This document shows, in pieces, positions 1 to 64,000 of a stretch of DNA of 64,000 nt; within the stretch, counting starts at the first letter, position 1, and each line of letters begins with the position of its first letter. The notes beneath the pieces are model-generated. The model was not told where the DNA came from, did not search any database, and saw nothing but the letters and a program-made list of their open reading frames with translations. The stretch is from NCBI RefSeq assembly GCF_900115345.1, contig NZ_FOWC01000021.1, positions 62,001 through 126,000 of the forward strand. Direction: 5' to 3'. A program made the translations under genes and the position numbers. This stretch comes from Amycolatopsis rubida. Lineage in GTDB: Bacteria > Actinomycetota > Actinomycetes > Mycobacteriales > Pseudonocardiaceae.

Positions 1-1
1 A

Positions 2-1024
2 GTCAGCTTCGCCGACGGCCGTCCGGACGAGGTCGTCACCGCGGACCGGTTCGTGCTCGCCGCGGGCGGACGGCCGGTGATCCCGGACGTGCCGGGGCTG
101 GCCGAAACCGGCTACTACACCTCCGACACGATCATGCGGCTCGACGCGCTGCCGGAGCGGATCGTCGTCCTCGGCGGCGGATACATCGCGGCGGAGTTCG
201 CGCACGTCTTCGCCTCGTTCGGGGTCGCGGTCACGATGGTGAACCGTTCCGGCGCGCTGCTGCGGCAAGAGGACGCGGACATCAGCGCCCGGTTCACCGA
301 GCTGGCTTCGCGACGATTCGACGTCCGGCTGGACCGGAAGACGGTTCGCGCGCGCAGCACGGACACCGGGGTCGCGCTGGATCTCGAAGGCCCGCAGGGC
401 GCGGAGACCGTCGAGGCCGACCTGATCCTGGTCGCCACCGGCCGCAGGCCGAACTCCGATCTGCTCGACGTGGCCGCCACCGGCGTCGCCACCACCGAAC
501 GCGGGCACGTCGTGGTGGACGACTACCAGCAGACGTCCGTCGAAGGCATCTACGCGCTCGGGGACATCTCGTCGCCGCTGGAGCTGAAGCACGTCGCGAA
601 CCACGAAGCCCGTGTGGTGCAACACAATCTGGCGCACCCGGACGACCGCATCAAGGCCGACCACCGGTTCGTGCCGCACGCGGTGTTCACCTCGCCGCAG
701 GTGGCGTCGGTCGGGCTGACCGAGGCGCAGGCGACCGGGCGCGGAGTGTCCTTCGTGGTCTCGAAGCAGGACTACGCGGGCATCGCCTACGGCTGGGCGA
801 TGGAGGACACCACCGGTTTCGCGAAGTTGCTGGCCGATCCGGCGACCGGGCAGCTGCTGGGCGCGCACATCATCGGCCCGCAGGCGTCGACGGTGATCCA
901 GCCGCTGATCCAGGCGATGAGCTTCGGCCTCGACGCGCGGTCGATGGCGCGGGGGCAGTACTGGATCCACCCGGCGATGCCGGAACTGGTGGAGAACGCG
1001 CTGCTGAATCTGCCGCTGGACTGA
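2..1024 (+). CDS. mtr: Mycothione reductase, C-terminal part (5' end outside window)
   Basis: FAD/NAD(P)H disulfide oxidoreductase that would reduce mycothione to mycothiol, the actinobacterial glutathione analogue, in the cytoplasm. The frame is open from base 2 with no start, so the gene begins before the window and the redox-active CxxxxC is not visible. Visible parts are the NADPH-binding GGGYIAAEF (from about base 170), the FAD-binding YALGDISSP (about base 550), the dimerisation domain, and the terminal HPAMPE His-Glu pair used by this family for catalysis. Lipoamide dehydrogenase is the main alternative; the spacing of the terminal motif and the neighbourhood (map, ispG, rip1, dxr) favour mycothione reductase. 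Confidence 0.85.
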   Translation, partial: VSFADGRPDEVVTADRFVLAAGGRPVIPDVPGLAETGYYTSDTIMRLDALPERIVVLGGGYIAAEFAHVFASFGVAVTMVNRSGALLRQEDADISARFTELASRRFDVRLDRKTVRARSTDTGVALDLEGPQGAETVEADLILVATGRRPNSDLLDVAATGVATTERGHVVVDDYQQTSVEGIYALGDISSPLELKHVANHEARVVQHNLAHPDDRIKADHRFVPHAVFTSPQVASVGLTEAQATGRGVSFVVSKQDYAGIAYGWAMEDTTGFAKLLADPATGQLLGAHIIGPQASTVIQPLIQAMSFGLDARSMARGQYWIHPAMPELVENALLNLPLD

Positions 1025-1100
1025 CCCCGGGACACCGGGAGGTGATCGCCCGGGGCGGCGATTCCGGAATCAGGCAACAAGGATGTCGCGTTGCCAGGGT

Positions 1101-1120
1101 TCCCCGCGCAGGTGCGGGGA
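1101..1120. terminator. Short hairpin between convergent mtr and MFS gene
   Basis: TCCCCGC and GCGGGGA form a perfect 7-bp stem with loop GCAGGT. It lies in the 194-bp gap between two convergent stop codons, where a bidirectional terminator is expected. There is no T tract. It resembles a type I-E CRISPR repeat but is a single copy. Confidence 0.4.
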
Positions 1121-1218
1121 CTGACCTGACCGCCGGGGAGTCGTTGCGGCCGCGGAGGAAAGGGCCGCTCGCTGGACCGAGGTCACGGATCTTGAGCTGG
1201 CGTTGCTCGTAAGTGGCC

Positions 1219-2493
1219 TCACACGAAGCGGCGCCGCCCGGACAACGCCCCGAACACCATCTGCGTCACCATGACCACGAGCAGCACGATCAACGACACC
1301 GTCCAGCTGCCCGTCGCGTCGTGCAGCAGGCCGAACACGAACGGTCCGACCGCTGCCAGCAGATATCCGAAGCCCTGGGCCATCCCGGACAGCCGCGCCG
1401 TTTCCGCGCCGGTCCGGGCTCGCAGCGCGATGACCGTCAGGGCCAGCGAGAACACGCTCATCCCGATGCCGAGCAGGATGCTCCACAGCAGCGGCGAGAA
1501 CCCGGGCGCGACGACGAGGCCCAGCATGCCTGCCGCGCCGAACACGCCCATGCCCACGATCCACGGGCTCTGGCTCTTCTGCCGCGCCGCGATCGGCGGG
1601 ATCACCAGGCTGATCGGCACCGCGATCACCGAGATCAGGCCGAGCAGCAGACCGGCGTCGGCCTTGCTGACGCCCGCGTCGATGAACACCTGCGGCAGCC
1701 AGCCCATCACGACGTAGGCGATGAACGACTGGAGGCCGAAGAAGATCGTGACGATCCACGCCAGCGGGCTGCGCATCAGCGACCGGGCGGGAGCGGAGCC
1801 CGCGGCCGGCCGCGGCGTACGGCCCGTGCCGCGCGAAGCGATCAGCCATGCCACCAAAGCGATCGCCGACAACACGCCCCAGGAGCCGAGCGCGGCACGC
1901 CAGCCGCCGAAAGCCGATTCCAGCGGCGGGCTCAGCGCGGAACCCGCCGCGCCGCCGCCCTGCAACGCCGCGGTGTAGACGCCGGTCATGAGCCCGACGC
2001 GAGCCGGGAACGAATCCTTGATGACCACCGGGATCAGCACGTTGACCAGCGCGATTCCCGCGGTGGCGACGAGCGTGCCGCCGAGCACGACGTACGGTCC
2101 GTCGAGCACCCGCACCACCAGGCCCGCGGTCAGCACCGCCAGCGCCAGGCCGATCGCCGGGCCGATGCCGAAGCGGCGCGACAGCACCGGCGCGGCCAGG
2201 CCGGCACCGGCGAAGCAAAGGCCGGGCAGGGTCGTGAGGATGCTCGCCCACACCGCGGACGCGCCGAGACTGCCGCGCATTTCCGCGAGCAGCGGGCCGA
2301 CGCTCGTGATCGCCGGCCGCAGGTTCATCGCCGTCAGCACCACCGCGACCGCCAGCAGCACGCCGCCCGCCACCACGCCCGGACGGCGACCGGCGGGCAC
2401 CTCCTCTTCGAGGCTGCCTTCCAGCTCCAGCTCAAGCCGGTCGGAATAGGTGGCGGTGGACACGGCTCGAGAGTCTCGGGAGTCGGCGGACAT
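1219..2493 (-). CDS. MFS transporter, CynX/NimT type
   Basis: Predicted 424-residue inner-membrane exporter with about 12 hydrophobic segments. The family handles small anions and nitroimidazoles (CynX, NimT). After a charged cytoplasmic N-terminus (acidic run ELELEGSLEEEV), TM1 holds MNLRPAITSVGPLL, the typical CynX-family opening. I chose the ATG at 2493 because it leaves a 48-bp divergent promoter gap with the GntR gene; upstream codons in the same frame run through the GntR coding sequence. The substrate cannot be read from sequence. Regulation by the divergent GntR protein is likely. Confidence 0.8.
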   Translation of the reverse strand: MSADSRDSRAVSTATYSDRLELELEGSLEEEVPAGRRPGVVAGGVLLAVAVVLTAMNLRPAITSVGPLLAEMRGSLGASAVWASILTTLPGLCFAGAGLAAPVLSRRFGIGPAIGLALAVLTAGLVVRVLDGPYVVLGGTLVATAGIALVNVLIPVVIKDSFPARVGLMTGVYTAALQGGGAAGSALSPPLESAFGGWRAALGSWGVLSAIALVAWLIASRGTGRTPRPAAGSAPARSLMRSPLAWIVTIFFGLQSFIAYVVMGWLPQVFIDAGVSKADAGLLLGLISVIAVPISLVIPPIAARQKSQSPWIVGMGVFGAAGMLGLVVAPGFSPLLWSILLGIGMSVFSLALTVIALRARTGAETARLSGMAQGFGYLLAAVGPFVFGLLHDATGSWTVSLIVLLVVMVTQMVFGALSGRRRFV

Positions 2494-2541
2494 GTGCGCT
2501 ACTATTCCATACGTAGGATGATTGGATGAAGGGATCAGGCT
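2494..2541. promoter_or_regulatory. Divergent promoter between MFS and GntR genes
   Basis: This 48-bp gap holds both promoters. It is AT-richer than its surroundings and contains TACGTA (within CCATACGTAGG), a short self-complementary core that could belong to the GntR operator. I see no longer inverted repeat. Confidence 0.4.
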
Positions 2542-3216
2542 GTGCCGTTGGCCACCACCCGCCGAGCCGGACTCGTCGACCAAGTCATCGACCAGCTGCG
2601 CGAGGCGGTCACCGCCGGGGAATGGCCGATCGGGCACCGGATCCCGACCGAGCCGGAGCTGTCCGCGCAGCTGGGCGTCGGGCGCAACACGGTTCGCGAG
2701 GCCGTGCGCGCGCTGGCGCACACCGGGATCTTGGAGGTCCGCCAGGGTGACGGCACGTACGTGCGCGCGACGAGCGAGGTGTCCGGCGCGATCCGCCGCC
2801 TGTGCGGGACGGAACTGCGCGAGGTGCTGCACGTCCGGCGGCTGCTGGAGGTCGAGGGCGCTCGGCTGGCCGCGACCGCGCGCACCGAGGAGGACCTGGC
2901 CGAGCTGCGCGTCCTGCTCAACCGCCGCGACACCGACTGGGACGAGGGCCGCCTCGACGATTTCGCCCGCAGCGACGCGGAATTCCACCAGGTCGTGGTC
3001 CGGTGCGGGCACAACGGGCTGCTGCTGGAGCTGTACCGCGGCCTGATGGAGGCGATCACCGCGAGCGTGGCGTCCACTTCGGACAATCCGGAGCACGCGG
3101 AGATGATCCGGCACCGGGAGCTGGTGGACGCGATCGAGACACGGGACGCGGGGCGGGCGGCCGACGAGGCGGCGGGGTTCCTGGACGAGCTGATCGCGCG
3201 GGCGGAAGGCTGGTGA
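2542..3216 (+). CDS. GntR-family transcriptional regulator, FadR subfamily
   Basis: 224-residue regulator. The N-terminal winged helix (about residues 9-75) carries the GntR signature: IPTEPELSAQLGVGRNTVRE, then VRQGDGTYV. The all-helical FCD effector domain follows (about 90-215) with HVRRLLEVEGARLAA and metal/ligand-type residues D, H and H in the later helices. Start is GTG at 2542, preceded by GAAGGG. It is divergent from the MFS exporter at 1219-2493, which it probably controls together with itself. Its TGA lies inside the left arm of palindrome R1. The effector is unknown. Confidence 0.85.
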   Translation: MPLATTRRAGLVDQVIDQLREAVTAGEWPIGHRIPTEPELSAQLGVGRNTVREAVRALAHTGILEVRQGDGTYVRATSEVSGAIRRLCGTELREVLHVRRLLEVEGARLAATARTEEDLAELRVLLNRRDTDWDEGRLDDFARSDAEFHQVVVRCGHNGLLLELYRGLMEAITASVASTSDNPEHAEMIRHRELVDAIETRDAGRAADEAAGFLDELIARAEGW

Positions 3217-3252
3217 GTGTTGATCCCGGTGAGAACCGGGATCAACACTCAC
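3213..3252. repeat. Interspersed palindrome R1 (perfect 18-bp arms), likely bidirectional terminator
   Basis: Left arm 3213-3230, loop GAGA 3231-3234, right arm 3235-3252, with perfect complementarity. It separates the convergent GntR and map genes and contains the GntR stop codon. Three relatives occur in this window (10780, 22322, 58350) with the core GTGAGTGTTGATC or GTGAGCGGCRATC, so it is a dispersed element rather than a one-off hairpin. Confidence 0.85.
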
Positions 3253-3260
3253 GACGAGCC

Positions 3261-4118
3261 CTACGGAAGCGTCAGGATTTCCGCACCGTCAGCCGTCACC
3301 ACGAGGGTGTGCTCGAACTGCGCCGTCCACTTCTTGTCCTTCGTGGTGACCGTCCAGTCGTCGGCCCACAAGTCGTAGTCGATGGTGCCGAGCGTGATCA
3401 TCGGCTCGATGGTGAAGGTCATGCCCTCTTCGATCAGCGTCTGCACCGAGGGCTCCTCGTAGTGCAGCACTGTCGGCGCGGTGTGGAACGCCGGGCCGAC
3501 GCCGTGGCCGGTGAAGTCGCGGACCACGCCGTAGCCGAACCGCTTCGCGTACGCCTCGATGACGCGGCCGATCACGTTGAGCTGCCGACCCGGGCGGACC
3601 GCCTTGATCGCGCGCGCGGTCGCCTCGCGGGTGCGCTCGACCAGGAGCCGCACCTCTTCGGAGACGTCGCCGGCCAGGAACGTCGCGTTGGTGTCGCCGT
3701 GCACGCCGCCGATGAAGGCCGTCACGTCGATGTTGCAGATGTCGCCGTCCTCGATCACGGTCGAGTCCGGGATGCCGTGGCAGATCACCTCGTTCAGCGA
3801 GGTGCAGCACGACTTCGGGTAGCCGCGGTAGCCGAGCGTGGACGGGTACGCGCGGTGGTCGAGCAGGAACTCGTGCACGACCTTGTCGATGTCGTCGGTC
3901 GTCGCGCCCGGTTTGACCGCCTTGCCGCCCTCTTCGAGCGCCTGTGCGGCGATCTTCGACGCGACCCGCATCGCCTCGATGACCTCGGGCGTGCGCACTC
4001 CGTTGCCGGTGTCCCGTTTCGGTGCCGGCCGGTCCACGTACTCGGGGCGGACGATGTCGGCGGGGACGGCACGGCGCGGCGTCTGGACGCCGGGCTTCAA
4101 CGGGGCGCGAACGGACAT
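3261..4118 (-). CDS. map: Methionine aminopeptidase, type I
   Basis: Cytoplasmic metalloprotease that removes the initiator methionine from nascent proteins. 285 residues, with the roughly 40-residue N-terminal extension seen in actinobacterial MapB-type enzymes. The pita-bread metal ligands are visible in order: Asp in [10 protein letters not shown], Asp in VHGDTNATF, His in [10 protein letters not shown], Glu in FTIEPM and Glu in QFEHTLVV. Start is ATG at 4118. It precedes the GNAT gene in the same order as in mycobacteria. Gene identity is firm; which paralogue it is cannot be told from one window. Confidence 0.95.
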
Positions 4119-4159
4119 GTCCCCAGCCTACGACCTCGCCCGGCCGCGGCGCAGCCAGC

Positions 4160-5014
4160 TCAGAACAGCACCGTCGCGTACTGCCCGACCTGCTGGAAGC
4201 CGATCCGCCGGTACGCCGCCAGCGCGGGCGCGTTGAACCCGTTCACGTACAGGCTTGCGGTCCGGCCGAGGCCGTGGACCAGGCGGTTCACCACCGCCGC
4301 GGTGCCCGCGGTGCCGAGCCCGCCGCCGCGCCGGTCCGGATGCACCCACACGCCCTGGATCTGGCCGACCCGCGCGGACATCGCGCCGATCTCGGCCTTG
4401 AACACGACCTCGCCGTCCTCGAACCGGGCGAACGCGCGTCCGGTGGAGATCAGCTCGCTGACCCGGGCGCGGTAGCTGGCTCCGCCGTCGCCCGCGCGCG
4501 GGTCGACGCCGACCTCCTCGACGAACATCGCCACCGCCGCGGGCAGGTAGCGGTCCAATTCGTGCGGCCGGACGGTGCGGACCTGCGAATCGGCAGGCAC
4601 CAGCGGGTCGCCTTCGAGGGCCATCAGGGGCTGGTCGCCGCGCACCTCGCGGGCTGGTCCCCATTCCGGGGACAGCTCGTCCCAGAGCCCGAGCACCTGC
4701 GGCGCGGGCCCGACGAGCGAGGAACAGGTGCGCTGGCGGCGCAGGGCCCGGTCGGCGAAGGACCGCAGCGCCGAAGCGTTGCCGCGCAACGGGATCAGGT
4801 TAGGCCCGGCGAAGCACAACCCGGTCAGCCGTCCGGCGCGCACCGGACGGGAATCAGCCGCCCACAGCTCGCCACCAAGACGCCACGGGTCGAGACCGGC
4901 CGCCTCGACCCGGGCGCTGACCATGCAGCTGCCCACCGGGTCGGCGGCGAGTGCAGCGCGCACCGCCGGATAGTCCCGATCATCGAGCAGCCGTGCACCT
5001 GCAAGCCGCAACAC
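4160..5014 (-). CDS. GNAT acetyltransferase with DUF4081-type N-terminus
   Basis: 284 residues if started at GTG 5014; an upstream in-frame extension to 5128 is low-complexity and unlikely. The N-terminal half (about 1-140, beginning LRLAGARLLDDRDYPAVRA) matches the DUF4081 type found ahead of GNAT domains in actinobacteria. The C-terminal GNAT fold has the acetyl-CoA loop in HPDRRGGGLGTAGTAAVV and the late YVNGFNAPALAAYRRIGF motif. By synteny it corresponds to the GNAT gene next to ispG in M. tuberculosis, though here 9.9 kb of other genes separates the two. Substrate unknown. Confidence 0.8.
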   Translation of the reverse strand: MLRLAGARLLDDRDYPAVRAALAADPVGSCMVSARVEAAGLDPWRLGGELWAADSRPVRAGRLTGLCFAGPNLIPLRGNASALRSFADRALRRQRTCSSLVGPAPQVLGLWDELSPEWGPAREVRGDQPLMALEGDPLVPADSQVRTVRPHELDRYLPAAVAMFVEEVGVDPRAGDGGASYRARVSELISTGRAFARFEDGEVVFKAEIGAMSARVGQIQGVWVHPDRRGGGLGTAGTAAVVNRLVHGLGRTASLYVNGFNAPALAAYRRIGFQQVGQYATVLF

Positions 5015-5135
5015 GGGGTCCAGAGTGCCAGATGAACCGGGTGAACGGAACGCGAGCCGGCCGACACGCTGAGATGAACGGCCCTCGCACCCGAACGGCG
5101 GCGCCCCGGCGGGCTCCGCCGCCGACAACGCCCGG

Positions 5136-5172
5136 CTCCAGGGGGAGGCGCCTCCGGAGCCTCCCCCTGGAG
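5136..5172 (-). terminator. Strong hairpin downstream of the GH27 gene
   Basis: CTCCAGGGGGAGGC (5136-5149) pairs perfectly with 5159-5172 around a 9-base loop. It lies 46 bp past the GH27 stop and upstream of the GNAT start, where it would stop leftward transcription. No T tract. Confidence 0.6.
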
Positions 5173-5217
5173 TCTGTGAGGGTTCCCCTCACGGACGGCT
5201 GGAACGGCCGCCGGGCA

Positions 5218-6543
5218 TCAGTGCTGCCGCGGAACCAGGTGCAGCAGCCGCGAAGCGTGCGGCGCCAGCGTCGCGGTGAAACTGTCCCGGCTCACTCCCA
5301 GGTTCCGGTGCGTCCACAGGTCCCGCACCGCTGCCGGGCCGCGCAGCCCCAGGTCCGGCCAGGAAGCGGTCACCGGGGCCTCTGTCGAGCCCAGGTTGAA
5401 CAGCGCGACCGTCACCCCGCCGCGGCCGTCGGGGCTGAACCACACCTGCTGCTGGGTCGCCTGCGAAACCGGACGCGCCGGCCGTCCTGCCTGGTCGACG
5501 GCCAGCACCTCGCGGTTGGTGAGCAGTTTCAGATCGGCCGGGTCAAGCTTGGTCAGGTCGGTGCCGAGCAGCAGCGGCGAGGCTTCGATCGCCCACAGCG
5601 TCATGACGCTCTGCCGCTCGTCCGGGGTGATGCCGTTCGCGTCACCGTTGCCGATCTCGATGGAGTCCAGGTCGTTCCAGTGGCCCGGGCCCGCGTAGTG
5701 CGTCCACTTGGGAGCGTCGGCGAAGCGCAGTTTGACCCGGACGTCCCAGTTCGTGAGGCCAACACAGTGCGAGTAGCACTCGATGTCGCCTTCGATCCGC
5801 CAGCCGTTGCTGTAACGCTGCCAGGTCGCGGCCTCGGCGATGCTGAGCGAGTTCGACAGTTCCCAGTGGATCGCACGGCCGCTGGCCCGGATCGCCGCGT
5901 GCCACTGCCGGAGGTCCTCGCGGTTGTCCGCGGGGATCTTTCCGCCGCCGGGTCCGACGAAGTCCATCTTGATGTAGTCGACGCCCCACGACGCCAGCAG
6001 CCGAGCCTGCGAACGGACATACGCGGCCGCGCCGGGCTTGCCGAAGTCGAGTTTCGCGGATTTGTCGTCCGCGGTGTTGCCCGCGCCCGCCATGACGATG
6101 TCGTGCACCCGGTACGGCGTGCCCTCGACCGGCGAATCGGCCGCGACCGCTTGCGCCGGAACGCCGGGCACCAGGTAGATGCCGAATTCGAGGCCGCGCT
6201 GGTGCAGGTACCGGGCCAGCGACGCGATGCCGTCCGGGAACTTCTTCGGGTCCGGCGCGACCCGGCCGAACTCGTCGACGTGGTCGTTCCAGCCCGCGTC
6301 GATGTTGAGATAGCGGTAGCCGTACGCGGCGAGCCGGTCGTGCATGACGTCGGCCTGCGCCTTGAGCGTTTCCTCGGTGAACTTCCGGCGCAGCGCGCTC
6401 CAGCTGCTCCAGCCCATCGGCGGCGTTCTCGCCACCGGCGTCCAGGACTCGATCGAGTGACTGTCCGCGGCCGCGGTTCCCGCCAGCGCTCCGGCCAGCA
6501 CCGCCATCGCCGCGGCCAGCACACCGATCCGACTTCGCTTCAT
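5218..6543 (-). CDS. Secreted GH27 alpha-galactosidase-like glycosidase
   Basis: 441-residue exported enzyme expected to remove alpha-linked galactose (or N-acetylgalactosamine or arabinopyranose) by a retaining mechanism. A signal peptide spans about residues 1-27. The GH27 barrel begins TPPMGWSSW. The nucleophile is Asp194 in YIKMDF; the substrate Arg249 and acid/base Asp253 lie in GWRIEGDIE. A C-terminal beta domain follows. ATG 6543 is preferred over GTG 6552 because GAGAGGTGG lies just upstream of it. The gene is divergent from the beta-helix protein at 6779, suggesting joint control of extracellular glycan breakdown. No sugar transporter is nearby. Confidence 0.88.
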   Translation of the reverse strand: MKRSRIGVLAAAMAVLAGALAGTAAADSHSIESWTPVARTPPMGWSSWSALRRKFTEETLKAQADVMHDRLAAYGYRYLNIDAGWNDHVDEFGRVAPDPKKFPDGIASLARYLHQRGLEFGIYLVPGVPAQAVAADSPVEGTPYRVHDIVMAGAGNTADDKSAKLDFGKPGAAAYVRSQARLLASWGVDYIKMDFVGPGGGKIPADNREDLRQWHAAIRASGRAIHWELSNSLSIAEAATWQRYSNGWRIEGDIECYSHCVGLTNWDVRVKLRFADAPKWTHYAGPGHWNDLDSIEIGNGDANGITPDERQSVMTLWAIEASPLLLGTDLTKLDPADLKLLTNREVLAVDQAGRPARPVSQATQQQVWFSPDGRGGVTVALFNLGSTEAPVTASWPDLGLRGPAAVRDLWTHRNLGVSRDSFTATLAPHASRLLHLVPRQH

Positions 6544-6778
6544 CGCGACCACCTCTCCCGGGGATCGCTTCGTTGTACGCGCGCCGAACCTGAGTCAGCA
6601 ATGATTCATCGGATCACTGACCGCTAACCGGGACAGCACCCGCCGACCGGATCAACCCTGTTCACCACCGTGAATGCCAGGAATATCCCAGGAAGACCTC
6701 TCGACACGACCGCAAATAGATCCTATCTTTCTTGCGGCGCGCCCCAGCGTCGTTCACTGGCGAACACGGAGGTCCCGG
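6544..6778. promoter_or_regulatory. Divergent promoter region of the two glycan-active genes
   Basis: This 235-bp gap must hold both promoters. Two short palindromes stand out: ATGATTCAT at 6601-6609, and TTCAC-CACC-GTGAA at 6661-6674. Either could be an operator, but no regulator gene is adjacent. A GGAGG Shine-Dalgarno precedes the ATG at 6779. Confidence 0.4.
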
Positions 6779-9388
6779 ATGAAGTTCAGACCAGCGCGCA
6801 CCCTCGGGCTCGCGGTAGCGGCGCTGACCGCGACCGCGCTGCTGCCCGCCGGTGCGGCCGCGGCGTGGCCGGGCAGCCAGGACGTGTACGTCTCGCCGTG
6901 GGGCAACGATTCCGGGTCCGGCGCCATCTGGTCTCCGGTGCGCACGCTGCCGCGCGCCCAGCAGCTGGTCCGGCGACGCGCACCGCACCTGAACTCCGAC
7001 CTGACCGTGCACGTCGCCTCCGGTACTTACCGGCTCGACAAACCGCTCGAACTCGACGCGGCCGATTCACCCGCGGACGGCCACCGGGTCGTCTGGCAGG
7101 GCTCGCCGGGCACCGTGGTCAGCGGCGGCAAGCAGGTCACCGGCTGGCATCCGGTCGCCGGACGCCCTGGTCTCTACTCCGCTCCCGCGCCCGCCGGGCT
7201 GGAGAACACTCGCCAGCTGTACGTCGACGGCGTCCGCGCGCAGCGAGCGTCCGGACGGCTTCCAGTGACGGTGAAGGCGACCGGCACCGGGTACACCGCG
7301 TCCGCGGACACCATGGCGCACTGGCGAAACCCGAGTGACCTCGAACTGGTGTACACCAGCGGCGAGGAACTGTGGAACGTCGAGCGCAACGGCCTCGGCC
7401 AGTGGACCGAGCCGCGCTGCCCGATCGCCTCGGCGCGGGGCACGACGATCACCATGGCGCAGCCGTGCTGGGACAACTCGACCCGGCGCGTGATGTTCGC
7501 CGACATCCCCGGCCGTTCGGTCAACATGGTCGGCCCGGGCGATCTCACCAACGGACGGCAGCCGTCCTACGCGGAGAACGCGTTCGAGCTGCTGGACACT
7601 CCCGGCGAGTGGTATCTCGACCGGTCCGCACACACCGTGTACTACCTGCCGCGCAAGGGCGAAAACCTGCATTGGGCCGATGTCGAGATGCCCGCGCTGG
7701 AGAAGCTCGTGGACGGCCGCGGCACCGCCGAAGCGCCGATCCACGACATCTCGTTCCGCGGCATCCAGTTCTCCTACGCGACCTGGCTCGAACCGTCGTC
7801 GCCGGAAGGCTTCTCCGAAATCCAGGCCGGCTACCGGATCACCGGCGAACGCGGCTGGGCCACGCAGGGTCTGTGCCAGTTCACCCCCGGCGGCACCTGC
7901 CCGTACGCGGACTGGACGAAGGAACCCGGCAATGTCTCGATGTCGCACGGGCACCGGATCGAGTTCCGGGGCACCGTGTTCGCGCACCTCGGCGCGGCCG
8001 GGCTCGACCTCGGCGAAGGCGCGCAGGACAGCAGCGTGTCCGACAGCGTGTTCACCGACATCTCCGGCAACGGCGTCGAGATCGGCGGGGTCAGCAAGCC
8101 CGCCGCGGCTGGCGCGGACCTGACCGCGCGGGTCAAGGTGACCAACAACCACCTGTACGGCATGCCGCGCGAATTCACCGGCGGAGTGCCGATCGTCAAC
8201 GGGTATTCGCAGGACAATGTCGTGTCGCACAACCAGATCGACCACGTCGCGTACTCCGGCATCTCGATGGGCTGGGGCGGCTGGCCGGACAAGATCAAGC
8301 AGGCCGCGACGCCGAACGTCTCGCGCGGCAACGTGGTGTCGGACAACCTGATCCACGACTACATGCTTTCCCTCGACGACGGCGGCGGCATCTACACCCA
8401 GGGCATCACCGGCCCGTCGCAGGCGGAGGGCGAGAAGGTGACCGGGAACGTCATCTACGACCAGTGGGGCCTCGGCAAGTCGGTCTACACCGACAACGGC
8501 TGCACCTACGAAACCGTTTCCGGCAACGTGCTTTACCACGCGGCGTACGCCAACGTCGCCTCCACGCACGTGGACTACCGCGATTCGCTCGGCAACAACG
8601 ACCCGACCGTCATCTCCGGAAACTACTGGGATCAGGGCGATCCGGACGGCACCAAGAAGGGTGTCATCACCTCGGGCAACCACCTGCTGAACAACCCGGC
8701 GGCCGCACCCAAGTCCATTGTGGACAACGCGGGGATCGAACCGGGCCACCGCTGGGTGCTGAACCGCCGGACCGACGGCGCGTCCGCTCCGCAGGCTCCG
8801 ACGCGGATCGGCACCTTCTCGGTGTCCGGCCGGCTGTACGCGACCTGGAACCCCACTGTCGCGGAAAACGGCGCGCCGGTGCAGGACTACGTGCTGACCG
8901 CTTCGGACGGCAGGCACAGTGTCACCAGTTCGGTGTCTGCCAAGGACTTCGCGCGGACCGGATACACGGTGATCCCGAAGCTGACGGACGGCCGGACGTA
9001 CACGGTCACGGTCGCCGCGCGCAATCGGCATGGGGTTGGCCTGCCGTCGCTGCCGTCGGCGCCGGTCACCGTCGCGCAACCGGGGACCCAGCTCGCTGCC
9101 GTCCCGACCGGGGCGAAGGCGCTGCCGAGCACCGACGCGGCGAGCATCCGCTGGACGCCGCCGAAGGAAACCGGGTCGACCCCGGTGATCGGCTACCGGA
9201 TCACCGTGTCCGACGGCCGCACCATCGAGATCACCGGACGAGACACGATCGTCAGCCAGCCCACGCAGAAGGGCCTGACCCGCGTCGTGGACGGTCTGAA
9301 GTCCGGCACCGCGTACACGTTCACCATCGCCGCCGTCACCGGAAACGGCGCCGGCCCCGCGGTGACGGTGCACGCCACCACCGCGTAA
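6779..9388 (+). CDS. Secreted right-handed beta-helix protein (GH141-like) with two FnIII domains
   Basis: 869 residues. A signal peptide ends near AAAAWPG (about residue 29). The mature protein opens DVYVSPWGNDSGSG, followed by VVSGGKQVTGW. This is the layout of GH141-type and related right-handed beta-helix carbohydrate enzymes. Helix repeats with Asn ladders (VTNNHLYG, VSDNLIHDY, VTGNVIYDQ) fill about residues 330-650. Two fibronectin type III domains end the protein (about 670-768 and 770-869), as in many secreted actinobacterial glycosidases. Start ATG 6779 has GGAGG upstream. Divergent from GH27. The exact activity (fucosidase, xylanase or a non-enzymatic role) is not resolved. Confidence 0.75.
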   Translation: MKFRPARTLGLAVAALTATALLPAGAAAAWPGSQDVYVSPWGNDSGSGAIWSPVRTLPRAQQLVRRRAPHLNSDLTVHVASGTYRLDKPLELDAADSPADGHRVVWQGSPGTVVSGGKQVTGWHPVAGRPGLYSAPAPAGLENTRQLYVDGVRAQRASGRLPVTVKATGTGYTASADTMAHWRNPSDLELVYTSGEELWNVERNGLGQWTEPRCPIASARGTTITMAQPCWDNSTRRVMFADIPGRSVNMVGPGDLTNGRQPSYAENAFELLDTPGEWYLDRSAHTVYYLPRKGENLHWADVEMPALEKLVDGRGTAEAPIHDISFRGIQFSYATWLEPSSPEGFSEIQAGYRITGERGWATQGLCQFTPGGTCPYADWTKEPGNVSMSHGHRIEFRGTVFAHLGAAGLDLGEGAQDSSVSDSVFTDISGNGVEIGGVSKPAAAGADLTARVKVTNNHLYGMPREFTGGVPIVNGYSQDNVVSHNQIDHVAYSGISMGWGGWPDKIKQAATPNVSRGNVVSDNLIHDYMLSLDDGGGIYTQGITGPSQAEGEKVTGNVIYDQWGLGKSVYTDNGCTYETVSGNVLYHAAYANVASTHVDYRDSLGNNDPTVISGNYWDQGDPDGTKKGVITSGNHLLNNPAAAPKSIVDNAGIEPGHRWVLNRRTDGASAPQAPTRIGTFSVSGRLYATWNPTVAENGAPVQDYVLTASDGRHSVTSSVSAKDFARTGYTVIPKLTDGRTYTVTVAARNRHGVGLPSLPSAPVTVAQPGTQLAAVPTGAKALPSTDAASIRWTPPKETGSTPVIGYRITVSDGRTIEITGRDTIVSQPTQKGLTRVVDGLKSGTAYTFTIAAVTGNGAGPAVTVHATTA

Positions 9389-9433
9389 CCCGGTGGTCGG
9401 CGCGTACCGGACCGCCCTGCCGGTGCGCGCCGA

Positions 9434-10372
9434 TCACCCTATCCGGAAGGCCCTTCGATACGCCCCCGGCGTCGTCCCCACCTGCGCCCGGAACCGGCGC
9501 CGCAGGTTCACCGCGGACACCAAGCCGACCCGCGCCGCGATCGCGTCCACCGGCAGATCGGTCTCCTCCAGCAGCCTCCGCGCCTCGGCCACCCGTCTCG
9601 ACAACAGCCACGCACCCGGGCTCGTCCCGAACTGATCGGCGAACCGGCGCGCCAGCGTCCGCGGCGAAATCCGCAAGCGGGCAGCCAAATCCTCCACCGA
9701 CAGCGGCGTGCCCAACCGCTCCCCCGCCCAGTCGAGCAGCCCGTCCAAGGACGCGTACGCGGACGCCTGCCGCGGCACGTACTGCACCTGGCCGCCTTCG
9801 CGATGCGCCGGCATCACCATGTGCCGCGAGATGAGCGCCGCGTGCGCCGCCCCGTGATCGCGCCGGACCAGGTGCAGGCACAGGTCGATGCCCGCTCCCG
9901 CACCCGCGCTGGTGGCGACGTCGCCGTGGTCCACGTATAGCACGTCCGGTTCCACCCGGACTTCCGGGAAATCCCGCCGCAACTGTTCGAGCCGCGCCCA
10001 GTGCGTCGTCGCGGTTCTTCCGGTCAGCAGCCCGGTTTGGGCCAGCGCGAAGGAGCCCGAGCAGATCGTGACCAGCCGCGCGCCTCGCTCGTGCGCGCGG
10101 AGCAACGCCCGGCGCACCTTCGGCGAGAGCGGCGTTTCGACGGGCGTCCAGCCGGGGATCAGCACCGTGTCCGCCTTCGAGAGCGCCGAAAGCCCGCTGG
10201 AGACGTGGATCTCGTATCCGGCCGTGGTCGGCACCGGCCCGGGGTTTTCCGTGCACACCTCGAATTCGTAGTGCTGCGGCACCCCGCCCCGGGTCGTGCC
10301 GAACACCTCCGCGCCGCAGCCGAGTTCGAACGTCGACTGCACCGGCTGGACGAGAGCCACCACGCGATGCAT
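9434..10372 (-). CDS. GlxA-type AraC-family regulator (DJ-1/PfpI plus AraC HTH)
   Basis: 312 residues. The N-terminal DJ-1/PfpI-like domain (about 1-180) has the nucleophile-elbow-like ICSGSFALAQTGLL, and the C-terminal double HTH (about 215-310) includes LSVEDLAARLRISPRTLARR and GTSPGAWLLSRRVAEARRLL. Members of this group (GlxA, FtrA, CdhR) activate catabolic or stress genes. It is divergent from the cupin gene at 10444 across a 71-bp gap, so the cupin is the likely target. Start ATG 10372. Ligand unknown. Confidence 0.85.
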   Translation of the reverse strand: MHRVVALVQPVQSTFELGCGAEVFGTTRGGVPQHYEFEVCTENPGPVPTTAGYEIHVSSGLSALSKADTVLIPGWTPVETPLSPKVRRALLRAHERGARLVTICSGSFALAQTGLLTGRTATTHWARLEQLRRDFPEVRVEPDVLYVDHGDVATSAGAGAGIDLCLHLVRRDHGAAHAALISRHMVMPAHREGGQVQYVPRQASAYASLDGLLDWAGERLGTPLSVEDLAARLRISPRTLARRFADQFGTSPGAWLLSRRVAEARRLLEETDLPVDAIAARVGLVSAVNLRRRFRAQVGTTPGAYRRAFRIG

Positions 10373-10443
10373 GGCAAGAAAGTACCCGATGACGTCTTTT
10401 CTGACACTGTCCTGCCGGTGCCGGGGAAGCCAAGCTGGGACCC

Positions 10444-10779
10444 ATGCACTCGGAAATCCTCGCTCAGCCGGGCTACATCTCGGTCCCGGTCGGCGAAGCC
10501 CCGGTGAAGGACCTGTTCCCCGGCATCCGCCTCCGTCCGCTGTGGAAGGGCGAAAACGGCGCGCACGCCAACGTGGTCGAGTTCGATCCCGGCAGCACGT
10601 GGCCCGAACGCGACGTGCACGAGCCCGGTCCCGAAGAGGTCTTCGTCGTGTCCGGGACTTTCAACGACGGTGCCCGCGACTATCCGGCAGGCACGTTCAT
10701 TCATGCCCCGGCGGGGTCGTGGCATGTTCCGGCGACGGAGAGCGGCTGCACGTTGTTCGTGTTCTATCCCGAGGGGTAG
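10444..10779 (+). CDS. Single-domain cupin protein
   Basis: 111 residues forming one cupin barrel. Metal-binding candidates follow the pattern of ChrR-like cupins: His in ERDVHEPGPEEVFVVSG with two Glu, and His in HAPAGSWHVP. Typical roles are a metal-dependent dioxygenase or isomerase, or a sensor domain; no second domain is present. Its promoter faces the GlxA-type regulator. It ends in TAG immediately before palindrome R2. Confidence 0.7.
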   Translation: MHSEILAQPGYISVPVGEAPVKDLFPGIRLRPLWKGENGAHANVVEFDPGSTWPERDVHEPGPEEVFVVSGTFNDGARDYPAGTFIHAPAGSWHVPATESGCTLFVFYPEG

Positions 10780-10823
10780 TCGTGAGCGGCAATCCCGGTT
10801 CTCACCGGGATAACCACTCCCGA
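10780..10823. repeat. Interspersed palindrome R2 (imperfect arms)
   Basis: Left arm 10780-10799 (TCGTGAGCGGCAATCCCGGT), loop TCTC, right arm 10804-10823. The inner ATCCCGGT/ACCGGGAT is perfect; the outer part has mismatches. It separates the convergent cupin and VOC genes. The right half is also coding: it supplies the last residues and the stop of the VOC protein. Same family as R1, R3 and R4. Confidence 0.7.
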
Positions 10824-11221
10824 GTCCCCTCAGCGCCGCGGTAACTCCCGATAGTCCAAGCGTTCCCCTCGGGGTCGCGGACGGTGAACGTGCGCGAGCC
10901 GTAGTCGGTGTCGTGCAGCTCCATGCTGATTTCGGCACCGGCTTCGCGCACACGGGCGTGAATCTCGTCCACCCGGTCCGAGACCACGTACACCGCGCTG
11001 GCCCCGGGTTTCATCTCGTCGTGCACGCCGTCTGCTGGGCCGCCGCAACTGCCCAGCATCACCGCGCCGCCTTCGGGCCAGCGGAGTTCGGCGTGCGCGA
11101 CACCGTTTTCCCCGGGCACCACGAGGGTTTCTTCGAAGCCGAGAACGTCGGCGAGGAAACGGATCGCGCCGCGGGCGTCGTTGTAGCGGAAAGCGGGCCA
11201 GACCGCTGGTTGTGGCGTCAT
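10802..11221 (-). CDS. VOC (glyoxalase/bleomycin-resistance fold) protein
   Basis: 139 residues, one VOC module of two beta-alpha-beta-beta-beta halves: FRYNDARGAIRFLADVLGFEE near the N-terminus, and DYGSRTFTVRDPEGNAWTIGSY near the end. Members bind antibiotics or act as metal-dependent lyases or isomerases; function is not readable here. The ATG at 11221 overlaps the TGA of the upstream AraC gene (ATGA), so the two are one operon and translationally coupled. Its final codons lie in palindrome R2. Confidence 0.8.
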   Translation of the reverse strand: MTPQPAVWPAFRYNDARGAIRFLADVLGFEETLVVPGENGVAHAELRWPEGGAVMLGSCGGPADGVHDEMKPGASAVYVVSDRVDEIHARVREAGAEISMELHDTDYGSRTFTVRDPEGNAWTIGSYRGAEGTREWLSR

Positions 11222-12042
11222 GCTCCCGATTCTGCGGCAGCGGTCTTCGTTTCGTCTTGGAGAAACGGGAGCTCCTCCGCCATCCAAGTCCGCGGCGAAC
11301 ACCCCGCCAGCGCGCGCCATTCGTTCGAGAAGTGCGCCTGGTCGTAATACCCTGCGGCATAAGCGATCCCGGCCAGATCGCGATGCCCGGTACGCAGCAA
11401 CCGCACCGCCCGCTCGAACCGCAGCACGCGTGCCGCCTGTTTCGGGGCCAATCCCAGCTCCGCGCGGAACCGCTCCCCCAGATGCCGGCGGCTCCAGCCG
11501 ACCTCGTTCGCCAGTTCGCCGACCCGCACCAGCCCGCCGCTGCGCCGCAACTCGTGCCACGCGCGGTCCAGCTCCGGCGGTTGTTCGGCGCGCTCGACCG
11601 CACGCGCGGCCAGCACCTCGTCGAGGATCGCGAACCGGGCGCGCCAATCGCCGGCCGAGGCCAGCCGGTCCGGCAGGCGGGCGAAGTCGCCGCCGAAGTC
11701 GGCGAGGTCGGTCACCCGGCCGGTCAGCTCCGCGGCGGTGACGCCGAGCAGCGTCCGCGCCCCCAGCGGATCCAGCTCCAGCTGCACCCCGCGCTGCACC
11801 CGGCCCTGCGTGATCAGCGCGGGTGCGGTGTGCAGGCCGCCGACCACGCTCTGCAGCGCTCCCGCCCCGGCCAGCCCGGCGTACCGGATCGGCTCTTCGA
11901 GGCTGATGGCCAGCGTGATGTGCCGCGAGGGCAGCCCGCGGTGCACTGCGAAGCCGACGTTTTCCTGCGCGTAGCCGATGTAGCGCGTGACCAGGCCCCG
12001 CAGCACCGGATGCGGCGGCCGGGCGGCCCAGCTGTGACTCAC
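11218..12042 (-). CDS. AraC-family transcriptional regulator
   Basis: 274 residues. The N-terminal ligand domain (about 1-150) begins RPPHPVLRGLVTRYIGY. The C-terminal AraC HTH pair is at about 165-260, with VGELANEVGWSRRHLGERFR and LAGIAYAAGYYDQAHFSNEW. It is followed by the VOC gene with a 4-bp overlap, a common AraC-VOC pairing in actinobacteria. This suggests it senses the same compound the VOC protein handles. Start ATG 12042. Confidence 0.82.
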   Translation of the reverse strand: MSHSWAARPPHPVLRGLVTRYIGYAQENVGFAVHRGLPSRHITLAISLEEPIRYAGLAGAGALQSVVGGLHTAPALITQGRVQRGVQLELDPLGARTLLGVTAAELTGRVTDLADFGGDFARLPDRLASAGDWRARFAILDEVLAARAVERAEQPPELDRAWHELRRSGGLVRVGELANEVGWSRRHLGERFRAELGLAPKQAARVLRFERAVRLLRTGHRDLAGIAYAAGYYDQAHFSNEWRALAGCSPRTWMAEELPFLQDETKTAAAESGA

Positions 12043-12116
12043 GCGACCAGGCTAACCCCGCCCCGGGCGAATTCTGCTACCACGGGAGAGCGGTCCCCAC
12101 GATGAGGAGAAGCCCG

Positions 12117-12371
12117 ATGACGATCCAGGAACAGGCCCAGCAGCTCGAACTGCTCGCCGACCAGGTGCCGACCGGAATCGCCCTCGCCACCAAGGGCGAA
12201 CTGGAAGATCTGCAGGCCCAGGTGCTCGGCTTGCTCGGCGAAACCGGCTCCGCGACGACGATCCAGGGGTCGGTGCAGATCGCGATCCGGCAGATCGACG
12301 AGGTCGCGGCCTCGCTGGAGAACGTCCGGATCCAGATCCGCGAGGCCGCCCAGCATCACCTGCGCGGCTGA
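12117..12371 (+). CDS. Small coiled-coil protein of unknown function
   Basis: 84 residues from ATG 12117, chosen because GAGGAG lies 8 bp upstream; an ATG at 12102 lacks one. It is almost entirely alpha-helical with heptad-like Leu/Ile spacing (QAQQLELLADQ, ELEDLQAQVLGLL, VRIQIREAAQHHL) and has no Cys, signal peptide or TM. Its size and helicity recall WXG100/ESX-like proteins, but there is no WXG motif. It is immediately followed by the DUF2891 gene (1-bp gap), so the two are cotranscribed. Confidence 0.65.
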   Translation: MTIQEQAQQLELLADQVPTGIALATKGELEDLQAQVLGLLGETGSATTIQGSVQIAIRQIDEVAASLENVRIQIREAAQHHLRG

Positions 12372-12372
12372 C

Positions 12373-13407
12373 GTGGCCGGGCTGCTGGCCGCGCACGCCG
12401 GCGAGTTCGCGGAGGTCGCGCTGACCAACGTCGTGCGCGAGTATCCGCATTACGAGAGCCACTGGCGCATCGACGACACTCCCGTACCGGCGATCCGCGA
12501 GCTGCATCCGTGCTTCTACGGCAGCTTCGACTGGCATTCGTGCGTGGAAATGTTCTGGGTGCTGGTGCACCTGCTGCGCCGATACCCGGCGCTCGTCCCC
12601 GCCGACGAGATCCGCGCCCTGCTGAACGCGCACCTGACCGAGCCTGCGCTGGCCGCCGAAGCCGCGTACTTCGCGCCGGAGCGGCACCGCACGACCCAGC
12701 GTCCGTATGGCTGGTCGATCCTGGTGGCGGTGACGTTCGAGACCGCCACCTGGGACGATCCGGACGCCGCGCGCTGGTCTGCCGCGCTGCAACCGTTGAG
12801 CAGGCTTTTCGTGACCCGCTTCCGCGACTGGCTGCCGAAGGTCACGTACCCGATTCGGTACGGGCTGCACGAAAACGGCGCTTTCGGACTTTCTCGCGCG
12901 CTTCCCCACGCTCGTTACCTCGCCTCCCGCGGAGAGCCGCAGTTGCTGCAGGCCCTCACCGAAACGGCCTGGCGCTGGTTCGGCTCAGACCGCGGCTACC
13001 CCGGTGCCTGGGAACCGTCCGGAGCCGATTTCCTCAGCCCGGCCCTGGCCGAAGCCGAGCTGATGAGCCACCTGGTGCCCGATTTCGGCGCCTGGCTGGA
13101 GGCTTTCCTGCCCGGAATCGCCGACCGGAACCCGGCGGCGCTGTTCACCCCGGCGGTGGTGACCGATGCTTCCGACGGGTTGATCGCTCACTTGCACGGG
13201 CTCAACCTCCACCGCGCGTGGTGCTGGCAGCGGATCGCGGCGGCGTTGCCGGAGGGGGACGACCGGGTCGCGGCGATCGACGCGGCTGCGCGCGAGCATG
13301 CGCAGGCCGCGCTGCCGCAGGTTACGGGGGGCCCGTATGCGGTGGAGCATTTCCTGGCTTACTACGCACTGCTTCTGCTGAGCGACGCCGAAGCGGGGAA
13401 GGCCTGA
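12373..13407 (+). CDS. DUF2891 family protein
   Basis: 344 residues from GTG 12373. The family hallmarks are present: HPCFYGSFDWHSCVEMFWVL, RPYGWSILVAV and a SGADFLSPALAEAELM segment. The fold is predicted to be an alpha/alpha toroid, as in glycan-processing enzymes, and the conserved acidic and His residues suggest catalysis, but no reaction is established. No signal peptide, so cytoplasmic. Cotranscribed with the upstream 84-residue protein and probably with the 90-residue protein that starts 3 bp after its stop. Confidence 0.75.
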   Translation: MAGLLAAHAGEFAEVALTNVVREYPHYESHWRIDDTPVPAIRELHPCFYGSFDWHSCVEMFWVLVHLLRRYPALVPADEIRALLNAHLTEPALAAEAAYFAPERHRTTQRPYGWSILVAVTFETATWDDPDAARWSAALQPLSRLFVTRFRDWLPKVTYPIRYGLHENGAFGLSRALPHARYLASRGEPQLLQALTETAWRWFGSDRGYPGAWEPSGADFLSPALAEAELMSHLVPDFGAWLEAFLPGIADRNPAALFTPAVVTDASDGLIAHLHGLNLHRAWCWQRIAAALPEGDDRVAAIDAAAREHAQAALPQVTGGPYAVEHFLAYYALLLLSDAEAGKA

Positions 13408-13410
13408 TCT

Positions 13411-13683
13411 GTGTCGGATCCGTGGTTATCCATCGAAGTGCTCGACGGAGAAGTCCCGGCGAGCGATTGGCGGCGCACCTACTCCGACGCATTGCGCAAA
13501 GCCGCGATCACCGACCGCGCTGTGCGATGGTCCTGGCGGACGCACGAACGCGGCGTCGTCTTCGAGATCGCCTTCACAACCGAGGCGATCCGCGACGAAT
13601 TCTGCGACCAGCCGTCAGTCCGGACGGCGCTCGGCGCTGTGCCGGATCCGCGCCACGGGATCACCATCGCCTCCGGCAGTTAG
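13411..13683 (+). CDS. Hypothetical 90-residue protein
   Basis: Starts at GTG 13411, right after DUF2891. It has mixed alpha/beta composition (SIEVLDGEVPASDWRRTYSD, RGVVFEIAFTTEAIRDEF) with no signal peptide, TM or recognisable family. Third-position G/C usage matches its neighbours. Its TAG overlaps the stop of the convergent TetR gene by 4 bp. Role unknown; operon position ties it to the DUF2891 protein. Confidence 0.6.
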   Translation: MSDPWLSIEVLDGEVPASDWRRTYSDALRKAAITDRAVRWSWRTHERGVVFEIAFTTEAIRDEFCDQPSVRTALGAVPDPRHGITIASGS

Positions 13684-14285
13684 CTTTCCGGCAACGGCTC
13701 CCGATGCTCCGCCCGCAATCCGTCCAGGGAAACCAGCAGCAGCCGGTTCCACATGTGCGGCCGGCACGCGTCGGTGAACTGCGCCGCATACCCCAGCGAA
13801 ATCAGCAGCAGCACCAAATCATCCGTCGTAACCCCGGGTCTCAGCAGCTGCGCCGCACGGGCCCGCAGCTGCTCCAGAACCGCGCGGAGCTGCGGGATCC
13901 CGGTCGGATCGGGGTCGGTCCAGGTCAGCGCGAAGCTCTCCATGAGCGCGCGGTGCCGGGCGCAACCGGACAACGCCTGCCGATAGAAGTCCGTCAGCGC
14001 CGCCCACGGGTCCTCCGCCTCGACCGCCGCCTGGCGCGCGGACTCGGCCCACCGGGAGAAGTCCTGGTCCAGGACCGTCCGGACGAGGTCTTCCTTCTTC
14101 GGGAAATGCCGGTACAGCGTCCCCATGCCGACCCCGCCGCGCCGGGCGATCTCGCGGACGTCGACCGCGGCTCCCTGTTCCGCCATCACCTCGGCGGCGG
14201 CTTCGACGATCGCCTCCCGGTTGCGGATCGCGTCCGCGCGCGGGGCGCGACGGCGGGTGGGGGTGTGCGGTTCAGCCACGGCCAT
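13680..14285 (-). CDS. TetR-family repressor
   Basis: 201 residues from ATG 14285. A GTG at 14315 in the same frame lies inside operator O1 and is unlikely to be the true start. The N-terminal HTH (about 20-65) holds VDVREIARRGGVGMGTLYRHFPKKEDL, and the C-terminal domain carries the ligand pocket. It is divergent from the nitroreductase at 14375. Two identical-arm palindromes in the gap (14308-14356) are almost certainly its operators, so it should repress both genes. Confidence 0.88.
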   Translation of the reverse strand: MAVAEPHTPTRRRAPRADAIRNREAIVEAAAEVMAEQGAAVDVREIARRGGVGMGTLYRHFPKKEDLVRTVLDQDFSRWAESARQAAVEAEDPWAALTDFYRQALSGCARHRALMESFALTWTDPDPTGIPQLRAVLEQLRARAAQLLRPGVTTDDLVLLLISLGYAAQFTDACRPHMWNRLLLVSLDGLRAEHREPLPES

Positions 14286-14307
14286 GCGCCGAGCATACTC
14301 GCTTACC

Positions 14308-14356
14308 CGGAGCACATGCTCCGTCTAGTGTGCTACTTTGCGGAGCAAGTGCTCCG
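14308..14356. promoter_or_regulatory. Double TetR operator
   Basis: O1 at 14308-14323 and O2 at 14341-14356 are both CGGAGCA-NN-TGCTCCG with perfect 7-bp arms; spacers are CA and AG. Their centres are 33 bp apart, about three helical turns. They cover both promoters of the divergent TetR/nitroreductase pair. Confidence 0.88.
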
Positions 14357-14374
14357 CCTAGCGAAGGAGAGGTC

Positions 14375-14845
14375 GTGCCCACCCTCGACGACTGGAATGT
14401 CCGGATCCTCGCCGAATTCCGGGAGAACGCCGGATACGTCGCCTGGAGCAGTCCGGAGGAATTCGCGGCGGGCCGGCCCGTTCCGCCGTACCTGCCGGGA
14501 TTTCCGGAGCGGGGGATGCCGCTGATTCTCGTGCACCACGTCGGGGCGAAAACCGGGAAGGCGCGGATCAGCCCGCTGTTCTACCGGCCGGTCGGCGACA
14601 GCTGGGCGGTCTTCGGCACGCACGGCGGCAGTCCGCGCGATCCCGCGTGGTACCGCAATCTCATGGCGAATCCGCGGACCGTCGTCGAAGCCGGCGCGGA
14701 AGAGATCCCGGTCGAAGCACGGCTGACCGCCGGGAAGGAACGCGCCGAGATCTGGGCGGGCCAGATCGCGCAGGTCCCGAAATTCGCCGAGTTCGAAGCC
14801 GCATCCGGGAGGCAGGTCCCGGTCGTCCTGCTGGAACGCCGCTGA
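14375..14845 (+). CDS. Deazaflavin(F420)-dependent nitroreductase family protein (Ddn-like)
   Basis: 156 residues from GTG 14375, preceded by AAGGAGAGG. The split-barrel family signature is clear: LILVHHVGAKTGKARISPLF, then GTHGGSPRDPAWYRNLMANP. Relatives use reduced F420 to reduce quinones or nitro compounds, and many are of unknown substrate. It is under the TetR double operator, which fits an inducible detoxification enzyme. Transcription ends at the hairpin 14848-14885. Confidence 0.87.
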   Translation: MPTLDDWNVRILAEFRENAGYVAWSSPEEFAAGRPVPPYLPGFPERGMPLILVHHVGAKTGKARISPLFYRPVGDSWAVFGTHGGSPRDPAWYRNLMANPRTVVEAGAEEIPVEARLTAGKERAEIWAGQIAQVPKFAEFEAASGRQVPVVLLERR

Positions 14846-14847
14846 AA

Positions 14848-14885
14848 CGAAGGGGCTCCCCGACCGAAGCCGAGGAGCCCCTTCG
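14848..14885. terminator. Bidirectional terminator between nitroreductase and ispG
   Basis: CGAAGGGGCTCC (14848-14859) pairs perfectly with GGAGCCCCTTCG (14874-14885) around a 14-base loop. It sits between two convergent stops. Confidence 0.75.
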
Positions 14886-14897
14886 CGGAGAGAGAAC

Positions 14898-16049
14898 TCA
14901 GCCGACGGTGACGCTCGGCGCGCCCTCGCCGATCGACTCGCCGGATTCCTCGGCGATGCGCATGGCCTCTTCGATCAGGGTCTCCACGATCGCGTGCTCC
15001 GGCACGGTCTTGATGACCTCGCCCTTCACGAAGATCTGGCCCTTGCCGTTGCCGGACGCGACACCCAGATCGGCCTCGCGCGCCTCGCCCGGGCCGTTCA
15101 CTACGCAGCCCATCACCGCGACGCGCAGCGGGATCTCCATCCCCTCCAGCCCGGCGGTGACCTGGTCGGCCAGCGTGTACACGTCGACCTGCGCACGCCC
15201 GCACGACGGGCACGAGACGATCTCCAGCTTCCGGGGCCGCAGGTTCAGCGACTGCAGGATCTGGGTGCCGACCTTGACCTCCTCCACCGGCGGCGCGGAC
15301 AGCGACACCCGGACGGTGTCGCCGATGCCCTGGCGCAGCAACGCGCCGAACGCGACGGCGGACTTGATCGTGCCCTGGAACGCGGGCCCGGCCTCGGTGA
15401 CCCCGAGGTGCAGCGGATAGTCGCACTGCTCGGCCAGAATCTCGTACGCCCGCACCATCACCACCGGGTCGTTGTGCTTGACCGAGATCTTGATGTCGTG
15501 GAAGTCGTGCTCGGCGAACAGCGACGCCTCCCACATCGCCGACTCGGCGAGCGCCTCCGGAGTGGCCTTGCCGTACTTCTCCAGCAGCCGCTTGTCCAGC
15601 GACCCGGCGTTGACGCCGATCCGGATCGGCGTGCCGCGGTCCTTCGCGGCCTGCGCGATCTCCTTGACCTGGTCGTCGAACTTGCGGATGTTGCCCGGGT
15701 TCACCCGCACCGCGGCGCAGCCCGCCTCGATCGCGGCGAACACGTACTTGGGCTGGAAGTGGATGTCGGCGATCACCGGGATCTGCGACTTCTTCGCGAT
15801 CGCGGGCAGCGCCTCGGCGTCGTCGGCCGACGGGCACGCCACCCGCACGATGTCACAGCCCGCCGCCGTCAGCTCGGCGATCTGCTGCAGGGTGGCGTTG
15901 ACATCGGAAGTCAGCGTCGTGGTCATCGACTGCACCGAGATCGGGTGGTCGCTGCCGACTCCCACCGACCCCACCATCAGCTGGCGGGTCTTGCGACGCT
16001 CGGAGAGAACGGGCGGGGGCAGAGCGGGCATACCTAACGCGACGGTCAC
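14898..16049 (-). CDS. ispG: 4-hydroxy-3-methylbut-2-enyl diphosphate synthase
   Basis: [4Fe-4S] enzyme of the MEP isoprenoid pathway that converts MEcPP to HMBPP in the cytoplasm. 383 residues, the usual bacterial length. The N-terminal TIM barrel contains [15 protein letters not shown] and IPVIADIHF. The cluster ligands are the Cys of SCPSCGR and of [10 protein letters not shown]. Start is GTG 16049. It sits with rip1 and dxr in the conserved actinobacterial order dxr-rip1-ispG, all leftward. Confidence 0.97.
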
Positions 16050-16167
16050 GCTTCCAGCGTACCCACCCCACCCGGGCGCGTTTCAACGAAGTCAGCCGAC
16101 GCGGTGAGCAGCGTTACCCCCGGTCGGGCGGCCGGGGACGCCCGCGTGCCCCGGCCGGTACGCGCGG

Positions 16168-17370
16168 TTACTGCAGGCGGATCGGATTGACGATGTCGGC
16201 CGTGACCGTGAGCAGCGTGACGCCGCCGCCGATCACCACCAGGACCATCGTGATCGCGGACAGCTTCGTGTAGTCGACCGGGCCGCCCGCGGGTTTGCCG
16301 CGCAGGCCGCGCAGCCAGTCGCGGACGCGTTCGTACCAGACGATCGCGATGTGCCCGCCGTCCATCGGCAGCAGCGGCAGCAGGTTGAACACGCCGATGA
16401 AGAAGTTCAGGCTGGCCAGCAGCAGCAGGAAGACCTGCCACAGCCCGGCCTCGACCGCCTCGCCGCCGAGCCTGCTCGCGCCGACCACGCTGACCGGGGT
16501 GTCCGGGTCGCGCTCGCCGCCGAAGATCGAGTTGAAGACCGCCGGGATGCGCTTCGGGAAGGCCATCAGGCCGTCCCACGTGCGGGCGAACATGTCGCCG
16601 GTGAACGACGCCGCGCCGCCGAACGCGCCGCCCACGCTGTAGTGGATGGCCGTGGCGCGGGCGATGCCCACCGCGCCCACCGAATGGGTGCCGCCGTTCA
16701 CGGCGGGCCGAGTCACCTTCGGAATGTCGACGGTAAACGTCCGCTCGACCCCGTCGCGTTTCACCACCACCGGCACCGGACCGGAGAGCGACTGCACCTG
16801 GTTCACCATGTCGTCCCAGGTCGGAGTGGGTTTGCCCGCCACTGACAGCACCTGGTCCCCCGGGAGGATCCCGGCCTTCTTGGCTGGCGCCGGGTCGCCC
16901 GGCTTGCAGACCGGGTTGTTGGCCTGGTCGACCGTGGTGGCGTTCTGCACGCAATCGGAGACCTGGGCGGCGATCGGCTTCATGTCCACGTTCGGCAGGC
17001 CCATGGTCGCGGCCATGACGAACAGCACGATGAAGCCGAGCAGGAAGTGCGTGATGGAACCGGCCGACATCACGACGGTCCGCTTCCAGGCCTTGAACCG
17101 CCACATCGCGCGCGGGGCCTCTTCGGGGGTGACCTCGTCGAGCGCGGTCATGCCCGCGATGTCGCAGAAGCCGCCGAGCGGGATCGCCTTGAGGCCGTAC
17201 TCGGTCTCGCCGCGCCGGAAGGAGAACACCGTCGGCCCGAAGCCGACGAAGTACCGGCGGACCCGCATGCCGAACATCCGGGCGGTGACCATGTGGCCCG
17301 CTTCGTGCAACGCGACCGAAACACAGATCGCGAGCGCGAAGAGCACCACGCCGATCACATAGGCAAGCAC
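16168..17370 (-). CDS. rip1: Site-2 metalloprotease (RIP), RseP/Rip1 type
   Basis: 400-residue intramembrane protease that cleaves membrane-bound anti-sigma factors and similar substrates. TM1 holds HEAGH (His22, Glu23, His26), the zinc site. A PDZ domain lies at about 130-230 (GILPGDQVLSVAGK), and the final TM pair holds FNLLPLLPMDGGH, giving the third zinc ligand. It lies between dxr and ispG as in M. tuberculosis. Possible substrates cannot be read from this window. Confidence 0.94.
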   Translation of the reverse strand: MLAYVIGVVLFALAICVSVALHEAGHMVTARMFGMRVRRYFVGFGPTVFSFRRGETEYGLKAIPLGGFCDIAGMTALDEVTPEEAPRAMWRFKAWKRTVVMSAGSITHFLLGFIVLFVMAATMGLPNVDMKPIAAQVSDCVQNATTVDQANNPVCKPGDPAPAKKAGILPGDQVLSVAGKPTPTWDDMVNQVQSLSGPVPVVVKRDGVERTFTVDIPKVTRPAVNGGTHSVGAVGIARATAIHYSVGGAFGGAASFTGDMFARTWDGLMAFPKRIPAVFNSIFGGERDPDTPVSVVGASRLGGEAVEAGLWQVFLLLLASLNFFIGVFNLLPLLPMDGGHIAIVWYERVRDWLRGLRGKPAGGPVDYTKLSAITMVLVVIGGGVTLLTVTADIVNPIRLQ

Positions 17371-17543
17371 GGGCCCTGCACCTCACCCCTCAGCCGCGGC
17401 CCGCGATGCGGTGGCGGCAGGTTCGTTCGTCTTCCACGGCTCCAGGCGGTGAGACCACCCGAGAAAGTTCCGGGTTCAAGTATCCGCCGCCAGCGTGAAG
17501 CCAGTGTTGCATCGCCCGGCGCGGCCGCGCGCACCGGTCGCGC

Positions 17544-18740
17544 TCATCCCAGCAGCTCGGCGGCCCGCGTGCGAGCCCACTGCTCCGCGGCCAGCACGTC
17601 CGCGACGTCGCGGGGTTCGCGCCGCCATTCGCCCGCGTCGGACACCACCTGCGACACTGTGTCCACAATCGAGAGGAACTTGGCCTTGCCCGCCAGGAAC
17701 GCGGCCACCGATTCCTCGTTCGCCGCGTTGTACACCGCGGGAAGGCAACCGCCCGCGGCACCCGCTTCGCGAGCCAGCTCGACAGCCGGGAACGCCTCGT
17801 TGTCGACCGGTTCGAAGGTCCAGCTCGCCGCCGTGTCCCAGGAGCACGCGGCGGCCGCGCCGGGCACGCGGTGCGGCCAGTTCAGCGCCAGCGCGATCGG
17901 CAGCCGCATGTCCGGCGGGCTGGCCTGGGCGATCGTGGAGCCGTCGGTGAAGGTGACCATCGAGTGCACGATCGACTGCGGGTGCACCGTCACGTCGATC
18001 CGCGCCGGTTCGATGCCGAACAGCAGCGACGCCTCGATCAGCTCCAGGCCCTTGTTCACCAGGGTCGCCGAGTTGATGGTGATCAGCCGTCCCATCGACC
18101 ACGTCGGATGCGCCATCGCCTGCTCGACGGTGACCTCGCCGAGGTCCGCGCGCTTCCGGCCGCGGAACGGGCCGCCGGACGCGGTGAGCACGAGCCGCGC
18201 GACCTCGTTGTCCCCGCCGGAACGCAGCGCCTGCGCCATCGCCGAATGCTCGGAGTCGACCGGCACCAGCTGTCCCGGCTTGGCCGCGGCGAGCACCAGC
18301 GGTCCGCCGGCGATGAGGGATTCCTTGTTGGCCAGCGCGAGCGTCGCGCCGGTGGCCAGCGCGCGCAGCGTCGGGTCGAGGCCCTGCGAACCGGGCAGCC
18401 CGTTGAGCACGACGTCGACCGGCACCGAGTCGATCAGCTCGGCCACCGCGTCCGCACCGGCGAGGATGCGCGGGAGGCGGAACTCGCCCTTCGCGTACCC
18501 CCTGCGCTGCGCCTCGGCGTACAGGGCGAGCTGCACGTCTTCGACTGCCGTGGGCTTTGTCACGGCGATGGCCGCTACTTCGTGCGCGATCGCCTGCTCG
18601 GCGAGTGCCGCCGGATCGGAACCGCCGGCAGCGAGGCCGGCGACAGTGAACAAATGCGGGTTACGTGCGGCGACGTCGAGCGCCTGGGTCCCGATGGACC
18701 CGGTGGAGCCCAGCACGAGGACGCTTCGCGAAGTAGTCAT
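17544..18740 (-). CDS. dxr: 1-deoxy-D-xylulose-5-phosphate reductoisomerase
   Basis: Second enzyme of the MEP pathway: makes MEP from DXP with NADPH; target of fosmidomycin. 398 residues from ATG 18740; a TTG two codons earlier is possible. It has the NADPH site [25 protein letters not shown], the metal/substrate motif DSEHSA, and [11 protein letters not shown]. No clear Shine-Dalgarno precedes the start, so the message may be leaderless. First gene of the dxr-rip1-ispG run; 173 bp separates it from rip1. Confidence 0.96.
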
Positions 18741-18834
18741 CAGCAAGCATTATGGCCCGGGTCGTGTCCGCGCGGCGGCCAGCGGTGTGGGATCATGCGA
18801 AGGCACAACATCAGGGGAGTTTGAAGGAGTGGTC

Positions 18835-19089
18835 GTGGCAGGCAAGGCGGTCGAGAAGCGCCCCGAGGTCGACCCGCGCGACGAGCCGTCGGCGGAGTGG
18901 GGCTGGCACGGCTCGTTCCCGAAGGCCACCCGCATCGCCGGCTGGCTGTCCGCGGTCATCCTGCTGCTGATGATCAAGGGCAACCACGAGAACAACACCG
19001 AGAACGTGTGGCTCGTCGGGCTGGCCGCGTTCATCGTCCTGCTCCTGCTGCTCGACCTGCGCAAGAGCCGCACCGCCTGGCGCAAGTAA
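18835..19089 (+). CDS. DUF2631 small membrane protein
   Basis: 84 residues from GTG 18835, with GAAGGA 6 bp upstream; another GTG at 18829 is too close to it. A hydrophilic N-terminus (EVDPRDEPSAEWGWHGSFP) precedes two TM helices (about 35-50 and 58-76), and the end is basic. This matches the actinobacterial DUF2631 family, encoded near dxr in mycobacteria too. Function unknown. It is divergent from dxr. Confidence 0.85.
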   Translation: MAGKAVEKRPEVDPRDEPSAEWGWHGSFPKATRIAGWLSAVILLLMIKGNHENNTENVWLVGLAAFIVLLLLLDLRKSRTAWRK

Positions 19090-19131
19090 GCCCTGGCGCC
19101 GGCGACCCCTGATTCGCTAGTTTCCGGGCCC

Positions 19132-19806
19132 ATGAAGCCACGCTGGGCCGCGCTCGCGGCCGCCGTCATCGCCGGTCTTTCGCTGGGCACCGCGGCCCCG
19201 GCCAGCGCTGCCCCTCCGGTGCGGCCGCCGGTAGTGCAATGCACCTTCACGCCGACGCCGGAGAACCCGGCGGCGCGTCCCGTGCTGCGCCCGCTGCCGT
19301 TCGCGCTCACCCGCGGAACGATCGACGTCACCTTCCACTACAACTACGGCCCGGTCACCGTCCGTCTCAACAGCGGCGGAGCGGCCCCGTGCGCCGTCGC
19401 GAACATGGCGAGCCTGGTGCTGCAGCACTTCTACGACCGCTCGCGGTGCTGGCGGCTGTCGAACTCCGCGCGCCTCGGCGTCCTGCAGTGCGGCGACATC
19501 TACGAGGTCGAAAAGGGCGGCCCGGGATACAAATTCCCGGACGAGGTCACCGGCGAGGAGACCTACGAGCGCGGCACTGTCGCGATGGGCAACCAGGGTC
19601 CGGGAACCAACGGGTCGGAGTTCTTCATCGTGCACTCGTTCGCGCACATTCCGGCGAACTACTCGGTGCTCGGCAAGGTGGTGCGCGGCATGGAGGTCCT
19701 GGACCGGATGGTCGCCGACGGCATCGTCCCGACCGACCCGAACGGCCCGCTCGACGGCGCGCCCAAGCATCCGGTGAAGATCCGCTCGGTCAGCTTCGGC
19801 CGGTGA
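19132..19806 (+). CDS. Secreted cyclophilin-type peptidyl-prolyl isomerase
   Basis: 224 residues. A signal peptide covers about residues 1-27 (ending ASAAPP). The cyclophilin domain contains FYDRSRCWRL, GTVAMGNQGPGTNGSEFFI and the substrate-loop VLGKVVRGMEVLDRM. The active-site Arg equivalent and the Gln of the usual GSQFFI motif are modified here (GSEFFI). It would help fold exported proteins. Start is ATG 19132. It ends convergently with the TetR gene, overlapping by 17 bp. Confidence 0.88.
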   Translation: MKPRWAALAAAVIAGLSLGTAAPASAAPPVRPPVVQCTFTPTPENPAARPVLRPLPFALTRGTIDVTFHYNYGPVTVRLNSGGAAPCAVANMASLVLQHFYDRSRCWRLSNSARLGVLQCGDIYEVEKGGPGYKFPDEVTGEETYERGTVAMGNQGPGTNGSEFFIVHSFAHIPANYSVLGKVVRGMEVLDRMVADGIVPTDPNGPLDGAPKHPVKIRSVSFGR

Positions 19807-20395
19807 CGCCCGGCGCGTAAGCGCGGAGGAAAACGCCGACGCCGGACCGGACCAGCGCTTCCCAGTCCTCCCCCGGTTCGGCCGCGGCGGCGCTGCCCGC
19901 GGTGAGCTGCACGAGGTGCACCGCGGCCAGCGACGGGTCTTCCAGCTCCACGTGGCCTTCCGCGGCGAGCCTGCGGAGATGCCCGGCCAGCGCCAGCCGT
20001 ACCCGGGTCGGGCCGCGCTCCTTCCACGCGGCGACCGTCTCCGGGTCGATGTGCTCCAAGTCGGCCTGGATCTGGCGCACCAGCGCCCAGTGCGGTTCGG
20101 TCTCCGGATCGCGTTTCGCCCAGCGGAGGCCGAACTCGACGAGGTCGGCCTCCAGGTCGGCGATCCGGCCGAGCAGCTTGTCCGCGACCGCGATCTGCCG
20201 CTCGGCGACCCGGTCGGAGCTGTCCAGGATCACCGCGCGGAAGAGCCCGGCCTTGTCGTCGTAGTGGTTGTAGATCGTCCGCGACGACACGCCTGCCTCG
20301 GCCGCGAGCACGTCGATGCTGGCGCGCGAGTAGCCGTCCCGCGCGAACACCCGCAGGGCGCCGTCGAGCAGAGCACGTTGTTTGTCCGTCCGCAC
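19790..20395 (-). CDS. TetR-family repressor
   Basis: 201 residues from GTG 20395. The HTH (about 15-60) contains IDVLAAEAGVSSRTIYNHYDDK. The C-terminal ligand domain resembles those regulating DHA2 exporters. It is divergent from a flavin reductase pseudogene and an EmrB-type exporter. The 39-bp symmetrical element at 20413-20451 in the gap is its likely operator, so exporter expression should respond to its ligand. Confidence 0.87.
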   Translation of the reverse strand: MRTDKQRALLDGALRVFARDGYSRASIDVLAAEAGVSSRTIYNHYDDKAGLFRAVILDSSDRVAERQIAVADKLLGRIADLEADLVEFGLRWAKRDPETEPHWALVRQIQADLEHIDPETVAAWKERGPTRVRLALAGHLRRLAAEGHVELEDPSLAAVHLVQLTAGSAAAAEPGEDWEALVRSGVGVFLRAYAPGVTGRS

Positions 20396-20412
20396 CGGCC
20401 CAGTATGCCGAA

Positions 20413-20451
20413 GTACAACGGTCGTTGCAAAAACGACAACGACCGTTGTAC
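20413..20451. promoter_or_regulatory. Double TetR operator, CAACGNNCGTTG
   Basis: GTACAACGGTCGTTG (20413-20427) and its exact inverse at 20437-20451 flank a 9-base spacer. Each arm itself contains a perfect palindrome CAACG-NN-CGTTG (20416-20427 and 20437-20448), centres 21 bp apart, two helical turns. This suits two TetR dimers on one promoter face. Confidence 0.9.
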
Positions 20452-20460
20452 GTTTGCGGC

Positions 20461-20975
20461 ATGACTTCTCCGCTTCGCATCGCGGTCATCTCCGGAAGCA
20501 CCCGCCCCGGCCGCCGGGCGACGCAGGTCGCCGAATGGACCCGCCGTTCCTGGACGAGCCGATGCCCGCCGCGATCGGCGGCTACCGCAACGACCACACC
20601 CAGCGCTGGGCCCGGCTCGCCGACAGCTTCGTTTTCGTGACCCCCGAGTACAACCACTCCCTGCCCGCGGCGCTCAAGAACGCCATCGACTTCCTGTTTT
20701 CCGAATGGGCGGACAAAGCCGCCGGTTTCGTCAGCTACGGAACCAACGGCGGCACGCGCGCGGTGGAACACCTGCGGCTGACGCTCGCCGAGGTGAAGGT
20801 CGCCTGCGTGCGCTCTCCAGTCGCGTTGGGACTGTTCACCGACTTCGCCATTCCGGACCTGGCCGAGCCCGGCACCTTCACCCCCGCCGAGCACCACGAA
20901 GGCATCCTGACGCGGATGCTGGGCGAACTTGCCGATTGGTCGACCGCGCTGCGCACCCTCCGAGCTTCGTGTTGA
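20461..20975 (+). pseudogene. NADPH-dependent FMN reductase, broken by internal deletion and frameshift
   Basis: The first frame from ATG 20461 gives the family opening MTSPLRIAVISGSTRPGRR and ATQVAEW, then ends in nonsense. From about 20539 a second frame continues FLDEPMPAAIGGYRNDHTQR and FVFVTPEYNHSLPAALKNAI to a TGA at 20973. Intact relatives have roughly 20-25 more residues between these parts, so a deletion that is not a multiple of three is likely. An ATG at 20535 could still start a 146-residue truncated protein lacking the FMN phosphate loop. The regulator, operator and downstream exporter look intact. A sequencing error alone would not explain the missing residues. Confidence 0.8.
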
Positions 20976-22327
20976 CCGCTGTCGCCGCTCCCCTCGACCG
21001 CGCGACGTGGCGGATCTGCTGGATCATCGTGTTCGGCGCGTTCGCGAGCGGACTCGACGCGTCCGTGGTGACGATCGGCCTCGACTCGATCAGCAGCGAT
21101 CTGGGCGCGGATCTCTCGGTGACCCCATGGGTCGCGAGCGGCTACCTGCTCGCGCTGGCCCTGTCGCTCCCTTTGACCGGCTGGCTCGCCCGGCGCTTCG
21201 GCGCCGGCCGGGTGTGGCTCGTCGCGCTGGCCGCGTTCACCGTCGCATCCGGCTTGTGCGCGGTCGCGCCGGACGTCGTGCTGCTCATCGTTTTCCGGTT
21301 CCTGCAAGGTTTGGCGGGCGGAGTCCTGATCCCGGCCGGGCAAACGGTTCTGGGCCACCAGGTCGGCGCGGCGCGGCTGGGCCGGGTCATGGCGACGCTC
21401 GGGATCGCGGTGAGCGTCGCGCCCGCACTCGGCCCGCTCGCCGGAGGCTTGATCCTGCACGGGCTTTCGTGGCCGTGGCTGTTCCTGATCAACCTGCCGA
21501 TCGGGGCGGCCGGCCTGCTTCTCGGTCTCCGGTACGTGCCCCGCGGCTCTCGGGAGAGCACTGGCGGGATCGATTTCGCCGGCCTGGCCCTGGTCGCCGC
21601 CGGGCTGCCGTTGGTCCTGTACGTCGTCACGACGTGGGGCGAGACCGGACGGCTCGAATGGCCGATTCTGGTTCCTGGTCTCGTTGTGCTGGTTTGGTTC
21701 GTGCTGCGGTGCCGTCGGCATCCGCGTCCGCTGCTGGACTTTTCCCTGTACCGCAACCGGCTTTACCGGGCGGCGAGCCTGGCCGCCGCGTTCAACGGTG
21801 CGCTGATCTTCGGCAGCGGGATCGTCGTGACGCTGTACTTCCAGCTCGGCCGGCACCTGGATTTCGTCGGCACCGGGCTGAGTTTGCTCGGCTTCGCCGG
21901 TGCCACGGCCGCGATCGCACCGGTGACCGGGCGGGCGGTGGATCGGTACGGTGCCGCGCCGGTCGCGTTGGCGGGCGCGGTGCTGGCGGTGGTGAGCACA
22001 GTGCCGTTCGCGTTCCTGCCGGTGGACGCGCCTGGCCTGGTGGTGCAGGTTCTGCTGGCGGGGTATGGGGCTTCGGTCGCGTTGGTGAGCATGCCGATGG
22101 GGATCGCGGCGTACAAGACTGTTGAACCGTCCCGGCTTCCGGATGCTGCCGCGCAAGTGACGATCCTGCTGCGGGTGGGCGGATCGCTCGGGGGCGCGGT
22201 GTTCGCGGTGCTGATCGCCCGTCGGTTGCCGGATGTCGACGGGGCGTTCCGGGTGGGGTTCGCGGCGATCAGCGTGGGCGCGGTGGGGTCGCTGGGAACG
22301 GCATGGCTGGTGCGGAGGGCCTCGTGA
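20969..22327 (+). CDS. DHA2-type MFS exporter (EmrB/QacA-like)
   Basis: 452 residues from GTG 20969, overlapping the end of the flavin reductase pseudogene by 7 bp, so translation was probably coupled. About 14 hydrophobic segments. The DHA2 antiporter signatures are present: LDASVVTIGLDSISSDLGAD in TM1, TPWVASGYLLALA, and GLAGGVLIPAGQTVL. Probably a proton-driven drug exporter under the TetR repressor at 19790. Its TGA lies in palindrome R3. Confidence 0.87.
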   Translation: MLTAVAAPLDRATWRICWIIVFGAFASGLDASVVTIGLDSISSDLGADLSVTPWVASGYLLALALSLPLTGWLARRFGAGRVWLVALAAFTVASGLCAVAPDVVLLIVFRFLQGLAGGVLIPAGQTVLGHQVGAARLGRVMATLGIAVSVAPALGPLAGGLILHGLSWPWLFLINLPIGAAGLLLGLRYVPRGSRESTGGIDFAGLALVAAGLPLVLYVVTTWGETGRLEWPILVPGLVVLVWFVLRCRRHPRPLLDFSLYRNRLYRAASLAAAFNGALIFGSGIVVTLYFQLGRHLDFVGTGLSLLGFAGATAAIAPVTGRAVDRYGAAPVALAGAVLAVVSTVPFAFLPVDAPGLVVQVLLAGYGASVALVSMPMGIAAYKTVEPSRLPDAAAQVTILLRVGGSLGGAVFAVLIARRLPDVDGAFRVGFAAISVGAVGSLGTAWLVRRAS

Positions 22328-22365
22328 GCGGCGATCCCGGTTAGAACCGCGATCGCCACTCACGA
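22322..22365. repeat. Interspersed palindrome R3
   Basis: TCGTGAGCGGCGATCCCGGT (22322-22341), loop TAGA, right arm 22346-22365 with two mismatches in 20. It contains the exporter stop codon and precedes the DUF1737 gene. Same family as R1, R2 and R4; here the flanking genes point the same way. Confidence 0.8.
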
Positions 22366-22377
22366 CACCATGACCGC

Positions 22378-22593
22378 ATGAACACGCCCCCGGACGGTCT
22401 TCCCGCCTACCGAGTCCTCACCGGTCCCGACGACTCCGCCTTCTGCCGCCGGGTCAGCGAAGCCCTCGCGCTCGGCTATCGCCTGCACGAGGGCCCCGCC
22501 TTGACCTTCAACGGCGAGAACGTGATCGTCGCCCAAGCCGTGCTCTGGCCGGAACCCGCTACCGGTCGCTCCGGGGAGAAACCAGCTCGCTAG
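22378..22593 (+). CDS. DUF1737 small protein
   Basis: 71 residues from ATG 22378. The family pattern is visible: AYRVLTGPDDSAFCRRVSEAL, ALGYRLHEGPALTFNG, and a late AQAVLWP. Proteins of this kind are small, soluble and of unknown function. Its last 35 bp overlap the convergent MFS gene at 22559. Palindrome R3 just upstream suggests it has its own promoter, but only 12 bp remain between R3 and the ATG. Confidence 0.75.
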   Translation: MNTPPDGLPAYRVLTGPDDSAFCRRVSEALALGYRLHEGPALTFNGENVIVAQAVLWPEPATGRSGEKPAR

Positions 22594-24325
22594 GCCCGCC
22601 GCCGGATTCCCCGGCCACCGCGGCCAATTCCTCGCCCACCGACTCCGACGGCTTCTTCGTGTCCTTCGTCAGCAGCGACGCCACCGCGCCGATCAGGCAC
22701 ACCACGATCGCGAAGCCGAACGCCACCGCGAGGCCGTCCTGGAACGGGCCCGAGATCAGGTTCGGGAAGAAGCTGCGTCCGGTCAGGAAGCTCGCCTGGT
22801 CCGCGGGCAGACTGCCCAGCTGGCCGCCCAGCAGCTGCTGGATCGGGTTGTATCCGAGGAACGCCGCGAACAGCACCGCGACCGCGGGCAGGTGCGCGAC
22901 CTGATTCGCGGCGTCCGGGGCCACGCCGTGCGCGGTCAGGCCCTGCGACATCGCGATCGGCAGGTGGTCGGACAAGCCGGCGATGATCAGGCTGAAGAAG
23001 AAGCCGATCGACAGCACCATCGCCGCGTTCTGGAAGGTCGTCATCATGCCCGCGCCGGAGCCTCGCGCGTCGGCCGGAAGGCTGTTCATCACCTCGGCCC
23101 GGTTCGGCGAGGAGAACATGCCCATGCCGATGCCGTTGAGCAGCAGGATCCCGGCGAACGCCCAGTAGTCGAAGTTCACCGGCAGCAGCGTCAGCAGCAG
23201 GAAGGTGACCGCGGTGATGACCAGGCCGCCGGAGGCGAGCGCGCGGCTGCCGATGCGGTCGGACAGGATGCCGGACGTCGGCGCGGCCACCAGGAAGCCG
23301 ATGGTCAGCGGCAGCATGTAGATCCCGGCCCACAGCGGCGTCTGTTCGAAGGTGAAACCGTGCTGCGGCAACCAGATTCCCTGCAGCCAGATGATCAGCA
23401 CGAACTGCAGCCCGCCGCGGCCGAGCGACGCGGTCAGGTTCGCCAGGTTGCCCCAGCTGAACGAGCGGATCCGGAACAGCGACAGCCGGAACAGCGGGTT
23501 GGGCACCTTCGTCTCGATCACCACGAACGCGATCAGCACCGCGACCCCGCCGATCAGGCAGGACAGCACCATCGGGCTGCCCCAGCCGGTCTGCGAAGTG
23601 CCGTACGGCTGGATTCCGTAGGTGATCCCGACCAGCACCGCGATGAGGCCGACCGCGAAGGTGATGTTGCCCCACCAGTCCATTTTCGCGTGCTGGCGGA
23701 CGCCGGTGTCGTGCAGCTTGAGGTACGCCCACACCGTGCCGATGACGCCGAAGGGCACCGACACCAGGAAGATCAGGTTCCAGTTCACCGGCGCGAGCAC
23801 GCCGCCGACCACGAGGCCGAGGAACGAGCCCGCGATCGCCGCGACGCCGTTCATGCCGAGCGCGAGCCCGCGCTGGTTGGCCGGGAAGGCGTCGGTGAGG
23901 ATGGCCGACGAGTTCGCCATCAGGAACGCGCCGCCGACGCCCTGCACGATCCGCCAGCCGATCAGCCACAGCGCGGCCGCGTCGCCGCCGAACCAGGTGA
24001 TCGCCAGCATGATCGAGGAAACGGTGAACACGGCGAAGCCGAGGTTGTACATCCTGGCCCGGCCGTACATGTCGCCGAGCCTGCCGAACGCCACCACCAG
24101 CACCGCGGTGACCACGAGGAAGCCCATGATCATCCACAGCAGGTAGCTCGTGTTCGACGGCTCCAGCGGGTTGATGCCGATGCCCTTGAAGATGTCGGGC
24201 AGCGCGATCAGCACGATGGAGGAGTTGATCGTCGCGATCAGCATCCCGAGCGTCGTGTTGGACAGCGCGATCCACTTGTACCGCGGACCGAGTTCCGCGA
24301 TCGAATACGTCCTGCGCTCCGCCAC
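22559..24325 (-). CDS. DHA2-type MFS exporter, 14 TM
   Basis: 588 residues from GTG 24325. The N-terminus is YKWIALSNTTLGMLIATINS with IVLIALPDIF, then GRLGDMYGRARMYNLGFAVF (motif A) and GGAFLMANSSAILTDAFP (motif C region). It has a large extracytoplasmic loop near residues 470-530 and a long acidic cytoplasmic tail. This is the subgroup of actinobacterial exporters that includes many antibiotic and dye efflux pumps. Two overlapping palindromes lie 30-50 bp upstream (24354-24378), so repression by an unlinked regulator, or by the MarR gene at 26244, is possible. Confidence 0.87.
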   Translation of the reverse strand: MAERRTYSIAELGPRYKWIALSNTTLGMLIATINSSIVLIALPDIFKGIGINPLEPSNTSYLLWMIMGFLVVTAVLVVAFGRLGDMYGRARMYNLGFAVFTVSSIMLAITWFGGDAAALWLIGWRIVQGVGGAFLMANSSAILTDAFPANQRGLALGMNGVAAIAGSFLGLVVGGVLAPVNWNLIFLVSVPFGVIGTVWAYLKLHDTGVRQHAKMDWWGNITFAVGLIAVLVGITYGIQPYGTSQTGWGSPMVLSCLIGGVAVLIAFVVIETKVPNPLFRLSLFRIRSFSWGNLANLTASLGRGGLQFVLIIWLQGIWLPQHGFTFEQTPLWAGIYMLPLTIGFLVAAPTSGILSDRIGSRALASGGLVITAVTFLLLTLLPVNFDYWAFAGILLLNGIGMGMFSSPNRAEVMNSLPADARGSGAGMMTTFQNAAMVLSIGFFFSLIIAGLSDHLPIAMSQGLTAHGVAPDAANQVAHLPAVAVLFAAFLGYNPIQQLLGGQLGSLPADQASFLTGRSFFPNLISGPFQDGLAVAFGFAIVVCLIGAVASLLTKDTKKPSESVGEELAAVAGESGGGPSELVSPRSDR

Positions 24326-24353
24326 TGTCGAAAACCCCTCTCCCAGCCGTTCC

Positions 24354-24378
24354 CTTAGCTAGGCTAAGCAAGTTGCTT
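24354..24378. promoter_or_regulatory. Overlapping palindromes upstream of the MFS gene
   Basis: CTTAGC-TAG-GCTAAG (24354-24368) and AAGCAA-G-TTGCTT (24366-24378) are both perfect and share bases. They sit in the promoter region of the leftward exporter. The core partly resembles an IdeR/DtxR box, but the flanks do not match. Confidence 0.5.
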
Positions 24379-24471
24379 GCGGTAGGCAACCAACAAAAGA
24401 AAACGACTGGGAGACAAGGGTCACAAACGGATGACTATCCTTTGTGGACTGTTTACTTTCACTCGGTCGAG

Positions 24472-25845
24472 TTACCGCCGCACGGGACCTCCGACAACCT
24501 TTCCCGGGTTGAGAATCCCGTGCGGGTCGAGGGCGTTCCTGACCGCGCGGTGCAGGTCGAGAACCGCTGGTCCCAGCTCTTTCTCAAGCCCTGGCCGCTT
24601 CAGCAGGCCGACGCCGTGCTCGCCGGTCACTGTCCCGCCGAGTTCGAGCGCGTCGGCGACGATGTCGTCGAACGCGGCCTGCGCGCGGCGCTGCGCGTCG
24701 TCGTCCCCGGCCGGCGTAATCAGCAGCGGATGCAGATTCCCGTCTCCGATATGCGCGATATTGGCGATTTGCGTATTGTGCCGCTGCGCCGCCAGATCGA
24801 TCCGGGCGAGCATTTCCGGCACCAGATGCGTCGGCACGCAGACGTCCTCGGTGAGCACCGGGCCGAGCCGTTCGAGCGCCGGGTACGCCAGCCGCCGGGC
24901 GGCGAACAACGCGTCCGCCTCGGCCTCGTCGGTCGACTGCGCGGCCCAGGTCGCGCCCGCCTTCTCGAAGCACTCCACCATCACCGCGGCCTCGTGCCCG
25001 CCCGGCACGTCGCTGCGGCCGAGCAGCACCACGTTCGCGTCGGCGGACAAGCCCATGTTCTTCCAGGCGTCGACCGCGGCCAGGCAATGCCGGTCCACCA
25101 GCTCCAGCGCCGACGGGACGATCCCCGCCGCGCGGATCGCCGCCGCCGCCTCCCCCGCCGCGACCGTCGAGTCGAAGTAGCCCGCGACGGTCGCCTCCGG
25201 CGCGCGTTTCGCCCGCAGCCGCACGGTGATCTCGGTGATGACGCCGAGCGTTCCCTCCGAACCGACCATCAGCCCGGCGAGGTCGTACCCGGCCACGCCC
25301 TTCGCGGTCAGGCGGCCGAGCCGCACGAGTTCGCCGGTGCCGGTGACGACCTGCAGACCGAGCACGTAGTCGCGGGTCACGCCGTACTTCACGCAGCACA
25401 CGCCGCCCGCGTTGGTCGCGACGTTGCCGCCGATCGTCGACCACGGCGAGCTGGCCGGGTCCGGCGGGTACCACAGCCCGTGTTCCGCACAGGCCGCACG
25501 GAGATCGTCGTTGACCACTCCCGGTTCGACGACGGCGAGCCGTTCCACCGGGTCGATCTCCTTGATCTCGGTCATCCGGTCGGTCGCCAGCACGACGCAG
25601 CCGGCCAGCGCGTTCGCGCCACCGGACAATCCGGTTCCCGCCCCGCGCGGCACCACCGGCGTGCCGTGCTTGATGCATTGGCGCACGATCGCCCGCGCTT
25701 CGTCCGCGGTGCGCGGGCGGACCAGGACCGCCGGTTCGCCGTACGGGGCCCACTCCGCCTCGTCGTGCGCGAAGCTGCGCAGCACATCGGGGTCCCGCAC
25801 GATCCGGTCGTCCGGCAGGACGGTGTGCAGGTCGTCGATCAGCAT
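24472..25845 (-). CDS. FAD-linked oxidase, GlcD / D-lactate dehydrogenase type
   Basis: 457 residues. The FAD-binding domain of the vanillyl-alcohol-oxidase superfamily covers about 35-215 (VPRGAGTGLSGGANAL, STIGGNVATNAGG, VGSEGTLGVITEI). The oxidase C-terminal domain follows (HIGDGNLHPLLI, TGEHGVGLLKR) and ends DPHGILNPGK. These enzymes oxidise glycolate, D-lactate or other 2-hydroxyacids. No separate Fe-S subunit (GlcF) is adjacent, so it may work alone. Start ATG 25845. Confidence 0.9.
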   Translation of the reverse strand: MLIDDLHTVLPDDRIVRDPDVLRSFAHDEAEWAPYGEPAVLVRPRTADEARAIVRQCIKHGTPVVPRGAGTGLSGGANALAGCVVLATDRMTEIKEIDPVERLAVVEPGVVNDDLRAACAEHGLWYPPDPASSPWSTIGGNVATNAGGVCCVKYGVTRDYVLGLQVVTGTGELVRLGRLTAKGVAGYDLAGLMVGSEGTLGVITEITVRLRAKRAPEATVAGYFDSTVAAGEAAAAIRAAGIVPSALELVDRHCLAAVDAWKNMGLSADANVVLLGRSDVPGGHEAAVMVECFEKAGATWAAQSTDEAEADALFAARRLAYPALERLGPVLTEDVCVPTHLVPEMLARIDLAAQRHNTQIANIAHIGDGNLHPLLITPAGDDDAQRRAQAAFDDIVADALELGGTVTGEHGVGLLKRPGLEKELGPAVLDLHRAVRNALDPHGILNPGKVVGGPVRR

Positions 25846-25950
25846 GGGGGCTCCCGCGTTCTTTCCGGTCCGCTTCTCCCCGCCAGGTTAGGTCGAAATC
25901 CGGGCGGCTCGTTCGACGTATCGGCGAGCGCGAGCTTCGAGGAGGCAGCC

Positions 25951-26202
25951 GTGCACAGCACCGGCACCACCGTCACCCGCCGCGGGATTTCGATGCTGCG
26001 TGCCGTCGCCGCCGGGCGCGGACGCCTGACCTGCGGCTGCGAACCGGATCTGTTCGTGGGCGGCCTGCCGTGCGGCGACCAGTTCACCGCGCACGCGCTG
26101 GCACGCGCCGGTCTGCTGCGCGCGCGGGAACCGGGGCCGTTCGGGCAGCCGGTGCCCGCCGTGCTGACGCCGGCCGGGGAAGCACTGCTCGCCGCCGCCT
26201 GA
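25951..26202 (+). CDS. Small protein with CxC motif, unknown function
   Basis: 83 residues from GTG 25951, with GAGGAGG 5 bp upstream. Notable are TCGCEPDLFVGGLPCGDQ, giving three Cys that could bind metal, and a C-terminal half (AHALARAGLLRAREPG, VLTPAGEALLAAA) that resembles the wing of a winged-helix protein. It lies between the oxidase and MarR, in the same direction as MarR. No family recognised. Confidence 0.6.
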   Translation: MHSTGTTVTRRGISMLRAVAAGRGRLTCGCEPDLFVGGLPCGDQFTAHALARAGLLRAREPGPFGQPVPAVLTPAGEALLAAA

Positions 26203-26243
26203 CCCGGCTACGCTGACCAGCGAGAAACGGGAGGGCGGAGCAG

Positions 26244-26738
26244 ATGGCGTCCGGAGCATCCGGAACGGAGACAGCGCGGCGCAGGCGGCGCACCACAGTG
26301 GCGCTCAAGGAGTCGCTGCGGGAACTGCGCAATCAGCTGTCGCTGCTGAACCACCAGGTCGGCGGACGGCTGAAGCTCAAGGACGTCGACCTCGACTGCC
26401 TCGAACTGATCTCGACCGCCGGACCGCTGAGCCCGAGCGCGCTCGCCCGCCGCGCGGGCTTGCACCCGGCGACCGTGACCGGCATCCTCGACCGCCTGCA
26501 GCGCGGCGGATGGGTGGTGCGCGAACGCGATCCCGAAGCGGCCGACCGGCGCGCGGTCACCGTGCGGGCGGTGCCGGGACGCACCCAGGAACTGTTTCGC
26601 GTGTACGGCGGGATGAACTCGGCGATGGACGACCTGTGTGCCGGATACACCGAAGACGAACTCATGCTGATCGCCGGATTCCTGCGCCGCACCGCCGAAG
26701 CGGGCCGGGCGGCGACCGGCGAACTCTCCGCGGAATGA
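26244..26738 (+). CDS. MarR-family regulator
   Basis: 164 residues. A basic N-terminal tail (ARRRRRTT) precedes the MarR winged helix: LDCLELISTAGPLSPSALAR, then GLHPATVTGILDRLQRGGWV, and the wing RERDPEAADRRAVTVRA. MarR proteins usually repress nearby efflux or oxidative stress genes; the closest candidates here are the CxC protein, the oxidase and the exporter to the left. A GGGAGGGCGGAG Shine-Dalgarno region precedes ATG 26244. Ends at terminator 26744-26783. Confidence 0.87.
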   Translation: MASGASGTETARRRRRTTVALKESLRELRNQLSLLNHQVGGRLKLKDVDLDCLELISTAGPLSPSALARRAGLHPATVTGILDRLQRGGWVVRERDPEAADRRAVTVRAVPGRTQELFRVYGGMNSAMDDLCAGYTEDELMLIAGFLRRTAEAGRAATGELSAE

Positions 26739-26743
26739 CGGCA

Positions 26744-26783
26744 GGGCCTCGCCGCTTCGCCCGAGCGCGAAACGACGAGGCCC
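26744..26783. terminator. Hairpin between convergent MarR and sortase genes
   Basis: GGGCCTCG (26744-26751) pairs with CGAGGCCC (26776-26783) over a 24-base loop that has further partial pairing (GCTTCGC with GCGAAAC). Confidence 0.6.
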
Positions 26784-26802
26784 CGGTATCCGTCGGCGCG
26801 GC

Positions 26803-27387
26803 TCAGCCGTCGAGCGTGCCGTACACGATGATGTTGTCGAGATAGCTCTTCTTTTCGGCGTCGAACGCGCCGCCGCACGTGATCAGCCGGATCTGCGAAT
26901 CGGTCGTGTTGCCGTACACGGCTTCGGTGGGGAACGTCTTCTTCGCGATCTGGTCCACCTTGGTCACCGTGAACGAGGCCTTCGACCCGTCCTTGCGGCC
27001 GATGACGACCTTGTCGCCCTTCTTCATCTCGTGCAGCCGCCAGAAAATGCCCTTCTGGTGGTTGCCGTCGATGTGACCGAGGACGACCGCCGGTCCGACC
27101 TGGCCCGGTTTGGGTCCGAAGTGGTACCAGCCCGCCTGCAGCGGCTGGTCCACCGGCGGCACCTGGACGGTCTTGTCGTCGTTGAGGCCGAGCGGCACCA
27201 GCGACGAATGCGCGTCGATGCTGGGAACGTCGAGCGAGACCGGGTCCGCGACCTGCTGCGCGGCCGCCGCGGAACTCGCCGGGGCCGCGGCGGGCGGGGC
27301 CTGATCCGCCGAACCGCAGCCCAGCAGGGCGAAGTTCGCGACGAAAGCCAGCAGCAGCGCGAAAAGCCCGAACCGGGAACGCGTCAC
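26803..27387 (-). CDS. Class F-like sortase, possible lipoprotein
   Basis: 194 residues from GTG 27387. The N-terminal hydrophobic segment ends FALLGCGSADQ, a credible lipobox, so it may be lipid-anchored. The sortase barrel begins SLDVPSIDAHSSLVPLG. The catalytic His is in AVVLGHIDG and the Cys in RLITCGGAFD. In the last strand (YLDNIIVYG) I see no obvious catalytic Arg. It overlaps the upstream secreted protein gene by 4 bp (GTGA), an intimate pairing that points to that protein as substrate or partner. Confidence 0.82.
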   Translation of the reverse strand: MTRSRFGLFALLLAFVANFALLGCGSADQAPPAAAPASSAAAAQQVADPVSLDVPSIDAHSSLVPLGLNDDKTVQVPPVDQPLQAGWYHFGPKPGQVGPAVVLGHIDGNHQKGIFWRLHEMKKGDKVVIGRKDGSKASFTVTKVDQIAKKTFPTEAVYGNTTDSQIRLITCGGAFDAEKKSYLDNIIVYGTLDG

Positions 27388-28208
27388 CGGGCGGTCACCG
27401 CGGCCAGCGTGCCGTCGCCGGTCTCCGGCGCGCCGACCGGAACGACCGTGACCTGGCCGGGGCCTTCGGCGGGCGGGGCGGGCTTGCTCGGCTGGGTGGT
27501 CGGCGGAGTGGTGGGCGGGGTGGTCGGGTTGCCCGCGACCTTGGCGCAGGTGGCCGAGGCGAGGACGATGTCGCCCTTGCCGAGCGCGCCGGTGACGGCG
27601 CCGCCGAGCAGCTTGATGTGCAGCGCGTTGACGGTGAGGCTGCCGTCGGAGTGCTTGATCTGCTCGTTGACGATCACCTGGAGCACGCCGTCGATGCCGA
27701 GCTTCTGGTTCGGCTTGGTCGACACCGGGAGCTTGCCGATCTTGCCGAGGTCGAGGCCGGCCAGCTCGGACGAGGCGGTGATGCCGTCCGGGGTGGACTT
27801 GCACTCGGAACTGATCACGCGGGCCTTGGGGGTGGAGCCGGCGAGCGGGGCGAGCACCGGGAGCGCGGCGTCGACGATCGAAGCCTTCGCCTCGACCGGG
27901 CCCTTGCTGCCGTCCTGCTTCGCCGAGCTGCTGACCGCCTTGGCCGTGACCAGGCCCTTCAGCGGCACGTTCACCACCTGCGCGGACTCCGGGCCCTCGG
28001 TCGAGGAGGGCGCGATCTTGCCGGTGTCGACGGTGATTCCCTTGTCGCCGAGCACGCCGGGCAGCAGCGAGACCGAGGCGGACGCGCCGTAGGCCGAGCC
28101 GGCGGGCGCCTCGGCGGCGAGCGCCGACGGGGCGACGGCGGTGGCGAGCAAAGCCAGCGCGGGAACAGCGACCGCGACGGTCCGTCCGCGCAGCAGGGCA
28201 GAACGCAT
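27384..28208 (-). CDS. Secreted choice-of-anchor-type protein, probable sortase partner
   Basis: 274 residues. A signal peptide spans about 1-31 (ending ALAAEAP). The body is beta-rich with alternating polar and hydrophobic strands and only two Cys, as in actinobacterial choice-of-anchor proteins. A Pro/Thr-rich linker (TTPPTTPPTTQPSKPAPP) follows, then VPVGAPETGDGTLAAVTAR at the end. APETG resembles a sorting pentapeptide, but no C-terminal TM follows it. Immediately upstream of and overlapping the sortase gene. Probable 5' UTR of about 165 nt. Confidence 0.7.
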   Translation of the reverse strand: MRSALLRGRTVAVAVPALALLATAVAPSALAAEAPAGSAYGASASVSLLPGVLGDKGITVDTGKIAPSSTEGPESAQVVNVPLKGLVTAKAVSSSAKQDGSKGPVEAKASIVDAALPVLAPLAGSTPKARVISSECKSTPDGITASSELAGLDLGKIGKLPVSTKPNQKLGIDGVLQVIVNEQIKHSDGSLTVNALHIKLLGGAVTGALGKGDIVLASATCAKVAGNPTTPPTTPPTTQPSKPAPPAEGPGQVTVVPVGAPETGDGTLAAVTAR

Positions 28209-28379
28209 GAATTGTCCTTCCGAACATCAAGAATGGAGCCGCCGCACGGATCCCCGAATCCACGCGTGACCGAGCACAACTGTCGGTCCCTGGCAGAGCG
28301 CGACATTATCAAGACGCCCAGGAAACGCAAAGCAAGATCCGTCGCGCACCGCGCCCGCCCGGCGGTTCCGGTGACCACA

Positions 28380-28385
28380 ATTATC
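28380..28385 (-). promoter_or_regulatory. Candidate -10 element for the sortase operon
   Basis: On the minus strand this reads GATAAT, one base from the consensus TATAAT, in an AT-rich pocket. Transcription would begin near 28373 and give a leader of roughly 165 nt before ATG 28208. No good -35 is visible. Confidence 0.35.
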
Positions 28386-28412
28386 GCAATTTAACCACTA
28401 AAGAGTGATGTA

Positions 28413-28436
28413 ACGCGGCGTTGCCGCCGCGTTTTT
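28413..28436 (+). terminator. Intrinsic terminator with T tract, no gene assigned
   Basis: ACGCGGC (28413-28419) and GCCGCGT (28426-28432) form a perfect stem with loop GTTGCC, and a run of five T (28432-28436) overlaps the stem's last base. This is the only textbook rho-independent terminator I saw in the window. It would stop rightward transcription, yet no rightward gene lies between the sortase operon and here. Confidence 0.75.
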
Positions 28437-28716
28437 CTCACGCTGAGCCACCAGAACCGGGGCACCGATGGCGGATTGCCCCTCGCCCCACTCGGAGGGG
28501 TGATCCTGCGGAGGGTAGTCGTTGAACACCCTCCGCACTGTGACCGCTACCGCTCATTCCCGGCCCGCCAATTCGTCCCGCGACCGAGGGCCGTGCGGGC
28601 GGAAATTGTCCACAATGGAATCGACCGGAGCGGAACGAGCGAACGGGAAAAAGGGTACGAATTTCTTGCCCGGGGCGGTGACCAGCGGTAACGCTCAATC
28701 CGAGGCGTCGCTCCGC
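28437..28716. other. Intergenic stretch with no recognised gene
   Basis: This is the central part of the 592-bp gap between the sortase operon and the TIR operon. It contains a single perfect TTGTCCACA (28606-28614), identical to an actinobacterial DnaA box, and short GC hairpins. Open frames here are Arg-rich and lack Shine-Dalgarno sequences. Confidence 0.5.
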
Positions 28717-28775
28717 ACCGGCCGGACCGTGTTTCGTCCGGCAGTCCTGCCGCGACGAAACACGGTCCGGCCGGT
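28717..28775 (-). terminator. Very long hairpin ending the TIR/NTPase operon
   Basis: Arms 28717-28738 and 28754-28775 are 22 bp and perfectly complementary; inside the loop a further 5-bp stem CGGCA/TGCCG forms. It lies 25 bp past the last stop of the leftward operon. Confidence 0.75.
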
Positions 28776-28800
28776 CTGGTCTTCTTTCTGCCTGTCCGGC

Positions 28801-30294
28801 TCACTCCTGGTCCGCGCCCGAGCTCCCGGGGTGGGCGACGCGGTCGGTACGCTCCCCCGGCGCACCAGGATCCGGCCAGAGCAAAGCCGGTTCAGCGCCG
28901 TCTTGCGGCGAGCCGGAGCCCGACCTCCCGTCCGAGTTGTCTTGCTCTGCATCCGGAGCCCCTGGCTGTGTGCCGTCGCCCCCGCGGTCCGAAACCGGAT
29001 CAGGCGTCTCGTCCCGGCCGAACTCCGCCTTGTCGTCAGGAGCTCGGACAGCCATGACGTCGCGAGGCGACCCAGCATCAGCGTCGGCACCTTCTTCGTC
29101 CCGGTGAAACCATGCCCGCGCAGCCACATTGTCTTGAGCCTGCTGAGCGTGATCGTCGTACGCCGGGGAAGGCGAGCGGCCTTGGGCCGATCCGTCCTGG
29201 GGCAGCTCCTCCTGAACCGGTCCGGACGGCGACGGGTCCGGGTCCAACGCGCCAAAGGCCTCACGGACCTGATCGGCCAGGTCTGGTTTGCCCGCCCCGG
29301 CGAAAGAGCTGGCCAGCCGTTCAGCCAGCAGATCCCGTTCGGGTGCGTCTGCGTCCAGGCCAATCCCGTTCATCAGAGCTTCGACAAGATCGACCACGCT
29401 GTCCCGTGGTGATGGGTCGGAGACCGCTGGCGTGCGCTCGGACGCGGACACGTCCTCCGGAAACGCCATCTGCCCATAGCCCAGTTCCCGACCCGTCGCC
29501 GCCCGCACGTTGTTGGCGGCCGCCGTCAGCTCGGCGAGAGTGTTGATGTCCTTCACTACATTCGCCACGTCGTTGTTCTGCTTCACCAGCCACCAGACGA
29601 CCGCACTGCCGGTGTCGCTGAGAACGTCTTCTCCGAGATAACGCCGCCGGTCTTCCTCATGCTTGCGCTCGTACTCCCACACCAGCGCGTCTTTGCGCGT
29701 CTTCGCGAACAGCTCAAGCCGCTCGCGGTCGGCAGTCTCAAGATCGAGCCGCACGTCGGCAGCCGAAACCTCGACGAATCCGGATTTGTCCGGCCCTACC
29801 TTGCCTAACACGCTGTTCAGCCGATGCCGGACCTGTTCGTGGTCAAGAGGCAGTTCACCCGCCGTGATCGCCTTCGCTCGTTCCACGACTTCGTTGATCG
29901 CTACCGCACCCGGACTCGCGTGCACCGGCCCGCGCACCTCCGGGCATAACCGCCACCACACCGTCGCCGAGAACAGGAACCGGTAGTCCTCGCGCCTGCT
30001 CGGCAACGCAGTCGCGGTCACCTCCGTCCGCTCGAACCGAACCGGGGCTGGTTCCGGCACCGGCTCCGGCGCGGGCGGTTGCACAGCAGCCAGGTGCGCC
30101 GTCATGCGCCGGTCGACCTCGGACTCGTAGGCGATCCGGGCGCTGATCCGCTTGTGGACAGCTACTGGAATGATCACCAGCGGAAGCATGAGCATAAGCC
30201 ACAGCAGGGAGTCCAGTCCGATCGTGAGACCGATCGGAACACCGGCGCAGACAAGCAGTGCGATAGAGAGCGTGGCCTTGTCCGATGAAGTCAT
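28801..30294 (-). CDS. Membrane protein with long acidic tail, last gene of the TIR operon
   Basis: 497 residues. Two TM helices sit near the N-terminus (about 8-25 and 28-46: TLSIALLVCAGVPIGLTIGL, LLWLMLMLPLVIIPVAV). An alpha/beta region follows (about 85-260) with a helical stretch RKHEEDRRRYLGEDV, then a low-complexity acidic, Gly/Pro/Ser-rich tail (about 340-497). No family recognised. Its ATG overlaps the TGA of the NTPase-like gene by 4 bp, so it is translationally coupled. It could be the membrane-directed component of the system. Low-complexity tails of this kind are common in actinobacterial membrane proteins, so the role is uncertain. Confidence 0.75.
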   Translation of the reverse strand: MTSSDKATLSIALLVCAGVPIGLTIGLDSLLWLMLMLPLVIIPVAVHKRISARIAYESEVDRRMTAHLAAVQPPAPEPVPEPAPVRFERTEVTATALPSRREDYRFLFSATVWWRLCPEVRGPVHASPGAVAINEVVERAKAITAGELPLDHEQVRHRLNSVLGKVGPDKSGFVEVSAADVRLDLETADRERLELFAKTRKDALVWEYERKHEEDRRRYLGEDVLSDTGSAVVWWLVKQNNDVANVVKDINTLAELTAAANNVRAATGRELGYGQMAFPEDVSASERTPAVSDPSPRDSVVDLVEALMNGIGLDADAPERDLLAERLASSFAGAGKPDLADQVREAFGALDPDPSPSGPVQEELPQDGSAQGRSPSPAYDDHAQQAQDNVAARAWFHRDEEGADADAGSPRDVMAVRAPDDKAEFGRDETPDPVSDRGGDGTQPGAPDAEQDNSDGRSGSGSPQDGAEPALLWPDPGAPGERTDRVAHPGSSGADQE

Positions 30295-32276
30295 GATCGG
30301 CCTTTCTTCTCGCGGAGCGTGGTGGTATCCGAATCGACCACGCCCTGCGCTTCGTTGATCAGCTGGATGACAAGGAGCGCGAAGCGGGCACGTGACACGC
30401 GATCACCGCTCCGCGCCCAATCTCTGGCAGTCACATAGACGGTGGCGAGAGTCCGGGGATCGCCGCCCGCTCCGGCGAGCACCTCGCGAACGAGCAAGGC
30501 CGCGTCCGGAGCGTCCGCACCGGCGCATTCGCTCAGCCAGGTCCGCAGATGCTCCTGCCATTGCGGCGCGGGCAGGTTCGTCATGAGCGCGCGCCAGACC
30601 GCCTCGATGCACCTGCGCACAGTGGGATCGGACCCGAAGCGACGGCCTCGGACGTCAGTGCTCAGCACCAGCTTCGGACTGAGCACTCGCAGCGCCAGCT
30701 CTGTCTCGGATCGCCCCCGATCCGGCCGGGGAGGATGCTGCCGCAACCGCCAGGCGAGACGGCGGTAGAGCCGGAGATCGCTCGCGACCAGTTGGAGCAG
30801 CCGCTCCAGCGCATAACTGTCGACGCGGTCTCGATTTCGCTTGACCAAGTGGTTGAGCCTGGTGAGCGCCTCTTCCGGGTACTCCGCCGCCATCTCCGCC
30901 GCGCACAGATCGGCCAGCACCGCGGCAAACTGGCCCGGCAAGTCGCGCGCCCGCGCCCAAGTGTAGAACTGCTGCCGGAAGAACCGGCCGTGCCGCGAAT
31001 GTGCCAGCCCCCTCGACAGGACGGTCTGCACCTGATCTGGCCAATCCCGCGCCGGCGGCCAGTTCCTGACCAGCTGCGCCAGATCGTCTTGCAGATCTGC
31101 ATCAAGCAGTTGAATCGCCATCCGGTCAGCCAGCCGAAGCCGGGACGACCTGCTCAGCTCCTCCATGCCCACGAGGCTGGCGCTCCAGTCGTGGAGAACA
31201 TTGTGCAATCGCGGGTACTCCCGCCAGAAGTAGGCGGCGACCGCGCCGCCGTATCCAGCTTCCCGGAACCGGATCCCGCCATGCTCGTCCGCGGGCACCG
31301 CGGTGACCTCGCCCAGGTAGCTGGACAGCGAGATACGTTCCAGCAACGGAACCTCGCTCTCCGGATGCTCCACCTGCGTCAGCAGCTTGGCCGCAGCCGC
31401 GAAGACCACCCTGCGATGCTCGCCCTCCAGCATCGCCAAGGCCAGAGCGAGCGCGCGGACCACGCCGTCCTTCTTGCCGTCGAGAAGCTTCCGCGCTTCT
31501 TCAGTCCGGTCGGCAACCGCCTGCTGTGCTTCCCTGAGCAGATCCAGCAGCCGTTGGCCGCCTCGCGCCGACGACCGCGCCCTCTCGGCAAGACGTGCCA
31601 GATTGTTCATACTCGACGAAACCAACGAAGCGCAGAAGGCCTGGTACTCCGCCGGATCGAGGTCGCCGGACAGCCCGTCCGCAGCGAGATGCCGCCGCAG
31701 CACCACCGCCGGGTCCGGCCGCCCCAGCGGAACCAGGAACTGGCGGCTCTCGTCGAATTCGAACTGCTCCTCCACCGCCCGATCGACGATAATCACCAAT
31801 CTGGTCGATCTGGCTTTCGTGTGCGCCCGGAGATAGAGCGCCTTCTCCTTGAGCTTCGCGTAGTACTCGCTCTCGACCGAGGAAAGGTCAAGGAGAAGCA
31901 GGTCTCCGTCGGCAACGCTGTCCGGGTCGAACGCGTCTTCCTCCACTTCAGTCGGCAAGACCCGGAAAAGATGACTGGAATCAGCGTAAGTGCGCAGGAG
32001 CATCTTCGCCGCGGTCCGCATCCCGGCCCCGGCCGGCCCGGAAATGAGGACCAGCCGGCACTTCTCCAGCTTGTGCTGAGCCTGCGGAAAGCCTTCCGGT
32101 GGCTCGAACCTTCGATAAAGCCAGCCCAGATCCGACTCGTGGAGCAGGCCGAACGGCCGGCGCCGGTTGTGCGGGCCGGGGGTGTCGATGTTGTTGATCT
32201 GGGTGTATTGAGTGACCGGTGAACCCACGCCTGGCCGGGGAAGCGGGCCGGGCGACTCGCGCTCGCCCGCAGTCAA
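30291..32276 (-). CDS. Large NTPase-like (STAND-like?) protein with degenerate P-loop
   Basis: 661 residues from TTG 32276, whose TTGA overlaps the TIR stop; GTG 32228 is the alternative. After a flexible N-terminus (TQYTQINNID) comes CRLVLISGPAGAGMRTAAK, shaped like a Walker A loop but with Met-Arg where Lys-Thr/Ser is expected. A Walker B-like DGDLLLLDLSS follows about 70 residues on. The remaining 400 residues are helical and rich in Leu, Arg and Trp, as in the sensor arrays of STAND ATPases, without a clear TPR or WD pattern. It is sandwiched between the TIR and membrane genes with 4-bp overlaps on both sides, so the three products probably form one system. Confidence 0.7.
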   Translation of the reverse strand: MTAGERESPGPLPRPGVGSPVTQYTQINNIDTPGPHNRRRPFGLLHESDLGWLYRRFEPPEGFPQAQHKLEKCRLVLISGPAGAGMRTAAKMLLRTYADSSHLFRVLPTEVEEDAFDPDSVADGDLLLLDLSSVESEYYAKLKEKALYLRAHTKARSTRLVIIVDRAVEEQFEFDESRQFLVPLGRPDPAVVLRRHLAADGLSGDLDPAEYQAFCASLVSSSMNNLARLAERARSSARGGQRLLDLLREAQQAVADRTEEARKLLDGKKDGVVRALALALAMLEGEHRRVVFAAAAKLLTQVEHPESEVPLLERISLSSYLGEVTAVPADEHGGIRFREAGYGGAVAAYFWREYPRLHNVLHDWSASLVGMEELSRSSRLRLADRMAIQLLDADLQDDLAQLVRNWPPARDWPDQVQTVLSRGLAHSRHGRFFRQQFYTWARARDLPGQFAAVLADLCAAEMAAEYPEEALTRLNHLVKRNRDRVDSYALERLLQLVASDLRLYRRLAWRLRQHPPRPDRGRSETELALRVLSPKLVLSTDVRGRRFGSDPTVRRCIEAVWRALMTNLPAPQWQEHLRTWLSECAGADAPDAALLVREVLAGAGGDPRTLATVYVTARDWARSGDRVSRARFALLVIQLINEAQGVVDSDTTTLREKKGRS

Positions 32277-33001
32277 CGCCGCCCCTCGCCCTCCGCCGAG
32301 CCGTCGTCTTCCCTGACGTTGATGGTGCGTGCGTTGTTGAACGTGCCTGTCCCCGCATGGGTCGGACCATTGAACTGCGAACCGCCGACCACGTCGCCGT
32401 TGTACTGGTTTCCCGGGCCGCTGATGATCGTCCCGATCGACGGGTCGCGCCAAACCCCGCCTACGCCTCCGCCATGGACTTCGTTCCGCGTGGCGGATTC
32501 GCCTGTCTGCTTCGCGGGCTCAGTAAGATCTTTCAGCTCAGGGACGAAATCGAGCACATCCTGAGCGATCCGGTTCAGCAGGGTGTCAGGATCCCGGTGG
32601 TGGTAAACCTGGTACTGCAGATCCGCCAGCCGCTTGAGCCGCTGAGGCAACTCTTTGACCGGCAGCGGCGACTTCGCACGTTCGTCGACCACAGGGATCA
32701 CCCGCACCCCGTGGTCGAATGCCATCACCAGCTCGCGGTGAATCCAGTCTTCCGGATTGTCGATCTTGCGCCGTCCGGTCCCGTCGGCGGCGGTCAGCCA
32801 GGTGGGTCCGATGACGCACAACAAGACTTTGCTGCCCCAGACGCCGTTCTCCAGCGCTTTCTGGAACACTGCGCCTGCCTGAATCGACCGATGGTCCTTG
32901 AAGATGTGTTCGTCGCCGAATCGACGGCGCAAGTCCTGGTCGATGATCGTCGCCAACTGCTCGCCGTCCCCGGTCCGGTAATTCAAAAATACTTTAGGCA
33001 T
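32273..33001 (-). CDS. TIR-domain protein with Gly/Asn-rich C-terminal tail
   Basis: 242 residues from ATG 33001; GGAGG lies 10 bp upstream, inside an extension to GTG 33022. The TIR domain (about 1-145) has KVFLNYRTGDGEQLA (box 1), IFKDHRSIQAG, VLLCVIGPTWL and DWIHRELVMAF, where Glu90 occupies the catalytic position of NAD-cleaving TIRs. From about residue 155 the tail is Gly/Asn/Gln-rich: IISGPGNQYNGDVVGG, SQFNGPT and GTGTFNNART. Bacterial TIR proteins of this layout act as NADase effectors triggered by an associated sensor. First partner of the NTPase-like gene, overlapping it by 4 bp. Confidence 0.85.
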   Translation of the reverse strand: MPKVFLNYRTGDGEQLATIIDQDLRRRFGDEHIFKDHRSIQAGAVFQKALENGVWGSKVLLCVIGPTWLTAADGTGRRKIDNPEDWIHRELVMAFDHGVRVIPVVDERAKSPLPVKELPQRLKRLADLQYQVYHHRDPDTLLNRIAQDVLDFVPELKDLTEPAKQTGESATRNEVHGGGVGGVWRDPSIGTIISGPGNQYNGDVVGGSQFNGPTHAGTGTFNNARTINVREDDGSAEGEGRR

Positions 33002-33055
33002 GCTAAATAAACCTCCGTACACAAAGAACTCAACAAACGGGCACGCTCAGTGCGA

Positions 33056-34327
33056 CTAGCCCAGTTGGCCGGTCAGGAGCGGATAGATGTTTCGGACCGA
33101 TTTATGTCCGTGGAAGCGGGCAAGCGTCCGCCGCAACCGACGGAGGTCCTGGGCCACGGTCGCCGAGCCGATCGCCTGCAACGGCCCCTGCAACTCGGCG
33201 GTGATTTCACAGGCTCTTTCGACCTCGTTCTGCATCGCGTACGCGAGTGCCCTTCGGACGCCGTAGCGGGCTCTCGTCCGCAGCGCATGCTCCGGCACCG
33301 TTTGGAGTTGCCGGTCGAGCACTGCGGCGGCTTCCCGAGGGCGGCCGAGATCGAGCAAACACCACCCTGCCGCCATGGCCACCGGGTCCTCGAGGTGCAT
33401 GGCGCCCAGCACCGGCAGGGCGGAATCGCCGCGGTCGTCCGGTATCACCAGCAGCGAACGCGCGCGGTCGAGTACTCGCATGCACGATTCGTAGTCACCG
33501 GCCAGCGCGTGCCCTTGCGCCTCCAGCTGTGCGGCCAGGCCTTGGATTCGCGCCGGCGTCGGCCCTGCCTGTGCCTCGCGGCTCAGTGCGATCGTCTTCC
33601 CGGCATCCTCCTGGTACAGGGCGACGACTGCCTTCCGGACGAGCGCGTAGCGGGCCAGATGACGGTCTCCTCCGGATTCTGCCATGCGCACTGCCTGATC
33701 TGTCCACCACAGCGATGCCCGCTCGTCCCCGCTTTCCTGCGCCATCCAGCCCACGTACTCCGCGGAGCGGGAAGCGAGCAGGAAAAGCTCCGAGTGGTCG
33801 CTGCCGACCGCCTGCCTGGCCAGCTCGCGAAGGGTGTGCGTCTGCGCGATGACGGTGGGGATGACCGCGCCGGGGCTCGCGACCTGCCCCAGAGCCCGCA
33901 TTTGGTCGAACTGCAGGCGAAACACGGACAACGCCGTTCCCCCGGCCGAACGCGCCAAAGCGGGCGCCCCCACGCTGAACCCCAGCCCGGCACCCAGCAC
34001 GATCGCCTCGCGTCTCCCCATCGGACGGAACCAGCTGCCGTCCCTGCCGTCGAGATTCACCATCCAGGCCTCTCCGTCGTCAGCCTCGTCGGCCCGTTCG
34101 GTCCGGTGCTCCCCGGTTTTGACCAAGGAAGCAAGCCGGCCTCCTGCCCGCAATTCGACATCGCACCGGCGCGCGAGGTCGGGATGCGCTCGTTTCAGCC
34201 CGTTCTCGATTTTGCTCAGATAGCCCTTGCTGTAGTGCACCACGACCGCAAGATCTGCGAGCGATACTCCAGCTCCGGTGCGCCACCGCCGAAGCTCGGC
34301 ACCGAACTGTGCGCGGCTATCCGCCAC
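33056..34327 (-). CDS. XRE-family regulator with TPR-like C-terminal domain
   Basis: 423 residues from GTG 34327, with GGGAGGGA about 6 bp upstream. The HTH (about 5-60) reads AELRRWRTGAGVSLADLAVV and HYSKGYLSKIENGLKRA. The rest (about 110-420) is helical with repeated A/L pairs typical of TPR-like arrays in actinobacterial XRE regulators (ALARYALVRKAVVALYQ-type helices). These bind a ligand or peptide and control linked genes. It lies 54 bp ahead of the TIR gene on the same strand, so it probably heads the operon and regulates it. Not divergent to any DUF397 partner. Confidence 0.82.
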   Translation of the reverse strand: MADSRAQFGAELRRWRTGAGVSLADLAVVVHYSKGYLSKIENGLKRAHPDLARRCDVELRAGGRLASLVKTGEHRTERADEADDGEAWMVNLDGRDGSWFRPMGRREAIVLGAGLGFSVGAPALARSAGGTALSVFRLQFDQMRALGQVASPGAVIPTVIAQTHTLRELARQAVGSDHSELFLLASRSAEYVGWMAQESGDERASLWWTDQAVRMAESGGDRHLARYALVRKAVVALYQEDAGKTIALSREAQAGPTPARIQGLAAQLEAQGHALAGDYESCMRVLDRARSLLVIPDDRGDSALPVLGAMHLEDPVAMAAGWCLLDLGRPREAAAVLDRQLQTVPEHALRTRARYGVRRALAYAMQNEVERACEITAELQGPLQAIGSATVAQDLRRLRRTLARFHGHKSVRNIYPLLTGQLG

Positions 34328-34683
34328 CGATCCCTCCCCGTTGCCTGATGCCCGTGGCGAAGGACTGGTTGAAAGCCTCCGCGCGGTGCTGGAACCGCGG
34401 CACTTCGCACAGTCCAGCACAGCGACACCCCGCTTGGGCAGACGAACTCGGCGATTTACAACGGATGGAGTCATGAATTGACAGCCGGCCAGCGCGAAAC
34501 AGCACGAACTCGCGCTCACCGGCGTGGAACAGTCAGCTGCTCCGTCGTCCTCGTGCTTTCCAATCCTTTTCCGCATGTCGCGCCTCAGAGCGCCCGAAAG
34601 AGCCTCGGCTCGCGTGCGCTGAATGACATCGTCCACAGCGAAGATTTTGCAGATCACGACAGTGCGGCACGAGCGTGAAGCGA
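34328..34683. other. Intergenic stretch upstream of the XRE gene
   Basis: I see no gene in these 356 bp. They should hold the leftward promoter of the XRE-TIR operon. A TTGACA (34477-34482) is present but points rightward with no downstream gene. Confidence 0.45.
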
Positions 34684-34722
34684 GGGTTTCCCGGTGCCTG
34701 CTCGATGGGAAACGGGAAACCC
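34684..34722 (-). terminator. Hairpin downstream of the Ig-like protein gene
   Basis: GGGTTTCCCG (34684-34693) pairs perfectly with CGGGAAACCC (34713-34722). It lies 64 bp past the stop of the leftward gene at 34787. Confidence 0.6.
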
Positions 34723-34786
34723 CCTAGTCGCGTCGCTTGCCCGACAGCGAGCCGGAGCCGGTCAGGAAGGTTCTCCGCTTACCGGG

Positions 34787-35887
34787 TTACTCCGCGGCGA
34801 CGGTGACCTGATAGAAGATCCCGGTCCGGTCCGGGAACACGAGCGCGCCCCGTTCGTCGACCATCTTCCACAAAACGTGGCAGACGCCGGTGCCGGTCGG
34901 CGTCACCGGGACGCTCACCTCGACCAGCTGCCCCGGTTCGGCGTCCGGGACCGGGACGCGCGGCGGCGACGGGCACAGCACGGTGGTGCCGCCGGCGACC
35001 TGCAGATAGCGGCTGCGCCACGGCACCGAGCCGGTGTTCTTCAGCCGCCAGATCTTCGTGAACGTCTGGCCGTAGCGGGCTTTCGCGCCGTCCGGGAAGG
35101 TGACGTCGCCGGGCAGGCCGTCGCCGCCGAAGCCGGACGAGTCGCCGGGCAGCGGGTAGTGCGGGACGGCGGCTTCCTTGTCCCGGGAGGACGGAGTGGC
35201 CAGGACCACGACGGCGGCCACCAGTCCGAGAACGACCAGCACCGTCGCGACGACGACGATCGAACCCCAGCGGCGGGTCTTGGCCGCGGCCGGTTCGGGA
35301 GCGGCGGACGGAGCGGCGATCGCCGGATCGGCATCGGGCGACGGTTGCGGCGCGGGAGAAGGTTCGCCCGCCGGAGACGTCCAGTCCCCCGTGCCGGGCC
35401 GCTCGGCGGACGAAGCGCCTTCTGCCGGGTCAGGCCCCCGGCCGGCCGGAGACGTCCAGTCCCCCGCGCCGGGCCGCTCGGCGGACGAAGCGCCTTCTGC
35501 CAGGTCAGGCACCCGGCCGGCCGGAGACGCCGCACCCCACGCCGGATCCGCCGGCTGCCCCTCGGCCGCCTCTTCCCAGCGCGCCAGCCACGCGCGGCGC
35601 ACCGTCTCCTCGTCGCGGCCGAGGCCGGTCACCGCGAGGCTGCGGACGAACTCCCAGGTCGTCGGCCAGGACGGCATGCTGCGGCCGCGCGTGGCAGCCG
35701 AAAGAGCGGACTTCGACGCCGCCGCGCCGAGTTCGGTGCGCATGCGGTCGTAGGACGGGTCGCCCGCTTCCCGCTTCAGGTCCAGCAGAGCGCGAGCGAA
35801 ACGGGCCACCGGGCCCGCGCCGGCGTCGGGCACGATGTGCTTGCGACCCCGGCGGGTCCCGGGCTGCCCGGCCGCGGGCTCGCTCAT
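34787..35887 (-). CDS. HTH / transmembrane / NBR1-type Ig-like protein
   Basis: 366 residues from ATG 35887 with GGAGG 5 bp upstream. The N-terminal region (about 15-100) resembles the degenerate HTH of actinobacterial signalling proteins (FARALLDLKREAGDPSYDR). A Pro/Ser-rich linker with a 25-residue tandem repeat follows (about 122-172), then one TM (about 213-236) and an extracytoplasmic Ig-like domain of the NBR1 type, with FTKIWRLKNTGSVPW and two Cys (CPSPP, CHVLW). Such proteins may link an outside signal to cytoplasmic partners; function unproven. Monocistronic, with its own terminator. Confidence 0.75.
   Translation of the reverse strand: MSEPAAGQPGTRRGRKHIVPDAGAGPVARFARALLDLKREAGDPSYDRMRTELGAAASKSALSAATRGRSMPSWPTTWEFVRSLAVTGLGRDEETVRRAWLARWEEAAEGQPADPAWGAASPAGRVPDLAEGASSAERPGAGDWTSPAGRGPDPAEGASSAERPGTGDWTSPAGEPSPAPQPSPDADPAIAAPSAAPEPAAAKTRRWGSIVVVATVLVVLGLVAAVVVLATPSSRDKEAAVPHYPLPGDSSGFGGDGLPGDVTFPDGAKARYGQTFTKIWRLKNTGSVPWRSRYLQVAGGTTVLCPSPPRVPVPDAEPGQLVEVSVPVTPTGTGVCHVLWKMVDERGALVFPDRTGIFYQVTVAAE
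35373..35522. repeat. Two tandem 75-bp repeats within the Ig-like protein gene
   Basis: Copy 1 is 35373-35447 and copy 2 is 35448-35522, differing at only a few bases, with a 9-base start of a third copy. They encode a 25-residue period (EGASSAERPG core) in the linker before the TM. Near-identity suggests a recent duplication. Confidence 0.85.
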
Positions 35888-35981
35888 GCCACCTCCAATG
35901 ATCGACATCGACCCTTGGAGGTTGCCAGGCGGCCCGGAGCGGTGCAGCCCCGGGCCCGCCAGCCGGTTCAGCGACCGAGGC

Positions 35982-36353
35982 TCAGAGCTTGCAGCCCTTC
36001 TGGATGCGCGCGACCGTGTGGTCCGCGCCGATGTGGAACTTCTTCTTGCCGCTGGTGCCGCCGTTGGTGGTCATGCACTGCACGCTCAGGGCGCCGTCCA
36101 TGTCCTTCACCACGATGCCCGCGGACACCTTGTGCGAACAGTGGTTGTTGAAGTAGACGGTCACGTTCGTGAAGCCGTCGCCCCAGGAGTAGTTGGCCTT
36201 CTTCCCGGACGGCTTCGTGCACTTGATGCTCGCGGTGTGCTTGCTCTGCGCGCTCACCGGAGCCGCGGTGTCCGCCGACGCGGCGGGCGCGGCGATCCCG
36301 GCGAATGCGATCCCCAGCGCGGAGGCGGCCATCAGCGTCTTGCCGATCTTCAT
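35982..36353 (-). CDS. Small secreted protein, unknown
   Basis: 123 residues. A signal peptide spans about 1-27 (ending PAASADT). The mature part of about 95 residues is Lys/Gly-rich with Cys in IKCTK, NNHCSHK, VQCMT and KGCKL, enough for two disulfides, and is predicted mainly beta. No family recognised. GAGGGGA precedes ATG 36353. Its promoter region holds three TGTCCACG direct repeats (36447-36499). Confidence 0.75.
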   Translation of the reverse strand: MKIGKTLMAASALGIAFAGIAAPAASADTAAPVSAQSKHTASIKCTKPSGKKANYSWGDGFTNVTVYFNNHCSHKVSAGIVVKDMDGALSVQCMTTNGGTSGKKKFHIGADHTVARIQKGCKL

Positions 36354-36446
36354 GGGTGTCCCCTCGGACGAATCGGAATGGAGTACAGCCGGGAAATCCC
36401 GGTGCGCTCATCCCAGCGCGCCGCCCGCCCTGTCCTCAACCGCTGA

Positions 36447-36499
36447 CTGTCCACGGTCAATGGCCGGGGTTGTCCACGCAGGTCAGCGAATTGTCCACG
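36447..36499. repeat. Three TGTCCACG direct repeats, DnaA-box-like
   Basis: CTGTCCACG (36447-36455), TTGTCCACG (36470-36478) and TTGTCCACG (36491-36499) lie in one orientation, 23 and 21 bp apart, about two helical turns each. They match the actinobacterial DnaA box TTGTCCACA at 7-8 of 9 positions. They stand 94-146 bp upstream of the secreted protein start. Confidence 0.6.
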
Positions 36500-36501
36500 G
36501 C

Positions 36502-36732
36502 TCAGTCAGCCGGGCCGCGCAGGGTCAGGACGACGCGTAAGACGTGTTCGACCGCCGACTCGAACATCGCGGCGCGCAGTTCGCCGCGCGTCTCGAGATT
36601 GCGCGCGGCGAAGTCGAGCATGCGGTCCGGTCCGGCGCGGCGGACGAGCAGCGCCGCGACCTCCTCAAGGTCGAGGCTCGGGTTGTCGAGCCGGGCGAGG
36701 GCGAACTCGATGATGAGCTCTTCGTCGGTCAC
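36502..36732 (-). CDS. Hypothetical 76-residue helical protein
   Basis: From GTG 36732; GTG 36750 is also possible. It is fully helical: DEELIIEFALARLDNPSLDL, EEVAALLVRRAGPDR, MLDFAARNLETRGEL, with an amphipathic end. No TM or signal peptide. It lies 28 bp downstream of the GreA-like gene on the same strand, so probably cotranscribed with it. No family recognised. Confidence 0.6.
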   Translation of the reverse strand: MTDEELIIEFALARLDNPSLDLEEVAALLVRRAGPDRMLDFAARNLETRGELRAAMFESAVEHVLRVVLTLRGPAD

Positions 36733-36760
36733 ACCTGCCAGGGTAATCACAAATCGGGGT

Positions 36761-37219
36761 TCAGCCGTCGTTCCGATAGCGGCCGTAGGGATAAGCCTCG
36801 ACCAGCGTCACCCGCACGAGCGCACCACTGGGCACCTCGTACTCGCGCCGCTCCCCCGGCTTCGCTCCGTGCAACGCCCGCCCGAGCGGCGAATCCGGCG
36901 AGTAGACCTCGAGCCCGCCGCCGACCTCGTCGCGCGCGGCCAGCAGGAACGTCTCGGCCCCGCCGTCGTCGTAGCGGACAGTCAGGACCATCCCCGGCTC
37001 GGCGACCCCGTCGTCGGGCGGATCCTCGCCGACGACGGCGTTCTGCAGCAGGTCCTGAAGCTGCCGGATCCGTGCCTGCCGGTGCTGCCTGCGGTCGAGC
37101 CGGTCGTGTTCGCCCGCCCCCTCGTCGAGGTCGGGTTCGCGCTGCAGGGCGGCGAGTTCCGCGGCGAGGCGGGCGTGCGCGTCGGCGGTCAGCCAGGGAC
37201 GCGAAGAGGTCGTCGACAT
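36761..37219 (-). CDS. GreA/GreB-family transcription factor
   Basis: 152 residues. The N-terminal helical hairpin (about 10-75) contains ADAHARLAAELAALQ and RQARIRQLQDLLQNA. The C-terminal FKBP-like domain contains GMVLTVRYDD, YSPDSPLGRALHGAKPGE and YEVPSGALVRVTLVEAYPYG. GreA-type proteins enter the RNA polymerase secondary channel and rescue stalled complexes; the acidic pair expected at the coiled-coil tip (here DLDEGAGEHDRLD) is present but not in the standard context. It is shorter than housekeeping GreA and likely a paralogue, like the Rnk/TraR-type regulators. Confidence 0.82.
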   Translation of the reverse strand: MSTTSSRPWLTADAHARLAAELAALQREPDLDEGAGEHDRLDRRQHRQARIRQLQDLLQNAVVGEDPPDDGVAEPGMVLTVRYDDGGAETFLLAARDEVGGGLEVYSPDSPLGRALHGAKPGERREYEVPSGALVRVTLVEAYPYGRYRNDG

Positions 37220-37240
37220 GAGAGGTGCCTTTCGGATGAC

Positions 37241-37285
37241 GTCCGTGGGGGCCGGGCAAGCAGGAGGCGCCCAGCCCCCACGGAC
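37241..37285 (-). terminator. Hairpin between the small IS3-like gene and the GreA-like gene
   Basis: GTCCGTGGGGGC (37241-37252) pairs perfectly with GCCCCCACGGAC (37274-37285). It lies 22 bp past the stop at 37307 and would isolate the upstream DadA-like transcript. Confidence 0.7.
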
Positions 37286-37306
37286 TTTCGAGGAGTCCCG
37301 CGGCGG

Positions 37307-37477
37307 TCAGCGGGGCTCGGGCTCGGTGCGGCGGTCGAGCACGCCCGCGTCGGCGGCGAACCAGCCCGCTGCCTTCACCAGAATGTCCCTTTCGGTGCGC
37401 AGCAAGGCGTTCTCCGCGCGGAGGAAGAGCAGTTCGGCGTGCTCGTCCCCGGTCAGCGGGACGGGTTCGGCGGACAC
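37307..37477 (-). CDS. Tiny coiled-coil protein resembling the tail of IS3 OrfA
   Basis: 56 residues from GTG 37477 to TGA 37307. The core LLFLRAENALLRTERDILV, followed by KAAGWFAADAG, closely matches the C-terminal leucine-zipper tail of IS3-family OrfA (typically LRRENARLREERDILKKAAAFF-like). The N-terminal HTH of OrfA is absent, and no OrfB or terminal repeats lie nearby. Its start is 8 bp after the DadA-like stop, and a perfect hairpin follows, so it looks like a maintained last gene of that operon rather than a random scrap. Role unknown. Confidence 0.65.
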   Translation of the reverse strand: MSAEPVPLTGDEHAELLFLRAENALLRTERDILVKAAGWFAADAGVLDRRTEPEPR

Positions 37478-37484
37478 GCGCGGG

Positions 37485-38747
37485 TCACCGCAGCGGGTCG
37501 AACGGCCGCAGCGCTTCCGGCTGCCTGCCGGTGACCATCTGCTCGGCGAGCAGCTTCCCGGTGATCGCGCCGTGGGACAGGCCCCACATGCCGTGCCCGC
37601 CCGCGACGTACATCCCGGGCGCGCCGGTCTGGCCGATCACCGGCCGCCCGTCGGCGCTGACCGGACGCGAGCCGACCCAGACGTCGGTGCGCTGGTCCCA
37701 GCGCAGGCCCTTGAGCAGCGGCCGGGCCGAGGCGATGATCGCGTCGACGCGCGCCGGGTACAGCGGGTCGTCCGGCTTGCGGAACTCCATCGTCCCGGCC
37801 ACCCGCAGCCCGCCGCGGTACGGCGTGCAGGCGACCCGGATGTCGGGCAGGTACATCGGGCTCGGCACCGGCTCGTCGGCCGGCACGGTGAAGGAGTACC
37901 CGCGGCCGGCGCGCACCGGGACGCGCACGCCCCACTTGTGCGCCAGCTCGCCCAGCCAGGCGCCGGTCGCGAGCACGACGGCGTTGGCGTTGACGGTCTG
38001 CCCGTTCGCCGACAGCACGGTGTAGGCGTACTCGTGCCTGCGGATCGCGGCGACCTCGAACCGGTGCCGGATCGTGCCGCCGCGGCTGACCACCGCGCGG
38101 GCGAGCGATTCGACGAACCGGCCGGGGTCGGCGTACCGCTGGCCGTCGAGCCGGATGCCGGTCCCGATCCGGTCGGTGACCTGCGGGAAGTGCTCGCGCA
38201 GCTCCGGTCCGGCGAGCTGGGTCCAGGACACCTTCTGCCCGGCGTCGCCGAGCCGGTCCAGCTCCTTGACCAGCGTCTGCGCCTTCGCCGACGTCTCGAA
38301 CAGGGCGGTGATGGGTGCGTCGACGGTCGGTGCGTCGACGCCGTTCGCGGTCAGGATGTCGAATGCTTCGAGGCATTGCTCGTTGAACGGCAGATTCGCG
38401 CGCACCGCCCGGTTCCAGGACCGGTGGGTGCAGTTCGCCGCGAAGCGGGCGAGGAACTGCCACAGCCGCGGGTCCGGAGTGGCCGGGACGTGCAGCGGAG
38501 CCTGCCGGTCGAGCAGGGTGCGCAGGCCGTAGCGCAGCACGGCGGGTTCGTTGAGCGGGATCGCCAGCCCCGGCGAAAGCCAGCCCGCGTTGCCCCAGGA
38601 CGAGCCCGCCGCGATGCCCTCGCGGTCGACGACCGTCACCCGCACGCCGCGTTCCTGCAAGAACCAGGCGGTCGACAGGCCGACAATGCCCGCGCCGACC
38701 ACGATCACCGAACGCGGCCCGCCGTCCAACCGGTCGAGATCGCTCAT
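37485..38747 (-). CDS. FAD-dependent amino-acid oxidoreductase (DadA-like)
   Basis: 420 residues from ATG 38747, with GGAGGAA upstream. The DAO fold has the N-terminal dinucleotide site VIVVGAGIVGLSTAWFLQ, then SSWGNAGWLSPG, typical of D-amino acid dehydrogenases, and a C-terminal GHGMWGLSHGAITGKLLAE FAD contact. The expected reaction is oxidation of D-amino acids (or a secondary amine) to the keto acid and ammonia, with electrons passed to the respiratory chain. The PucR regulator just upstream on the same strand likely controls it. Confidence 0.88.
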   Translation of the reverse strand: MSDLDRLDGGPRSVIVVGAGIVGLSTAWFLQERGVRVTVVDREGIAAGSSWGNAGWLSPGLAIPLNEPAVLRYGLRTLLDRQAPLHVPATPDPRLWQFLARFAANCTHRSWNRAVRANLPFNEQCLEAFDILTANGVDAPTVDAPITALFETSAKAQTLVKELDRLGDAGQKVSWTQLAGPELREHFPQVTDRIGTGIRLDGQRYADPGRFVESLARAVVSRGGTIRHRFEVAAIRRHEYAYTVLSANGQTVNANAVVLATGAWLGELAHKWGVRVPVRAGRGYSFTVPADEPVPSPMYLPDIRVACTPYRGGLRVAGTMEFRKPDDPLYPARVDAIIASARPLLKGLRWDQRTDVWVGSRPVSADGRPVIGQTGAPGMYVAGGHGMWGLSHGAITGKLLAEQMVTGRQPEALRPFDPLR

Positions 38748-38865
38748 GTGTTCCTCCGCCGAAGCCGTGCCGCTGGTTGTGCTGGTGCGGCCAGGATGAC
38801 CCGGATCCGGCGGACGGGCTTTGTCGAGTTCGGCCAAACGGATCAAGCCGGTTTGTCCGGATCGG

Positions 38866-40389
38866 TCAATCCTGCGGATCGGCGACAGCGAGTTCGATGA
38901 TCATCGCCAGCCGTTTCGCGGGCAGGTCGAGCCGCAACGGCGTCACGTCGGCCATCTTCCGCAGCCGGTAGCGGATGGTGTTGGGGTGCACGCCGAGCCG
39001 TTCGGCGGCCTCGGTGAGCTCGCCCTGGGTCTCGAGCCACGCGCGCAGGGTCGCGACGTAGCTGGTCGAGTTGGCCGCGTCGTGCCGGGCCAGATCCGCG
39101 ATCGGGCCGCGCGCCGGTGCTCGTCCCGCTGCCGCCGCGGCGCGCAGGCGAAGGATCAGGATGTCGTCCCAGGACTCGTCGTACGCGAAGGTCGCGCCCG
39201 GCTTCGGGCGGACGTCGTGCAGCGCGAGGCATTCGTCGGATTCCCGCCTGCTCGCGGGCAGATCCGCGGTGGACGCGGGCGCGCCGATTCCCGCCGCGAC
39301 CGTGACCTGCGCGGGCAGCGCGGCACGGATCCCGTCGATCCACTCGCGGGCGGTTTCGCCGTCCTCGCCGGGCAGAACGGTGTAGACGGTGTTGCTGAAC
39401 AGCGTGCTCCGGCCCGGCCGCGACCAGCCGAACCCGGTGGTCGCGCGCTCGAACGCGAGCAGCAGCGCCGCGTGCCGCTCGTCGGCGATGTGCGCTTGGA
39501 GCGCGACCACGCGGAACCGGCCGGGCGGCAAGCCGAGCCTGCTCAGCACCGCCGCCGCGTCCGGAGTGCCTTCCAGCAGGCGGATCACCAGGTCCGATTC
39601 GACCTGCCGTTCGAGGTCAGCGCTCGCTCGCGACCGCAGCAAATGCAGCCCGACCGTACGGGAACTGTCGTGCAGGACGGTGCGCCGGACGTCGGACAGC
39701 GGCTCCTCGCACTCCACCCAGATCGACCCGAGCGTCTCGCGCCCGGCCCGGACCGCGACGACCATGCGCCCGGTGAGCCCGTGTCCGGGATCGGCCTCGA
39801 CGAACAACGGCTCGTCCGAAACGGCGAGATGCGCGAACACTCCGCGGCGCTCGAACAACTCGCGCACCTGGTCCGGCACTCGCCGCCCGAGGATCGTCTC
39901 CAGCCGCACGCGGTCCGCACCCTGCTGAAGGCTGGAGTACGCGAGCACTCGCGACAGCTGGTCCTCGATGGTGACCGCGCTGCCGAGTGCGTCGGCGAGG
40001 CTGTCGGCCAGCGCGAACAAGTCGGTCGGGCCGCGGCCGGATTCCGTCTCGCGCCCTTCGAGCACCAGGCCGTAGACCACGCCCGCGAGCTGTCCCCACG
40101 ACACTTCCGGGTCGACGAGCAGCACCGCGACCTGGCTGTCCGCTTCGGGTCCCGGTGGCGTCGCTCCCCGCACCAGCACGACCGACGCCCGCGCCGCGGT
40201 GGCCCGTTCGACGGCTTCCCGCACTGAATCGACGCCGACCGCGAGGTAGACGTCGCCGCGCAACTCGCGCGGATCGGCGGGGTCGTCCATCACCACGTCC
40301 CGCAACGCCACTTCGCGCGCGACGGGACAGCAGCACAACCGCGCGCCGTACCCACCGAGGACGTTGACGAGCCGATCCAGTGTGACCAT
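38866..40389 (-). CDS. PucR-family transcriptional activator
   Basis: 507 residues from ATG 40389. The N-terminal PucR ligand-type domain (about 1-130) is followed by a GGDEF-like middle (about 270-400), and the C-terminal PucR HTH has TAYVATLRAWLETQGELTE-like helices, then AAERLGVHPNTIRYRLRKM. PucR proteins activate purine or amino-acid catabolism genes. The 118-bp gap to the DadA-like gene includes CCAAAC-N10-GGTTTG (5-bp arms), a possible site. Same strand as its probable target. Confidence 0.87.
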   Translation of the reverse strand: MVTLDRLVNVLGGYGARLCCCPVAREVALRDVVMDDPADPRELRGDVYLAVGVDSVREAVERATAARASVVLVRGATPPGPEADSQVAVLLVDPEVSWGQLAGVVYGLVLEGRETESGRGPTDLFALADSLADALGSAVTIEDQLSRVLAYSSLQQGADRVRLETILGRRVPDQVRELFERRGVFAHLAVSDEPLFVEADPGHGLTGRMVVAVRAGRETLGSIWVECEEPLSDVRRTVLHDSSRTVGLHLLRSRASADLERQVESDLVIRLLEGTPDAAAVLSRLGLPPGRFRVVALQAHIADERHAALLLAFERATTGFGWSRPGRSTLFSNTVYTVLPGEDGETAREWIDGIRAALPAQVTVAAGIGAPASTADLPASRRESDECLALHDVRPKPGATFAYDESWDDILILRLRAAAAAGRAPARGPIADLARHDAANSTSYVATLRAWLETQGELTEAAERLGVHPNTIRYRLRKMADVTPLRLDLPAKRLAMIIELAVADPQD

Positions 40390-40438
40390 GCCCTGTTCAT
40401 ACCTGACGCGGCGCGACTGGAGTCGTATCGTGCAGGTC

Positions 40439-40840
40439 ATGCGGGCGCGGGTCGAGGACGTGCACGAGCTGGCGCTGGGAATGCCCCACGTCACGGTGGT
40501 GCGCGGCTCGCGCGAGAACCCCGTCTACCAGGTCGGCGGCAAGTCGTTCGTGTTCTTCCGGACGCCGCGGCCGGACGCCTTCGACCCGGAGACCGGGCAG
40601 CGGTATCCGGACGTCATCGTGTTCTGGGTGCCGTCCGAATCGGACAAGCAAGCGCTGGTCCAGGACCCGGACAGCCCGTTTTTCACCACTCCGCACTTCG
40701 ACGGCCACCTGTCGGTGCTGATCCGCGCCGCACACCTGGGCTCGTTGACGCGGCAGGAACTGGCCGAGGTCGTCGAGGACGCCTGGCTGTCCCGGGCGTC
40801 ACCGCGCCGGCGCGAAGCGTGGCTGGCGCGGGCTCGTTAA
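40439..40840 (+). CDS. MmcQ/YjbR-family protein
   Basis: 133 residues from ATG 40439; a GTG at 40430 is possible. The family pattern is ALGMPHVTVVRGSRENPVYQ, VGGKSFVFFRTPRPDAF, and a final HLGSLTRQELAEVVEDAWLS. The fold resembles DNA-binding CyaY-like proteins, but no binding role is proven. Divergent from pucR. Third-position G/C content is typical of the chromosome. Confidence 0.8.
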   Translation: MRARVEDVHELALGMPHVTVVRGSRENPVYQVGGKSFVFFRTPRPDAFDPETGQRYPDVIVFWVPSESDKQALVQDPDSPFFTTPHFDGHLSVLIRAAHLGSLTRQELAEVVEDAWLSRASPRRREAWLARAR

Positions 40841-40893
40841 GCGATCAGGAATCAAGAAGCATCCGCGGTGGCGCCGGACTTAGCGTTTACGGC

Positions 40894-41535
40894 ATGACCT
40901 CCTTCGACTTCGTCACCCTGGACGTTCCCGATGTCGCCGCCGCCGAGCGCTTCTACACCGCCGCGTTCGACCTGGGCGACCGTCTCCGCTTCCGGCAGGC
41001 CGCCGCGCCGAGCACCGGTTTCCGCGGATTTACCTTGTCGCTCACCGTTTCCCAGCCCGCCAACGCCGTCGCTTACCTGGACGCCGCTCTCGCCGCGGGC
41101 GCTACCGCGTTGAAGCCGGCGGCCAAGTCGCTGTGGGGTTTCGGCGGAGTGGTGCGGGCTCCCGACGGCGCGATCTGGAAAGTCGCGACTTCCGCGAAGA
41201 AGGACTCCGGCGCGGGCGTTCGGGAGTACGACCAGATGGTATTGCTGCTGGGCGCGTCCGATGTGGCGGCGGCCAAACAGTTTTACGTCTCGCACGGGTT
41301 TGCGGTCGGCAAGAGCTACGGGCGCAAGTATGTGGAATTCGAGACGAGCCCGATCAAGCTGGCGCTTTACGGCCGGAAGGCTTTGGCGAAGGACGCCGGG
41401 GTGCCGGAAGCGGGTTCGGGCTCGCATCTCCTGACCGTCGGCGGGGACGCGGGGCGGATCACGGACCCGGACGGATTCGGCTGGGAGGCTTCGGTTCTCG
41501 CTGAAGGGTGCGGGCCCGCAACGCCCCCAGACTGA
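40894..41535 (+). CDS. Two-module VOC protein
   Basis: 213 residues from ATG 40894. Two glyoxalase-like halves: SFDFVTLDVPDVAAAERFY... at the start, and LLLGASDVAAAKQFYVSHG... from about residue 117, each ending with DPDG- or APDG-type loops. No clear metal ligands, as in bleomycin-resistance-type binding proteins. Its last 77 bp overlap the 3' end of the convergent TetR gene. Confidence 0.78.
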   Translation: MTSFDFVTLDVPDVAAAERFYTAAFDLGDRLRFRQAAAPSTGFRGFTLSLTVSQPANAVAYLDAALAAGATALKPAAKSLWGFGGVVRAPDGAIWKVATSAKKDSGAGVREYDQMVLLLGASDVAAAKQFYVSHGFAVGKSYGRKYVEFETSPIKLALYGRKALAKDAGVPEAGSGSHLLTVGGDAGRITDPDGFGWEASVLAEGCGPATPPD

Positions 41536-42088
41536 TGTCGACGATCGCACGCAGTTGCTCCGCACCAGCCCCAGCCCTGCTCATCACCGCCAGCGACTGA
41601 TTGACCGCCGCGAGATGAACGGCGAAGTCATCCACGTCAGCCAGCTTCGCAGCCCGCAAGGCGGCCCGCAGCCGCGCTTGCTGAAGCCCCAGCACTTCGG
41701 TCGCACGCGCGGCGATGTCCGGACTCAGCACCGGGATCGCCATCGCGGTCTGAGCGACGAGGCATCCGTCCGGCAGCTCGGCGTCGGCGATGCGCTGCAG
41801 CGTGACTTCGAAGAACTCCCGTACCGCCCGCAGCGGATCCTCAGCCGCGCTTGCCAGTGCCTGGTCGTACCGTTCCCCATAACGCGCGGCGTAGCGGTCC
41901 AGGCAGCGCAAATACAGCGTGTCCTTGTCGCCGAACGAGGAGTAGATCGAGCTGCGGTTCAACCCAGTCGCCTGGGAGAGATCGTCCAGAGAAGTGTCGG
42001 CGTACCCCGCTCGCCAGAACCGGACCATCGCCGCGTCGAGCACGGCGTCGATCTCGAACTGCTTCTTTCCTGCCATCACGCGGGCCAT
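41459..42088 (-). CDS. TetR-family repressor
   Basis: 209 residues from ATG 42088. The HTH (about 20-60) reads TSLDDLSQATGLNRSSIYSS then FGDKDTLYLRCLDRY, close to AcrR/NemR-type regulators. It is divergent from the hydrolase at 42137, and the 16-bp-arm palindrome in the 48-bp gap is its operator in all likelihood. The C-terminal tail (LQREPKPPSRIRPGP) overlaps the VOC gene by 77 bp. Confidence 0.88.
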   Translation of the reverse strand: MARVMAGKKQFEIDAVLDAAMVRFWRAGYADTSLDDLSQATGLNRSSIYSSFGDKDTLYLRCLDRYAARYGERYDQALASAAEDPLRAVREFFEVTLQRIADAELPDGCLVAQTAMAIPVLSPDIAARATEVLGLQQARLRAALRAAKLADVDDFAVHLAAVNQSLAVMSRAGAGAEQLRAIVDISLGALRARTLQREPKPPSRIRPGP

Positions 42089-42090
42089 GC

Positions 42091-42128
42091 TAACTCATCT
42101 TGAACTGATCGGTTCAAGATGAGTTAGG
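42091..42128. promoter_or_regulatory. TetR operator with perfect 16-bp arms
   Basis: CTAACTCATCTTGAAC (42091-42106), spacer TGATCG, and its exact inverse (42113-42128). It fills most of the gap between the divergent TetR and hydrolase genes, so one occupied site would block both promoters. Confidence 0.92.
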
Positions 42129-42136
42129 CTCCGGCC

Positions 42137-43015
42137 ATGAACCCGCTCCCCGCACTGCCGCTGCCCGACCTGGCCGGATTCGCCCACCGCTGGGTCGACG
42201 GGATCCACGCCGTGGACGGCGGTCAGCCGGCCGGCCCCGCCGTCGTCCTGCTCGCCGGATTCCCGCAGACCTGGTGGGCTTGGCGCAAGACGATGCCCGC
42301 CCTCGCCGAACGATTCCGCGTGCTCGCGATCGACCTGCCCGGACAAGGCCATTCCGCCCGCCCGTACGACAGCTACGACACGCACACCGTCGCCTCGCGA
42401 GTCCAGGCCGCGGTGACCGCGCTCGACGTGCCGCAGTACTGGCTGGCCGCCCACGACATCGGGGCCTGGGTCGCTTTCTCGCTGGCCCTTCAGCACGAAG
42501 AGCGCCTGCACGGGGTCGCCCTGCTGGACGCGGGCATCCCCGGAGTCACCCTCCCCGAGTCCATCCCGACCGACCACCGAGCCTGGAAGACCTGGCACTT
42601 CGCGTTCCACCTGGTGCCCGACCTCCCCGAGACGCTGCTCACCGGTCGCGAACGCGACTACGTCGACTGGTTCCTGAAGGCCAAATCCCGGTCCCCGTTC
42701 GACGATGCGGAGGTCAGCCATTACGCCGCCGCGATCGCCGCCGAGGGAGGGCTCCGCGCGTCCCTCGCCTACTACCGCGATGCCGCGGAATCAGCACGCG
42801 AGAACCGCGACGCTCTCGACCGGCAGCACCTGACCGTGCCCGTCCTCGGAATCTCCAGCTCCCATGGATCGATCCCCGACATGGCCGCTTCCCTCCGCCC
42901 CTGGGCGGACGACGTGACCGGCGTCGTCATCCCTGACGCCGGACACTTCATCCCGGACGAACAGCCCGACGCGGTCGTGGCCGCCTTGACTGCGTTCATC
43001 GAAAACGCGGGGTAA
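42137..43015 (+). CDS. Alpha/beta hydrolase, epoxide hydrolase/dehalogenase type
   Basis: 292 residues from ATG 42137. Oxyanion-type HG region: VVLLAGFPQTWWAW. The nucleophile elbow is AAHDIGAWVAFSL with Asp rather than Ser, the epoxide-hydrolase and haloalkane-dehalogenase choice. The cap domain spans about 135-215, and the catalytic His is in DAGHFIPDEQP. Its start lies 8 bp from the TetR operator, so it is tightly repressed. Substrate unknown; a xenobiotic that also binds the TetR protein is a reasonable guess. Confidence 0.87.
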   Translation: MNPLPALPLPDLAGFAHRWVDGIHAVDGGQPAGPAVVLLAGFPQTWWAWRKTMPALAERFRVLAIDLPGQGHSARPYDSYDTHTVASRVQAAVTALDVPQYWLAAHDIGAWVAFSLALQHEERLHGVALLDAGIPGVTLPESIPTDHRAWKTWHFAFHLVPDLPETLLTGRERDYVDWFLKAKSRSPFDDAEVSHYAAAIAAEGGLRASLAYYRDAAESARENRDALDRQHLTVPVLGISSSHGSIPDMAASLRPWADDVTGVVIPDAGHFIPDEQPDAVVAALTAFIENAG

Positions 43016-43096
43016 TGCCACGTCGGATTTGCGCCAGCGAGAGCGTCGTCGCGGCGCGAGACTGGCGGGCGTGATCATCGGCCGGTTCGCCGGACA

Positions 43097-43393
43097 TCCG
43101 TCCGCTCCGATCAGTGGACGGCCCCGACGCCCTGCGCGGGATGGAACGTGCGTCAACTCGTCAACCACCTGGTCCGAGGCAATCCCAACTACGTCGACCT
43201 CCTCGCCGGCGGCACCCGGGAGAGCCCGCTGGGCCAGGTGACCGGACACCAAGCGCTGGCAGTGCGCACCACGGATTCCGCTGTCCACGCTGGGGATCCG
43301 GCCCAATCCCTTGGCGTCGACAACCGTCTCGACCCTGGTCTGGTCGCGTGGATCAGCGAGGACCTCGAAACGATCTACGCCGGTCTGGCTTAA
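43097..43393 (+). pseudogene. Remnant of a TIGR03086-type (mycothiol-dependent/DinB-like) protein
   Basis: The frame reads VRSDQWTAPTPCAGWNVRQL, VNHLVRGNPNYVDLLAGGT, then TTDSAVHAGDPAQSLGVDNR and DPGLVAWISEDLETIYAGLA. These are the start and end motifs of the TIGR03086 family, but the middle (about 50-60 residues) is missing between them and there is no N-terminal start region. I read it as a decayed gene with an internal deletion. An ORF from GTG 43148 could still give an 81-residue fragment. Confidence 0.65.
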
Positions 43394-43445
43394 TCCCCCG
43401 TCGCTGCCGACACGACGCACCGGTTCTTCGCCGCGCCGCGGACGG

Positions 43446-43628
43446 TCAGTGAATCAGGGTCCCGACAGGACCGGTTGCTGCACTTGATGGGCCGGAGCCC
43501 GCGGCGATTCCGTGCCACCGGGAAACCTCGCGGGCCGCGAGGTAGTCGACCGCGAAGGCGCACATCAGGGCGTAGGTGAAGCTTCCCGAGTCAAACCGCT
43601 CGCCCAGCAGGGCGCGGGCCACGTCCAC
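43446..43628 (-). pseudogene. Fragment paralogous to the 94-residue protein at 47125
   Basis: The frame gives ARALLGERFDSGSFTYALMC and AFAVDYLAAREVSRWHG, which matches TLLGERFSSVTFMYVLMRAF and EVDYTVARDASRWHE of the gene at 47125-47409. Similarity continues upstream of GTG 43628 (ADVNGRQTAVDV against ADVVGRGATEVA), but there the frame lacks a good start and the expected first 20 residues are in another frame. Its C-terminus differs (GSGSSAA-type). Probably a decayed copy; a short expressed form is possible. Confidence 0.55.
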
Positions 43629-43899
43629 CGCGGTCTGGCGGCCGTTGACGTCAGCCCGCGCACCTGCTGCCGGCGCGGCGGTGAACCGGAAACCGTTGCG
43701 GTCTTGACGTGGTGCATGTCCTGGCTCACGGCGAAGCGATGACCGGCCGAAAAAACGTTCTGCGTGCGAGAAAACCGAAGTCCGCGCCGTCTTCCACTTC
43801 GTTTTTACCGCACTGGGAAACGCTTCGGCGGCTTGCGGCGATCAACGAACCGACTGCAGGCCGTCAGCGGACAGCCGGGATGACGCGCCGGGGAGGAAT

Positions 43900-45006
43900 G
43901 TGCCAGTGGCGGATCAGGCGGCGGCGTTGCGTGAGGTGTGGGAGAGAATGGGCCGCGTCGATCCGTTGTGGGCGGTGATGTCCTACCCGGAGCGACGCGG
44001 CGGAAAGTGGACGGTCGAGGAATTTCTGGGCGCGGGCGTGCGGGATCTGGCGTTCGTGCGAGACCTGATGGACCGGCACGGAGTCGGACTGGGCGAGCGG
44101 GTGCTGGACTTCGGCTGCGGCGTCGGGCGGCTGAGCAAAGCGCTCAGCACCCACGTGCCGAAGGTCGTGGGAGTGGACATCGCCGACTCGATGCTGCGGC
44201 TGGCGCGCGAATTCAACCCCGACCCCGGGCGAACGGAGTTCCTTCGGATCGACGGACGACGGCTGCCGTTCGAGGACGACAGTTTCGACAGCGCGATCAG
44301 CCTCACCGTCTTGCAGCACTCGCCGCCGCAGGTACAGATCGCCGCACTGGCCGAGCTGGCACGGGTGATCCGCCCGGGCGGACTGCTCGCGATCCAGGCA
44401 GTGAGCGCACAGTGGTCTGGACGACCTCTGGGAGCCGAGGCATGCCAGGCCGAGATCACGATTCTGGAGGCGCCCGCGTCGATCCGCCCCGGAGCCGCGG
44501 GCCTGGTTCGAGCGCGGGTGACCAACCGCGGAACACAGGTGTGGCCCGTAGACGAGGAAATCCGGCTGGGCAACCACTGGCTCCGCGACGAAGACACCAC
44601 CGTCCGCGACGACGGCCGCACCGACCTTCCCTACCCCCTGCGGCCGGGAGAATCCGCGGAGCTGACCTTGTCCGTGCGGGCACCGCAGTCCCCAGGCGGC
44701 TACGTGCTGGAACTGGACATGATGCAGGAGCTCGTCGCCTGGTGGGCGCAATACGGCAGCCCCACCGCCCGGGTTACTGTCGAGTGCGCCGACGAGGCCG
44801 AGCCCGCCCAGCACACCCCGCCCCGCCCGCTGGTTCCGCCCGCACCCGACCTCCGCGACGGCACCGAAGGCATCGAAATGCACCCCATCCCGGTGTCGCT
44901 CCTGCAAGCGCTCTTCTCCCACTTCGGCGGGCACGTCCTGACCACCGAACCCGATCCGTTCAGCGAACCGCCCTGGGACAGCCGGACCTACCTCGTCACA
45001 CTCTGA
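43900..45006 (+). CDS. SAM-dependent methyltransferase fused to an NBR1-like Ig domain
   Basis: 368 residues from GTG 43900; GTG 43906 sits better behind GGGAGG. The class I methyltransferase domain (about 55-185) has VLDFGCGVGRLSKALST (motif I), GVDIADSMLRLAREF, and LARVIRPGGLLAIQ. A beta-sandwich follows (about 190-285): SIRPGAAGLVRARVTNRGTQ and VWPVDEEIRLGNHW, resembling the NBR1 Ig-like domain. The tail (VSLLQALFSHFGGHVLTTEP) recalls methyltransferases acting on sugar or lipid carriers. Flanked by decayed genes, so probably acquired. Substrate unknown. Confidence 0.78.
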   Translation: MPVADQAAALREVWERMGRVDPLWAVMSYPERRGGKWTVEEFLGAGVRDLAFVRDLMDRHGVGLGERVLDFGCGVGRLSKALSTHVPKVVGVDIADSMLRLAREFNPDPGRTEFLRIDGRRLPFEDDSFDSAISLTVLQHSPPQVQIAALAELARVIRPGGLLAIQAVSAQWSGRPLGAEACQAEITILEAPASIRPGAAGLVRARVTNRGTQVWPVDEEIRLGNHWLRDEDTTVRDDGRTDLPYPLRPGESAELTLSVRAPQSPGGYVLELDMMQELVAWWAQYGSPTARVTVECADEAEPAQHTPPRPLVPPAPDLRDGTEGIEMHPIPVSLLQALFSHFGGHVLTTEPDPFSEPPWDSRTYLVTL

Positions 45007-45113
45007 TCCCGAGCCACGGCACCCCCTGAGCTACCGGAGGGCACCCACCTCGCGCCGGTGTGGTCGCCGGTCGATGAGCATGCGACGCCCCGGCGCGGAG
45101 CGCGTTCATGGAC

Positions 45114-45131
45114 CTCCGCGCGTGCGCGGAG
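45114..45131. terminator. Small perfect hairpin downstream of the methyltransferase
   Basis: CTCCGCGC-GT-GCGCGGAG, an 8-bp stem with a two-base loop (tight; 7 bp with a four-base loop is more realistic), 108 bp after the methyltransferase stop. No T tract. Confidence 0.3.
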
Positions 45132-45975
45132 CCGACTCGCCGCGGATTTCGCCACGACCAGACCTCCTGCCGGCTTTCGCTACACAGGAGAGGTCCGGGC
45201 CAGAACACCGCGCGGCACCGCCTTTGCCCGCGACCACCGGTCGATTCTCCCACCGCGCAACGGATCTGGCGCACATCACCGGCCGAGCCCTCGACAACGG
45301 CACCGAAATCCTTCGCTGACAGCCGAATCCGCGGCCCTGTCAGACCAGACATCTCCCGTGGGTGTTTCACCCAACCGGATAGGGCCAGTCCACCGCCTTC
45401 GCTCCACCGGAGTGACGCAATGAGGGTTTTCGGTCACCTGGGCCTGTTTGCCGCGCCGAAGCGGGCGGCGGCGGCGATGAAGCCGTTTGCATGATCGTGT
45501 TCCGCCGCGCCGTTCTGGTGTCGCGCACGGCCTGTAGACCTCGGGCCTGGTTGTTTCCGGCTCGGTTCGTGCTGCACTCAGTTGGTTCCAGGGGAAGAAT
45601 GTGAGGCACAGATCCGCGTTGTCGGTTTCCACTGTGACCAAAACACCGACCGGCGACGGGAAGCATTCCTTCCGGCGCATCTTATCGCCTTGTCCGAAAA
45701 TCGATTGAGTGAGAAATACATTCGAGAACCTTCGATACTCCGGCACACCACTCGCAAACCTGAATAATCTCGGCCGGACGCGGCGTCATCACCTATACCG
45801 AAGAGAGTGGTCGTCGAAATACTCATCGCATCCGTCGCAATACTTGCAGCCCTCTCGCGCGAAAAGAAATCCATCGTCACGGGGTACATCAGCGGGCAGG
45901 CTGCCGCGCTCCTGCTGATCCCGGCGCAACGATCGGCGCACCAAATCCCAGTACACGAACCCCCAGGGCGGAGCC
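45132..45975. other. AT-richer stretch with no supported gene
   Basis: About 840 bp with lower G/C than the rest of the window, especially 45560-45950. Several short frames are open on both strands, but none has a Shine-Dalgarno plus consistent codon use. One 24-residue frame (45420-45494, MRVFGHLGLFAAPKRAAAAM...) is the neatest, without support. Probably decayed or foreign DNA. Confidence 0.5.
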
Positions 45976-46455
45976 ATGACCAACCCAACGCCGGAGACAA
46001 ACCGGTTCCACCACCTCGACCACCACCAGTACGACGTCGACATGCCGCTCGGCTACCGCCGGTACTTCCCGGCCGGGGCCGCTTCCTCACCCCCGGCCCC
46101 ACAGGAGGGAGCTTCAAAGGAACTGTTCTGGGCGCGTTCATGGGGCTCACAGAAGAAGCACAAGATCGCATCGATGACCAGGGCAGTCGTTCTTCTGATA
46201 TCCATGGCTTTCGCAGCATTCTTTGGATTTACCCCGATCACCTCCGCTGTCCTGGCAGGGGTATTCTCCAGCCTCTTCTCAAGAGGGAAAATAGCGACGA
46301 TGGGGCGAGGACCGGGGCAGCCGCCAGGCTTGACTGCCCGGCCTTCCGGGCCCTGCGCTCGGACGGCGCAGCCGAAGGCGACTGCGCCGCGGTCACGACC
46401 GCACGGACTGCTCAGGGCTTTCGTACCGGTTCACCAGCGTCCTCTAGCTGCGTAA
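45976..46455 (+). CDS. Possible small membrane protein, unknown
   Basis: 159 residues from ATG 45976, with GGCGGAG just upstream. The hydrophilic His/Tyr-rich start (TNRFHHLDHHQYDVDMPLGY) is followed by a basic stretch and one clear TM (about 68-92: AVVLLISMAFAAFFGFTPIT...). After about residue 100 the frame is Arg/Pro/Ala-rich and may not be real coding. Codon usage is less GC-biased than its neighbours, in line with a foreign or decaying segment. No family recognised. Confidence 0.4.
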   Translation: MTNPTPETNRFHHLDHHQYDVDMPLGYRRYFPAGAASSPPAPQEGASKELFWARSWGSQKKHKIASMTRAVVLLISMAFAAFFGFTPITSAVLAGVFSSLFSRGKIATMGRGPGQPPGLTARPSGPCARTAQPKATAPRSRPHGLLRAFVPVHQRPLAA

Positions 46456-46461
46456 AAGCTC

Positions 46462-46844
46462 TCAGGGGCCGGCTGACGAGGAGGCCGGTCTCGTCACCTG
46501 CAGACGTCGGCCAGCTGCAGCCAACTTGAGCAACAGATCGTTGGCCCTGAGATTGGCCCCAGGGCGTGACCGGGATCGGCGGCCGCGCGGACCTCGCGCA
46601 ATGAGTTCTTCGGGAATCTGAACAAACGCGAGCGAGTGCGGCGACGCCATCAGGCCATCGTCGTCGAAGCCCAGTTCGTCCAGCGGCACCAGGAAATACG
46701 GCTCCGAACGGCTGATTGGGTTTTCCCCAGGGTCGGTCCGCGACTCAGTACGGTGTCGACATACTGCTGGGCTACCGCGCGGACCTGATCGAATAGCCGC
46801 ACCGGCAACCGATCCACGGGTGCCCCAACAGCCGAGCGAGCCAT
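46462..46844 (-). pseudogene. Frameshifted remnant of an unknown protein
   Basis: From ATG 46844 (GGAGCAGG upstream) one frame gives DRLPVRLFDQVRAVAQQYVD then TVLSR. Around 46735-46765 the sensible reading moves to a neighbouring frame: DPGENPISRSEPYFLVPLDE, LGFDDDGLMASPHSLAFVQI, PEELIARG, to TGA at 46462. The two halves read as one protein of about 125 residues with a single-base shift between them. Family unknown. Confidence 0.5.
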
Positions 46845-47124
46845 CGGCTACCTGCTCCGGCACCACCTGCACTGCGCTGCCTTATGCGGCGTCGGCAGCT
46901 TGCCGGACCGTTCTCCGACCGCGTCTCGTCGGCGTCCGACTCCACCGGGAGCCCGGTACAGTTCCGGCCGTTGCCGCCTCGCACTCAGTCGAAGTCCCGG
47001 CAGCGATGGAGCCCGAGGTGCCGACCCGGCCGGCAACCAAGACGCATCTCGTCGACACCAAGCCAACGAGGTCGCTAGGAAGCCGATTGCCCGCCGCCCT
47101 GTCCCCCGACGGCGATCGGAGTGG

Positions 47125-47409
47125 TCAGCGGGCCAGCCACGGGGCCAGCAGCTTCTCCAGATCGGCATCCGACAACGCCCGCGGACCGCCATGGAACTCA
47201 TGCCACCGCGACGCATCACGTGCCACCGTGTAGTCGACCTCGAACGCCCGCATCAGCACGTACATGAACGTCACCGAACTGAACCGCTCGCCCAGCAGCG
47301 TCCGCGCCTCGCGAGCCACCTCGGTCGCACCACGACCCACCACATCGGCGAGCCGCAGCTCCTCCGCAGCCGGTTCCAGCAGGCTGGGGGCATACATCAC
47401 GACAGACAC
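47125..47409 (-). CDS. Small protein of unknown function, intact paralogue
   Basis: 94 residues if from GTG 47409; GTG 47400 is better spaced from GGAG. Helical, with LRLADVVGRGATEVAREART, LLGERFSSVTFMYVLMRAFE and VDYTVARDASRWHEFHGGPR. No signal peptide or TM. A second, decayed copy lies 3.5 kb away at 43446-43628. It follows rlmN on the same strand with a 21-bp gap, so probably cotranscribed, though unrelated in function. No family recognised. Confidence 0.65.
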   Translation of the reverse strand: MSVVMYAPSLLEPAAEELRLADVVGRGATEVAREARTLLGERFSSVTFMYVLMRAFEVDYTVARDASRWHEFHGGPRALSDADLEKLLAPWLAR

Positions 47410-47430
47410 TCCATCATCGAAACCAGCAAC

Positions 47431-48537
47431 TCAGCCTTCAGCGGCCAACTGACCACACGCCGCCGCAATATCCTGACCACGCGTGTCGCGGACCGTGCAC
47501 GCGACACCGCCCGCGTTGACCAGCCGCACGAACTCCCGCTCCACCGGCTTCGGCGACGCGTCCCACTTCGAACCCGGAGTCGGGTTCAACGGAATCACGT
47601 TCACATGCACCAACTGGCCCAAGTGCTTCCGCAGCCGCTTCGCGAGCAACTCCGCCCGCCACGGCTGGTCATTGATGTCCCGGATCAACGCGTACTCGAT
47701 CGACACCCGCCGTCCGGAAGTATCCGCGTAGTAGCGGGCGGCCGAAAGCACCTCGTCCACCGACCAGCGATTGTTCACCGGCACCAGCGTGTCCCGCAGC
47801 TCGTCGTCCGGCGTGTGCAGCGACACCGCCAGCCGAACCTGCATCCGCTCGTCCGCCAGCTTCCGGATCGCCGGAGCCAACCCCACCGTCGACACCGTCA
47901 CCGAACGCTGACCGATACCCAGACCGCCCGGAGCGGGATCAGTGATCCGGCGCACCGCGGCCACCACCCGCTTGTAGTTCGCCAGCGGCTCGCCCATGCC
48001 CATGAAGACGATGTTCGACAGCCGGCCCGGGCCACCCGGCATCGAGCCGTCGCGCATGACTGCGGCGGCGTCGCGGACCTGGTCCACGATCTCCGCGGTC
48101 GAGAGGTTGCGGTCGAGACCGCCCTGGCCGGTCGCGCAGAACGGGCAGGCCATCCCGCAGCCGGCCTGGCTGGAGATGCACAGCGTCGCGCGGTCCGGGT
48201 AGCGCATGAGCACGCTTTCCAGCAGCGTCCCGTCGTGCGCGCGCCACAGGGTCTTGCGGGTCGCACCGCCGTCCGCGGCCAGTGCGCGCACCTCGGTGAG
48301 CAGCGGCGGCATCAGGTCGGCGACGAGCTTCTCGCGCGAGGCGGCCGGGATGTCGGTCATCTCCGCCGGGTCGACGGTGAGCCGCGAAAAGTAGTGGTTC
48401 GACAACTGCTTGGCGCGGAAGGGCTTCTCTCCCAGTTCGGCGACGGCCTCGGCTCGCTCGGCCACCGTGAGGTCGGCGAGATGGCGCGGCGGCAGGCCGC
48501 GCTTGGGCGCGTCGAAAACAAGAGGGAGGGCAGTCAT
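47431..48537 (-). CDS. rlmN: 23S rRNA (A2503-C2) / tRNA A37 methyltransferase, radical SAM
   Basis: Methylates C2 of A2503 in 23S rRNA and A37 in some tRNAs. 368 residues. The N-terminal RNA-binding part contains [14 protein letters not shown]. The radical SAM cluster motif is CGMACPFC, followed by [28 protein letters not shown] and [15 protein letters not shown], and the resolving Cys is near the end ([12 protein letters not shown]). Start ATG 48537. In mycobacteria it directly precedes cdsA and frr; here 14 kb of other genes is inserted. Confidence 0.96.
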
Positions 48538-48929
48538 GACCGATCAAGTGTCTCATACGCGCGAACCCGCCGCCCCACCCCCTCGGGAGCGGCGGGCGAA
48601 CCGGCTCAGCGGCGGGTGCCGGCGCGATCCGGCCGCCGGGTCGCCGGAACGGCGGTCGACGAAGGACGGGCGCGGTTCAACGGAAAAACACCCTACGAAA
48701 GTCGGATTGCTTAATGCTTTCCGGGATGAATTCCCTTATAGTCGACGCCGGGCGCGCAAATAATCGACCGGCGTAGAAATATCCGCCGCGGCACTTCGGC
48801 AACGGAATACCCCCGTTCGTCGGTAGTCGCCGCAAACTTCGCGCGCGTACCGTTCCCGACGCATCTCCCCCTTCCCCACCGGCCCGGGAATTCACCCGGA
48901 CCGGCCGGGCTTCCCCGTTGGAGGATCCC
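48538..48929. other. Intergenic region between divergent rlmN and the protease gene
   Basis: 392 bp with no supported gene. It includes an AT-richer patch (48690-48780) with TTATAGT near 48737, a candidate rightward -10, and the leftward rlmN promoter near 48540. GGAGG at 48920-48924 is the Shine-Dalgarno of the protease gene. Confidence 0.45.
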
Positions 48930-49505
48930 GTGAAAGTGCGTTCTTCGATTCTGCGCGCAATAGCGGCGGTCGCGACCGCCGCGACCGCCGCGCTCGCCGT
49001 TCCCGCCGCCGCGGACGCGGGCGAGACGAACATCTCGATGCAGGCCCAGCAGAAGGACCAGTGGTGCTGGGACGCCAGCGGCAACACCATCGCCGCGTTC
49101 TGGGGCCATTCCCTGACCCAGACCCGGTTCTGCCAGATCGCGCACAACGAGTCCGGCAGCGACTGCGCGAACAACCAGGGCTATCTGAGCGACCAGCAAC
49201 GGGTTTTCCGCTACCTCGGGTTCCGCAGCGTCGGCACCTACAATTCCAACGGCTACCGGCTCTCCTTCTCCGGCATCAAGAACCAGATCGACGCCGGGCA
49301 GCCCATCGGCACCCGGATCGGCTGGACCTCCGGCGGCGGCCACATGCACGTCCTCTACGGCTACGACGACTCCAACGGCCGCAGCATCGTCGAATACGGC
49401 GACCCGTGGCCGTCGAACAACCGCTACAACTCGATGAACTACAGCTCCTACGTCTCCAACAACCAATTCGCCTGGACCCACACCGTCTACGGAATGGTGG
49501 GCTGA
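48930..49505 (+). CDS. Secreted papain-like cysteine protease, AvrRpt2 type
   Basis: 191 residues from GTG 48930, GGAGG 5 bp upstream. A signal peptide spans about 1-30 (ending AAADAG). The mature domain begins NISMQAQQKDQWCWDASGNT with the nucleophile Cys46. His138 or His140 (GGGHMHVLYGYD) and Asp158 (VEYGDPWP) complete the triad expected for the C70/AvrRpt2-like family, whose plant-pathogen member cleaves host proteins. Two extra Cys (FCQIAHN, SDCANNQ) may form a disulfide. It is followed 3 bp later by a wall-anchored protein. Confidence 0.82.
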   Translation: MKVRSSILRAIAAVATAATAALAVPAAADAGETNISMQAQQKDQWCWDASGNTIAAFWGHSLTQTRFCQIAHNESGSDCANNQGYLSDQQRVFRYLGFRSVGTYNSNGYRLSFSGIKNQIDAGQPIGTRIGWTSGGGHMHVLYGYDDSNGRSIVEYGDPWPSNNRYNSMNYSSYVSNNQFAWTHTVYGMVG

Positions 49506-49508
49506 CTC

Positions 49509-50276
49509 ATGCTGCGAACCATCCTCCGCACCACCGTCGCATCGGGAGCCATCGCCGCCGCCGTGTTCGCCGCGAACCCGGCGTCGGCCGCGCAGTCGCC
49601 GACCGGACCGTCCTCCTCGGACACCGCCGCGATCTCCGGCCTGCTCGCCAGCCCGGACACCACAGCCCGCCTCGCGCACACCAAGTTCCCCGGTGCCGCG
49701 CCGGCAGCCGCGCACGCCACCCGCGCCGCGGCTGAAGCCAGCACCCAGATCCCGGTCTACGAACCGACCGCGGCCTTCGTCAACGGCGAATCCGACGTCC
49801 CGGCCGCCCTCGCGTACGTCGCGTCCCCGGCTCACCTCGCCGACGGCCGCGCCGCGACCGTGTGGGCCCAGCCGAGCCAGAACGGGTGGCAGGTCATCAA
49901 CGTCGCCTCCGGCAACGACGAACAGGCCCACGCGGCGGCCGCGCACGGCGGCTATCTGCTGCACGAACCGCAGGTCAACGCCTGGTATTCGGTCAACGGC
50001 GACACCGTGACTGTCCTCGACGGCGCAGTCTCCGGCGTCCCGGCGGGCACCCGCGTCACGCTGGCGGCCTACCGAGCCGAACTGCAGAAGCGCTACGGCG
50101 ACAAGCTGCCCGGCTCGATCTACGACAAGACCGGCGCGGGCGGCGGTTACGCCGTCGCCGTTCCGAACACCGGCGGGGACGGAAGCCCGGCCACCGCACT
50201 CGCCATCGGCGGGGCGGCCGCGGCAGCCGCGGGCGGCGCGTTCCTCCTGCGCCGCCGCTCCCAGCACAGCAAGTGA
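49509..50276 (+). CDS. Secreted protein with C-terminal sorting signal
   Basis: 255 residues. A signal peptide spans about 1-28 (ending ASAAQSP). The body is Ala-rich with AAFVNGESDVPAALAYVASP and YLLHEPQVNAWYSVNGDTVT. It ends VPNTG (218-222), a hydrophobic stretch (ATALAIGGAAAAAAGGAFLL) and RRRSQHSK, the classic sortase sorting signal with Val in place of Leu. It would be anchored to peptidoglycan. Cotranscribed with the protease (3-bp gap); it may be its anchor, inhibitor or target. No family recognised. Confidence 0.75.
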   Translation: MLRTILRTTVASGAIAAAVFAANPASAAQSPTGPSSSDTAAISGLLASPDTTARLAHTKFPGAAPAAAHATRAAAEASTQIPVYEPTAAFVNGESDVPAALAYVASPAHLADGRAATVWAQPSQNGWQVINVASGNDEQAHAAAAHGGYLLHEPQVNAWYSVNGDTVTVLDGAVSGVPAGTRVTLAAYRAELQKRYGDKLPGSIYDKTGAGGGYAVAVPNTGGDGSPATALAIGGAAAAAAGGAFLLRRRSQHSK

Positions 50277-50280
50277 TCCC

Positions 50281-50310
50281 TCGGCGGCAGGGGTACGCCC
50301 CTGCCGCCGA
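50281..50310. terminator. Bidirectional terminator, 13-bp perfect stem
   Basis: TCGGCGGCAGGGG (50281-50293), loop TACG, and its exact inverse (50298-50310), between the wall protein stop and the convergent HxlR remnant stop. Confidence 0.8.
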
Positions 50311-50580
50311 TCACTGCCCGGCGACCGGGAGAACGTCCGCCTGCGACACGAGCGGCCGCAGCGCGCCGAACGCCTCGCGGCCCGGTGTCGTCAACGCGTA
50401 GGGCGATTCGCCGGTCTGGTGCACCAAACCGGCCTCGCCGAGTTCGACCAGGAATCGCCGCAAGACGCTCGAAGACATCCCGTCGTACCGTTGCCGCAGA
50501 GCGCGAAACCCGAGGGCGTCGATCTGCAGCTCCCCCACGATCCGCAGGCACCACCGCCGCGCCTCCTCGTGCTTCGATTT
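50311..50580 (-). pseudogene. HxlR-type regulator, 5' truncated
   Basis: The frame ending at 50311 reads EARRWCLRIVGELQIDALGF, RALRQRYDGMSSSVLRRFLV, ELGEAGLVHQTGESPYALTT, which is the HxlR winged helix (helix, turn, wing LTTPGREAFGAL). The N-terminal Cys-containing segment and a start codon are missing; upstream, the frame runs into antisense of the nitronate monooxygenase remnant. I read it as truncated by a deletion that fused it to that neighbour. Confidence 0.7.
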
Positions 50581-51209
50581 CCGAAGCAGGTCTGCGCCAC
50601 GCTCGGCATCGACGTGCCGATCGGCTCCGCGAGCGGTCTCGAACGCGAGCGGTCTGGGACGCTCGCGCTCACCTGGACCGACCCGGACGAGGCGATCCGC
50701 CGGATCCGCGAGGTGCGCCGCCGCACCGACCGTCCGTTCGCGGTCAACCTCGTGCTCGGCTTCCCGATCGGCGACGTGCTCGACGCCTGCCTCGCCGAGG
50801 AGGTCCCGCCAGGATCTCCGCACGTGTGAAGGACACGCAGCTGATCCACACCGCAGGTTCGGTCGCCGGAGCACGACAAGCGGCGGAGGCAAGCGTCGAC
50901 GCTCGTGCTGGTGGACGCGGTCGACCCGATTCCCGTGCTCGCCGCAGTACTCGCTCTCGGAGCGCAAGGCGGCTGGCCCGGCACGCCGCACCGCGTCTTG
51001 CGCAATTCGACGCTCACGCAAGGGCAATCGACGGGCCAACCGCGAACGGACCCCTCCCGGCGAAGGCGGCCGGAAACCCAGGGCATCGCTACGCTGACAT
51101 GGTTCCCGTGCCGGGCATGACCGGAGACCTCGAAGCTCTGGCGCACTACGCCGGGCGGTCCGCGGGATTGGTCCGGAACATCGCCCCAGCAGCGGAAATC
51201 GTCGGCTAA
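50578..51209 (+). pseudogene. Nitronate monooxygenase remnant, several deletions and frameshifts
   Basis: Pieces of the family appear in order but in different frames: GIDVPIGSASGLER and PDEAIRRIREVRRRTDRPFA, VNLVLGFPIGDVLDACLAEE (to about 50810); ARVKDTQLIHTAGSVAGARQ (from about 50820); LVDAVDPIPVLAAVLALGAQ (about 50905-50970); and the C-terminal GMTGDLEALAHYAGRSAGLV with NIAPAAEIVG to TAA at 51207. The catalytic His/Gly-rich segment between the second and third parts is missing. The original enzyme would have oxidised alkyl nitronates with FMN. It overlaps the LysR stop by 4 bp. Confidence 0.72.
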
Positions 51210-52108
51210 GCTTGTTCCACCGCCGCCGGAAGCCCGACCGGCTGCCGCAGCGCGTCGAGCACCGCGTTCACCGCCGCCCGCCGCGGCGATCCACGCCGGG
51301 TGACCGCGACGATCGTGCGCGTCACCGGCGTCGCCAGCGCTTTCGTCGCGACCCGGTACCGCGGGTCCACCGCCAGCCCGGGCAGCAACGCGAGCGACAG
51401 CCCGGCCTCGACGTGCTGCAACGTCATCAGGTAGTTGCTGAACCGGCACACCACGCGCGGCTCGAATCCCGATTCGCGGCAGAGCCGCAGCGTCAGATTC
51501 GCCATGTAGGACGGGGGAATGTCGAGCGCCCACGGTTCGCCCGCGTAGTCCGCGAGCACCGCGGGCCCTGGCGGGCACGGCCGGTCGAGCGCGGTGACCA
51601 GCACGATCGGGTCGGTCGCCAGCCGGATGATTTCGAGGTCGGGGCCGAGCGGCAGGTCGGCGAAGTCGGTGGTGGTGATGACCACGTCGCTGTCGCCCGC
51701 CCGCAGCGCCGGGACGCTTTCGTGCGGTTCCCGTTCCGCCAGTTCGGTTTCCAGCCGCGGATAGGTCCGCGCCAGACGGATCACGGCGGGCACGGCGAAG
51801 GTGTGGATCGCGCTCTGGAACGCGCCGATCCGCACCAGCCCGGCCGGTTCGTCGCCGCGCAGTTCGGCCTCGACCGCGTCGAGATGGTCCAGGATCGCCC
51901 GCGCCTGCCGGGCCAGTTTCTCCCCGGCCGGAGTCAGCCGGACGCGGCGGCCGGTGCGTTCCAGCAGCCGGGTGCGGGTTTCGGTCTCCAGCAGCGCGAG
52001 CTGATGCGAGACCGTGGAGGCGCTCAGATTCACGTCCTGCGCCACCGCGCGAACCGTGCCCAGCACGGCGAGCCGGCTCAGCAGCCGCAGCCGCCACGGG
52101 TTCAACAT
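51206..52108 (-). CDS. LysR-family transcriptional regulator
   Basis: 300 residues from ATG 52108; ATG 52132 is possible. The HTH (about 1-60) reads RLRLLSRLAVLGTVRAVAQD, VNLSASTVSHQLALLE. The effector domain (about 88-290) contains LVRIGAFQSAIHTFAVPAVI and GLSLALLPGLAVD. It is divergent from the aminotransferase across 87 bp, the standard LysR arrangement, so it probably activates that gene in response to its substrate. Confidence 0.87.
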   Translation of the reverse strand: MLNPWRLRLLSRLAVLGTVRAVAQDVNLSASTVSHQLALLETETRTRLLERTGRRVRLTPAGEKLARQARAILDHLDAVEAELRGDEPAGLVRIGAFQSAIHTFAVPAVIRLARTYPRLETELAEREPHESVPALRAGDSDVVITTTDFADLPLGPDLEIIRLATDPIVLVTALDRPCPPGPAVLADYAGEPWALDIPPSYMANLTLRLCRESGFEPRVVCRFSNYLMTLQHVEAGLSLALLPGLAVDPRYRVATKALATPVTRTIVAVTRRGSPRRAAVNAVLDALRQPVGLPAAVEQA

Positions 52109-52156
52109 GACCCCATCGTTGTTCGACGCCATCGCACAGGCAAGCGGAAACTGTGA

Positions 52157-53458
<1,302 letters not shown>

Positions 53459-53556
53459 TCGGGGCGATTGCCCCTACTCGTCCCGTTCAGGGGTAGGCCC
53501 CGCCCCCGGCCGCCGTTAGCGTGCGCTTGGTCGTCGCTACTGCCGGGGGTGGGGAA

Positions 53557-55917
53557 ATGCGGTCCAAAGCTACCGTCCTGATACTCGTTCTGACGCTGCT
53601 CGGCACCGCGCCGGCCGCATCGGCGAGCACCGGGAACACCGTCGCACTGGACGGCCTTTCCCGCCCGGTCGACCTGCTCGTCGACAAGTGGGGCGTCCCG
53701 CACATCTACGCCGCCAACACCGCGGACCTGTTCTACGCACAGGGATTCACCGTCGCCCGCGACCGGCTCTTCCAGCTCGACACCTGGCGCCGCCGCGGTC
53801 TCGGCCTGCTCAGCGAGGTCCTCGGCGAGTCCTATGTGGACCAGGACCGCGCTGCCCGGCTCTTCCTCTACCGCGGCGACCTGCGGAAGGAATGGGCCGC
53901 CTACGGTCCCGAAGCCAAACTCGCCGCCACCCGGTTCGCCGCGGGGATCAACTCCTACCTCGACTGGCTCGCCAAGCACCCCGAAGCCGCCCCGCCGGAG
54001 TTCGGCAGGCTCGGCTACCAGCCGTCGCGGTGGCAGCCCGAGGACATCGTCCGCATCCGTTCGCACGCGATCGGCGAGAACCTCACGTGGGAGGTCGCCC
54101 GCGCGCACATGGTGTGCCACGCCGGGCCGAACGCGAGCAAGTACCTCCGCAGTCTGCACCCCGACCACGAGGCCGCGGTGCCGGAAGGACTCGCCCCCTG
54201 TTCAGTCCCCGACGACGTGCTCTCCGTGTACGACAAGGCCACCGCGGGCGTCACGTTCCCGAAGGGCGTCGCCGGGAACAAGGACATCGCCGACGCCACC
54301 AGCGGCAGCAACTCCTGGGCGATCGGCCCCGGCCGCACCGCCACCGGACGGCCGATTCTCGCCAACGACCCGCACCGCCGCTCCGACTCGTTGCCCTCCG
54401 GTCGTTACGTCGCCCAGCTCTCCGCGCCCGGGCTGAACCTCACCGGGGCGGGCGAGCCGTGGAACCCGGGCATCGCCATCGGGCACAACGATTCCGTCGC
54501 GTTCGGCCTGACGAACCTGCCGGTCGACCAGACCGATCTCTACGTCTACGACCTCGATCCCGCCGACCACAGCCGGTACCGCTACCGCGGCGGCTGGGAG
54601 CCGATCACCAAGATCACCGAGACCATCCCGGTGCTCGGCGGCCGGCCGGTGACCCGCGAACTGTCCTTCACCCGGCACGGCCCGATCGTGAAGATCGACG
54701 AAGCAGCCAACCGGGCGTTCGCCGTGCGCACCGTGTGGACCGAACCGGGCAGCGCCGCCTACCTCGGCAGCCTGAACTACCAGCGGGCCCGCGATTTCAG
54801 CGAGTTCTCCGCCGGAATGCGCGAGTGGGGCACGCCTGGATCGAACCTCGTCTACGCCGACGTCCACGGCGACATCGGCTACGTCCCCGGCGCGCTGACC
54901 CCGCGCCGCACCGGAGCCGGATACGACGGCCTGCTGCCCGTCCCCGGCGACGGCCGCTACGAGTGGAACGGCTTCCACGCCAACTCCGAACTCCCGTGGC
55001 AGCACAATCCGCCCGCCGGATTCTTCTCCTCCGCCAACGACTACAACCTCCCGCCGGGCTTCCCGGTGGTGTCCAACTACGAATGGCAGCTGCCCTACCG
55101 CAAGGAGCGGATCGACGAGCTGATCAAGTCGACGCCGCGCGCCCGCGTCGCCGATTCGCTCGCCATCCAGCGCGACGAAAAGTCCTTGCTGGCCCCTCGG
55201 CTCGCCCCGTTCCTGCGGAACCTCTCCGCCACGGATCCGGACACCGCGAAGGCGCTCGACGTGCTGCGCGGGTTCGACGGCGTCGCCTCGGTGGATTCCG
55301 CGGCCGCCCCGCTGTACGAAACCTGGCTGCTGAAGTACCTCCACGGCGGCTGGGCGCACGCGACGCTCCCCCAAGCCGCCGCGGATGTCCTCTCCCGCAC
55401 CATCAATCCGGACTTCAGCCTGGTGCTCGCGTCCTTCGCCGACCCGGACGCGTGGTTCGGCACCGGCGGCGCGGCCAAACGCGACAAGCTGATCCTCGAC
55501 ACTCTCCAGCTCGCTTTCCGCGACGTCGCCGGAAAACTCGGCAGCGACCCGGCGAAGTGGCGCTGGGGATCGCTGCAGTACCAGGAGTTCGTGCACCCGG
55601 CGGGCGGCCCGAACGTCGGCCCGATCCCGGTCGGCGGCGACTACCAGACCGTCCACCCGTCGTTCTTCCACCCGTTCACCTACCAGCAGCTCAACGGCGC
55701 GACCTTCACAATGGCGCTCGACGTCGGCGACTGGGACGCGTCGCGGGCGATCAACGCGCCCGGCCAGTCCGGCGATCCGCGCAGCCCGCACTACCGCGAC
55801 CTGAACGACCTGTGGGCGTCCGGCGGCTCGTTCCCCCTGCTGTCGAGCCGCTCGGCCGTCGAACGCAACCTCGACACCCGGATCCGGCTGGTCCCCAAGG
55901 TCACTTCGGGAAGTTAG
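53557..55917 (+). CDS. Secreted penicillin-acylase-family Ntn hydrolase
   Basis: 786 residues from ATG 53557. A signal peptide spans about 1-24 (ending ASAST). The alpha chain runs to about 250, with GVPHIYAANTADLFYAQGFT. The autocatalytic site is ATSG-SNSWAIGPG: Ser251 becomes the N-terminal nucleophile of the beta chain, as in aculeacin and acyl-homoserine-lactone acylases. Later landmarks include ANDPHRRSDSLPSGRYVAQL, GHNDSVAFGLTN and FTRHGPIVK. It would hydrolyse the amide of acylated amines such as lipopeptides, beta-lactams or AHL signals, outside the cell. The last 17 bp overlap the convergent membrane gene. Confidence 0.88.
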   Translation: MRSKATVLILVLTLLGTAPAASASTGNTVALDGLSRPVDLLVDKWGVPHIYAANTADLFYAQGFTVARDRLFQLDTWRRRGLGLLSEVLGESYVDQDRAARLFLYRGDLRKEWAAYGPEAKLAATRFAAGINSYLDWLAKHPEAAPPEFGRLGYQPSRWQPEDIVRIRSHAIGENLTWEVARAHMVCHAGPNASKYLRSLHPDHEAAVPEGLAPCSVPDDVLSVYDKATAGVTFPKGVAGNKDIADATSGSNSWAIGPGRTATGRPILANDPHRRSDSLPSGRYVAQLSAPGLNLTGAGEPWNPGIAIGHNDSVAFGLTNLPVDQTDLYVYDLDPADHSRYRYRGGWEPITKITETIPVLGGRPVTRELSFTRHGPIVKIDEAANRAFAVRTVWTEPGSAAYLGSLNYQRARDFSEFSAGMREWGTPGSNLVYADVHGDIGYVPGALTPRRTGAGYDGLLPVPGDGRYEWNGFHANSELPWQHNPPAGFFSSANDYNLPPGFPVVSNYEWQLPYRKERIDELIKSTPRARVADSLAIQRDEKSLLAPRLAPFLRNLSATDPDTAKALDVLRGFDGVASVDSAAAPLYETWLLKYLHGGWAHATLPQAAADVLSRTINPDFSLVLASFADPDAWFGTGGAAKRDKLILDTLQLAFRDVAGKLGSDPAKWRWGSLQYQEFVHPAGGPNVGPIPVGGDYQTVHPSFFHPFTYQQLNGATFTMALDVGDWDASRAINAPGQSGDPRSPHYRDLNDLWASGGSFPLLSSRSAVERNLDTRIRLVPKVTSGS

Positions 55918-56299
55918 CCCGCATCCGGACGAGCGGGACCGCCGCGCAGGCCAGCAGCACGGCACAGGCCGTCTGCAGCAGCAGGAACCAGGTCGGGCAC
56001 GCGCCCGGGATCAGGTCGACGCCGACCAGCGCGATCGGCGCGACGATCGAGACGAACCGCGCTCGCTGATAAGCCCTGGCCGATCCCTTCGCCGCGAGCA
56101 GGACCAGCCAGTACACGATCACCGCGCTCACCGGCACCAGAGCGGACCGCGTCCACATGAAGCTGGTCGCCGTCCCGTCGGCGACGGCCAGCGCGACGAT
56201 CGTGCCGAAGACGGCCGCGCCCATCGCCCCGTAAGCCACGACGAGCCCCTTCACCAAGCCGAACCGACCGTGGACGGCGGGGCGTTCGATAGTCTGCAT
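55901..56299 (-). CDS. Small membrane protein, unknown
   Basis: 132 residues, four predicted TM helices (about 15-38, 50-68, 82-100, 105-122): GLVVAYGAMGAAVFGTIVAL, VPVSAVIVYWLVLLAA, FVSIVAPIALVGVDLIPGAC, WFLLLQTACAVLLACAAVPL. GGGAG precedes ATG 56299. It is divergent from the histidine kinase at 56482 (182-bp gap), so it may belong to the same signalling unit or be its target. No family recognised. Confidence 0.72.
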   Translation of the reverse strand: MQTIERPAVHGRFGLVKGLVVAYGAMGAAVFGTIVALAVADGTATSFMWTRSALVPVSAVIVYWLVLLAAKGSARAYQRARFVSIVAPIALVGVDLIPGACPTWFLLLQTACAVLLACAAVPLVRMRANFPK

Positions 56300-56481
56300 T
56301 GCTGTTCTCCCTTGTGGTTTCCCGTTGTGCCAGCAACGCTAGGAAGCCGCGGCCGGACCCGGTATGGGTCTGGCCGCACGAGAGGGTGGGGCTGGACCCA
56401 CTCCTGTCCCGCAACGGCGGGAATCCGGCGTTTCGTGGTGCACAGTGGACCGAGAAGCCGGACAGACAAGGGGAAGAAACG

Positions 56482-57726
56482 ATGCGACAGCTACGGTCCT
56501 GGATGCGCGACTGCGGGGTGGGATTCGTCCGCGCCGCCCAGGCGGCCGGGGTGGCTCTGCTGATCCCGGCCGTCTGGGCGGCCGCGGCCGGGCTGTGGCA
56601 GCTGTGGGGCGGCAGCCCGTGGTCGTGGATCGCGCCGTTCATCTGGGCGGCGATCGGGACGCTGGCACTGGCCCGTCCGGTCTGCCGGATGACGCGGGTC
56701 CTGGTCGCGAACTGGACCGGCATCGTCCTGCCGCCCGGATACCGCGAACTGGCGCCGATCACCCAGCTGTCCACCGGATACTGGTGGAACGGCCACTCCT
56801 ACTCGCGCACCCGCGAAGACGCCCGGCGCGAGCAGCGGCTGAAGAACTGGCGCTACGACCCGGCGACCTGGCGGGACCTGCGGTTCGCGCTGATCGCGCC
56901 GTTCTCGTTCGGCCTGGTCGCGCTCGTGCCGCTGCTCGGTGTCGTCGCGGCCGTCCTGACCTTGGCGAATCTCCCGGACGGGTACCTCGCCGGCCTGCTG
57001 GTCACGATCGCGACCGCGCCGTACGCCTGGCGGAGCGTCATCCCGGTGGCCACGCGGTTCCTGGGCGCGTCCGCCACGATGGAACTGGCCGACCGGGTCG
57101 ACACCCTGACCGCCTTGCGCGCGGACACGACCATCGCGCAGGCCGCGGAAATCCGCCGCATCGAACGGGATCTGCACGACGGCGCGCAAGCCCGGCTGGT
57201 GGCGCTCGGCCTCGCACTGGCGACGGCGGAGAAACTGATGGAGACCAATCCCGAGCAGGCCAAGGAATTGCTGCGCGACGCCCGTGCCGGTGCCGCCACG
57301 TCGCTCACCGAACTACGCGAACTGGTCCGCGGCATCAGCCCGCCGGTGCTGAACGAACGCGGCCTCGCCGACGCCGTCCGCGCGATGGCCATGGACATGC
57401 CGGTGGACGTGGCCGTCGAGACCGACCTGCCGCAGCCGCTCGATCCGCCGATCGAATCCGCGCTGTACTTCGGGATCGCCGAACTGCTCGCCAACGCGGT
57501 GAAGCACGCGCACGCCTCGCACGTGCGGATTTCCCTGCTGCAGGAAGGGAATCAGCTGTGCGCCGAGGTCGAGGACAACGGCCGCGGCGGAGCCGGAATC
57601 AATCCGGACGGCGGGCTCGGCGGGCTGCGCCGCCGGCTCGCGGTCTTCGACGGCACTCTGGAGATCACCAGCCCGGAAGGCGGGCCGACCCGAGCGTGGA
57701 TGATGGTGCCATGCGCATCGTCGTAG
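56482..57726 (+). CDS. Sensor histidine kinase, HisKA_3 type
   Basis: 414 residues from ATG 56482. About four TM helices (18-40, 47-65, 134-160, 168-190). The dimerisation box has the phospho-acceptor His232 in RRIERDLHDGAQARLVALGL. The HATPase domain follows (about 325-410): SALYFGIAELLANAVKHAHA and GGLGGLRRRLAVF. There is little outside the membrane, so it may sense a membrane state, as LiaS-type kinases do. Its end overlaps the response regulator by 16 bp. Confidence 0.9.
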   Translation: MRQLRSWMRDCGVGFVRAAQAAGVALLIPAVWAAAAGLWQLWGGSPWSWIAPFIWAAIGTLALARPVCRMTRVLVANWTGIVLPPGYRELAPITQLSTGYWWNGHSYSRTREDARREQRLKNWRYDPATWRDLRFALIAPFSFGLVALVPLLGVVAAVLTLANLPDGYLAGLLVTIATAPYAWRSVIPVATRFLGASATMELADRVDTLTALRADTTIAQAAEIRRIERDLHDGAQARLVALGLALATAEKLMETNPEQAKELLRDARAGAATSLTELRELVRGISPPVLNERGLADAVRAMAMDMPVDVAVETDLPQPLDPPIESALYFGIAELLANAVKHAHASHVRISLLQEGNQLCAEVEDNGRGGAGINPDGGLGGLRRRLAVFDGTLEITSPEGGPTRAWMMVPCASS

Positions 57727-58355
57727 CCGAAGACCTCTACCTGCTGCGGGACGGATTGGTCCGGCTCCTCCAGGCGTACGGCCACGAGGTGGTGGCGACC
57801 GCGACAACCGGCCCGGAAACCGTCGCCGTCCTGCGGGAACACCGGCCGGACGTCGCCGTCGTGGACGTCCGGATGCCGCCGACGCAAACCGACGAAGGCC
57901 TGCGCGCGGTGCTCGCCGCGCGACGCGAGACACCAGGGCTGCCGGTGCTGATCCTGTCGCAGCACGTCGAACAGCTCTACGCCCGCGAACTGCTGGTCGC
58001 CGGGGCCAGCGGCGTCGGATATCTGTTGAAGGACAGCGTTTTCGAGGCCGAGCAGTTCGTCGACGCCCTCGAACGCGTCGCGGCCGGCGGCACGGCGATG
58101 GATCCGGCGGTGATCTCGAAACTGCTCACCAGCGGATCGCCGGACCAGCGCCTCAGCTCACTGACCGGGCGCGAGCGTTCGGTGCTGGAGCTGATGGCGG
58201 AAGGCCTGTCCAACGCGGAGATCGCCCGGCGGCTGTTCCTGAGCGAAAGCGCGATCAGCAAGTACACGACGTCGCTGTTCGGCAAGCTCGGCATCACCGA
58301 CGACGACACCGGCAACCGGCGCGTCCTCGCCGTGCTGACCTACCTCAACTCGTGA
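57711..58355 (+). CDS. NarL/FixJ-type response regulator
   Basis: 214 residues from ATG 57711. The receiver domain (about 1-120) has Asp52 (AVVDVRMPP), an acidic pair near the N-terminus (VVAEDLYLLRDG) and the switch Ser/Lys (LILSQHVEQ, YLLKDS). The LuxR-type HTH (about 150-212) reads LTGRERSVLELMAEGLSNAE, IARRLFLSESAISKY. Cotranscribed with the kinase. The TGA stop (58353-58355) is part of palindrome R4. Confidence 0.92.
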   Translation: MRIVVAEDLYLLRDGLVRLLQAYGHEVVATATTGPETVAVLREHRPDVAVVDVRMPPTQTDEGLRAVLAARRETPGLPVLILSQHVEQLYARELLVAGASGVGYLLKDSVFEAEQFVDALERVAAGGTAMDPAVISKLLTSGSPDQRLSSLTGRERSVLELMAEGLSNAEIARRLFLSESAISKYTTSLFGKLGITDDDTGNRRVLAVLTYLNS

Positions 58356-58393
58356 GTGTTGATCACGGTTCTCACCGTGATCAACACTCACGA
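58350..58393. repeat. Interspersed palindrome R4 (perfect 20-bp arms)
   Basis: TCGTGAGTGTTGATCACGGT (58350-58369), loop TCTC, and its exact inverse (58374-58393). It lies between the convergent response regulator and gltX and contains both stop codons: TGA 58353-58355 on + and TGA 58390-58388 on -. Same family as R1-R3. Confidence 0.92.
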
Positions 58394-60043
58394 CGGCGTC
58401 AGCCGATCGAAGCGGCGCACCGTTTCCTCCGCGCCCAGCGCCTGCGTGATGGCGTGCAGGTCCGGGCTGCGGGTCGACCCGGTGATCGCGATCCGGATGA
58501 TCTGCGAGGCCTCGCGGATCGAACCCGGGTAAGCGTCCGGGTTCTTCTTGTATTCCTTGGCGTTCTTGGCGAACCCGTGCTTCGCCGCGACCTCGCGGAT
58601 CTGCTGGAACCACTCCTGCCCGTCGTCGAGCTGCTGGTACGCCGACACGAAGTCCGACGCCACCGCGCGCACGACCTCCGCCGGAACGCCGAGCGCCGCG
58701 ATCCGCTCGTCGTCGGGACCGGTCGCCGCCTGGTGCAGCTGCGGGAAGAAGAACCCGTAGACGGCGCGGAACTCGCTCCACTTCTTCAGGTCCTTGCGCG
58801 GGTTCTCGACGCCCTCGCGCTCCACTGCCAGCGCACGCAACGCCAGCGCACGGGAGGACTCCAGGACTGCCTTCAGCTCCGGGTCGAACCGCTCGGCCCA
58901 TTCCAGCACCGACGCGAGGATCTCCTCGCCGGACAGCGTCGCGACGTAGTCGGCGGCGAGGTCGTCCAGCTTCACCAGGTCCACGAGCGGACCGGCGACG
59001 CCGCACTCGTCGAGGTTGATCGGCGCGTCGAGCGCTTCGGCGAGCGGCATCTCGGCGAGCCGCCCGTTCGCCAGGCCGCGCAGGTAGTACAGCACCGCCG
59101 GGACCGGGTAGCCGGCTTCGAGGTAGAAGTCGACGGAGGCCTCCGGGTCCTTGCGCTTGGACAGCTTCCGCTTGCTGCCGCCCTCCTGCTTCATCAGCGG
59201 CGCGATGTGCGCGTACTGGATCGGCTCGAAGCCGAGCGCTTCGAAAAGCTGCTGGTGCGTCGGCACCGAGGAGATCCACTCGTCGCCGCGGATCACCAGG
59301 TTCACCCGCATCAGGTGGTCGTCGACCGCGTGCGCGAAGTGGTAGGTCGGCAGCCGCGGGCTCTGGTCGGAGCTCTTGAGGATCACCACGTCGTTGCGGT
59401 TGGCCTCGGCCTCGATGGTGCCGCGGATCGCGTCGGTGAAGCGCACACGCTGCCCGGTGTCGTCGGGCGCGCGGAAGCGGACCACCCACGGCTCGCCCGC
59501 GTCGAGCTTCGCCCGCACGTCGGCCGGGTCAGCGTCGCGCCAGATCGCCCACGAGCCGTAGTAGCCCGTCGGGAGCTTCGTGGCCTGCTGCCGCGCGGTG
59601 ATGGACGCCAGCTCGTCCTTCGTCGCGAAGTCGATGTACGCACGGCCTTCGCGCAGAAGGTGCCGTACGTAGGTGAGGTAGATCTGCTCGCGCTCGGACT
59701 GCCGGTACGGGCCGTACTCACCGCCGCGCACCGCGTCCTCGTCGGCTTGCAGCCCGAAGTACGCGAAGCCGCGTTCGAACTGCTCCAGCGCGCCCTCGAC
59801 CTCGCGCGACTGGTCAGTGTCCTCGACGCGCACCAGGTAGCGGCCCTCGGAACGGCGCGCGACGTCCTGGTCGATCGTCGCGACGTAGATGCCGCCGATG
59901 TGCACGAAGCCGGTCGGCGACGGGCCGAACCGGGTCACCTTCGCGCCGTCGGGCAGCTGCCGGGCCGGATAGCGCTGTTCCCAGTGCTCAGGCTCGGGCA
60001 GATCCGCGGGGAACAGGGCGTCGATGACCGCACGGTCCAGCAT
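58388..60043 (-). CDS. gltX: Glutamyl-tRNA synthetase, clostridial type
   Basis: Ligates glutamate to tRNA-Glu in the cytoplasm. 551 residues from ATG 60043. The N-terminus (ALFPADLPEPEHWEQRYPAR, QLPDGAKVTRFGPSPTGFVH, IGGIYVATIDQ) matches the 550-residue clostridial/mollicute GluRS form, not the 490-residue enzyme usual in actinobacteria. The HIGH motif is HIGG (48-51), the KMSKS equivalent is KRKLSKRKD, and the C-terminal anticodon-binding half is complete. The housekeeping gltX is presumably elsewhere, so this looks like an acquired second synthetase. Palindrome R4 covers its stop. Confidence 0.88.
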   Translation of the reverse strand: MLDRAVIDALFPADLPEPEHWEQRYPARQLPDGAKVTRFGPSPTGFVHIGGIYVATIDQDVARRSEGRYLVRVEDTDQSREVEGALEQFERGFAYFGLQADEDAVRGGEYGPYRQSEREQIYLTYVRHLLREGRAYIDFATKDELASITARQQATKLPTGYYGSWAIWRDADPADVRAKLDAGEPWVVRFRAPDDTGQRVRFTDAIRGTIEAEANRNDVVILKSSDQSPRLPTYHFAHAVDDHLMRVNLVIRGDEWISSVPTHQQLFEALGFEPIQYAHIAPLMKQEGGSKRKLSKRKDPEASVDFYLEAGYPVPAVLYYLRGLANGRLAEMPLAEALDAPINLDECGVAGPLVDLVKLDDLAADYVATLSGEEILASVLEWAERFDPELKAVLESSRALALRALAVEREGVENPRKDLKKWSEFRAVYGFFFPQLHQAATGPDDERIAALGVPAEVVRAVASDFVSAYQQLDDGQEWFQQIREVAAKHGFAKNAKEYKKNPDAYPGSIREASQIIRIAITGSTRSPDLHAITQALGAEETVRRFDRLTPS

Positions 60044-60152
60044 CGGAGGTCGGGTCTCCCAGGTCGTTCGGGTGTTTTCGCTAGTGCTTCGAGTATCGCC
60101 GACCGCTGTCTGCACCGGTCGTCCAGGTCCCCGGGTTGCGAACCGACCGTTT

Positions 60153-60164
60153 ACGATATATCGT
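60153..60164. promoter_or_regulatory. PadR operator, ACGATATATCGT
   Basis: A perfect 12-bp palindrome, AT-rich in GC-rich surroundings, 39 bp upstream of the PadR start. ATATATCG-type palindromes are typical of PadR autoregulation. It also lies 110 bp upstream of gltX, so it might touch that promoter too. Confidence 0.75.
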
Positions 60165-60202
60165 GAACGTGTCGCAACAGTTCGAGAAAGGAAACCAAGA
60201 CC

Positions 60203-60883
60203 ATGAACCGACGACGACACCCCTTCCCCGGCGGGCACTCGTTCCCCGGCGGACATCACGAACACGGAGAGCACGAAGAGCGCGGACGGTCCTCGTTCGG
60301 CCCCTGGGGCCGGGAATTCGGCGAGTTCGCCTTCGGGCCCGGCGGTCGCGGACGCCGCGGCCACGGTCCGGGCGGCGGACGCCGGGGCTCCCGGCGCGGC
60401 CGGCGCGGCGACGTGCGGGCGGCGATTCTCACCCTGCTCGCGGAACAGCCGCGGCACGGGTACGAGATCATCCGCGAGATCGGCGAGCGCAGCGGCGGGT
60501 TCTGGAGGCCCAGCCCCGGCTCGATCTACCCGACCCTGCAGATGCTGGCCGACGAGGGCCTGGTCGTGAGCCGCGACGAGAGCGGGAAGAAGCTCTTCGA
60601 ACTCACCGACGAGGGCCGCGCCACCGCCGAGCAGCAGACCGGCACGCCGCCGTGGGAGCACTTCACCGACGACGTCGAACCGGTCGAGCACGACCTGCGC
60701 AAGGCAGGCGCGACGCTCGCCGCGGCCGTCGTGCAGGTGATGCGCGCGGGCAGCGAGACCCAGCAGTCCCGCGCGGTGGACGTACTCAACGAGGCACGCC
60801 GGTCGATCTACTCGATCCTCGGCGAGGTCGAGGACTCCGAAGACTCTCCGGCTTCGGCCGAGTCCGGAGAGGCAGCCGAGTGA
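60203..60883 (+). CDS. PadR-family transcriptional regulator
   Basis: 226 residues from ATG 60203, AAAGGAAA upstream. The first 68 residues are Gly/His/Arg-rich (HPFPGGHSFPGGHHEHGEHE), possibly metal- or nucleic-acid-binding. The winged helix (about 68-140) reads RAAILTLLAEQPRHGYEIIR, GSIYPTLQMLADEGLVVSRD. The C-terminal helices mediate dimerisation. Autoregulation through 60153-60164 is likely. The last 76 bp overlap the convergent methyltransferase gene. Its other target is unknown. Confidence 0.88.
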   Translation: MNRRRHPFPGGHSFPGGHHEHGEHEERGRSSFGPWGREFGEFAFGPGGRGRRGHGPGGGRRGSRRGRRGDVRAAILTLLAEQPRHGYEIIREIGERSGGFWRPSPGSIYPTLQMLADEGLVVSRDESGKKLFELTDEGRATAEQQTGTPPWEHFTDDVEPVEHDLRKAGATLAAAVVQVMRAGSETQQSRAVDVLNEARRSIYSILGEVEDSEDSPASAESGEAAE

Positions 60884-61641
60884 CCGGGCAGGACGAGGCC
60901 GGTGGGTTTGACGCGGCAGTGCACGCGATAACCCACCGGCAGCGTCACCTCGCCCGATCCCGGGTTCAAGCGGCGCGTGTCAGCGATCGCCCGCTGCGCG
61001 ACCTTCGCGCTGAACTCGATCTTCAACACTGATTCCGCCGCGGCGAAATCCGCGAAGCGCCAACGCGTGCGTACGCGCCGGCAGTTGAAGCCGTGCGCGG
61101 CGAAGAACCGTTCCACCGCAGGCGGGTCGTAGTGCGGCAAATCCGCCCGCATCCACCCGCCGTACGGCTCGCTGGCCACGTCGAGGTCGACAATCATGAT
61201 CGATCCTCCGGGCCGCAGCACCCGTTCCGCTTCGCGCAATCCCGGTTCGCATCCAGGGCCGAAGAAATACGCGGTGCGCGCGTGCACGATGTCCACACTG
61301 GCGTCGTCCGCCGGCAACCGCTGCGCTCGTCCCACGCGGACTCGCACGTTCTCCAGATCCCGCACCCGTCGCTCCGCGTCCCGCGCGAGCGGCGGGTGCG
61401 GTTCGATTCCGAGCACCGATCGCGCGTCCGCGGCGAAAAGCGGCAAGTGGTATCCGTCACCGCAGCCGAGATCGAGAACGTCGAGACCGGTCCAGTCGCG
61501 CTCTTCGCGCAGTACGCGCCAGATCTCGCCGTCCGCGTCCTGCGCCCGGTTCTCCACGTCGTAAACGTGTTGGTAGTACCAGATGTTCGGGCTGGGAACG
61601 ACTTCTCCGGACGCCGCCGGACCGCGGAACAACCAGCGCAC
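60808..61641 (-). CDS. SAM-dependent methyltransferase
   Basis: 277 residues from GTG 61641, with GGAGAGGAG upstream. Class I fold: VLDLGCGDGYHLPLFAADAR (motif I), GIEPHPPLARDAERR, then RLPADDASVDIVHARTAYFF and ERVLRPGGSIMIVDLDV. It resembles the small-molecule or tRNA-type methyltransferases grouped as Methyltransf_11. Substrate unknown. Its last 25 residues (GHSAASPDSAEAGESSESST) are encoded antisense to the PadR C-terminus, which may be why they are low-complexity. Confidence 0.8.
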   Translation of the reverse strand: MRWLFRGPAASGEVVPSPNIWYYQHVYDVENRAQDADGEIWRVLREERDWTGLDVLDLGCGDGYHLPLFAADARSVLGIEPHPPLARDAERRVRDLENVRVRVGRAQRLPADDASVDIVHARTAYFFGPGCEPGLREAERVLRPGGSIMIVDLDVASEPYGGWMRADLPHYDPPAVERFFAAHGFNCRRVRTRWRFADFAAAESVLKIEFSAKVAQRAIADTRRLNPGSGEVTLPVGYRVHCRVKPTGLVLPGHSAASPDSAEAGESSESSTSPRIE

Positions 61642-61750
61642 AGGACTCCTCTCCGGTCCAGGGGCCCCGACGGGCGCGACATCTTTCCCGCTCAGAGCGT
61701 AGAACGCCGCTCGGCCGAATAGACTTCACCCTCTCGGGGAGGAGAACGCG

Positions 61751-62593
61751 ATGTCGACCGACTGGCAACTCGCCCGCACGCTCCCGGCAGGCCTGCCCTG
61801 CTGGGTCGAGGTGGCGTGCCGCGACGAAGCCCGGACCCAGGACTTCTACACCCGGCTTTTCGGCTGGGAATACGAAACCCGGCGCGATCCGGCGTCGCCG
61901 ACCGGGCGGTACTCGATCGGGTCGAGCGAGGGGGTTCCCGCCAGCGGCCTTTACCAGGCCGGAGCCCGCAGCGCGCCCGGCTGGACACTGCACCTCGCGG
62001 TGCCGCACACCGACAGCGCGGCCGAATGGGTCGAGCATCTCGGCGGCCAGGTGACGCTCGGGCCGATCGCGATTCCCGAGCGGGGGAGCATCCTGCACGC
62101 GATCGACGCGTGCGGCGCGCCGGTGGTGTTCTGGGAAGCCCCGCCGGACTGGCAGTTCGCGGGCGGCGTGCCCAACACCTTCAGCGGCGCGGACCTCAAC
62201 ACGCACGACGGCGTGGCCGCGGATCACTTCTACACCAAGCTGTTCAACTACTCGAACCGTCAGGTCGGCGACGGCGAAAGCGTTGACTATTCCGAATATT
62301 CCATTGAGCACACGGCAGTGCTCTACCGCTACACGATGGGTCCCGAGTACCGCCGGGACACTCCCCCGCACTGGCTCGTGTACTTCGAGATCGACCCGGC
62401 GCGCGGCGCGGACGCGGCGGCGGGCGAAGCGCTGATGCTGGGCGGTTCGGTCGTGATCGAGCCGTACGACACCCCGTTCGGCCGCACCGCGATCCTCGCC
62501 GATCCGGACGGCGCGGTGTTCGCGGTGATCGACCACTCGCGAGTGCTGGAAGACGTGGGCCGCGCCGAGGTCGACGACCCGTACGACGACTGA
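61751..62593 (+). CDS. Two-domain VOC protein, Rv0577 (TB27.3)-like
   Basis: 280 residues. Two glyoxalase-like modules (about 15-130 and 140-265): GLPCWVEVACRDEARTQDFY, TRLFGWEYE; and ADHFYTKLFNYSNRQ, ending with ILADPDGAVFAVIDHSR. Mycobacterial relatives (TB27.3/CFP32) bind F420 or act as methylglyoxal-linked proteins; the activity is unsettled. Start ATG 61751, preceded by GGGGAGGAGAA. It ends 4 bp before the cdsA stop, convergently. Confidence 0.8.
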   Translation: MSTDWQLARTLPAGLPCWVEVACRDEARTQDFYTRLFGWEYETRRDPASPTGRYSIGSSEGVPASGLYQAGARSAPGWTLHLAVPHTDSAAEWVEHLGGQVTLGPIAIPERGSILHAIDACGAPVVFWEAPPDWQFAGGVPNTFSGADLNTHDGVAADHFYTKLFNYSNRQVGDGESVDYSEYSIEHTAVLYRYTMGPEYRRDTPPHWLVYFEIDPARGADAAAGEALMLGGSVVIEPYDTPFGRTAILADPDGAVFAVIDHSRVLEDVGRAEVDDPYDD

Positions 62594-62597
62594 GAAC

Positions 62598-63956
62598 TCA
62601 AGCCGGGACGAAGGCCGACAGCAGCAGCCACGACACGACGGCCGAGGGCAGCAGCGAGTCGAGGCGGTCCATGATGCCGCCGTGGCCGGGCAGCAGCGTG
62701 CCCATGTCCTTGATGCCGAGGTCACGTTTGATGAGCGATTCGACGAGGTCGCCGAGCGTCGCGGTGAGCACGATGGCCGCACCGAAGATGACGCCCTGCC
62801 AGGCGTGGCCGTCCAGCATCAGGCTGATCGTGAGCACGCCCGCGACGATGCCCGCGACCATCGAACCGGCGAAGCCCTCCCAGGACTTCTTCGGGCTGAT
62901 CGTGGGCGCCATCGGGTGCTTGCCGCCGAGCACGCCGGCGATGTAGCCGCCGGTGTCGGAGGCAACGACGCCGATCAGGAACGTGAGCACGCGCCCGACA
63001 CCGTCGTGCGGCGGCACGAGCATGGCCGCGAACGCACCGAACAACGGCAGGTACGCGGCGGCGAAAACGGAAGCGCTGACGTCGCGCACGTAGCCCTTCG
63101 CGCCGCCGGGCAACCGCCACAGCAGGCAGGCGAGCACGGTGAGCACGAACGCGGTGAGCGCGCCTTCCCGGCCGAACGGCCAGGCCAGCCAGATCATCGC
63201 CTGCCCGCCGACGAGCACCGGGATCAGCGCGACCCTGGTGTCCGCGACCCGGCGCAGCACGCCGGAGAACTCGAACGTGCCGACCGCGATCGCGGCGGCG
63301 ATGACCCCGATGAAAATGAACCGGACGGTGAGCAGGGAAACGATGATCGCGGCCCCGAGCAGCAGCCCGACGCCGATCGCCGCGGGAAGGTTGCGCCCGG
63401 CCCGGGATGCCTTCTTCTCCGGTTCGGCCTTCCCGCTGGTCTCCGGACCGCCCCCGGACGCGGCCGGCCCGCCGTTCGCCGGCTTGCTCGCGGGAACGCC
63501 TTTCGCGCCTTCGCCCGGCCCGCCTTGAGCGCCCTTCGCCGCCTTGCCCTCGGACGCGGCTTTCACGCCTTCGGCCAACCCGCCCTCAGCGGCACCTTTC
63601 GTGCCTTTCGCCGACCCGCCCTTGGACGCAGCCTCCGCACTCTCCGCCAGCCCGCCCTCAGCCGCGCCTTTCGCGCCCTTCGCCGACCCGCCCTTGGACG
63701 CAGCCTCCGCACTCTTCGCCAGCCCGCCCGCAGGAACGCCTTTCGCACCCTTCGCCGACCCGTCCCCGGATTCCGCGTGATTCCCTGCCGCAGCACCGGA
63801 TTCCGCGCGCGCATTCGTCGCGGAGTCCGATTTTCGCTGCCCAGCAGGGGTTTCCGGAGCCGGTTCCAGCCGCGAAACCGGGTCCGGCTCGGCGGCCGGG
63901 CCCGGTGGCGGGGTGTCGCTCACCCGCTCGTCGCGTTCCTCGCTCACCTGGCTCAT
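62598..63956 (-). CDS. cdsA: Phosphatidate cytidylyltransferase (CDP-DAG synthase), long N-terminus
   Basis: Makes CDP-diacylglycerol from phosphatidic acid and CTP for phospholipid synthesis. 452 residues; the catalytic core (about 190-452) has about eight TM helices and the signature SLIKRDLGIKDMGTLLPGHG, GIMDRLDS. Before it lies an Ala/Gly/Lys/Glu-rich extension of about 185 residues with a 24-residue repeat (77-148), not found in typical CdsA. ATG 63956 shares its A with the TGA of frr, so frr and cdsA are coupled. The core is certain; the extension's role is unknown. Confidence 0.93.
   Translation of the reverse strand: MSQVSEERDERVSDTPPPGPAAEPDPVSRLEPAPETPAGQRKSDSATNARAESGAAAGNHAESGDGSAKGAKGVPAGGLAKSAEAASKGGSAKGAKGAAEGGLAESAEAASKGGSAKGTKGAAEGGLAEGVKAASEGKAAKGAQGGPGEGAKGVPASKPANGGPAASGGGPETSGKAEPEKKASRAGRNLPAAIGVGLLLGAAIIVSLLTVRFIFIGVIAAAIAVGTFEFSGVLRRVADTRVALIPVLVGGQAMIWLAWPFGREGALTAFVLTVLACLLWRLPGGAKGYVRDVSASVFAAAYLPLFGAFAAMLVPPHDGVGRVLTFLIGVVASDTGGYIAGVLGGKHPMAPTISPKKSWEGFAGSMVAGIVAGVLTISLMLDGHAWQGVIFGAAIVLTATLGDLVESLIKRDLGIKDMGTLLPGHGGIMDRLDSLLPSAVVSWLLLSAFVPA
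63513..63728. repeat. Three 24-residue (72-bp) repeats in the cdsA N-terminus
   Basis: Residues 77-100, 101-124 and 125-148 share GGLAESAEAASKGGSAKGAK-like sequence, with the third copy more diverged. At DNA level the first two are nearly identical. The region codes for a flexible, Ala/Gly/Lys-rich tail. Confidence 0.8.
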
Positions 63957-64000
63957 CAGACCTCGAGCAGCTCGGCTTCCTTGTGTTTCACCAGCTCGTC
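63956..64000 (-). CDS. frr: Ribosome recycling factor, last 14 codons
   Basis: The frame entering from the right edge reads DELVKHKEAELLEV then TGA (63958-63956). This is the C-terminal helix of ribosome recycling factor. The order frr-cdsA, with a 1-base overlap (TGATG), is the conserved one. The rest of the gene lies outside the window. Confidence 0.9.
   Translation of the reverse strand, partial: DELVKHKEAELLEV

Follow-up and report, generated by a model that had tools for sequence, protein, structure and literature searches.

In the stretch of Amycolatopsis rubida DNA analysed here (64,000 nt, hereafter the window), four closely spaced genes on one strand encode a regulator, a TIR-domain protein, an NTPase-like protein and a membrane protein. 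The question raised by this locus is whether the four genes form a single system, and whether such a system serves immunity or some other kind of signalling. The reading developed below, for which we consider the chances evenly balanced, is that of an NLR-like signalosome operon with interchangeable effectors.

The four-gene unit and its products

The features of the unit are as follows (coordinates are positions within the window, and all four genes lie on the minus strand).

33056..34327, minus strand: XRE helix-turn-helix / TPR-like regulator of the NsdA family (NCBIfam NsdA_fam_reg, Pfam HTH_31)
32273..33001, minus strand: TIR-domain protein, 242 aa, with a SARM1-like TIR at about aa 2-150 and a Gly/Asn-rich tail
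32273..32533, minus strand: C-terminal tail of the TIR protein, with the strict motif IISGPGNQ and, by eye, a looser copy, THAGTGTF
30291..32276, minus strand: NTPase-like protein of the nSTAND3 type (Pfam nSTAND3), 661 aa, with TTG as start codon
28801..30294, minus strand: membrane protein, 497 aa (hydropathy; 82-row alignment)
28717-28738 / 28754-28775, minus strand: perfect inverted repeat with 22 bp arms, 15 nt between the arms

The layout given in the earlier note, a leftward four-gene unit with a 54 bp gap, 4 bp overlaps and a 22 bp stem, was confirmed on the sequence in all these details. By ORF extents, the gap lies between the regulator and TIR genes, and the overlaps are those of TIR with NTPase and of NTPase with membrane gene. 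The inverted repeat (28717..28775) starts 25 bp beyond the last stop codon and is a probable marker of the operon's transcription end; its folded strand has a z of -8.9 (0 of 200 shuffles were equally stable), and no T-run was found on the minus strand 3′ of it. A GGAGG sits upstream of the ATG of the TIR gene, and an in-frame extension of the regulator ORF upstream to 34657 is possible.

The regulator scores 140 bits against NCBIfam NsdA_fam_reg (cut-off 75) and matches Pfam HTH_31 at 2.7e-11. The NsdA family is known to control development and antibiotics, which was counted against a defence-type signalosome.

The TIR protein matches Pfam TIR_2 (1.7e-8), and its TIR domain aligns with SARM1/TIR-1 chains. 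Glu90, which we take to be the glutamate that is catalytic in SARM1, is kept in all 42 aligned members. With this SARM1-type glutamate in place, the protein is a candidate NADase from sequence. A search of the window's own genome for a second copy of the Gly/Asn-rich tail gave nothing convincing (next best E 0.26).

The NTPase-like protein consists of a short N-terminus, a degenerate Walker A (GPAGAGMRT), a Walker B-like LLLLDLS and a long C-terminal region. It exceeds the cut-off of Pfam nSTAND3 (PF20720; 28.6 vs 27.2 bits, E 1.4e-6), supporting its candidacy as a STAND-type sensor, and weakly matches PADLOC PDC-S73 (0.00055). A PDB sequence search with the NTPase family gave nothing convincing (best 0.016). 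P-loop residues were counted in a 63-row alignment comprising the window's protein, 38 NTPases from loci with a cyclase-like effector (see below) and 24 of the 48 other TIR-type NTPases; 50 of the 63 match nSTAND3 at E<=0.01. The Walker-A Lys (position 86) is missing from every row, being replaced by Arg in 59, Leu in three and Met in one, the window, and a nucleotide switch may therefore be inoperative. Of the loop glycines, G80 and G85 are kept in 63/63 and G83 in 62/63; the Walker B-like Asp is kept in 58/63. This conservation suggests that the protein still binds nucleotide.

These residues bear on whether the protein is instead a catalytically dead scaffold, one that would bind a ligand (nucleic acid or protein) and do no more than place the effector, without an NTP switch. 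We rate this somewhat below an even chance: the uniform loss of the lysine favours it, as do the inactive STAND proteins of Kaur et al., for which TIR or cyclase partners are on record (PMC8195603, PMC7159879), but the glycines and the Walker B-like Asp are largely retained. A dead scaffold would alter one step only and is otherwise compatible with the signalosome reading. The nSTAND3-type domain is a likeness to the Avs / nSTAND3 STAND sensors, the term nSTAND3 being used in the Avs5 paper (PMC12931631).

The membrane protein has a hydrophobic N-terminal stretch (by hydropathy, in 19-residue windows whose first residues are aa 6-33), a conserved domain at about aa 97-262 and a variable C-terminal tail (82-row alignment). 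It matched no family in Pfam, NCBIfam or PADLOC; the earlier statement that neither it nor the third protein belongs to a nameable family thus stands for the membrane protein and falls for the NTPase-like protein. A PDB sequence search with the membrane family found nothing convincing (best 1.1). Its sequence pattern had raised the suspicion of an SPFH/Band_7 protein, for which profile comparison gave no support (E 0.76 and 0.53), this being a weak test because one of the 30 Band_7 rows (L139) is out of frame. In the NTPase-like protein, the degenerate P-loop and the placement of the effector on a separate gene presumably set the system apart from Avs5.

Conservation of the operon and exchange of the effector

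The unit was compared across 81 NTPase loci, namely that of the window and the 80 with the highest scores among the rest of its family, with three candidates scored per genome. The common gene order is [regulator]-[TIR or cyclase-like]-NTPase-membrane. An effector gene lies close upstream of the NTPase gene on the same strand in 80 of the 81 loci (TIR in 42, cyclase-like in 38, neither in one, L089, and both in none), and the membrane gene is present in 78. Beyond the family, 14 of 20 loci with the membrane gene carry TIR-NTPase-membrane as well; these 20 stretches represent 22 of 33 rows, the window's row, two same-family rows and the eight weakest having been left out. Near the membrane-gene loci L182-L187, which are weaker matches, no TIR or NTPase match was found. 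The joint occurrence of TIR and NTPase-like genes in other genomes, expected from the earlier note, is thereby borne out both within and beyond the family, and the gene order in the 81 and 20 loci rules out coincidental neighbours. The four genes are a conserved operon with a swappable effector enzyme. On the NTPase tree, the effector label must change three times, and well-supported branches force only one of these changes, so frequent swapping is unsupported.

The regulator changes along with the effector. XRE regulators were found near 36/42 TIR loci, with a profile that may also catch unrelated XRE regulators, and CRP-like regulators near 38/38 cyclase loci, where Pfam confirmed a cNMP-binding domain in both of the two tested. 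PycTM-like genes lie near 16 of the 38 cyclase loci, and three of four proteins tested exceed the Pfam cut-off. The profiles used for regulators and PycTM-like genes were built from members of these very loci.

The alternative effector is a candidate cyclase, judged by conserved residues and profile comparison. Two metal-type Asp, aligned with class III positions, are each kept in all 38 proteins. The 38-row profile compared with class III cyclases gave E 0.39, and the Band_7 control did better (0.062); after addition of five divergent relatives the values were 7.3e-5 and 2.8e-5 (probability 62-74%), with controls at 0.39 and 0.23. The proteins have no cyclase match in Pfam and no match in the PDB, and at E<=0.01 none of the 38 has a match in PADLOC or NCBIfam.

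These parts raise the possibility of a variant of Thoeris or Pycsar. The window's TIR protein has low-scoring matches to ThsB-like models (PADLOC 0.0018, NCBIfam 0.00029); together with the PycTM-like genes, these are what speak for such a variant. Against NCBIfam ThcB4 the protein reaches 19.8 bits, where the cut-off is 220. Thoeris, moreover, pairs a ThsB TIR with ThsA, and PADLOC found no ThsA among the window's four proteins. Pycsar joins the cyclase PycC to PycTIR or PycTM (PMC11224242), and the present family shares with it TIR, cyclase-like and PycTM-like parts and two catalytic-type Asp of similar spacing. Unlike that description, TIR and cyclase-like proteins are alternatives here, the NTPase-like and membrane proteins are near-constant, and Pfam detects no domain for cNMP binding in the TIR protein of the window. 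No cyclase-like gene was found in the window's unit or within 5-6 kb, and the cyclase-like proteins lack PADLOC and NCBIfam matches, as given above. A variant of either system is therefore highly improbable.

Motifs shared by effector tails and NTPase N-termini

Both kinds of effector, TIR and cyclase-like, have a Gly/Asn-rich C-terminal tail, and the tail motif recurs, locus by locus, at the N-terminus of the partner NTPase. From 95 loci with an NTPase (the window, the 80 and the 14), 87 tail/N-terminus pairs were obtained with mechanically chosen NTPase starts; L089 was dropped for want of an effector, and L171, L172, L176, L177, L178, L179 and L180 failed the P-loop pattern. Several of these seven show the motif by eye.

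Tails scored a mean of 64.1 against their own NTPase N-terminus and 33.9 (sd 1.15) when permuted, and the difference persisted after collapsing at 50% NTPase identity (38 loci; 64.4 vs 32.9). Compared with composition-preserving shuffles, 71/87 pairs reached p<=0.05 (37/38 cyclase-type, 34/49 TIR-type). Control pairings with the C-terminus of the NTPase or of the membrane protein gave no excess score. The strict motif was found in 27/87 tails and 35/87 N-termini (0.2 and 0.1 in shuffles), on both sides in 16 pairs, and in none of 84 membrane proteins. Pfam NACHT_sigma was weakly matched by two of the 38 cyclase-like proteins (best 0.0022) and by 0/42 TIR proteins at 0.01.

No significant match was seen in the other 16 pairs, 15 of them TIR-type and including the window and all five members of its nearest clade (L038-L042). 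The window's own pair (z -1.1, p 0.91, rank 84/87) was counted against the signalosome reading, and since the match is undetectable in this clade, we infer the coupling step there from relatives only. Both these 16 pairs and the Gly/Asn-rich composition would fit tails that are low-complexity linkers with no role in interaction. This explanation is improbable, given that most pairs score above shuffles of the same composition in a manner that follows the locus, and that the strict motif is far above shuffle levels in tails and N-termini and absent from the membrane proteins.

Motif sharing of this kind between adjacent genes is on record for BASS/NLR pairs, whose effectors include TIR (PMC7889193); these are the NLR-associated amyloid signalling pairs of Dyrka et al. 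2020 as related in PMC7889193, PMC9815663 and PMC12261475. The likeness extends to adjacent or overlapping genes, a motif at the effector C-terminus and the NTPase N-terminus, TIR effectors and occurrence in actinobacteria. The differences are a receptor of the nSTAND3 type whose P-loop is degenerate, the use of a cyclase-like protein as alternative effector, a third gene for a membrane protein, dedicated regulators and the lack of a match in the window's own pair. At the level of the family, a matching motif in adjacent genes characterises the 71 significant pairs, a likeness at the sequence level. In the EAD and iSTAND conflict systems of Kaur et al. 2020, 2021 (PMC7159879, PMC8195603), a STAND-like core is likewise coupled to TIR or a cNMP cyclase, directly or via an adaptor shared by neighbouring genes; the cores there are MoxR/vWA or GTPase and the EADs mostly alpha-helical (9/12), whereas here a short Gly/Asn-rich motif is what the genes share, and a membrane protein is the constant partner.

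Candidate function of the operon

The gene set and order, the effector and regulator swaps, the locus-specific motif sharing in most members and the conserved catalytic-type residues are observed. Judged from sequence, the operon is probably related to the immune signalling complexes of animals and fungi, as a bacterial form not described before, with a probable role in defence or programmed death. In such a signalosome, the nSTAND3-type protein would be a sensor or scaffold that oligomerises on some cue, and its short N-terminal motif would nucleate or capture, by templating, the matching C-terminal tail of the effector encoded upstream. Clustering would turn the effector on. In the window, the SARM1-like TIR would destroy NAD+; in the sister operons, an enzyme resembling class III cyclases would yield a product to which the linked CRP-like regulator and PycTM-like protein could respond. 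Tethering of the complex to the membrane, or the sensing of stress there, may fall to the membrane protein, and the upstream regulator would control expression.

The alternative is a developmental or stress-signalling module in which signals from the envelope or from growth would act on the levels of NAD+ or cyclic nucleotides by way of the regulator (XRE/NsdA or CRP-like) and the membrane protein. The NsdA-family regulator at the window and the CRP-like regulators with cNMP-binding domains at the cyclase loci are in line with this. So is the chromosomal location of the operon, which has 0 matches in 50,697 phage records and 1 in 72,556 plasmid records; these near-nil matches give no sign of mobility and were counted against a signalosome. 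Among eight neighbour proteins in the window there was no clear defence gene, only two weak, unrelated-looking PADLOC matches (0.00047, 0.00058), which was likewise counted against a signalosome. Against a developmental module stand its patchy presence (the NTPase profile matches in 157/390 genomes of the family, a count that takes in weak paralogues and rests on three scored candidates per genome), the locus-specific tail pairing, which recalls immune receptor/effector pairs, and the resemblance of its parts to PycTM and PycTIR, which work through membrane disruption and NAD+ depletion (PMC11224242). On balance we regard it as unlikely.

If the signalosome reading is correct, one and the same receptor chassis in bacteria works with either NADase or cyclase-like effectors, the link being short motifs that co-vary, and tail swaps between loci would then offer a test of how NLR-like receptors in bacteria select and activate their effectors. 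The unannotated actinobacterial membrane protein family would also gain a defined role to test. A more specific version, which we put forward tentatively as less likely than not, is a modular signalosome of actinobacteria with one near-constant sensor/membrane chassis, a plug-in TIR NADase or cyclic-nucleotide cyclase, coupling by private prion-like motifs specific to each locus, and a regulator that changes with the effector, the cyclase versions thereby signalling through a CRP-like factor that binds cNMP and through a PycTM-like protein. Were it true, the NLR/amyloid, TIR and Pycsar-like worlds would be joined in one system.

Operon and proteins in the window

The earlier note had placed four genes in one leftward unit. 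All four are present on the minus strand, and the claimed spacings were confirmed, with 54 bp between the regulator and TIR genes followed by two overlaps of 4 bp (−4 and −4). The 22-bp stem described with them is perfect and is not followed by a T-run; its region has a folding z of −8.9. The window is part of contig 45 of a 9.87-Mb genome, whose named close relatives belong to Amycolatopsis.

Features of the operon (window positions)
33056–34327, minus: XRE regulator
32273–33001, minus: TIR
30291–32276, minus: NTPase-like protein
28801–30294, minus: membrane protein
28717–28775: perfect 22-bp stem

Upstream on the same strand (34787–35908, minus), a gene encodes a protein that carries an NBR1 Ig-like domain (PF16158, 1.4e-13) at its C-terminus. 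Directly downstream, 26803–28208 (minus) holds a Sortase domain (PF04203, 2.7e-22) and, next to it at 27384–28208, a protein without a Pfam match whose start resembles that of a secreted protein.

The regulator belongs to the NsdA family of XRE proteins. The TIR protein matches Pfam TIR_2 (1.7e-8), and sequence comparison also matches it to chains of SARM1 and TIR-1 (profile 1.7e-15); its Glu90, kept in 42/42 aligned members, aligns with the catalytic Glu of SARM1. The third protein scores above the Pfam cut-off for nSTAND3, a family matched by 50 of 63 aligned members, and weakly matches the PADLOC candidate PDC-S73 (0.00055). Its P-loop is odd: none of the 63 aligned NTPases has the P-loop Lys, the position being Arg in 59, Leu in three and Met in the window; a Walker B-like Asp is kept in 58/63. 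The membrane protein was assigned no family by Pfam, NCBIfam or PADLOC, and a Pfam scan of 21 relatives gave scattered weak matches only. Its N-terminus has a hydrophobic stretch (shared by 75 of 82 aligned proteins); of the rest, one domain is conserved and the tail varies.

Conservation of the unit and exchange of the effector

The NTPase profile, with three candidates per genome scored and no more, has matches in 157 of the 390 genomes of the host's family, weak paralogues counted. The window's locus and the 80 best others were compared, with genes called by domain-only profiles. An effector gene lies close upstream of the NTPase on the same strand in 80/81 loci, and a membrane protein gene is found in 78/81. 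The effector is TIR in 42 loci and a cyclase-like protein in 38, never both, and neither in one (L089). The regulator differs accordingly: within 6 kb, 36/42 TIR loci vs 0/38 cyclase loci have an XRE-profile regulator, and 38/38 cyclase loci vs 0/42 TIR loci have a CRP-like one. Both CRP-like proteins tested in Pfam carry cNMP-binding and CRP HTH domains. A PycTM-like gene accompanies 16 of the 38 cyclase loci, and three of four such proteins tested exceed the Pfam cut-off for PycTM, that of L106 falling below. Outside the host's family, TIR, NTPase and membrane genes occur together in 14 of 20 loci found via the membrane protein; the six weaker ones (L182–L187) have no TIR or NTPase match nearby. 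The four-gene unit is real and conserved, and richer than the earlier note had recognised; the immune role proposed there is putative. The NTPase match of genome G157 (L005/L040) has one internal TGA, possibly a frameshift or pseudogene.

In a rapidly built tree of 95 NTPases (56 TIR, 38 cyclase-like, one neither), the effector label requires three changes, compared with about 30 for shuffled labels, and well-supported branches force one. The swap looks old. The window's NTPase groups with L039 (genome G117), then L040, L038, L041 and L042.

The alternative effector is unnamed by Pfam, PADLOC and NCBIfam and matches no PDB chain. Its motifs follow the order seen in class III cyclases: all 38 of 38 members keep two metal-type Asp, an RMR...GP stretch and a late Lys. 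It is called cyclase-like here, and cyclase activity is predicted. The 38-row profile matched class III cyclases of related genomes in register though not significantly (E 0.39), and a Band_7 control scored better (0.062). With five divergent relatives added, E-values were 7.3e-5 and 2.8e-5 (probability 62–74%), against 0.39 and 0.23 for controls. The Asp-Asp spacing of 47 is near the 44 of two Pycsar cyclases (PMC11224242). The window's own genome encodes a diverged relative of this protein (L196; contig 27, 90752–91309; E 4.7e-11).

Effector tails and NTPase N-termini

Both effector types carry Gly/Asn-rich tails after the catalytic domain, and 12 TIR proteins were caught by the whole-protein cyclase profile essentially via the tail. 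A motif of the form GPVHTGSGDQxN occurs in tails, and many of the NTPases paired with them have it again at their N-terminus. Over 87 pairs, tails scored a mean of 64.1 against their own NTPase N-terminus and 33.9 (sd 1.15) against permuted partners; 71 pairs exceeded shuffles at p ≤ 0.05 (37/38 cyclase-type, 34/49 TIR-type), and the own partner ranked first in 25. After 80 loci were collapsed to 38 (<50% NTPase identity), the means were 64.4 vs 32.9 (sd 1.8; maximum of 10,000 permutations 41.7), and the own partner ranked first in 19/38 (16/21 cyclase-type, 3/17 TIR-type). In this set the tails showed no excess against the NTPase C-terminus (20.2 vs 20.4) or the membrane-protein C-terminus (24.0 vs 25.8). 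A strict motif was found in 27/87 tails (shuffled 0.2) and 35/87 N-termini (shuffled 0.1), on both sides in 16/87 pairs, and in 0/84 membrane proteins.

Sixteen of the 87 pairs fail p ≤ 0.05.

Pairs failing p ≤ 0.05 (L-numbers: loci other than the window's)
TIR-type: window, L038–L043, L045, L048, L050, L061, L074, L083, L105, L175
Cyclase-type: L091

No match was detected for the window's pair (z −1.1, p 0.91, rank 84 of 87), all of its clade (L038–L042) fail, and in that clade the motif is present on the effector side only. The pairing is thus strong in cyclase-type loci, weaker in TIR-type loci and undetected at the window.

Motif sharing between adjacent genes is described for NLR-associated amyloid (BASS) pairs, with TIR among the effectors (PMC7889193; also PMC12261475 and PMC9815663), and PMC7159879 and PMC8195603 describe as a general principle an adaptor that a STAND core shares with TIR or cyclase domains. 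We therefore propose a clustering model, in which the nSTAND3-type protein (a term that also occurs in the Avs5 paper) would act as sensor or scaffold and cluster its effector via the effector tail, and the membrane protein may be an anchor or sensor. In the literature searched, no title or opening of an abstract describes this gene set. Of the possible outcomes, defence or programmed death is likeliest, because related TIR and PycTM proteins in Pycsar kill or arrest cells (PMC11224242); the chief alternative is a role in development.

Two other tail features were seen. A second motif, of the form VVQARD, occurs in 25/87 effector tails but only 3/87 NTPase N-termini, and its partner may be encoded at another place in the genome. 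The TIR tail at L043:8966-9796 stands apart from the others displayed in having several short GSFVGSPTLGD-type repeats.
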